Below, piece by piece: positions 1 to 32,678 of a stretch of 32,678 nt of DNA. Below the pieces are notes generated by a model that made no database searches, had not been told where the DNA came from, and saw only the letters and a program-made list of their open reading frames with translations. Numbering within the stretch: position 1 is the first letter of the stretch; each line of letters opens with the position of its first letter. Source of the stretch: Candidatus Solibacter sp. (GTDB lineage: Bacteria > Acidobacteriota > Terriglobia > Bryobacterales > Bryobacteraceae); contig JANYJN010000009.1 in the NCBI GenBank assembly GCA_025358475.1, forward strand, positions 1 to 32,678, read 5' to 3'. The translations under genes were made by a program, and so were the position numbers.

Positions 1-2
1 AG

Positions 3-2703
3 TGGTCCGGTCGCACCTGGTACCGCAAGACTTTCGTCGCACCGGCGTCCTTCCAGGGGAAGAAGGTGTTCCTTGAATTTGAGGCCGTGAGACAGATCGC
101 CGAGGTCTACGTCAACGGCAAACTGTTGGGCGTGAGCAAGATGGGCTTCATCCCCTTCGGCTTCGACCTCACACCCCATCTGAAATTCGGCGGCGCGAAA
201 AACGTGATCGCCGTGATGGCCGACAACCGCTTCACGCCGGAAACGGAGATGGCCAAAATTATCAAGACCGATCTGCCGTGGAACAGCCCGCACTGGCATC
301 CGGCGCACGGCGGTATCTATCGCAACGTGTATCTGCACGTAACCGATCCGTTGCATATTTCACTGCCGCTCTACACCTTTCTGCAAACCGCCGGGCCATA
401 CGTCTACGCCAGTGACATCTCCGAGGCTTCGGCAAAGATCAACCTGGAAGTGCCGGTACAAAACGAACGCACCAGCGCGGCCACCGCAGAGTTGATAGCC
501 GCCGTGGTGGATGGCTCCGGAAAAACTGTTCTCGAATTGAAGCAGTCTCCGGCACCGGTCGCGCCAGGTACCACTGCACTCCTAGAGGTGGCGGGTATGC
601 TCGCGAGGCCGCAGTTGTGGGAGCCGGCGCGCCCCAATCTGTATCGCGTTGTGTGCAGCCTCCGGGTGGCTGGCAAAGTGGTGGACACGCGCGAAATCCC
701 GCTCGGTATCCGCACGGCTCGTTGGGACGCGCAGGCCGGTTTCTACATTAACAACCATCATCTGAAACTTCATGGCTGGGGCCAGAAACCAACGGACGAG
801 TGGCCGGGGCTGGGGGCGGCACAACCGGATTGGATGCACTTCTTCACGGTTGCGCTAATGAAAGAAGCGGGTGGCAACTTCATCCGCTGGGGGCACTGCG
901 CCAGCGGGATGGCGATGATCGCGTCGAGCGACCGGCTCGGCCTGATCGTCGACCAGCCCGGCGTGGATGGCGAGGGAGACCCGCAACCGGAGCCTTGGAA
1001 GATTCGCGCGGCGGCCTTCCGCGACACCATCATCTACTTCCGCAACAATCCGTCGATTCTGATTTGGGAAGGCGGCAACCAGAAAGTCTCGCGGGACCAC
1101 GCCAAGGAACTGCGCAGCTATATGGACCAGTACGACCCCCATGGCGGCCGAGTGTATGCCCATCGGCGCGCGGATGAGATCACCGCCGAGTTTATGGACA
1201 TTGGGATCGGCACCGAAGGCGGCCGCGAAATCACGCGCCTGCCGGTCGTCGAAGGCGAGTACGACCGCGAGGAATCGCCGCGTCGCGTCTGGGACGACAA
1301 TTCGCCGCCGACATTCGGCTATCCGGAAGCCAAAGGCCAGACCTATCAACTTACTTCGGAGCAATACGCCGTCAACCAGGTGGCGCAGTTCGTGAAGAAA
1401 GTGGGGGCCGCAAATCATTCGGGCGGCGCCAACTGGATCTTCTCCGATTCCACCAGCGGTGGCCGCGTGGGTGTCGAAGTGGCGCGCGCCGGCGGCGAAG
1501 TAGACGGCGTGCGTTTGGAGAAGGAAGCCTACTACGTTTCGCGCGATGTTCCGCGACGATCCGCAGGTACACGTCATCGGTCACTGGACGTATCCGTTGG
1601 GCACAACCAAGACCGTCTATGTAGCCTTCAACGCGGACGACGTGGAATTATTCGTGAACGGCCACTCGCTCGGCCACGGCACGGTTTCCGACCGCTACCT
1701 GTTCACTTTCCTCGGCGTGAAGTGGCAGGCCGGTGAGATCAAGGCCGTGGCTTCTTCAGGCGGAAAAGTTGTGGCAACCACGGCGAAGCACACGGTGGGT
1801 GCTCCGGTGGCATTGCGCATGAAGCCCATCACCGGACCGGGTGGGCTGCGGGCCAACGGTTCCGATGTGGTTCTGATCGACGTGGAAGCGGTGGACGCTA
1901 AGGGCGATCGCTGCCCCACGTTCCAACAGCGGGTGGATTTCGAAGTTGAGGGGCCGGGCGTGTGGCGCGGTGGCTACAACAGCGGCAAAATCAAGTCCAC
2001 CAACAACACCTACCTGGATCTGGAGGCCGGAATCAATCGCGTGGCCGTACGCTCGACGCGGACGCCGGGCACGATCACGGTGAGAGTGAATGGCGCGGGA
2101 CTCAAACCAGCCAGCATCGTCATCGCATCCGCGGCGGTCAACGAGGCGAATGGCTACCTGACCGAATTGCCGGAACTGCCGGCGGTGAATCCCGCGAACT
2201 TCAACGCGACATCGGTAGTGGGTGGCACTATATCGCAAACCGTAACTCCGCCGGCAAAGACCGGCAAGTTTACCAAGGCCTTTTCTTATTCGGGACCGAC
2301 CATTAGTGTGCATCTGGAATCGGACGCGCAGGATGGCAAGAAGATCTACGTAGATGCAAATGTCCGTTTCGCGACACTACCGCCAGGGCTGAAGGGCGCC
2401 GACTACGTCCAACTCGCCGCGGCCGACAAGGCCTACAGTGCCGTGGACCTGATACAGATCGCGGTCAAAGCGGGGACAGTGGTGTCAATTGCGCATGATG
2501 ACCGCTTGCTGCGCCCCGCGTGGCTGACCGGACAGTTCGAAGCCACGCCGCTTTCGGTGACAGTGGACGGCAAACCGATGAAGGTCTTCCAGCGCCGAGC
2601 GGCCGCCGATGAGAGCATCACCCTGGGCTCCAACGTGGAGACACAGGGTTCGCCGGCCTGCAACATGTATTTGGTATTCGTGGGTAGCGTCCCGGCTGGA
2701 TAG
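3..2703 (+). pseudogene. GH2-family glycoside hydrolase, 5'-partial and frameshifted
   Basis: The frame is already open at base 3 (reads WSGRTWYRKTF...), so the true start lies left of the window. The ORF-track start at 66 is only an internal GTG. The order is the GH2 sugar-binding jelly roll, an immunoglobulin-like domain, a TIM barrel from about residue 230 of the 66-1736 ORF, then a DUF4982-like domain (VIGHWTYP...VELFVNGHSLG) and C-terminal beta domains. The likely nucleophile is in VVEGEYDR (E398 by that ORF). The acid/base position reads IWEGGNQ, with Gln339 where most GH2 enzymes have NE. The frame breaks at 1545: YYVSR is in frame 3, and the continuation MFRDDPQVHVIGHW starts at 1546 in frame 1. 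This equals one extra base or two missing. Expected role is exo-hydrolysis of beta-galactosides or related hemicellulose side chains. The substrate cannot be read from sequence. Confidence 0.85.
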
Positions 2704-2814
2704 TGGTCGGCGGGCTGCTCATTCTATCGTGAAGCCTGGGACCTGGATCGCTGCTCACTTCGAAATCCCGAAGAGCGGTGATTCATTCAGTCTAGACATA
2801 GACTTGCCACTCCG

Positions 2815-3088
2815 CGGGTGGTGGAGACCGCGGGGGTGGAACCATCCGATGACGACCTCCTGTCCGCGCCCGGCGCGCCCGTCGAGTTGTCGATAGCGGG
2901 CGTTCCGGCAGCGGCTAAGCGGGTTCTGTTGCGGCACTACCGCATCGACCTGGAGCGCAGCTAAGCGTATACCGCGTGGACTGCAAATGATCACGTCACC
3001 GCAGTGGATTGCGCTCCAGGGCGGCAAGGTGGCCACCACACTCAACCTGCCGAGACAGGGTGTTTCGCTGGTGCCGGTGAACTGGTAA
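2815..3088 (+). pseudogene. GH39 beta-xylosidase-like C-terminal remnant
   Basis: No ORF-track entry covers this correctly, but pieces in different frames line up with the end of GH39 enzymes. In order they are WNH, then PSDDDLLSAPGAPVELSIAG, then RVLLRHYRIDLERS, an in-frame TAA, AYTAW, and in another frame SPQWIALQGGKVATTLNLP followed by RQGVSLVPVNW and a stop at 3086-3088. HYRID-x-x-x-SNAYTAW followed by LPRQGVSL is how I recall GH39 xylosidases ending. At least two frameshifts and a stop make it non-functional. The catalytic barrel is absent, so only the last 90 or so codons remain. The stretch between the GH2 stop (2703) and 2815 gives no recognisable homology. Confidence 0.65.
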
Positions 3089-3208
3089 CATGACCCGGAG
3101 CCTGTGCTGGCGACTGACATATTCGGCCAGCAATCGGAATGGCGGCTCGCGTAGGACTTCTTGCGTTTGGCCGGCGGCTCAATACGGCCCTGGCGGAAAG
3201 GACTTGTG

Positions 3209-3927
3209 ATGAAACGATTGTTGTGGATCACCGGCATCATTGCTGGACTGGCAGTCTTCTGGCTGATGGCTCAATCCTCGAGCGGTTCGCTGATTCAGGG
3301 TTATCGCGAAACCGAAGTGGCGTCGGTAGCAGATGCCATGGAACAACTCTACGGCTAGCAGGCATTCATGTCGCATGAGATGCGGCCTCCCGAAAAGACC
3401 AAATTTGCGGGGCCGGCGTGGACCGTGCTGATGAAGAAAGACGAGAACAAGGAAGGCGGCGTGGCGGTACAGGGTATGCTCGATGCGATTAACGCGGCCC
3501 CAGCCGGCGCCGTCTACGTCATGTCGGTGGAGAATGGCACGGATTATGCGGGAATCGGCGGCCTGATGGCCACTGGAATGAAGCCCGAAGTCTGGCCGCA
3601 GCGGTCATCGATGCCAGTATCCGCGACACGCCACACATCAAGAAGATGCAATTCCCTGTCTTCAGCCGCGGCGTGGTCCCCTCCACCATGGTAGGACACT
3701 ACCGCTTCGCCGGTGTGAACGTGCCTGTGAGTTGCGCAGGCGTGAGAGTGAATCCTGGCGATATCGTCACCGCTGATGAAGACAGAGTCGTTGTGGTGCC
3801 GAAGGCCCACGCCGTCGACGTCCTCAAGAAGGCGCAGGACCTTGATAACCAGGAGCACTCAACCATTCCCTTCATCGAGAAGTTCAAGTCGATCAAGGAA
3901 GCTGTCGCAAAATTCGGCCGAATCTAA
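3209..3927 (+). pseudogene. Exported RraA-like family protein, broken by a stop and a frameshift
   Basis: Start ATG at 3209 follows a GGAAAGG ribosome-binding site and encodes a Sec-type leader (MKRLLWITGIIAGLAVFWLM). The protein continues EVASVADAMEQLYG, hits TAG at 3356-3358 (a likely CAG-to-TAG change), resumes in the same frame as QAFMSHEMRPPEKT, then shifts frame near 3590. After the shift the correct frame reads LAAAVIDASIRDTPHIKKMQF and runs to 3927. The parts together form the RraA/HMG-aldolase fold: GxVYVMSVENG, the IDASIRD metal and substrate loop, and VNPGDIVTADEDRVVVVP. RraA-like proteins include class II pyruvate aldolases and oxaloacetate decarboxylases. It is a diverged relative of the intact gene at 4893 and decays beside it. 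Single-base errors in the assembly are the alternative explanation. Confidence 0.75.
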
Positions 3928-4056
3928 CTAGACTGGCCTGGCCAGGCTGGATGGGCGGCGCCACGTTCGCGCAAACATCGCCCTTCGTCTCACGGCTCCG
4001 GCGTGCGCGGAGATCGGCCGATAATGAAACCGGTACAGACAGATCAGATAATGGGG

Positions 4057-4085
4057 TTGTATTCGCTTACAGTCGGCTATATAAT
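4057..4085 (+). promoter_or_regulatory. Sigma70-type promoter for the enolase/RraA/GH51 run
   Basis: TTGTAT (4057-4062) and a perfect TATAAT (4080-4085) are separated by 17 bases, just before the ATG at 4097. Transcription would begin about 5 bases before the start codon, and no ribosome-binding site is visible, so the message may be nearly leaderless. Motif reading only. Confidence 0.45.
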
Positions 4086-4096
4086 CGCTCTACGCA

Positions 4097-4864
4097 ATGA
4101 GTTCTTTGGATCGAAGGTCCTTTTTCCGCGCCGGTGCGGGCATAGCCGGAGCGTTCGGCATCGAGAGTAAAATCGATATCGCTGAGGCGATGGATCCCTC
4201 CCGATTCGACCGTGTGAACTGGACCGCGAACAACGCCGAGATCGATCACATGGTCGACAAGGTAAGGTTCATGCGCGAATCGCTGCCGAAGGAAATCGAA
4301 CTGGCGGTCGACATGCACGGCCGGTACGATCTCGGCACCGCCAAGCGTGTGGCCAAGGAACTGGAGCCTTTCCGCCTAGTGTGGCTGGAGGAGCCGGTGC
4401 CGCCGGAAAACATCGACGCCATGCGCGACGTGCGGCAATCGAACCACACTCCCATCTGCGCCGGCGAGAACATTTACATGCGCTGGGGCTTCCGTGAGAT
4501 TCTCGAGAAGCAGGCCCTGGACATCATCATGCCGGACCTTCAGAAGTGCGGTGGATTGGCGGAAGGCAAGAAGATCGCCAACATGGCGCAGACCTATTAC
4601 GTGCCGATCGCGCCGCACTCTCAGGCGTCTCCCGTCGGCGCCATGGCGACGGCTCACATGCTGGCGACGGTGCCCAACTTCCTGGTGGTCGAGTGGCACT
4701 GGAGCCATCCGGGCAATCGTTGGGAGCGTTGGAAGAACTTCGTCAAGCAGGGCGAGATCATTGAGAAGGGCCACATCGTGGTTCCCGATAAGGCCGGCAT
4801 CGGCGTCGAACTGAACGAGGACTACCTCAAGAAACTGCCGGGCGCAACGTGGTTCCCGGGATAG
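4097..4864 (+). CDS. Tat-exported enolase-superfamily sugar-acid dehydratase-like protein lacking the N-terminal capping domain
   Basis: The 255-residue product begins with a twin-arginine leader (SLDRRSFFRAGAGIAGAF). It then runs almost directly into the barrel of the mandelate racemase/galactonate dehydratase group. The three metal ligands are visible as D72 (AVDMHGR), E98 (WLEEP) and E124 (CAGEN). H74 and H174 (APHS) match the catalytic histidines of galactonate-dehydratase-like enzymes. Family members are about 380-430 residues, so roughly 130-150 residues are missing, namely the alpha/beta capping domain that closes over the substrate. The join after GIESK keeps frame and looks like an internal deletion. 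It is followed 28 bases later by the RraA-like gene and then GH51, suggesting co-transcription. Without the cap it is probably inactive or altered. It could also be annotated as a pseudogene. Confidence 0.8.
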   Translation: MSSLDRRSFFRAGAGIAGAFGIESKIDIAEAMDPSRFDRVNWTANNAEIDHMVDKVRFMRESLPKEIELAVDMHGRYDLGTAKRVAKELEPFRLVWLEEPVPPENIDAMRDVRQSNHTPICAGENIYMRWGFREILEKQALDIIMPDLQKCGGLAEGKKIANMAQTYYVPIAPHSQASPVGAMATAHMLATVPNFLVVEWHWSHPGNRWERWKNFVKQGEIIEKGHIVVPDKAGIGVELNEDYLKKLPGATWFPG

Positions 4865-4892
4865 GCGGTAAACGGACAGAATCGAGGTGTAT

Positions 4893-5873
4893 ATGAAGGA
4901 TTTCTGCGTTCGCATGGCGAGATCGCCGATTCCGGCGGTGACGTTGGCGCTGGTTGTGGCGTCTTCGATTTGGGGGCAAGTGTTCCAACCCACCAAGGAA
5001 CAGATGCTGCAGTATACCGCCCAGAACCCGTTCGACCGTCTCCCGGACGGCAGACCCAAGGTGCCGGATGACCTGTTGGTCAGGATGAAGGAAATGTCGG
5101 CCGAAGAAGTACTCGGCCTGGCGCAGCGAGGTTTTCGCAACCAGTGGGAAGCCGGGTGGCAGGTCCTTCATCCCCAAAAGCGTCTGATCGGACGCGCTCT
5201 GACCTTGCAGATGATGCCCACCCGGCCCGACGTCGCCGACACCGATGCCGCCGCCCGCCGCGCGAAGAATCTACCGCGTATGAACCATCAAACCGCGATC
5301 GATATGCTGCAGAAAGGCGACGTGCTGGTCGTCGACGCTGCCGGCGCGCAGTTCGGCGGAGTAATCGGCGACAATCTGGCGTACTACATCATGAAGACCA
5401 CGGGGGCGGGCTTTGTGATCGATGGAGCCGTCCGGGATATCGTCGGTCTCACACCGTTTACCGATCTGGTCGGCTATTACCGGGCAGCAGTGCCGCCCGC
5501 CATCCACGACCTCATGGTGACCGGGATCAACGTTCCGGTCCGCATCGGCAACGCCACGGTAATGCCGGGTTACGTCGTCTTCGGTGACCCCGAAGGGGTG
5601 TACTTCATCCCGCCCAGCCAGTTGCAGAGCCTGATCGACGAAGCCGATGTCACTCGCATCCACGACGAGTGGACGAAGAAGAAGTTCGACGAGGGTAAGT
5701 ACGTTTCGTCGGACATCTACAGCACTCCGCGAGACCCCGCGTTGGTGAAGGAGTATCAGGATTACCTGAAAGGAAAGCTGGGCGCCGCGCGGTATGAGGA
5801 ATACATGAAGCGCCGCTCCGCCCAGCCGCCACCGGCATTCCCCGGCGGCGGCCGCGGGGGCCGCGGGCAGTAA
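4893..5873 (+). CDS. Exported RraA-like family protein (possible class II pyruvate aldolase or decarboxylase)
   Basis: I chose ATG 4893 over the upstream GTG at 4887 because GAGGT sits 4-8 bases ahead and the protein then opens with a Sec-type leader (PIPAVTLALVVASSIWGQ). The core shows the RraA signature: GGVIGD (D160), then FVIDGAVRDI with the R181-D182 pair that binds substrate and Mg in HMG/CHA aldolases and oxaloacetate decarboxylases. A long C-terminal extension ends in a Gly/Arg-rich tail (PAFPGGGRGGRGQ). Classical RraA is cytosolic and about 160 residues. This one is 326 residues and appears secreted or periplasmic. It lies 28 bases after the enolase-superfamily gene and 30 bases before GH51. 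Aldol cleavage of a 2-keto-3-deoxy sugar acid is a reasonable guess from context, but not proven. Confidence 0.8.
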   Translation: MKDFCVRMARSPIPAVTLALVVASSIWGQVFQPTKEQMLQYTAQNPFDRLPDGRPKVPDDLLVRMKEMSAEEVLGLAQRGFRNQWEAGWQVLHPQKRLIGRALTLQMMPTRPDVADTDAAARRAKNLPRMNHQTAIDMLQKGDVLVVDAAGAQFGGVIGDNLAYYIMKTTGAGFVIDGAVRDIVGLTPFTDLVGYYRAAVPPAIHDLMVTGINVPVRIGNATVMPGYVVFGDPEGVYFIPPSQLQSLIDEADVTRIHDEWTKKKFDEGKYVSSDIYSTPRDPALVKEYQDYLKGKLGAARYEEYMKRRSAQPPPAFPGGGRGGRGQ

Positions 5874-5903
5874 GAAGGCCTTCGCCTAACGGAGAGACAC
5901 GAC

Positions 5904-8051
5904 ATGCCAATGAACCGACGGGAGCTTCTAGCGGCCTCGGTGGCAGGCGCTGCCATATTGAAGCACGGGACGGAGGCGTTCGCCGCTCCCCCGGGAAAAA
6001 TCCAAGTAGCGATCGACGCAGCCAAGAGCGGCAAGCCGATCAATCCGATGATCTTCGGCGGCTACATGGAGCCTGCTACCACGAGTGTGTGGGCCGAGAT
6101 GCTGAGCGACAGGAAATTCGCCAGGCCGGTGGTGAGCGCTCAGCCGGCGGCGGTGCCGGCGAACGCCCCTCCGGGATTCCGCTTCCGTGGCGAGCCGTTC
6201 AGGCCGGTGGGACCGGAAGGAACTGTCGTCAGGGACCCGGTGCGGCCGTTAGTTGGCAAGCACAGCCCGCGCGTCCAGCTTGCCGGCTCCGACCCCCGCG
6301 GCATTCAGCAGTCCAGATTGCGCCTGGTCAAAGGCAAGGCCTACGAAGGCCGTGTTTATCTTGCCGGTGATCCCGGCGCGAAGGTTGCGGTCCGTCTGGT
6401 CTGGGGATCTGCCGGCAGCGACTCGCAAACCGTTCCCATCCCGGCGCTGACCAGCGTGTACCAGAAATTCCCGTTCCGGTTCGCACCGACGGCCGACTCG
6501 ACTGATGCGCGGCTGGAAATCGTGGGTACCGGCAGCGGTGCATTCCATGTGGGGACTGCCTCGCTGATGCCTGCCGATAACGTGCAGGGGTTCCACGCGG
6601 GAATGATCCGCCTCTTCAAGGAGGAAGGCTTCAAAATGTTCAAGTGGCCCGGCGGCAACTTTGTCTCCGCGTACGACTGGCGCGACGGTCTTGGCGATCG
6701 TGACAAGCGCTCGCCGCGTGGGAACGAGTCGAACGACGTAGGCCTGCATGACTTCATCGCCCTCAACCGGTTGGTCGGAGCCGAGCCCGATCTGACGATC
6801 AACAGCGGATACGGATCGGCGCGCGAGGCGGCCGAGGAGGTTGAATATTGCAATGGCTCCGTAAGCACCCGTATGGGCAGATTGCGCGCGGACAACGGCA
6901 GTGCCGAGCCATTCAATGTCCGCTACTGGACGATCGGCAACGAAATGTACGGCCCTTGGCAGGCAGGCCGCATGTCGCTGAACCAGTACTGGGTGAAGTA
7001 CAACAACATCGTCGATGCCATGAAGGCGGTAGACCCGAAGATCAAGGTGGTTCTGGGCGGGGCCAGCATCTGCGAGAAGTCCATCGGCGGCGCGGAGAAG
7101 AAGGGAAATTTCTTCCCGAGCATTTGGGAGCCGCCAATTACGGCCAAGCTGCCCTATGAGTTCCATAGTCTGGATGACTGGGACAGTTGGCTGCTCGCCA
7201 ACTGCGCCGACAACGTCGATTTTCTCTCCGAACATACCTACGCATATCCTGAGTTGATATTCGACGCTGAGAAGCAGTCCTTTGTGGATGTGAAGGATCC
7301 GCTGCGGTTCAAAGCCCGCAGGATCGCCAACCGCATCGGCGGCTTCTTTGATGCGTGGGACAAGTACGTCGAGAAGATGCCTGCGTTGAAAGACAAGGAC
7401 ATCAAGTTTATTTTCGATGAATGGGGCAATCGGAACCGCTCGATGGCGGGGAATGGCCCCGGAGGCGGTGGAGGCTTCGGGCGGCCGGCCGGAATGCTCA
7501 CGCCCCTCTCTTACGCGCTTTTGCTGCACGAACTGTTTCGTCACTCCGATAAGGTGGCTGCCAGTTGTGCGACCGGGGGACTGCGCGTGTTGACCGACAA
7601 CTCCGGCGACGGAGTCGGTATGACGCCTGAGGGCGTGGTGTTCAAGCTGTTGCAGAATCACTTTCTCAACGCTGTTCCGGTGGCGGTCGATGGGGATTCG
7701 CCCCAACCGCTGATGCCCGGAACGGCGTACGTCGACCGGGGTATTAAGCCCGCTGGAAGCCCGACCTATCCGCTGGATGTTCTCGCGGCGTTCTCCGGCG
7801 ACCGCAAGACGTTCCTCATTTCGGTGGTCAACCCCACGGAAGAGGCCAACAGCTTCACGCCGAAAATCGGCGGTGTCAACCTGCGCGGGCAAGGCAAGCT
7901 TTATCAGATTGCGCCACCCAGTTTCGACTCAACCAATGAAGCCGGCAAGGAGCCTGCCGTCAAAATCGTTGAGAGCGCTCAGAACGGGGTTCCCGCGACC
8001 ATGCAGGCGCCGCCCTTTAGCGTTAGCCTCTACGAATTTGAAGTTGCGTAA
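5904..8051 (+). CDS. GH51 alpha-L-arabinofuranosidase, Tat-exported
   Basis: The 715-residue product removes L-arabinofuranose side chains from arabinoxylan or arabinan, probably in the periplasm. ATG 5904 follows CGGAGAG. The leader MNRRELLAASVAGAAIL is twin-arginine type. INPMIFGGYMEP opens the GH51 fold. A carbohydrate-binding-like beta sandwich (about residues 95-225, ending FHVGTASLMPADN) is followed by the barrel (KWPGGNF). The acid/base is E347 in TIGNEMYG and the nucleophile is E506 in FIFDEWGN. The C-terminal beta sandwich follows. It is last in the enolase-RraA-GH51 run and convergent with the esterase. It shares architecture and many motifs with the GH51 at 24811, more than with the one at 17442, so it is probably an old duplicate. 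Confidence 0.93.
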   Translation: MPMNRRELLAASVAGAAILKHGTEAFAAPPGKIQVAIDAAKSGKPINPMIFGGYMEPATTSVWAEMLSDRKFARPVVSAQPAAVPANAPPGFRFRGEPFRPVGPEGTVVRDPVRPLVGKHSPRVQLAGSDPRGIQQSRLRLVKGKAYEGRVYLAGDPGAKVAVRLVWGSAGSDSQTVPIPALTSVYQKFPFRFAPTADSTDARLEIVGTGSGAFHVGTASLMPADNVQGFHAGMIRLFKEEGFKMFKWPGGNFVSAYDWRDGLGDRDKRSPRGNESNDVGLHDFIALNRLVGAEPDLTINSGYGSAREAAEEVEYCNGSVSTRMGRLRADNGSAEPFNVRYWTIGNEMYGPWQAGRMSLNQYWVKYNNIVDAMKAVDPKIKVVLGGASICEKSIGGAEKKGNFFPSIWEPPITAKLPYEFHSLDDWDSWLLANCADNVDFLSEHTYAYPELIFDAEKQSFVDVKDPLRFKARRIANRIGGFFDAWDKYVEKMPALKDKDIKFIFDEWGNRNRSMAGNGPGGGGGFGRPAGMLTPLSYALLLHELFRHSDKVAASCATGGLRVLTDNSGDGVGMTPEGVVFKLLQNHFLNAVPVAVDGDSPQPLMPGTAYVDRGIKPAGSPTYPLDVLAAFSGDRKTFLISVVNPTEEANSFTPKIGGVNLRGQGKLYQIAPPSFDSTNEAGKEPAVKIVESAQNGVPATMQAPPFSVSLYEFEVA

Positions 8052-8071
8052 GAACTCGTGTTCGTCCCAAA

Positions 8072-8099
8072 GCGGAGGCGCCGGCCGCAGATTCTCCGC
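8072..8099. terminator. Possible bidirectional hairpin between convergent genes
   Basis: GCGGAG (8072-8077) pairs with CTCCGC (8094-8099), enclosing a GC-rich loop in the 50-base gap between the GH51 and carboxylesterase stop codons. No clear U-run follows on either strand, so this is a weak call. Confidence 0.3.
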
Positions 8100-8101
8100 C
8101 A

Positions 8102-9784
8102 CTAAAAAAGCAGGATTCTTCGCAGTTCGCCTTCTGGATCGTCCACCATCCGGCAGCGATTGTCGAACACCATCGTTTGACAGCGTGTTGCATCGCTGGG
8201 AGTCCAGGTCAACCCGGGCTGGCTGGGATTGCCGGTGCGGGCGAAGTTCGCCCAGGCCGTCGCCATTTTCTTGGCCAGAGCCTGTGCCTCCGGCGTGTTG
8301 CCAGTGCCCTGTTCGCAGCGCTTGGTGTTGTCGGAGCAAAAAGCGAGCTCGGCCGTGTGCCAGGCTCCAGCATCCTCCAGCATCGGCGATTGCCAGGTGA
8401 AGTAATACTGGTAAACCGGCCCTCCCTGCTGATCGTGTTTCAGCTTGACCATGCGCTGGACGTTATTGCGCGAGCTGATGCCATTCACACCATAAGACAG
8501 GAGTCGAATACTCCTCTCCGGGTGCGCCTTTTTCATGGCGGCGATGAAGGCTGCCGCCTTGCTCTCTCCCATGCTCCGGGCGAGCGTGGCATGCCACTCC
8601 GCCTCGGTGGGCCGGGAAGACATGCGATTTCCTTCTTCGCTCACGTTGCCAATCAGCACGGGCACATTCTTGGAAATCTCCGGGGCGACATCATAGAAGG
8701 AACGCACCATGACGACACGGCCGTCGACGGTGGGCGAGAACCCGGCGCGCGGCACAGAGTTTGGCGCTGAGCCCGGACCCGTCGTGGCCGGCGCCGGCGG
8801 GTTGATTTTCGCAACGGCGGCATTGCCGGCAGCGTTTAGTCTGGCCCAATCCATCTTCTGCAGCGAGGCGAGGTCGTTGGGCTGCAGTCCCAGTTCCTTC
8901 ATGATCTGCCTGGCGAGTTCTCTGGACAAGTCAGCGCCGGGGAAATTGCCGCCTCCGCCCGATTGCACCGACGCGCGATGGAACAAACCGGCGGCCGCCG
9001 GCATGCCCATCAGACACGTCACCTTCGAGCCGCCGCCGGACTGGCCGTAGATCATGACCCTGTCCGGATCGCCGCCGAAGTTCGCAATGTTCTCGCGGAC
9101 CCATTTCAGCGAGGTTACCAGGTCCGTCATGCCTATGTTCACCGAATCGGAATATGCCGGCCCGCCGATCTCGGATACATCGAAGAATCCAAGGATGTTG
9201 AGGCGGTGATTGACCGTCACCACGACCACATCGTGATAGCGGGCCATCTGCGCGCCTTCCTGCGAGGGCAGCTCGTAGGACGATCCGAAGGTAAAACCGC
9301 CCCCATGGTAATAGACCATCACGGCCTTTTTGCCGGTCAGCGAGGACGTCCAGACATTCAGCTTGAGCATGTCCTCGCTCATGTAGCCGTCGTCCCAATC
9401 CTGCAGGAAGGATTGCTCGATCGCGGTATAGTCGTGCAGGCGCTGCGGACAGTTGGGCCCATAAATGAGGGCGGGGTACTCGCCATCCCAGGATTTGGGC
9501 GGTTGGGCGGGGAGCCATCGATTTTCGCCGCCGGTGTTTTGCCCGTACGGTATTCCTTTAAATGTGAGTACGCCGGCATCGACATACCCGCGCACTCTGC
9601 CGTATTGCGTTTTCGCGACCGCGGATCTAGGCGTAGAGCAGCCACCCGGAGCCTGGTGCGCAGCGGTCTTGGTGCTGTCCGACGCCTCCGCGGTCTGGTT
9701 CAACGCGGCTCCCAACCCTGCCGCCGTGGGCAGGAGAAGCGCCTGCCGGCGGTTCATTATCGTGCGATTCCTGGTACTAGACAT
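8102..9784 (-). CDS. Type-B carboxylesterase, exported
   Basis: The 560-residue alpha/beta hydrolase would cleave acyl or feruloyl/acetyl esters on hemicellulose. ATG 9784 is preceded by AGGAGAGGAA. An internal start (MNRRQALLLPTAAG) has no ribosome-binding site but marks a Tat-like leader. Family landmarks are VRGYVDAGVLTFKGIPYG near the N-terminus, the oxyanion loop YYHGGGF, the nucleophile S249 in YGQSGGG, the acid E384 in NVSEEGN, and H476 in AWHTAEL. The length is usual for the family. It is convergent with the GH51 gene. Its promoter region borders the palindrome next to the IS110 element, so its expression may have been altered by the insertion. Substrate is inferred from the neighbourhood only. 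Confidence 0.92.
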   Translation of the reverse strand: MSSTRNRTIMNRRQALLLPTAAGLGAALNQTAEASDSTKTAAHQAPGGCSTPRSAVAKTQYGRVRGYVDAGVLTFKGIPYGQNTGGENRWLPAQPPKSWDGEYPALIYGPNCPQRLHDYTAIEQSFLQDWDDGYMSEDMLKLNVWTSSLTGKKAVMVYYHGGGFTFGSSYELPSQEGAQMARYHDVVVVTVNHRLNILGFFDVSEIGGPAYSDSVNIGMTDLVTSLKWVRENIANFGGDPDRVMIYGQSGGGSKVTCLMGMPAAAGLFHRASVQSGGGGNFPGADLSRELARQIMKELGLQPNDLASLQKMDWARLNAAGNAAVAKINPPAPATTGPGSAPNSVPRAGFSPTVDGRVVMVRSFYDVAPEISKNVPVLIGNVSEEGNRMSSRPTEAEWHATLARSMGESKAAAFIAAMKKAHPERSIRLLSYGVNGISSRNNVQRMVKLKHDQQGGPVYQYYFTWQSPMLEDAGAWHTAELAFCSDNTKRCEQGTGNTPEAQALAKKMATAWANFARTGNPSQPGLTWTPSDATRCQTMVFDNRCRMVDDPEGELRRILLF

Positions 9785-9824
9785 TTCCTCTCCTATGATG
9801 TTTTGTCAACTACAACCTGGTTAT

Positions 9825-9840
9825 CGTCTTTCGCAAGACG
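9825..9840. repeat. Perfect 6-bp hairpin beside the esterase promoter region
   Basis: CGTCTT, loop TCGC, AAGACG is a perfect stem-loop about 40 bases upstream of the esterase start. It may be the outer edge of the IS110-associated structure or an operator. Confidence 0.4.
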
Positions 9841-9853
9841 AAGAAACTGCGCT

Positions 9854-10020
9854 GTATCTGGTTCCCGGCGGAGTCGTCCGTCGTGATTCATCCTCGTGCA
9901 GAACGGCGCACAGGAGGCAAGGGCGCGGCGGTGTGTGCCGCGGCGTAGCGAACCCTTGCCGCCGAGCACCGTTCTGCTACCGCGCATCCGACGACGGACG
10001 GCGCAGCGGGAACCAGATGC
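9854..10020. repeat. Large imperfect palindrome 3' of the IS110 transposase
   Basis: Reading inward from both ends gives matching blocks: ATCTGGTTCCCG, then GTCCGTCGT, GCAGAACGG and GGCAAGGG on the left arm, with reverse complements in the same order on the right arm. Arms are about 65-70 bases and the centre holds GCGGC/GCCGC. Just outside, CGGGAACCAG (10007-10016) also pairs with CTGGATTCCCG (10021-10031), giving an alternative hairpin. It fills most of the 268-base gap between the transposase stop and the esterase start. It could be part of the insertion sequence end (a structured RNA) or a palindromic target into which the element jumped. Confidence 0.7.
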
Positions 10021-10052
10021 CTGGATTCCCGGTGGTGGGTTCCCGAGTGCCC

Positions 10053-11075
10053 TCATGAGGCCTCCGCCAATACGAAGTTCGGAAAGTATTCGAATACCCA
10101 CTTGTTCCTTAACGTCCGGTAGATGATGCCCAAGAACTTCCGAGCCAGCGCAATGATCGCCTTGCCGGCTCCCCGTCGCGCCTTTACATGCTCGTAGAAC
10201 CGCTTCAAGTAGGGACTGTAGTTGGCTGCAATCAACGCCGATTGCACCAACGCCGTCCGCCCCAATTTGGTCTCTCGCTTGTGAATGCGTCCGCTTCTCT
10301 CGGTCTCGTTGGAATTCGAGACGCGCGGCACTATGCCGAAGTAGCTGGCCAGCCGGCCCTCGTCGGCGAAGTCATTCACATCTCCAATCACGCTCAGCAG
10401 GATCGCGCTCGTGATCTTGCCGATTCCCTTGATGCTCGACAGACCCTTGTGGCCCTCTAACTTCGAACCTTCCGCGCTAATCGTCTTCTCCAACTCGGCG
10501 ATGCTCTTGTTCAGGCTACGGATCTGCTCGACGATCACCCGCAGCTCGATCCGCACCATGGCATCGAAGGGCACCTCCAATACTTCGCCCAGCTTCTTCT
10601 CGCTCGACAGGGCTTCCTTGGGCAGGTTCAGCCCGCGTGCGCTCAGAATATTGTTCACCTTATTCTTCAGCGCCGTGCGCTGCTTCACCAGCGTGTCGCG
10701 CGTCTGCGTGAGCGAGGCCAGTTGCGCCAGATCTTTATCCTTCATGCGTACCTCTGGCAACAATCCCTTGGACAGATACAGCGCCAGCAGCCGCGCGTCG
10801 TTCGGATCGGTCTTCTTCACCGACCGGCTGATCACCCGGAATTGATTGGTGTCCACCACCACCACACGCGCCACCTGTGGCGCCACCGCGTCGTGAAATA
10901 GCCGCGTGTTGCCGGTGATTTCCACCGCCACTTCGTCGCTGGGACGCAGTTTCTTGACGAATCGCCCCAGATCCTCCAGCTCCCATTCGGTTACGTACGT
11001 CCGCTCGTTCTCCAGCCGGATGCAGCAGGTGAATCGATTGCGGTGTAAGTCGATGCCGATGTATCGTTTTTCCAT
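10053..11075 (-). CDS. IS110-family transposase (DEDD recombinase)
   Basis: The 340-residue product catalyses cut-and-paste-like recombination of its own element. ATG 11075 follows AGGAGAG. The N-terminal RuvC-like domain carries D9 (YIGIDLHRN), E52 (AVEITGN) and D90/D93 (KTDPNDARLLA), the DEDD set. A coiled-coil middle (about residues 110-210) leads to the C-terminal transposase_20 domain with a helix-hairpin-helix-like SIKGIGKITSAILLSVIGD and the ASYFGIVPRVSNSNETERSGRI block. Length is typical and the frame is intact, so the element may be active. IS110 elements use a bridge RNA from a non-coding end to choose targets. Both flanks here are structured. I could not define the element ends because the family lacks clear terminal repeats. 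Confidence 0.95.
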   Translation of the reverse strand: MEKRYIGIDLHRNRFTCCIRLENERTYVTEWELEDLGRFVKKLRPSDEVAVEITGNTRLFHDAVAPQVARVVVVDTNQFRVISRSVKKTDPNDARLLALYLSKGLLPEVRMKDKDLAQLASLTQTRDTLVKQRTALKNKVNNILSARGLNLPKEALSSEKKLGEVLEVPFDAMVRIELRVIVEQIRSLNKSIAELEKTISAEGSKLEGHKGLSSIKGIGKITSAILLSVIGDVNDFADEGRLASYFGIVPRVSNSNETERSGRIHKRETKLGRTALVQSALIAANYSPYLKRFYEHVKARRGAGKAIIALARKFLGIIYRTLRNKWVFEYFPNFVLAEAS

Positions 11076-11300
11076 TGCTCTCTCCTGGTTGTGTGAACTC
11101 CCAGCTGGAGTAGACTAACTTTGCGGCGGTCACTACACTCCTATGCGAGGTCGCCAGGCGCCTCATGATGACGTTCAATCCACAGGTCTGACCAATTCCT
11201 TTACGGGGTCATTGCCCCAATAAACCGATCCAGCCTGTGACATGCCTACTCCGGAAGTCCCTTCCCGGAGCCTACCGCCGATCGTCGGTCGATAAGACAT
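11076..11300 (-). ncRNA. Candidate bridge-RNA region 5' of the IS110 transposase
   Basis: Upstream of the transposase on its own strand lie about 225 non-coding bases with three successive hairpins. GGGG/CCCC has a 6-base loop (11205-11218), CTCCGGAAG/CTTCCCGGAG has one bulge (11249-11270), and CCGA/TCGG has a 3-base loop (11278-11288). In the IS110 subgroup the bridge RNA is known to come from this side. No donor- or target-loop match to element ends could be checked, so this is a positional and structural inference. Confidence 0.3.
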
Positions 11301-11310
11301 TCATCTCATC

Positions 11311-11356
11311 TCCTTTCAACGCTTGATACTGCCTCCTTTCAACGCTTGATACTGCC
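11311..11356. repeat. Two tandem copies of a 23-bp unit
   Basis: A 23-base unit containing CAACGCTTGATACTGCC occurs twice head to tail (11311-11333, 11334-11356) with no mismatch, between the IS110 5' flank and the xylanase stop. On the minus strand each copy ends in GAAAGGA, and the copy nearer the transposase is followed by a ten-codon frame (MNVLSTDDRR). Confidence 0.85.
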
Positions 11357-11379
11357 TATCGAGCCCACCGCACGCGCCG

Positions 11380-13161
11380 CTATTCCAGCACGCACTCGGC
11401 CTGCGCGCCTTCCTTGGGAAGGCTCACGCGCATCGTCTTAGCCTTACCGTTGGCCTTCACTTCGATCTCGTAATCGCCCAAAAAGCCTCGCGTCGCAAAG
11501 GTCCCCTGCGCACCCGTCTTGCCATCGGCATTCGTCCACCACCGCTTGAATACGAGATCCTTATAAACCGCGCCGTTGGGTTTGAGGGACCAATCGCGCC
11601 GCATCATGGCGCCCCTTGGAATCCAGTGGGCCCCTTCCCAGAATCCCCACATCACAAACGCCTTCACCGCAGGAAGACTGAAGGCTGCGGTCATGAAGTC
11701 GCGGGTGTAATCGGACTGCGTGGCTTCATCGGAGGTGTTGATGTCGAATTCGGTGATTTCCAGTTCCTTCCCGAACGCCGCGAAACGATCGAACCGCTTC
11801 ATCAGGTCGTCCATCGGTGTGACCCTTGCCGGAAAATGGCCCTGCAGCCCGATTCCGTCCACCGGCGCTCCCTCGTCAATCAGGTACCGAATGGTCGCGG
11901 CATAGTCGTCCTGGTGGGCCTGGTCCTCGCCTTCAATGATGTTGAAGTCGTTGATATACAGCTTGACTGCCGGATCGCCGGCCCGCGCCGCCTTGAACCA
12001 GTCCACCATGGCATGCCGGCCCAGGATGTCCATGAAATCGTGGTTGGTGAATGTTTCGTTGATGACGTCCCAGTCCACCAGGCGTCCGCGGAAGGCAGCG
12101 GCCGTCTCGGTAATGTGGCCGGTGATGACTTTGGCCAGCGCGGCGGGGTCGCCCTTGGCATCCACCGCGGCTTTCACGTTCGTGTTGCGCCAGGAGGGCC
12201 ACACAAGGTTATGGCCGCGCACTTGCAGTCCACTCTCGCGCAGCCAGTCAACTGCTGTCAGCGTAGCCGGGCGGGAAGCCTCGTTGGACCACTGCGGCCA
12301 TTTCATTTCGTTCTCCATCACCGCGAAATTGAATAGCTGAACGATCTCCTGTTTGTATCGCGCCAGGTTCTCCGCGCTCAGGCGTTGGCTGGAAAGCGCG
12401 GTCGCGTTGACCGCCGCGCCGAAAAGGAAGGCGTGTTTGCGCATCCGAACCGAGACCTCCGCGCCGCGAACCGGTTTGCCGGCCTTGTCCTTCACCAGGA
12501 CGGCGAGATTGCCTTTCCGGATTCTTTCGATCCGCTCTTCCGCGGCTTTGCGCCATGTGGCGCCGGGTTCACCGCCGCCGTAGCCGAGCCTGGTGAACGG
12601 CAGGTCTGCCACCCGCTTGCTCGTGCCGTAGTTCAATAACTCGATGCCGCCAATGTCCAGGGTCTGCTGGCGTAACCCAAGAGTGAAGAAGACTTCGGCT
12701 TCCCCCTTGTCATAGCCTCGTGTCAGCGCGAAGGGGAGCTGGACTTTCTTCCAAACGCTTCCCGCCACGGCGGGCATATTGAGGGGCGCCGGGCCGCGGG
12801 CAGTTCCGCCCGCGCGAAACCCTACGTCGACTGTTGCCTCGCCGGGGCTGGCAGACCGCAGCCAGAACGAAACCATGAGAACGTCGCCGACGGCTACCGC
12901 TGAGGCCACGGGAGCGGCGATCTGGACGTCCTGGGATCGCCCGGGCTTCCTGGACACTTCGAGGCGCAGCGCGCTCTGGAACGGCTGGCCCGTGATTGTC
13001 GCAGAGGACATCTTCGCGAATTCACCGGCGCTGCCGCTCAGCCGGAACACGGACGCGGAGTCCGCCGGCAGAAGGGCAGTAGCGCCGTTGTCGGCGGCGT
13101 AGGCAACGCAGGCGAACGCTGCCAATCCGGTACTCAGTAGGATTGTACGTGCCTTGCTCAT
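11380..13161 (-). CDS. GH10 endo-1,4-beta-xylanase with N-terminal carbohydrate-binding-like domain
   Basis: The 593-residue exported enzyme cuts the xylan backbone. ATG 13161 follows GGGAGGA at 8 bases and encodes a Sec leader (TILLSTGLAAFACVAYA). Residues about 30-195 form a CBM4/9-type beta sandwich (VSFWLRSASPGEATVDVGF). The GH10 barrel follows a short linker that contains GAEVSVRMRKHAFLFGAAVN. The acid/base is E369 in WDVINETF and the nucleophile is E471 in ELEITEFDIN. HNLVWPSW is the conserved barrel histidine block. About 50 extra C-terminal residues (GDYEIEVKANGKAKTM) form a small beta domain. It is separated from the other enzyme runs by the IS110 element downstream and lies opposite in strand to most neighbours, so it is probably monocistronic. 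Confidence 0.95.
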   Translation of the reverse strand: MSKARTILLSTGLAAFACVAYAADNGATALLPADSASVFRLSGSAGEFAKMSSATITGQPFQSALRLEVSRKPGRSQDVQIAAPVASAVAVGDVLMVSFWLRSASPGEATVDVGFRAGGTARGPAPLNMPAVAGSVWKKVQLPFALTRGYDKGEAEVFFTLGLRQQTLDIGGIELLNYGTSKRVADLPFTRLGYGGGEPGATWRKAAEERIERIRKGNLAVLVKDKAGKPVRGAEVSVRMRKHAFLFGAAVNATALSSQRLSAENLARYKQEIVQLFNFAVMENEMKWPQWSNEASRPATLTAVDWLRESGLQVRGHNLVWPSWRNTNVKAAVDAKGDPAALAKVITGHITETAAAFRGRLVDWDVINETFTNHDFMDILGRHAMVDWFKAARAGDPAVKLYINDFNIIEGEDQAHQDDYAATIRYLIDEGAPVDGIGLQGHFPARVTPMDDLMKRFDRFAAFGKELEITEFDINTSDEATQSDYTRDFMTAAFSLPAVKAFVMWGFWEGAHWIPRGAMMRRDWSLKPNGAVYKDLVFKRWWTNADGKTGAQGTFATRGFLGDYEIEVKANGKAKTMRVSLPKEGAQAECVLE

Positions 13162-13359
13162 AATCGTTGTCCTCCCTCTGGCGCTGCTACGGGCGCTGTG
13201 TCGTAGGAATTACGACATGAGCATGGTAACCGCTTGCAGGGGCGTATGCAAAGGGTACCGCTTCTTTTCTTGCCAGTCTCGCGAGCGACAGCCTTTTGAT
13301 CGACACGATCGACAGATCGACATTGCGCCAAGCCTGCTGCGGGTTTAGTATAGACGGAC

Positions 13360-13765
13360 ATGCGAGAAGCTCATTTGCGGAGGGCGCGTCTCTCGGCCAT
13401 GCTCGCCGCGCAGGTAGGTGAACCAGCCCCCGGTTTGGGCGCTCTATCCATCGCCAACTGCAAGGCGTACGCGGTGCGGGAACCCATTCCGGCCGCGAGT
13501 ACGCCATTTTGAGGATCGAGACCGCCAGCGGGATCGTGGGATGGGGAGAAACGCATTCGATCGCTTCGTCTGAACTGGCACGGGCTGCCGCCGTCCTGCG
13601 CGGACGCCAGGCTACGGAGTTTGGTCCACTGCACGCCCAACTGGACGGCCTGCCGAACCTTCAGGCCGCAGCCAACATGGCGCTGCTGGACATCATTGGT
13701 CAGGCTGCCAAGGCGCCCGTTTATCAGGTCCTGGGAGGGCCGACGCGTCATAAGGCGAACCGGCG
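13360..13765 (+). pseudogene. Enolase-superfamily N-terminal (capping domain) fragment
   Basis: ATG 13360 opens a worn twin-arginine-like leader (HLRRARLSAMLAAQ) and then ANCKAYAVREPIPAAS, the first strand of a mandelate racemase/muconate lactonizing N-terminal domain. A TGA at 13510 ends that frame. The sequence continues one base out of register from 13509 as RIETASGIVGWGETHSIAS and NMALLDIIGQAAKAPVYQVL, ending at GGPTRHKAN. GWGE and LLDIxGxAxxxPVxxLLGG are hallmarks of the capping domain. The whole metal-binding barrel is missing. After about 13765 the plus frame has no further homology, and instead minus-strand gene pieces begin, so a rearrangement breakpoint lies here. It is the converse of the gene at 4097, which keeps the barrel but lacks the cap. 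Confidence 0.75.
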
Positions 13766-13775
13766 GGATATTCCG

Positions 13776-13853
13776 GTTAACTCTTACCGGCGCGGCAGGC
13801 CGAGCGAAACACAGTCCCCCCGCAAACAGTACTGTCAGAAACGCTCTCTTCAT
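13776..13853 (-). pseudogene. Start of an exported protein, cut after the signal peptide
   Basis: ATG 13853 follows AAAGGCG and encodes a clear signal peptide (MKRAFLTVLFAGGLCFA). The frame then runs into sequence belonging to the opposite-strand enolase fragment, so only about 25 codons remain. The product cannot be identified. It starts 27 bases after the stop of the esterase scrap on the same strand, as if the two were once an operon. Confidence 0.5.
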
Positions 13854-13880
13854 GGATGTCGCCTTTCTTCTCCGTCAGCC

Positions 13881-13979
13881 CTACTTCTTCCGCCACAGGT
13901 TCGGCAGGAAACGGTAATCGAGCAGATGGCGCCATGTGGCCCAGTCGTGCCCGCCGTATGTGCCGCGCCATCCCGAATT
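13881..13979 (-). pseudogene. Esterase (enterochelin-esterase-like) C-terminal scrap
   Basis: The last 25 codons read YGGHDWATWRHLL...FLPNLW and then stop at 13881. This matches the end of the intact esterases in this window (AHEWLSWRRSLYQFAPLLF at 27071 and [19 protein letters not shown] at 21421), including the catalytic His. Upstream of about 13980 the frame has no recognisable homology. The rest of the gene is gone. Confidence 0.6.
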
Positions 13980-14122
13980 AACCCCTTGCAGCGGGGTGTT
14001 GACATGACATGTGTTGACACCGTATGCAACGTGGAATTCTTGCCGAATCGGTGCTCCTATTCCGAACAAGCGACGAAGGCATTTGCCTGCGGTCCAGTCT
14101 CGAACGAGGGGTTATGAAATGG

Positions 14123-15720
14123 TTATTTCGAATCGTCCACGACTTCGATGCCATTCACACACGCCATTCCCGCAACGGGTACAAAAGTGAGCTGGATCTT
14201 GCCTTGGGCGTTGGGTCGAATCGCGGAAAAGGTCCGGTCTATTGGCCGGCCTTCTCCGCCGGCTTCCTTAATGATATCGAAGCCCCTCAGCAGGGCCACG
14301 CCATTACAGTAGACGTCAAAGACGCGACGGCCAGGCCCGCCCGTGCCAGTGTTGCGCTTTCCGTAGTGCCCTTCACAGAATTTCAACGTGACTCGATACC
14401 GGCCCTCTGCCACGGGCACAGCGTAGGAAAAATGCCCCCAACGCTCACTCGCGTAGAGCGCCATATCCGGTGCGATTGAGTTGCTCCCCTGAGCGGGATT
14501 CGTAGTGCGGACCAACGCGTTTCCGCCCAGGAAATAGGAGTCGGACTGCCACTCCTGCCCGGCGGAATCCTGCCACGATGAGGTCCAACCCGCACGAATT
14601 CGGTCCGGTCTTGCTTTCCCGGCACTGGCTGGCAGCACCTCGATTCCACTCAACATCGCCGTGCTTCTCATCGAGTTAAAGCTCAGGTGCAGGAATCCAT
14701 CCGCGGCTGGTGAGATGTTGCGGAAGACCCGCTCATCCGCGATGTTGGAACCGGCGGCATCAGCCACCACATCGAATGCAGTCAGGATCGGACTCCCGTT
14801 GGCGGAGACGCCAAAGAGACGCTGGCCCTCGCCGCTGGATTCCGCGCTGATGAAATCCGCTAAACCAGTCTCGGCGAAAAAAAGATGCAGTTCGTAGTTG
14901 CCTGGCTGCATGGGAATGTCGTACCGAAAGTCGCCACTCCGCAGTTGCCGGTAAATATCGGGGTCCAGTGTTCGAAAAATCTTCTCAGACGGACGAGCAC
15001 ATTACCACCGGAAAAGAAACGATCCGGGCCCCATGTGCGCCCGCTGCGATCGACGTAGGGAGCGGCGGAGCCCGCGATCATCCAAAGATTCTCGACGGCC
15101 GATGTCGCTTTGGGACTCGGGTTGGAGACGTGAGTGGACTTGGCATCAACAGACGTAGGGTTCACTGCCCGCCACCGCCACACGGCAAAGGCACCCGCGA
15201 GTACGAGAACAACTGCAATGCAGGCAATCCTCCAGGGCGTGAGCCACCTCGTGCGTGGGGGAAGATGTATCTCAGCAGGTCGCGTGTCCGCTAGTGGCAT
15301 CTCAGCGGCAGTCGCCTCCGCGGATTGCGTCTCAGCGGCTGGCGCTTCCACCGCCGGGGCCTCCCACCTGAATTCGGCGGAGTAGGACCCTGGAGGCAGA
15401 CCGATTTTGACCGGATGATACGAACCGTTCTCGGCGAGGTAATGCTGGGCAAGCTTCTTCCGTACCTCATTGGCCGTCACACGAACTATGGTGTGCTGAC
15501 CCGCATCGAAGTCCTGCGGAAGCTGGAAGAGTTCTACACCGATCGAGCGTTCCTTGAGAGAGCCGGTCGGACCGCTAATGATGTGCTGGACGATGTACTA
15601 AAGGAACTCCCTGCATCGCTTGCTCGTGCGAAACGCAGCACTCTCCAGCAGACGATTGAGTTCCGTCCGCACGGCCCGCTCGCGTAACTCACTGAGTCCT
15701 CTGCTCTGGCTCTCGCACAT
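14123..15720 (-). pseudogene. Winged-helix-like/TM/malectin fusion protein, broken by a stop and a frameshift
   Basis: From ATG 15720 the minus strand reads RERAVRTELNRLLESAAF, REFL, TAG (15598-15600), YIVQHIISGPTGSLKERSIG, then TIVRVTANEVRKKLAQHYL and GLPPGSYSAEFRWEA. This N-terminal DNA-binding-like domain recurs in Acidobacteria and Planctomycetes. A Pro/Ala/Glu-rich linker and one membrane helix (WRIACIAVVLVLAGAFAVW) follow, then two malectin-type domains. The frame breaks near 14985: VLVRLR ends one frame and IFRTLDPDIYRQLRSGDF continues in the next, through FFAETGLADF to GIEVVDDSK at the end. The design suggests a membrane-bound sensor coupling outside carbohydrate to DNA inside. One stop and one shift argue it is dead unless they are assembly errors. 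Confidence 0.7.
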
Positions 15721-16037
15721 CCTGCTGCTCTGCGCGAATAATGTAACAACCGTGGTGCCGGGGGTGGTGGGTTCTTAACACCCGAGCTAACCGTTAGCCG
15801 AGCTGCATGCCGGGCTTCCCCATGGGCCCAAAGATGAAGATTCCATTAGGGTTGGACGCCGGACACCGTACCAAACCTACCGTGTGTCAGGACCTGCGCG
15901 CTAGCATATCCCAGGTTCGAAAGTGGGATTCCGTCTCATAAGACTCTTCCTCGTGGAGATGGACGCGTCGAACAACCGGTTGCCGGGACAGCCGGCAGTT
16001 GCGCCAGGTCCAGTTAGGGCTACCCGAAGGAGAATGC
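15721..16037. other. Intergenic region between divergent pseudogenes
   Basis: The 317-base gap contains the palindrome at 15786-15798 and the AGGAGA ribosome-binding site of the following gene. No other gene, tRNA or repeat could be supported. Confidence 0.6.
15786..15798. promoter_or_regulatory. Perfect palindrome, candidate operator
   Basis: GCTAACCGTTAGC is a 6-1-6 palindrome between divergent genes. Twelve of its 13 bases recur on the minus strand at 31998-32010, upstream of the TonB-dependent receptor. Confidence 0.4.
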
Positions 16038-16430
16038 ATGAGAAACGTGTTACTCGCGCTGTTGGGTTGCGGTTTGTGCTGGGGGCAAGCTCCCGATGAT
16101 TGCAAACCCTCCTCGCTGAACATTCCAGGGGCGCCGTATCCTTGTGTCCACGCCGACCGGCGCGTAACTTTCCGCGTCGCGGCGCCGGATGCGCAGAAGG
16201 TGCAGGTGCGCTTGGGTGGCGCCCACGATATGACCAAGGGACAGGACGGCCTGTGGATGGCCACCACCCGCCGCAGGTAGTCGGATTCCACTACTACAGC
16301 ATCGTGGTGGATGGCGCCGTGATGGCGGACCCGGAGACCCGGACCTTCTTCGGCTCGGGATGGGACAATAGCGGGATCGAAATTCCCGAGCCGGAGAACG
16401 TGGCGCCGGTGTCTGAACAATTTCGATCCA
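16038..16430 (+). pseudogene. Esterase N-terminal E-set fragment, hydrolase domain missing
   Basis: ATG 16038 after AGGAGA begins a signal peptide (MRNVLLALLGCGLCWGQ). The E-set/CBM48-like domain typical of this esterase group follows: CKPSSLNIPGAPYPCV, RRVTFRVAAPDAQKVQVRLG, GLWMATT. It then shifts frame near 16275 and continues as QVVGFHYYSIVVDGAVMADPE, ending around EIPEPENVAPV. The homologue at 27071 carries the same blocks followed by about 250 residues of alpha/beta hydrolase. Here nothing of that remains before the NIF3-like gene starts. It is a 3' deletion plus a frameshift. Confidence 0.7.
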
Positions 16431-16490
16431 CGGCTCTTCAAATAGGGGCCGATGGAGAGCAGAACAGTTCTCATGGAGGGTGGATCATCA

Positions 16491-17375
16491 ATGGTTTTTG
16501 ACAGCACTACGCGCCGCGCGGTCATCGGCGGGGCATTTGCGATGAGCGCTTCGCAATACGCTGCCGCTCAAACGTCCGGGACCCTGACGGCAGACCAGGT
16601 GATCGACAGAATCCGCCAAAATGTGGGCGTGCCATGGCGGGCGCAAACCGTCGACAAAATCGTCCTGGGTGACGGAGCAACCCCCGTGAAAGGGGTCGCC
16701 ACGACGATGATGGCGACATTCGACGTGGTGAAGCGGTGCGTGGCCGCCGGCATGAATCTGATCATCACCCACGAAACTCCGGTTTACATTCATCAGGACG
16801 ATGTTCAGCCGCTTGCAAAAGATCCAACATATCTGGCGAAGAAGGAGTACATCGAAAGGAACCAGGCGGTTGTCTTCCATTTCCACGATCACTGGCATTC
16901 CCGGCGTCCGGATGGCATCGCAACGGGCATGACCCGGGAACTCGGATGGGAGAAAAACATCGATCTCGAAAACCCCCGCAGGTATACTTTTCCGGGCACG
17001 CCTCTGGCTCAGTTCGCGAAGGACATGCAAACCAGGCTGAGCGCACGCACGATGCGTGTTGTCGGAGATCCGAAGATGCCCGTGAACAGAGTAACGGCCA
17101 GTTGGGGCTATATGTCGGCGGTTGCCATGGCGGCGCGGCCGGAGATCGAGGTTCTCGTCGTTGGCGAAACCCGCGAGTGGGAGGTGGTCGAGTACATGCA
17201 GGATTGCATCGCCGCGGGTCAGAAGAAAGCCCTGATTATCGTGGGGCACGTGCTCTCCGAACAGGCCGGAATGAAGTACTGCGCGGAGTGGCTGAAGACT
17301 CTCGTCACCGAGGTCCCGGTGCAATTCATCGCCGCGCCGGAACCGTTCTGGAGTCCTAATAACCCCGCCGCCTGA
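16491..17375 (+). CDS. NIF3-like family protein with Tat-type leader
   Basis: I prefer ATG 16491, since the leader then reads STTRRAVIGGAFAMSASQYAAA, a twin-arginine-like export signal with GGAGGGTGG ahead. ATG 16452 has no ribosome-binding site. The protein has the NIF3/YbgI (GTP cyclohydrolase I type 2-like) layout. VDKIVLGDG and GVATTMMATFDVVKRCVAAG are followed by NLIITHET with H94, where the usual second His of THH is Glu. FHFHDHWH lies in the middle, and GHVLSE gives the H253-x3-E257 metal ligands near the C-terminus. NIF3 proteins are dinuclear-metal proteins of unclear activity and normally cytosolic. An exported version next to arabinofuranosidase and GH43 genes is unusual. It sits 66 bases before GH51, probably co-transcribed. 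Confidence 0.8.
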   Translation: MVFDSTTRRAVIGGAFAMSASQYAAAQTSGTLTADQVIDRIRQNVGVPWRAQTVDKIVLGDGATPVKGVATTMMATFDVVKRCVAAGMNLIITHETPVYIHQDDVQPLAKDPTYLAKKEYIERNQAVVFHFHDHWHSRRPDGIATGMTRELGWEKNIDLENPRRYTFPGTPLAQFAKDMQTRLSARTMRVVGDPKMPVNRVTASWGYMSAVAMAARPEIEVLVVGETREWEVVEYMQDCIAAGQKKALIIVGHVLSEQAGMKYCAEWLKTLVTEVPVQFIAAPEPFWSPNNPAA

Positions 17376-17441
17376 GAGCGCCGTGCGCTAATCTGAGCAG
17401 CATCGGCGAGCCGTCACGCCAGCATGCACGAAAAGGACATT

Positions 17442-19346
17442 ATGAACAATCGTTCCGCTATCGCTTCCACCGCATTCCTACTGGCTGCCCTGGCGGCGCC
17501 AGCCCTGCGCGGACAGGCGCCAGCGACGCTCAGCGTGGAGTTAAGCCGGCCGAAAGCGGCCGTGAGTCCGATGTTGTACGGTCTCATGACCGAAGAGATC
17601 AATTACTCCTACGACGGCGGGTTATACGCGGAACTGGTCCGCAACCGCACGTTCCGATCCGATTGGACAGGCATACTGAACTGGTTCCTGATCGAAAAAG
17701 GGACCGCGTCGGCGAAGGTGAGCGTCGATCCGAAGGAAGGGCCATCGGCAGCGCTCCCCTCGAGCGCGAAAGTCGAGATCACCAAAGCCGATGTCAACAG
17801 CCCGGCAGGTCTCCTCAACGAAGGCTACTGGGGAATCGCCGTGCGGCCGAACGCCCGGTATACAGGGTCGTTATTCGCCAAGAGCGATTCCCAGGGTACA
17901 CTGCCTGTGCGGATTGCGCTCGTGGCGGACCAGTCCGGGCAGGTTCTCGCCAAAGCGTCGGTCTCGGTCACTGGAAGCGGCTGGAAGGAGTACAAGTTCG
18001 AGATGCAGTCTGGAAATGGCGCAGCGTCCTCCGAGAACCATCTCGCGCTGACCATCGACAGACCCGCGACTCTATGGCTCCAGTTGGTTTCCCTGTTCCC
18101 TCCCACTTATCACGGCCGCCCGAACGGAAACCGCATCGACATCATGGAGAAGTTGGCCGCCATGCGTCCCACTTTCCTGCGCTTCCCCGGGGGAAACTAC
18201 CTCGAAGGCGACCGGATCGCGACTCGTTTCGATTGGAAGAAAATGATCGGTCCGCTGGTCGACCGTCCGACACACCCCACCACGTGGAGCTACCACTCCA
18301 CCGATGGCATGGGATTGCTGGAATTCCTGAAATGGTGCGAGGACCTGCACATGCAGCCTCTTCTGGGCATCTATGCCGGATACTCTCTCGGCGGGCAGGT
18401 GGTGAAGCCGGGGCCGGACCTCGATCCCTACGTCCAGGAAGGGCTGGAGGAGATCGAATACGTCACCGGAGGGACCGACACGAAGTGGGGCGCCGTGCGT
18501 GCGCGCGACGGGCATCCGGCTCCGTTCACCCTGCGCTATGTTGAGGTCGGCAACGAAGACAGTTTCGACCGCGCCGGGACCTACGACGGCCGGTATGCTC
18601 AGTTCTACAAGGCCATCAAGGCGAAATACCCGAACATCCAGGTGATCGCCACCATGCCGGTGAAAGGCATGACTCCTGATGTCGTCGATGACCATTACTA
18701 CAAGCGCGAGCAGGGAATGTTCGAAGAAGCGCGCCACTACGACAACACCGACCGCAATGGCCCGAAGATCTTCGTCGGCGAGTGGGCCACCCGCGAAGGC
18801 ACACCGACTCCCAACTTCGGCGCCGCCTTGGGCGACGCCGCGTTCCTGACCGGCCTGGAACGGAACAGCGACGTGGTCGTGATGTCGGCATACGCGCCGT
18901 TGTTCGTCAATGTCAACCCCGACGGGATGCAGTGGAGTTCCGACCTGATCGGCTACGATGCCCTGAACAGCTATGGATCGCCGAGCTACTACGCGCAGGC
19001 GATGTTCGCTTCGTGCCTGGGAGATCACACACTGAACTCCTCCGTTTCGGGAGCGGGCACCAGGTTTTTCTACTCCGTGACCTCATCGACGAACAAGCTC
19101 TGCGTGAAGTTGGTCAACGCCAGCTCGACCGAGCAGCCGGTCTCGATCGCCCTGAACGGCATCGGCGCGGGGACGCATTCCGCTCGCATCGACACGCTGA
19201 AGGCAAACACGACTTGGGCGACGAACACAATCACGCATCCCGAGCGCATCGTCCCCGTCAAGTCCACCGCGAGCATCAAGGGGGAGCGCGTGCAGCATGT
19301 GATGCCCGGTTACTCGATTCAGGTTCTGCAAATCGATCTCAAGTAG
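17442..19346 (+). CDS. GH51 alpha-L-arabinofuranosidase
   Basis: ATG 17442 is preferred over 17424 because AAAAGGA lies 6 bases ahead and the leader (AIASTAFLLAALAAPALRG) follows cleanly. The 634-residue product starts with AVSPMLYGLMTEEINYSYDGGLYAE, the usual GH51 opening. It has a carbohydrate-binding-like insert to about residue 220, then FLRFPGGNYLEG in the barrel. The acid/base is E372 in VEVGNEDSF and the nucleophile is E447 in IFVGEWATREG. The C-terminal beta sandwich ends at SIQVLQIDLK. It removes arabinofuranosyl groups from arabinoxylan or arabino-oligosaccharides. It belongs to a different GH51 subgroup from the genes at 5904 and 24811. Only 2 bases separate its stop from the GH43 start, so the two are almost certainly translationally coupled. 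Confidence 0.94.
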   Translation: MNNRSAIASTAFLLAALAAPALRGQAPATLSVELSRPKAAVSPMLYGLMTEEINYSYDGGLYAELVRNRTFRSDWTGILNWFLIEKGTASAKVSVDPKEGPSAALPSSAKVEITKADVNSPAGLLNEGYWGIAVRPNARYTGSLFAKSDSQGTLPVRIALVADQSGQVLAKASVSVTGSGWKEYKFEMQSGNGAASSENHLALTIDRPATLWLQLVSLFPPTYHGRPNGNRIDIMEKLAAMRPTFLRFPGGNYLEGDRIATRFDWKKMIGPLVDRPTHPTTWSYHSTDGMGLLEFLKWCEDLHMQPLLGIYAGYSLGGQVVKPGPDLDPYVQEGLEEIEYVTGGTDTKWGAVRARDGHPAPFTLRYVEVGNEDSFDRAGTYDGRYAQFYKAIKAKYPNIQVIATMPVKGMTPDVVDDHYYKREQGMFEEARHYDNTDRNGPKIFVGEWATREGTPTPNFGAALGDAAFLTGLERNSDVVVMSAYAPLFVNVNPDGMQWSSDLIGYDALNSYGSPSYYAQAMFASCLGDHTLNSSVSGAGTRFFYSVTSSTNKLCVKLVNASSTEQPVSIALNGIGAGTHSARIDTLKANTTWATNTITHPERIVPVKSTASIKGERVQHVMPGYSIQVLQIDLK

Positions 19347-19348
19347 AT

Positions 19349-22602
<3,254 letters not shown>

Positions 22603-23742
22603 TTATTGCTTGGGCCCGTTGGGGTTGAACTCGCCGCCCTTCACCAGAAGATCGAGTATTTCTCTCGTTCTCGCAGGGCAGGCCCGCCCCTTCTGCGGCG
22701 TTAAGTTGTCGTGCTCGGATTCGATCATGGGCAGCGGTTCCTTTGGGCCGGGAATTTGGTTTAGCGCCGTCCAGACCCCGGCGGGCGGCGAAATCGTGTC
22801 GATGAAGCCCATGCCCGCAAGCACCGGCGCTTTGATGCGTGAAGCAAAATTGACGGTATCGAAATACAGCGCGGTCTTCATCACATCCGGGTTGTCCGAA
22901 GGCCAGTTGGGATAGCCGGCCTTCCGTCCGTGGAGATCTCCATTGGCGTCCGCGCCGGCAGGCACGCAGACCAGCACCCCGGTGATCTTCTCGGGCCGCA
23001 GGCCGGCGAGCACGAGACTCTGTTGTCCACCCATGCTGCCTCCCGTGAGCACGATCGTTTTGCCATCCCAGTCGGGTCTGGTGAGCAGATAATCGAGGGC
23101 ACGCGAGTCGCGCAGGTACATGCTCAGAAAATACGATTTCTCGCGATCGCTGTTGCCAATGCTCTGGTAGTTCCGCGGGACGTTCCCAGCAGCGTCCAAC
23201 GGCAGCTTATCGTGCGAATCGACGTTGATAAACAGCCAGCCTTCGGCGGCACGCTGCGCGGCGCCGCGCGCGTTCAACGCGTACACGCCGGCATACTGCA
23301 ATTGGATGAGCGCGGGAAATTTGCCTTCTTTAGCAGGTTTGGCGATGTAGCCATGCGCTTGGGATCCGAGCGCGTCCAATACGAACATATTCAACTCGAC
23401 GCCCGGCACATCGGTCTCGACCTGCTCTAGGACGGGGTTGATCGGGACCTTGGCTTGCGCCGCAAGTTTGCCGTCCCAGAATGCATCGAAATCGTCGGGG
23501 CGTTGCGTCGAGAGCCCGATTCTCACCGGCGCGACGGCGGCGCCGACCGCGTAGAGTCCGTTGTTGCGGCCTGTGTTGCCTCCGACGTAACCGGATGCCT
23601 CTGCGGCTGGAGCGTACGGCTTCACCGCGACGTAGATCATCTCAGGCTGGTCGCCCGTGATCTCGATCTTGTCCTTGCCGGAAGAAAGTTCGAGCTTGAC
23701 CCTGGCTAGCCAGGAGAGCACAGCGACGGCAGAAAGGTTCTT
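22603..23742 (-). pseudogene. AXE1-type acetyl xylan esterase, N-terminus lost
   Basis: The alpha/beta hydrolase core of the acetyl xylan esterase/cephalosporin-C deacetylase family is complete. It contains APVRIGLSTQRPDDFDAFWD, then NYQSIGNSDREKSYFLSMYL, the nucleophile S229 in LTGGSMGGQQ, GMGFIDTISPP with the probable acid, and SEHDN with the likely His. What is missing is the signal peptide and the start of the N-terminal beta domain. Its first visible strand (KLELSSGKDKIEI) is preceded directly by integrase sequence (HRYSWQQAA) in the same frame. The ORF-track start (GTG 23721) has no ribosome-binding site. The catalytic part could still be made from that GTG but would stay inside the cell. 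Its loss of export is the main consequence. Confidence 0.8.
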
Positions 23743-23972
23743 CGCGGCCTGTTGCCAGGAGTACCGATGTTACAGACCAACCAGGCGCGCGCTTGAAATC
23801 ACGATCGCGTTCGCTGCCGCCTTTTCTCGATCGGGCGTCTGTTTGGACTGTCTTTCTCCAAGGCGTCGTAAATGCGGTCGTCGTGATGGTAGTTCACGTA
23901 ATCGCGGATCAATCGGCGAAGATGCTCTTCGTTCAGCGCAATGACATGGTCCAAGATCTCGCGCCGAACGAG
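23743..23972 (-). pseudogene. Integrase-core transposase C-terminal remnant
   Basis: On the minus strand LVRREILDHVIALNEEHLRR, DYVNYHHDDRIYDAL and SPNRRPIEK read in one frame. After a one-base shift it continues AAANAIVISSARLVGL, a TAA (23770-23772) and HRYSWQQAA. This is the rve-core C-terminus of a transposase group common in Acidobacteria, whose members I recall ending GGLHHRYxWxxAA. Only about 75 codons survive. The fragment is bounded on both sides by truncated genes: the E-set esterase upstream and the AXE1 gene downstream, with which it is fused in frame. That layout points to an insertion followed by deletion. Confidence 0.75.
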
Positions 23973-23975
23973 CTG

Positions 23976-24575
23976 TTAACCGAACGGTTGCAGTTGCTTG
24001 TCCCGGGGCGTGTAGACCAAGATGTGCCGCCAGGTATTGGTCGTCTTGGCAAAGCAATTCTTGATCAGCACATTGCTGTGCGGCACATCTTTGATGTCAT
24101 AGAAGTCCACGCCCGGCTCGGGGACTTCAAAGGCGTTGCACATGTGGCCGTAACCGATGAACGCCTGTGTGGCCGGGTCCAGCACGATCGCGCCATCCAC
24201 GATCATCCAGTAGTTGTGATAACCGGGAGCCTGCGGCGCGCTGGTGTAGGTCCACACTCCATCGGCGCTTTTGACCATGGCAAACGGAACATTGACGATG
24301 GAGACCTGCAGCTTCTGCGCGATGGGCGCGTTGAAGCGGAAGTTCACCCGCGAGTCAGCTTCGATCCGCGGATACTGAACGCCCGGAAAGTTGTACGGTG
24401 ACGGATGTGCCGGAACGGCAGGCGCGTCGACAGGGGCCGCCGGAGCGGGGGCCGGTTCCTGCCTTGCGGCGGGCTTCCCGTCCTTCGAAGCCTTCTTGGT
24501 CTGAGCGAAACCGGTTCCACCCGCCAAAATGGCCGCGGACAAAGCAAAGATTGATGCTCGTCTCAGGGGCTTCAA
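23976..24575 (-). pseudogene. Esterase N-terminal half (E-set domain), hydrolase domain lost
   Basis: The only in-frame start is TTG 24575, with a GGGAG too close to be ideal. The signal peptide is ASIFALSAAILAGGTGFAQ, followed by a Pro/Ala-rich linker and the E-set domain: YNFPGVQYPRIEADSRVNF, GVWTYTSAPQAPGYHNYWMI, EPGVDFYDIKDVPHSNVLIK. It then enters the hydrolase (HILVYTPRDKQ) and stops at 23976. Homologues continue YTPPGYE...YPVLYLxHG for another 220 or more residues, so all catalytic residues are missing. The cut coincides with the integrase remnant. The stump could still be made as a secreted carbohydrate-binding-like domain, but that is speculation. Confidence 0.75.
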
Positions 24576-24723
24576 TCTCCCGGAATCGTCTTAGCACGTT
24601 TCACCGAACCAATTTGGCACGGCTCATCCGATCGTTCGATCCCGCAACTCGAGCGGCGCGAATCGGTGCAAGCTGCGCCGCCGTGTCAGGCGCTCGTGCG
24701 CCTTCCGGGCGACCTAAAGTAGA

Positions 24724-24751
24724 CGCACTTGAGTGCGCTCGGATATATAAT
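24724..24751 (+). promoter_or_regulatory. TATAAT box with adjacent palindrome upstream of GH51
   Basis: CGCACT-TG-AGTGCG (24724-24737) overlaps where a -35 box would be, and TATAAT lies at 24746-24751, 59 bases before the GH51 start. No good -35 is seen, suggesting activator dependence. The string TATATAATCG also occurs at the 4080 promoter. Confidence 0.4.
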
Positions 24752-24810
24752 CGACTGTTCCAACCTGGTGGTATGGGAAATTCCGGTTTGATTCCGACAG
24801 GGAGGGAGTA

Positions 24811-26922
24811 ATGCCGAGAAGACTCTTCGCACTGATTCTGGCGGGGACCGCTTTGGTTTCCGCGCCGAGCGCGCAGACCGCTAGTGCGCCCGGGAAGAGA
24901 ATCTCCGTGATCATCGATGCCGGCAAGACCGCTCCACCCATCTCCCCGTACCTCTTCGGTCAATTCATCGAGCACATCGGCGATCTGATCAACCGGAGCC
25001 TGTGGGCCGAAATGCTCGACGATCGGAAGTTCTACAACGACATCAACTCCAAGCCCTCCCCGCCGGGGCCCGGCCGCGGCGGACGCGGCGGCAGGACGTC
25101 AGCCTTGTGGCGGCCCATCGGCCCGGATGAGTCCGTAGCGATGGACCGCCAGCATCCGTACGTCGGCGAGCACGCGCCGCTGGTCCGGCTGGCGGGCGAC
25201 GCGGCGAGAGGAATTCAGCAGGGCCGTATTGCGCTGCGCAAGGGGAGGGTCTACACCGGGCGGGTCGTGCTTGCGGGTGATCGTGGTGCCAAAGTGGTTG
25301 TGAGTCTCGTGTGGGGCGCCGGCCCGGGCGACCGGCAGGTTGTTCCGATAACGGGCCTGGGCGCGTCCTATTCGAAGTTCCCGCTGAAGTTCACCGCCGG
25401 AAGCGACAACAACGACGGACGGATCGAGATCTCCGGGACAGGCCAGGGTTCGTTCCATATCGGGGCGGTTTCGCTCATGCCCGCCGATAACATCCGCGGC
25501 TTCCGTCCGGATACCATCGCCCTACTGAAGCAGCAGCGCTCTGGAATGTGGCGGTTCCCGGGAGGCAACTACCTCTCAGCTCATGAGTGGCGCGACGCGA
25601 TCGGTGATTCGGATAAGCGGCCGCCGCGTCCGGATCCCGTCCGCAATGGGTTTCAGCCGAACGATGTCGGCACCGACGAGTTCATGATCCTGATGGAACT
25701 GTTGGGCGTGGACCCGTTCATAAGCGTGAACGCCGGTTTCGGAGACGCCTGGTCGGCGGCGCAGTTGGTGGAGTACGCCAACGGGGCGGCGAGTACTCCC
25801 ATGGGCCGGCAGCGGGCGGCCAACGGCCACCCGGCGCCCTACAACATCAAATGGTGGGGAATAGGCAATGAGATGTACGGGGCATGGCAGTTCGGCGTCA
25901 TGCCGCTCAGCCAGTTCGTAGTCAAGCACAACATGTTCGCTCAGGCGATGCGCAAGGTCGATCCGAACATCACGCTCCTCGCGACCGGGGCCACTCCCGA
26001 AGAGATGACCATCTACGGGCTTGCGCTCCCGATCGTGAGTAAGCTGATACCGGACTTCGGTTCCCCCGGCGATTGGGATTTCGGACTGTTTACTCGCTGC
26101 TTCGACTCCATCGATGTCATGTCGGAGCATTTCTACTCCTATGCCGGGCAGCGATTCGATCATTCGTTGGGCCTCAAACCGGCCGCCTTCAGCCGCACCA
26201 ATTATATGCTCAAGGTCGACGAACCGTTGGTGGAATGGGCCCGCCGTCCGGCGAACAGGGTGCGCAACAAGGTCGAGGCCTATGACGAGTACCTGCAGCG
26301 CATTCCGGCGCTCAAGACGAGGCGGATCCCGATGGCGATTGACGAATGGGCCTACTCCGGTTCCGGAAACAACCTCAAAGGAAGCTTGGCGAACGCGATG
26401 GTGCTCCAGGAAATGTTCCGGCATACGGATCTGATCAAGATGGCCGGCCACACCATGGGGACGTCCTCGATCGACTACACCGCGACGGAAGCGGCGCTCA
26501 ACACGACCGGGCTCCTTTTCAAACTGTATCGGGACCACTTCGGCTCCATACCGGTGGAGGTCGGCGGCAACTCACCCGTGCCTCCGCCGCTATATCCGGT
26601 GGGCGCCGATCAGCCGAGAATCAACGCCGGCAGCCCCACCTATCCGGTGGACGTGACCGCCGCTTTGACGAGCGATGGAAAGTTCCTGACCGTGGCTGTC
26701 ATCAACTCGAACGAATCCGCGCAGGAGGTCGACCTCAGCATCAAGGGAATCACGCTCCGCGGAAAAGGGCGGATGTGGCGCATGACCGGCGACAGTCTGA
26801 ATGCCGCGACCGGCCTGGGCAGAAACGAAGTCCGCATCGTGGAAACGCCGTTGACCGGAACGCCCAAGGCGCTGACGATTGCGCCGATCAGCATCGATAT
26901 CTACGAGTTCGAGAGACAGTAA
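24811..26922 (+). CDS. GH51 alpha-L-arabinofuranosidase
   Basis: ATG 24811 follows GGGAGGGAG. The 703-residue product has a Sec leader (RLFALILAGTALVSAPSA), then ISPYLFGQFIEHIGDLINRSLWAEM, the GH51 N-terminal strand. A Gly/Arg-rich insert (PGPGRGGRGGRTS) precedes the carbohydrate-binding-like sandwich (YTGRVVLAGDRGAKVVVSL to about residue 225). The barrel carries MWRFPGGNYLS, the acid/base E354 in GIGNEMYG and the nucleophile E512 in AIDEWAYSG. The C-terminal beta sandwich closes with SIDIYEFERQ. It shares the order and many blocks (PADN-x-RGF, GNEMYG.WQ) with the enzyme at 5904, so the two are probably paralogues, here Sec- rather than Tat-exported. It is divergent from the truncated esterase and 148 bases ahead of another esterase. 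Confidence 0.94.
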   Translation: MPRRLFALILAGTALVSAPSAQTASAPGKRISVIIDAGKTAPPISPYLFGQFIEHIGDLINRSLWAEMLDDRKFYNDINSKPSPPGPGRGGRGGRTSALWRPIGPDESVAMDRQHPYVGEHAPLVRLAGDAARGIQQGRIALRKGRVYTGRVVLAGDRGAKVVVSLVWGAGPGDRQVVPITGLGASYSKFPLKFTAGSDNNDGRIEISGTGQGSFHIGAVSLMPADNIRGFRPDTIALLKQQRSGMWRFPGGNYLSAHEWRDAIGDSDKRPPRPDPVRNGFQPNDVGTDEFMILMELLGVDPFISVNAGFGDAWSAAQLVEYANGAASTPMGRQRAANGHPAPYNIKWWGIGNEMYGAWQFGVMPLSQFVVKHNMFAQAMRKVDPNITLLATGATPEEMTIYGLALPIVSKLIPDFGSPGDWDFGLFTRCFDSIDVMSEHFYSYAGQRFDHSLGLKPAAFSRTNYMLKVDEPLVEWARRPANRVRNKVEAYDEYLQRIPALKTRRIPMAIDEWAYSGSGNNLKGSLANAMVLQEMFRHTDLIKMAGHTMGTSSIDYTATEAALNTTGLLFKLYRDHFGSIPVEVGGNSPVPPPLYPVGADQPRINAGSPTYPVDVTAALTSDGKFLTVAVINSNESAQEVDLSIKGITLRGKGRMWRMTGDSLNAATGLGRNEVRIVETPLTGTPKALTIAPISIDIYEFERQ

Positions 26923-27070
26923 CGCCTCGCGGCGTACACCATGTGCGAGATCGAGGAGACTCCTATCCCGGTATGGAAGCGATGCCATAAAGAAGGCGCC
27001 GATTGACGTCCGGACCGCGCCCTGTTAACGTCTGTGGTCAGTCAAACTGATTTCATGAAAGGAGTGCCTG

Positions 27071-28369
27071 ATGAAGACCGCAGCTCTGACGCTCGCTTTT
27101 TTGGCCGTTTCGGCGCGCGTCCCGTTGATCGCACAACCGCCGCAACTCACGCCGGAGGCGCAGGCGGCGCGGCAGGCGCAGCAGGCGCAAATGACGCAGC
27201 AAGCGCTTGCAGCCGCCAAAATTCCGCCGGTGGAAGATTTTAAACCCTCGGCGCTCAACCAGCCGGGCAAACAGTACCCCGAGGTCAACTCGGAACGGCG
27301 CGTCCGCAGCACCTTACGAGCCCCGCAGGCACAGACCGTGCAACTGGATATCGGCGGCGTGCGGTACCCTATGACCAAAGGCGCCGACGGCGTCTGGACC
27401 GGCTCTTCGGCGCCTCAGGACGAGGGTTTCCACTACTACCAGTTCAACGTCGATGGGGTCAATGTCCCGGACCCCGGCACCCTGATGTTCTACGGCGCCA
27501 GCCGTTGGGGCAGCGGGGTCGAAGTCCCCGCCAATGACCGGGACTTTTATGCGATGAAGGACGTGCCTCATGGCCACCTGCAACAGGTCCTTTACCTATC
27601 CAAGACCGCCCAGAATGCCGTTCTGCGCTGCTTCGTTTACACCCCTCCGGGCTATGAGAAGGAACGGTCAACACGATATCCGGTCCTGTATCTGCAACAC
27701 GGCGGCGGAGAAGACGAAACCGGTTGGGGCGCCCAGGGGTTCGCTGGTCTGATCATGGACAACCTGATCGCCGCCGGCAAAACCAAGCCCTTCATCATCG
27801 TGATGGCCAATAGCTATGTCCCCGGCGCAGCCGGCGGACGCGGTCCTGGAGCGCCTCCCGCGGTTCCACTCGCGGCGGCGCCTGCTGCCCAACCCGGAGC
27901 GCCGGGTCCCGCCGGCCCCAGTCGCGGCGGGCCCGGCGGCGGACGCGGCTTCAACTTCAGTGCCTTCGAGCACCTTCTCCTCGACGACTTGATCCCCTAC
28001 ATCGACGCCAATTTCCGCACCGTCGCCGATCAGCCGCATCGCGCCATGGCCGGCCTCTCCATGGGCGGCATGCAGACGCGGACGATCACGGCGGCCCACC
28101 TTGATAAGTTCTCCCACATTGGCATCTTCAGCGGCGGCAGCATCGGCGCGACGGATATCCCGGATATGGCCGCCTTCAAGAAGAAGGTCAAGGTCGTATT
28201 CGTTAGCTACGGAAGCCGCGAGAATGGCGCTACCGGCAAGACTAACGTGGAAGCGCTGAAGCAGGCCGGCGTCAATAGCGTCTTCTACGAATCTCCGCAG
28301 ACCGCTCACGAGTGGCTGTCCTGGCGGCGCAGCCTGTACCAATTCGCGCCGTTGCTGTTCCAGAAGTAA
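27071..28369 (+). CDS. Enterochelin-esterase-like/CE1-type esterase, exported
   Basis: ATG 27071 follows AAAGGAG. The signal peptide is AALTLAFLAVSARVPLIAQ, then a Gln/Ala-rich helix (QAARQAQQAQMTQQALAAA) not seen in the other esterases here. The E-set domain has RRVRSTLRAPQAQTVQLDIG and GFHYYQFNVDGV. The hydrolase has YPVLYLQHGGGEDE, the nucleophile S330 in MAGLSMGGMQ and H413 in QTAHEWLSW. A low-complexity Pro/Gly/Ala loop of about 50 residues (PGAPGPAGPSRGGPGGG) is inserted before the FEHLLLDDLIPYID helix. It probably removes acetyl or feruloyl groups from xylan. This is the complete reference for the truncated copies at 16038, 13881 and 23976. It is convergent with the TonB receptor. Confidence 0.92.
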   Translation: MKTAALTLAFLAVSARVPLIAQPPQLTPEAQAARQAQQAQMTQQALAAAKIPPVEDFKPSALNQPGKQYPEVNSERRVRSTLRAPQAQTVQLDIGGVRYPMTKGADGVWTGSSAPQDEGFHYYQFNVDGVNVPDPGTLMFYGASRWGSGVEVPANDRDFYAMKDVPHGHLQQVLYLSKTAQNAVLRCFVYTPPGYEKERSTRYPVLYLQHGGGEDETGWGAQGFAGLIMDNLIAAGKTKPFIIVMANSYVPGAAGGRGPGAPPAVPLAAAPAAQPGAPGPAGPSRGGPGGGRGFNFSAFEHLLLDDLIPYIDANFRTVADQPHRAMAGLSMGGMQTRTITAAHLDKFSHIGIFSGGSIGATDIPDMAAFKKKVKVVFVSYGSRENGATGKTNVEALKQAGVNSVFYESPQTAHEWLSWRRSLYQFAPLLFQK

Positions 28370-28436
28370 GCATGGACGTGCGTTCGTCACGCGACGGCGT
28401 CAACCTGACGAATCAGCCACGGAGGTTGCGCCCCGC

Positions 28437-28470
28437 GCGGACTGCTGCCTCAACCAGGGCCGCAGTCCGC
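28437..28470. terminator. Hairpin between convergent esterase and receptor genes
   Basis: GCGGACTGC (28437-28445) and GCAGTCCGC (28462-28470) form a perfect 9-bp stem with a 16-base loop in the 177-base gap between two convergent stop codons. There is no U-run, so it may be a Rho-independent-like or mRNA-protecting structure. Confidence 0.4.
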
Positions 28471-28546
28471 CGGATGCGGCGGGTGTCGGCTGTAAACTGC
28501 GCGTACGCCAGCTTTCGACGCAGCCGCCGCTACCGTTTATCGGATC

Positions 28547-31500
28547 TCAGAACCGGAATTTGGCAACGAGTTCCATTTGTCGAGAGCCCACGCTGGTACC
28601 GCTAATGCGGCCGACATGACCCGCTCCGATCGCCTTATCCGGCAGGGCGAACGACGGGTGGTTGAACAGATTGGTGGCGTTGGCGCTGAAGTCCAAGTTT
28701 GTACGCTCCGTGAACTTGAACACCTTATGGAGCGACATGTTGACGGCGGTCAATCCAGGGCCATACAGGGTATTTCTTCCCAGGTTCCCGAATGTTCCAG
28801 GAGTGGGAGACGCGAAGGCATTGACGTTGAACCACGAATCGATACTCTGCCCCCCGGCCACTGCCTTGGGATTACCCACCAGGTTCGGATACCACACGTT
28901 ATTCGACGACAGAGAGTAGCTGTTGTTCACCTGCATGAAGGGCGTGAACGGACTGCCGCCTTGCTTGATGAAGTCGCCAAACAGCGTCCAGCCACCGATC
29001 GCGTAATCGAGTGCCTTGCTGTTATTGACGAACTGCCGGCCCCTGCCAACGGGCAGATCGTACGATGCATGCGCCTTCAACATATGGCGAACGTCAAAGT
29101 TCGAGTTCCCATAGTTCGCCATCGGGTTGTAGGCGCGCTGGTAGGGGGTGGCACCCTGCAGCGAACCCCAGCCGGACGAATCCTGATTCGATAGCATATG
29201 CGACCAGGTGTAGTTGACGTTGAACATCAATCCCTTGGCGAAGCGGCGCGTAAGCCCCATCTGGAAAGCGTTGTAGTTGGCTATGCCATCGGTAGTATTG
29301 CCGGTGATGCTCTGGAACTTATACGGACGGAACGCCGCATCGTTCGGCCCCAGAAGGTTTTCCGGTACCTGATTGAGATCCGCCGTGAACGGCAGGTGCG
29401 ACTGGTTGCTGCCCACATAACCGATGTCGAAAACCATGCTCTGGGTAACTTGCCGCTGAATTGTCAAGTTCCAGGAGCGAAGTAGCGGGGACGGCGCCGT
29501 GTACGGGAAGAAGCCCACTGACTGCCCGTTGAGAGCATCCGGGGTGTTGGAAGCGCGTTTGAAAATCGAGTTAATTGCGGCGCCCTTCGCACCCTGGTAG
29601 TTGGTGTTTCCATCGGACGAGAGAATCACCACGGGGCTCACGTTACCGGTGGAATCCGTTTGGTTGCCCGAGCTTGCCGAAGCCTGGCCCAAACCGCCGC
29701 CATAGGTGTCTACATTCCAGGGGAAGGTGTAGAGGCCGATGCCGCCACGGATGACAGTTTTGTCGCCAAGCTGGTAGGCAAAGCCGAACCTCGGCAGGAT
29801 GTTCTTATAGACGCCTTTCTGCAGTCTGTCGCGGCCGTTGGCCTTGGTCGTGGCAAACCACAGCGCGCCGGGAGCATTGGTGGCGGGATTGATCACGTTC
29901 GGATCGAACGAGCGCTCGTTGCCGTAGATTTCGGTCCAGCCCGTGTTGCCTTCCCACCGCAAACCGAGGTTCAGGGTGAGTTTGGGGGTTACTTTGAAGT
30001 CGTCCTGGATGAAGGCGCCGGGATTCTTCAGGCGGCCGCCGTATTCAGGCGAATTGAGAGCGTTCCAATTCTGCACATAGCCCAACAGGAAGTCCGCATA
30101 GGAAGAGCCGGAACCGGAGGCGAGCGCGCCGGTGTTGCTGCCCGCGGTATAGACGCCGGTGAAACCAACCTCTGCACCCTTGATATTGCCCCACGCGGTG
30201 GAATCGGCGCGGAAGATGAGCGTCCCGCCTCCAAAGTGGAGGAGGTGGCGTCCGTGGATCAGCGTCACCTGGTCCGAAATATCGAAGGTGTTCTCTTTGT
30301 ACTCGGTATTCGAGGGGGAACCCGGGCCAAGGCCGTAATAGTTGCTGATGGAGACATTCGGGAAAATGTCTTCCTTCGCGAACCGCAGGCCGAGTTTCGC
30401 CGGATAGCCCTGTCCGATAGTGGCGGGGTGGAACACATCGTACTCGCCCATGAAGCCGATGCGAAGTTCGTTGATGAGCCTCGGACTGATAGTCCAGTAA
30501 TCGGAGAGCTGGCCGCTCATGTTCATTACGTCCCCGGGGTCTTTGTTGATCGGGTCTACCGGGCTGAAGGGTTTGGCCGGGCCGTCGTTCCAGGCAGCGG
30601 AACCTGTGATCCGGTTGTTGCTCGTGATATCGGCATCGAATCTGCCGAAGTACTTGCGCTTCGGGCTGTCGCCCGGCGCGAGATAGCTGAAGTTGTTGGT
30701 CGCGATGCCATTCACCAATTGCCCAGCCCGATTGGGTTGCGGGTAGTACGCCTGGATGTTCTTGGCTACCGTGTCCAACATCGCGGCTGGGATCTGGTTG
30801 TAAGGGAACAACTGGCGGGTTACTACGCCAGTGGTGGGATTCACGGTCTGCGACGTCGGGTCGTAGATCGGGTTCATCCCCGCGAAGTTGCCATCGCGCA
30901 TGGTCAGGGTGGGCACCGTGGCGAAACTCACCGCCGGCGTTGTGTGGTTGATGGTGTGATCGATGCCGAAGAAGAAGAACACCTTGTTCTTGATTACCGG
31001 GCCGCCGATGTTGAAGCCAAAATCGTTGAAGTGCTGCGGCGTCTTGAAGGAAACGCCGTTAAAGCCAAAAGGCGCGGCATTCAGCGCGGTGTTCTTGAAG
31101 TAGTCGTACACCATGCCGTGGAACTGATTTGAGCCGCCCTTGCTGATCTGGTTATAAACCATGCCGCCGCCTCCGTACTGGGCGGAGAAGGCTGAACTGC
31201 TCATCTTCACTTCGCCCAGAGTGTCGAAGATCGGCGTGTTGATGACGTTATTGCTCATCGGTGAACTGGTGGACGCCCCGTCCAGCAGCGCATTGGAAAA
31301 CGGCATACTCCCATTGACCGACACGCCTCCCATTCCGGGGCTGTTGTTGTTGGTCCCGTTGCCGCGAGTGCCCGGCAAGAACGTCAGGAACGACTGCCAA
31401 TCCGGAATTCCGCCGGTCTGCGGCAGGAGCTTCAGAGTTTCCTGCGGCACCGTCGAGGAGATTTCCGCGGTGGTCGTCTCCAGCAGGGGCGCCCCCGTTT

Positions 31501-31876
31501 CCTGAATTAGGATTTGTTGCGTCGATTGCCCCAGGGTCAATTGAACGTTCAATCCGGTGACGCCGGCGCTGAGCGTCAAAGGCCCGCGCTGTACTGTCGC
31601 GAAGCCCTCTTTTTTGAAGGTAATCAGGTAATGATCGGCAGGTACGAGCGGGCCGGTGTCGTAAAGTCCGGAATCGTTCGTGACAAAGATGCGTTCCGTG
31701 TTCTTGTCGATATCTTTAACGGTTATCGTTACACCAGGCACGACCGCTCCCGTCGGATCGGTCAGGCTGCCCGTGACATCGGCTGAATTCGTGGCTTGCG
31801 CCCAAACCACAACAGGGTACAAGCAGATCAAGCAAGCATACAACGGCAGTAGTGTCCCCACTCGTCGCGATTTCAT
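28547..31876 (-). CDS. TonB-dependent receptor, Oar-like, with carboxypeptidase-regulatory-like domain
   Basis: The 1109-residue outer-membrane protein probably imports or binds oligosaccharides released by the enzymes around it. ATG 31876 follows GAGGGGC. A signal peptide (LLPLYACLICLYPVVVWAQ) is followed by a CarboxypepD_reg-like/Cna-B-like sandwich (residues about 30-115: GSLTDPTGAVVPGVTITV, GLYDTGPLVPADHYLITFKK). A plug domain follows (about 130-245: GGVSVNGSMPFSNALLDGAS). The rest is beta barrel, ending in an aromatic C-terminus (MELVAKFRF), as BAM-inserted barrels do. No clear TonB box was seen. Such receptors are greatly expanded in Solibacter-type Acidobacteria. The palindrome at 31999-32009 lies about 120 bases upstream. 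Confidence 0.92.
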   Translation of the reverse strand: MKSRRVGTLLPLYACLICLYPVVVWAQATNSADVTGSLTDPTGAVVPGVTITVKDIDKNTERIFVTNDSGLYDTGPLVPADHYLITFKKEGFATVQRGPLTLSAGVTGLNVQLTLGQSTQQILIQETGAPLLETTTAEISSTVPQETLKLLPQTGGIPDWQSFLTFLPGTRGNGTNNNSPGMGGVSVNGSMPFSNALLDGASTSSPMSNNVINTPIFDTLGEVKMSSSAFSAQYGGGGMVYNQISKGGSNQFHGMVYDYFKNTALNAAPFGFNGVSFKTPQHFNDFGFNIGGPVIKNKVFFFFGIDHTINHTTPAVSFATVPTLTMRDGNFAGMNPIYDPTSQTVNPTTGVVTRQLFPYNQIPAAMLDTVAKNIQAYYPQPNRAGQLVNGIATNNFSYLAPGDSPKRKYFGRFDADITSNNRITGSAAWNDGPAKPFSPVDPINKDPGDVMNMSGQLSDYWTISPRLINELRIGFMGEYDVFHPATIGQGYPAKLGLRFAKEDIFPNVSISNYYGLGPGSPSNTEYKENTFDISDQVTLIHGRHLLHFGGGTLIFRADSTAWGNIKGAEVGFTGVYTAGSNTGALASGSGSSYADFLLGYVQNWNALNSPEYGGRLKNPGAFIQDDFKVTPKLTLNLGLRWEGNTGWTEIYGNERSFDPNVINPATNAPGALWFATTKANGRDRLQKGVYKNILPRFGFAYQLGDKTVIRGGIGLYTFPWNVDTYGGGLGQASASSGNQTDSTGNVSPVVILSSDGNTNYQGAKGAAINSIFKRASNTPDALNGQSVGFFPYTAPSPLLRSWNLTIQRQVTQSMVFDIGYVGSNQSHLPFTADLNQVPENLLGPNDAAFRPYKFQSITGNTTDGIANYNAFQMGLTRRFAKGLMFNVNYTWSHMLSNQDSSGWGSLQGATPYQRAYNPMANYGNSNFDVRHMLKAHASYDLPVGRGRQFVNNSKALDYAIGGWTLFGDFIKQGGSPFTPFMQVNNSYSLSSNNVWYPNLVGNPKAVAGGQSIDSWFNVNAFASPTPGTFGNLGRNTLYGPGLTAVNMSLHKVFKFTERTNLDFSANATNLFNHPSFALPDKAIGAGHVGRISGTSVGSRQMELVAKFRF

Positions 31877-31998
31877 AAGCCCCTCTTACGGAGCACAGCC
31901 CAGAGTGCTCCGATTTGTCAGACATGGATGCGGACGGTCCATCAAGGCTACTACTCAGGCCGGCAAGATGCAAGTTTCGTACCGTTTGGCCCTTGGCT

Positions 31999-32009
31999 CT
32001 AACGGTTAG
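31999..32009. promoter_or_regulatory. Palindrome upstream of the TonB receptor, candidate operator
   Basis: CTAACGGTTAG is a 5-1-5 palindrome in the 275-base gap between the receptor and the UnbV-domain gene. It is the reverse complement of the motif at 15787-15797. The remainder of the gap shows nothing I can name. Confidence 0.4.
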
Positions 32010-32151
32010 CCCTTCCGTCTTAACGTGGCAAAGAAACAGTTCCTTCCAAAAAGCGGAGAAATCGGGCCCGGCACGACGGAAATCCAGAGCCGGCACGCAC
32101 CAGGCCCAGGTAAGGCAGGTAACACATGTGACACGACCGGGTGCGCCACCT

Positions 32152-32678
32152 CTATTTTGGCGTGGGAGCAGCCAGGGGCCTGATGTTGCTACAGGGAACG
32201 ACGCCGTTACCCTCTTTGACGCAGTAGAAACGATCTGCCTCAAGGTCGGTCCAGGTTTCACTTCCGCCCGACGGCCAGAAGATCTCTACTTTGTCGGCGC
32301 GACTGCGACCGGCGAGGCCGAAGTGGAGGCGGAGATCACTTTGCGACAGATAGCTCCCCGAACTCCTCACCTCGTCGGTCTGGGAGAGTTCGCCGGCGGT
32401 GATCCTTACTCGCGTGTTCAAGGCCAGTCGATTGCTTCTCGTTCCGGCCAGTTCGAGACTGATCCAGTGATGGCGCGGTCCCCCTTCGGGGCGAAAGATC
32501 ACGGGCTCACCCTCGAGATTTCCGACCACAACTTCCTGGACGCCGTCGTTAAACAGGTCGCCGATAGCCAGGCCGCGCCCCACTCGCGGAACCTGCAGGG
32601 CCGCGCCCACCTGATCGCTGATGTCGCGGAATGTGCCGTCCCGCCGATTCAGGAAGAGCTGGCCCGGCTCGCGGAAGT
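32152..32678 (-). CDS. FG-GAP/ASPIC-UnbV domain protein, 5' end outside the window
   Basis: The frame is open to the right edge (FREPGQLFLNRRDGTFRDIS precedes the ORF-track start), so the GTG at 32610 is internal and the protein begins outside the window. The visible part is the last FG-GAP-like propeller repeat (GRGLAIGDLFNDGVQEVVVGN). The ASPIC/UnbV domain follows (HHWISLELAGTRSNRLALNT, VRSSGSYLSQSDLRLHFGL, ADKVEIFWPSGG), ending at the stop at 32152. CRTAC-type proteins of this kind are secreted and calcium-binding. They are often encoded beside Oar-like TonB receptors in Acidobacteria and may bind or present glycans. It is on the same strand as the receptor, 275 bases ahead of it, and could share a transcript. 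Function is uncertain. Confidence 0.88.
   Translation of the reverse strand, partial: FREPGQLFLNRRDGTFRDISDQVGAALQVPRVGRGLAIGDLFNDGVQEVVVGNLEGEPVIFRPEGGPRHHWISLELAGTRSNRLALNTRVRITAGELSQTDEVRSSGSYLSQSDLRLHFGLAGRSRADKVEIFWPSGGSETWTDLEADRFYCVKEGNGVVPCSNIRPLAAPTPK

What the first reader, a model, noticed from the sequence alone, without database searches (positions are those of the whole stretch)
9785..11310. IS110 element with strongly structured flanks on both sides: candidate bridge RNA
IS110 transposases use a non-coding bridge RNA made from one element end. Here the 5' flank holds three tandem hairpins and the 3' flank a palindrome of about 165 bp. The transposase is intact, so the element may be active and its RNA undescribed.
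Basis: partly seen in the sequence, partly recalled or inferred. Interest (0 to 1): 0.6.

Follow-up and report, generated by a model that had tools for sequence, protein, structure and literature searches.

The report
IS110 bridge RNA targeting gene starts
A bacterial jumping gene carries a guide RNA whose loops match the ribosome-binding site and the start codon of its host's genes, so it lands just in front of genes and puts a ribosome-binding site back; the mechanism is known, but this wiring mixes features of two known groups.

Summary
In detail: an intact 340-aa IS110-family transposase (window 10053-11075, minus strand), three hairpins upstream of it, and a ~163-bp palindrome downstream. 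Relatives from over 30 contigs place the element at 9790-11309. The upstream hairpins (11105-11297) are a conserved bridge RNA: 95% of pairs kept in 34 sequences, 23 pairs with double changes. Nearly every copy lies in a Shine-Dalgarno (SD) sequence 4-9 nt before a start codon, in the same direction as that gene. The target-loop guide covaries with the left flank (120/132 matches, 87 expected, p<=5e-5). The other side of the loop matches the reverse complement of the right flank, start codon included (p=1e-4). The donor loop repeats the element's own end, AUAGGAG. The palindrome is not guide RNA: it is a nested interspersed repeat. The natural target is the translation start, as known for IS900. 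And the element mixes an IS110-type upstream RNA with IS1111-type guide order and subterminal inverted repeats. The window copy looks partly decayed: it has a guide deletion and a Gly268Glu change.

The parts
9790..11309 (-). Whole element, 1520 bp, with the cut placed after GGAG on both sides (9792-11311 if the cut is GG|AG; the shared AG makes the two indistinguishable)
   Evidence: Ends where alignments with L006, L008, L035, L038, L039, L041 and others stop
10053..11075 (-). IS110-family DEDD transposase, 340 aa; D9, E52, D90, D93 and S255 present; Gly to Glu at 268
11105..11297 (-). Bridge RNA (seekRNA) gene upstream of tnp
   Evidence: Covariance model hit 191.8 bits; covariation on A1 and A2
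11248..11271 (-). First hairpin of the bridge RNA
   Evidence: Helix 2; position
11181..11239 (-). Target-binding hairpin/loop
   Evidence: Helices 3 and 4; position
11192..11204 (-). 3'-side target guide GUAAAGGA(--)AUUGG, same sense as the left target half AAAGGAG; has lost 2 nt relative to relatives (GUAAAGGAGAUUGG)
   Evidence: Covaries with left flanks
11219..11230 (-). 5' side of the target loop (GAUCGGUUUAUU here); in relatives it matches the reverse complement of the right flank with the start codon (CAU/CAC...)
   Evidence: in the window copy itself the match is weak
11132..11172 (-). Donor-binding hairpin/loop
   Evidence: Helices 5 and 6
11136..11146 (-). Donor guide GCAUAGGAGUG, same sense as the element's right end CATCATAGGAG
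   Evidence: AUGGGAG in the RNA where the end is ATGGGAG (L094, L098)
9790..9813 (-). Right end GTAGTTGACAAAACATCATAGGAG: outward -35-like TTGACA and a new SD (AUAGGAG) for the downstream gene
   Evidence: Sequence
11310..11316 (-). Left target half-site AAAGGAG (captured Shine-Dalgarno), outside the element
9782..9789 (-). Right target half: spacer AGGAA and start codon ATG of the carboxylesterase gene
11310..11355 (-). Tandem pair of a 23-bp unit, each ending exactly in GAAAGGAG at the cut
9856..10018 (.). Nested palindrome inside the element between tnp and its right end; not part of the bridge RNA
8102..9784 (-). Target gene: carboxylesterase, 560 aa
   Evidence: orthologues L115-L117 in the same genus have an SD and no element there

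Best explanation
The region 9790-11309 is an IS110-family element. Its upstream end encodes a bridge RNA with one target loop and one donor loop. [quoted passage not shown] The donor loop pairs with the element's own right end (..AUAGGAG) and probably its left end. The transposase joins a circular donor to this target, so copies land between SD and ATG in one orientation. The AGGAG at the element's right end then gives the gene a new SD. Shown here by comparison: ends, RNA structure, both guide matches and their covariation, donor match, and insertion in front of genes. Inferred: transcription of the RNA, circle formation, strand exchange, and preserved expression of the target gene.
For: Ends and flanks from independent insertions. 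Guide against left flank at positions -7..-5: 120/132 matches against 87.4 expected over 44 sites, and 93/105 against 68.3 with one site per element, both p<=5e-5. Of 19 elements whose guide is not AAA there, 14 match fully, including non-SD variants such as CACGAAG/CACGAAG. Position -8 shows no signal. Guide 5' side against the reverse complement of the right flank p=1e-4, while two wrong-strand or wrong-side controls give p=0.33 and 0.89. Both targets with a GTG start have CAC in the guide, others mostly CAU/UAU. Donor AUAGGAG to AUGGGAG changes on both sides. Structure covariation. 25 of 30 cuts lie 3-18 nt before an ORF of at least 60 codons, against 136 of 376 AGGAG sites in the same loci. 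Conserved U-G pairs fit the tnp-sense strand.
Against: No expression or activity data. The window copy itself has a 2-nt deletion in one guide and a poor match of the other to its right flank, so the case rests on relatives. The right-flank signal is weaker than the left and needs a variable offset. Three relatives with mutated right ends (L042, L043, L044) do not match their donor guide fully. No exact empty site with both flanks was found.
Confidence: 0.9

Rival explanations
1. The bridge RNA lies in the 3' flank: the palindrome is the guide RNA, as in IS1111 elements where the RNA is downstream of tnp.
For: Strongest fold in the region (z -4.75); inside the element in its close relatives.
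Against: Missing or replaced in most lineages of the family (L042-L045, L048-L050, L060-L064). Recurs alone and after unrelated IS110-like transposase ORFs. The covarying guides are in the upstream RNA.
Confidence: 0.03
2. The element simply prefers SD-like DNA through its protein, and the AAGGAG in the upstream RNA is a coincidence or a ribosome-binding site of a leader.
For: The core GGAG is nearly constant in guides and targets, so covariation can hardly be seen at those positions.
Against: Positions -7..-5 follow the guide of each element, also where both depart from the SD (CACGAAG, ACAG, TCAGGAG, AGAGGAG). The right side follows too.
Confidence: 0.04
3. An ordinary IS110-group element whose guides have the IS621 order, misread here.
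For: RNA is upstream of tnp, and the transposase lies outside the IS1111 cluster.
Against: The top-strand match is 5' of the bottom-strand match, the reverse of IS621 and ISEc21 (PMC11208160, PMC11187229), and this holds whichever strand is transcribed. Wrong-side and wrong-strand controls are negative.
Confidence: 0.1

Closest known systems
IS621 / IS110-group bridge RNA (Durrant 2024, PMC11208160)
   Same: DEDD transposase, RNA encoded upstream of tnp, target loop followed by donor loop, no target duplication.
   Different: Guide order reversed: here the 5' side pairs with the top strand (right half) and the 3' side with the bottom strand (left half). Target is SD plus start codon.
ISEc11 and IS1111-group seekRNA (Siddiquee 2024, PMC11187229)
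   Same: Top-strand match 5' of bottom-strand match; 9-10 bp subterminal inverted repeats in sister lineages, fitting the 7-bp left / 3-bp right rule if the cut is GG|AG.
   Different: RNA upstream, not downstream, of tnp; transposase not in the IS1111 cluster.
IS900 of Mycobacterium avium subsp. paratuberculosis (IS110 family)
   Same: Natural target CATGNNNNNNTCTCCTT = start codon plus SD (PMC8141618; Doran 1997, cited there).
   Different: IS900 tnp runs against the target gene (from memory and the hed description; not tested), here it runs with it. A guide RNA for IS900 was not found in the library.
ISMtsp17
   Same: IS1111-type element with an upstream noncoding region, reported as an exception in PMC11187229.
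   Different: Not compared by sequence.

Membership tests
IS110 family (DEDD RNA-guided transposases) | DEDD_Tnp_IS110 plus Transposase_20 domains, DEDD residues and catalytic Ser | tested here: met
IS110 family (DEDD RNA-guided transposases) | Noncoding RNA with target and donor loops matching target and ends | tested here: met
   expression not testable
IS110 group | RNA in a long LE upstream of tnp | tested here: met
   11105-11297 upstream of tnp in the window; upstream in the relatives too
IS110 group | Bottom-strand guide 5' of top-strand guide | tested here: not met
   order is reversed
IS110 group | No or only 2-3 bp subterminal inverted repeats | tested here: inconclusive
   4-6 bp in the window clade, 9-10 bp in 8 sister elements
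IS1111 group | Subterminal inverted repeats with 7/3 bp extensions | tested here: inconclusive
   Fits in L060, L061, L088, L094, L098, L104, L106, L107 (with GG|AG cut); not clear in the window copy
IS1111 group | RNA downstream of tnp | tested here: not met
IS1111 group | Top-strand guide 5' of bottom-strand guide | tested here: met
IS1111 group | Transposase within the IS1111 cluster | tested here: not met
   separated by a branch with 100/100 support from ISEc11, IS5708, IS1492, ISShdy1
IS900-like translation-start targeting | Target consists of SD, spacer and start codon | tested here: met
IS900-like translation-start targeting | Homology of the RNA with that of IS900 | not tested
   No IS900 sequence was reached with these tools

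The most novel reading that the evidence does not exclude
A third architecture of bridge-RNA elements, spread over Acidobacteriota, Planctomycetota and an alphaproteobacterial plasmid: upstream RNA as in IS110, reversed guide order and subterminal repeats as in IS1111, and a natural guide that spells the translation start (SD plus start codon), so that very many gene starts are possible targets and the element rebuilds the SD. The SD-like DNA of its own guide and of tnp also acts as a target half-site, giving self-inflicted deletions.
Probability: 0.4. Interest if true: 0.65.

Novelty: new variant of a known kind. Interest (0 to 1): 0.5.

Why it matters
It shows by natural covariation how a bridge RNA can address a functional signal rather than a unique sequence: an SD half-site plus a start-codon half-site. 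That could explain in RNA terms the long-known preference of IS900 for translation initiation signals, and it gives a testable link between the IS110 and IS1111 groups. If active, such recombinases would be natural tools for placing DNA directly before genes while keeping a ribosome-binding site.

Tried and rejected
Rfam at gathering threshold gave nothing; at E<=1 only weak sub-threshold matches, mostly to microRNA models on the palindrome. Rigid core-anchored alignment of the 5' guide to the right flank gave only p 0.03-0.9 depending on offset; an offset-free test with controls was used instead. A short leader ORF starting at the captured SD (ATGAATG...) was considered and dropped because its frame and length are not conserved (sequences). 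Exact empty site: congeners have the orthologous carboxylesterase with its SD and no element, but a different upstream gene, so the left flank could not be compared. Papers: no report of a bridge RNA for IS900 or of an SD-targeting bridge RNA in the open library, which leaves out most subscription journals.

Full report
WHAT IS THERE. The window lies in a draft genome of 818 contigs. Named close relatives found by protein search are MAGs of Acidobacteria, Terriglobia and Bryobacteraceae. On the minus strand 10053-11075 encodes a 340-aa transposase with both IS110 Pfam domains; NCBIfam calls it an IS110 family RNA-guided transposase. D9, E52, D90 and D93 are present, and S255 aligns with the serine of the YESG motif of IS621, which I take for its catalytic serine (S241 from memory). 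The nearest solved structures by sequence are IS621 and ISCro4. Below, all ends are given in the direction of tnp, i.e. on the window minus strand.

ENDS. DNA and protein searches in relatives brought in relatives on more than 30 contigs in different places. Alignment stops at the same points in most of them. On the left the element mostly begins right after ...AAAGGAG| with ATGAGATG or ATGGYATG. On the right it ends ...CATCATAGGAG|. In the window this is 11309 to 9790. There is no duplication of the target; AGGAG is shared by flank and right end, so the cut may lie anywhere in that stretch.

TARGET. Nearly every copy interrupts a Shine-Dalgarno sequence. Left flanks end in AAAGGAG, TAAGGAG, AGAGGAG, TCAGGAG and the like, and right flanks start 4-9 nt before ATG or GTG in most copies. 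In 25 of 30 copies an ORF of at least 60 codons starts 3-18 nt after the cut, in the direction of tnp; other AGGAG sites in the same loci do so in 136 of 376 cases. In the window the gene is a carboxylesterase. In three genomes of the same genus its orthologue starts ..GAGAGGAGTCAAGATGTC.. with no element. The gene upstream differs there, so this is support and not an exact empty site.

THE RNA. The LE of 18 relatives aligns, and the consensus fold has a first hairpin, a target-loop hairpin and a donor-loop hairpin within an outer helix. On that alignment 97% of cells are paired, against 30-45% when the partner is slid 1-3 bases; 14 pairs change on both sides (7.4 in shuffles). On 34 sequences fitted to the model 23 pairs do, with covariation score 0.42 against 0.19 (that alignment leans to the structure). 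The model finds the RNA in elements not used to build it, as far as a 50%-identical transposase on a Tardibacter plasmid. U-G pairs kept in nearly all sequences (columns 98/116 and 158/181) fit the tnp-sense strand and would be A-C on the other.

GUIDES. The 3' side of the target loop reads GU(AAA)GGAGAUU in most copies. At positions -7..-5 it follows the left flank of each insertion: 120 of 132 matches against 87.4 for shuffled guides over 44 sites, and 93 of 105 against 68.3 with one site per element (both p<=5e-5). Position -8 shows no signal. Of 19 elements whose guide is not AAA there, 14 match fully, including targets that are hardly SD-like: CACGAAG with CACGAAG (L099), CAC with CACAAAG (L088), ACAG with ACAGAAG (L089). 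The 5' side of the loop matches the reverse complement of the right flank (summed longest match 115 against 95.3, p=1e-4), while the same-sense right flank (p=0.33) and the left flank (p=0.89) do not. Examples: L039 CAUUGAU against CATTGATAC; L107 CAUUUCUU against CATTTTCTT. The two targets with a GTG start have CAC in the guide where others mostly have CAU or UAU. So the RNA reads the SD with one side and spacer plus start codon with the other. The donor loop carries AUAGGAG, the right end of the element; in L094 and L098 both are AUGGGAG.

A MOSAIC. In IS621 and ISEc21 the bottom-strand guide is 5' and the top-strand guide 3'; in IS1111 elements the order is reversed (PMC11208160, PMC11187229). 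Here it is reversed, and this does not depend on which strand is transcribed. Eight sister elements have perfect 9-10 bp subterminal inverted repeats 4-5 bp from each cut; with the cut at GG|AG this is the 7-bp/3-bp rule given for IS1111. Yet the RNA is upstream of tnp as in IS110, and the transposase lies outside the IS1111 cluster (ISEc11, IS5708, IS1492, ISShdy1) with full support. The window clade keeps only 4-6 bp of the repeats. Exceptions to the two-group scheme were already noted (ISMtsp17), so I call this a variant, not a new kind.

THE PALINDROME. It is inside the element but not part of the guide RNA. It is present in the close relatives and absent or replaced in most other lineages. 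An inner ~80-bp palindrome (around 9898-9977) recurs alone, or nested in other outer palindromes (L003, L020, L021, L026), and in L002 (own genome), L012, L016 and L029 it follows ORFs that read like other IS110-family transposases (recognised by eye from motifs, no family search done). I take it for an interspersed palindromic repeat; its role is unknown.

STATE OF THE WINDOW COPY. Single copy in the draft genome. Its 3' guide has lost two bases (AAAGGA--AUUGG), its 5' guide matches its right flank poorly, and Gly268, kept in all 25 aligned relatives, is Glu. It may be on the way to decay. The left flank is a tandem pair of 23 bp, each ending exactly at GAAAGGAG; unexplained.

DERIVATIVES. 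L011 keeps both ends and the RNA but has lost most of tnp. In L013 and L091 the element is cut off exactly at the guide AAGGA(G) and joined to spacer plus start codon of a gene; in L087 it is cut off at the SD of tnp and joined to a gene start likewise. The natural reading, inferred, is that the SD-like DNA inside the element is used as a target half-site.

WHAT IS KNOWN. IS900 has the target CATGNNNNNNTCTCCTT, start codon plus SD (PMC8141618), and a 1997 paper cited there says it targets translation initiation signals. So targeting of gene starts by an IS110-family element is not new. What this adds is the RNA that reads it, shown by covariation, and the mixed architecture. I found no paper on a bridge RNA of IS900 in the open library.

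Noticed in passing
window 9898-9977; L002, L003, L012, L014, L016, L018, L020, L021, L026, L029: An ~80-bp palindrome (AGAACGGT.CTCGC.GTCAAGGGTTCGCTTCGCCGCGCC...) recurs across the family, nested in at least two different outer palindromes, and in L002, L012, L016 and L029 follows other IS110-like transposase ORFs: a palindrome that sits in palindromes.
   Followed up: partly
window 11310-11355: Tandem 23-bp repeat GCAGTATCAAGCGTTGAAAGGAG x2, each copy ending exactly at the insertion core; possibly a trace of an earlier insertion or excision.
   Followed up: no
L013, L091, L087, L101: Truncated elements whose deletion junction lies exactly at the guide's AAGGA(G) (L013, L091, L101) or at the SD of tnp (L087); in L013, L091 and L087 a gene start follows. 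Looks like self-targeting.
   Followed up: partly
L090 (G809:C4): Another IS110-family transposase ORF with short inverted ends has inserted inside the bridge RNA gene, just after the target loop.
   Followed up: no
G073 (L041, L077, L079, L081, L082): Five copies in one genome, four at contig ends; 4 of 5 left flanks match the guide GAAGGAG, suggesting recent activity.
   Followed up: partly
window 9790-9813: Right end carries TTGACA about 18 nt before a GATGAA in the LE when the ends are joined: a possible junction promoter; in the inserted state it points into the target gene.
   Followed up: no
L041 right flank: Right flank ATGGTATGAA repeats the first 10 nt of the element's own left end, as if a second copy or a circle junction had been there.
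   Followed up: no
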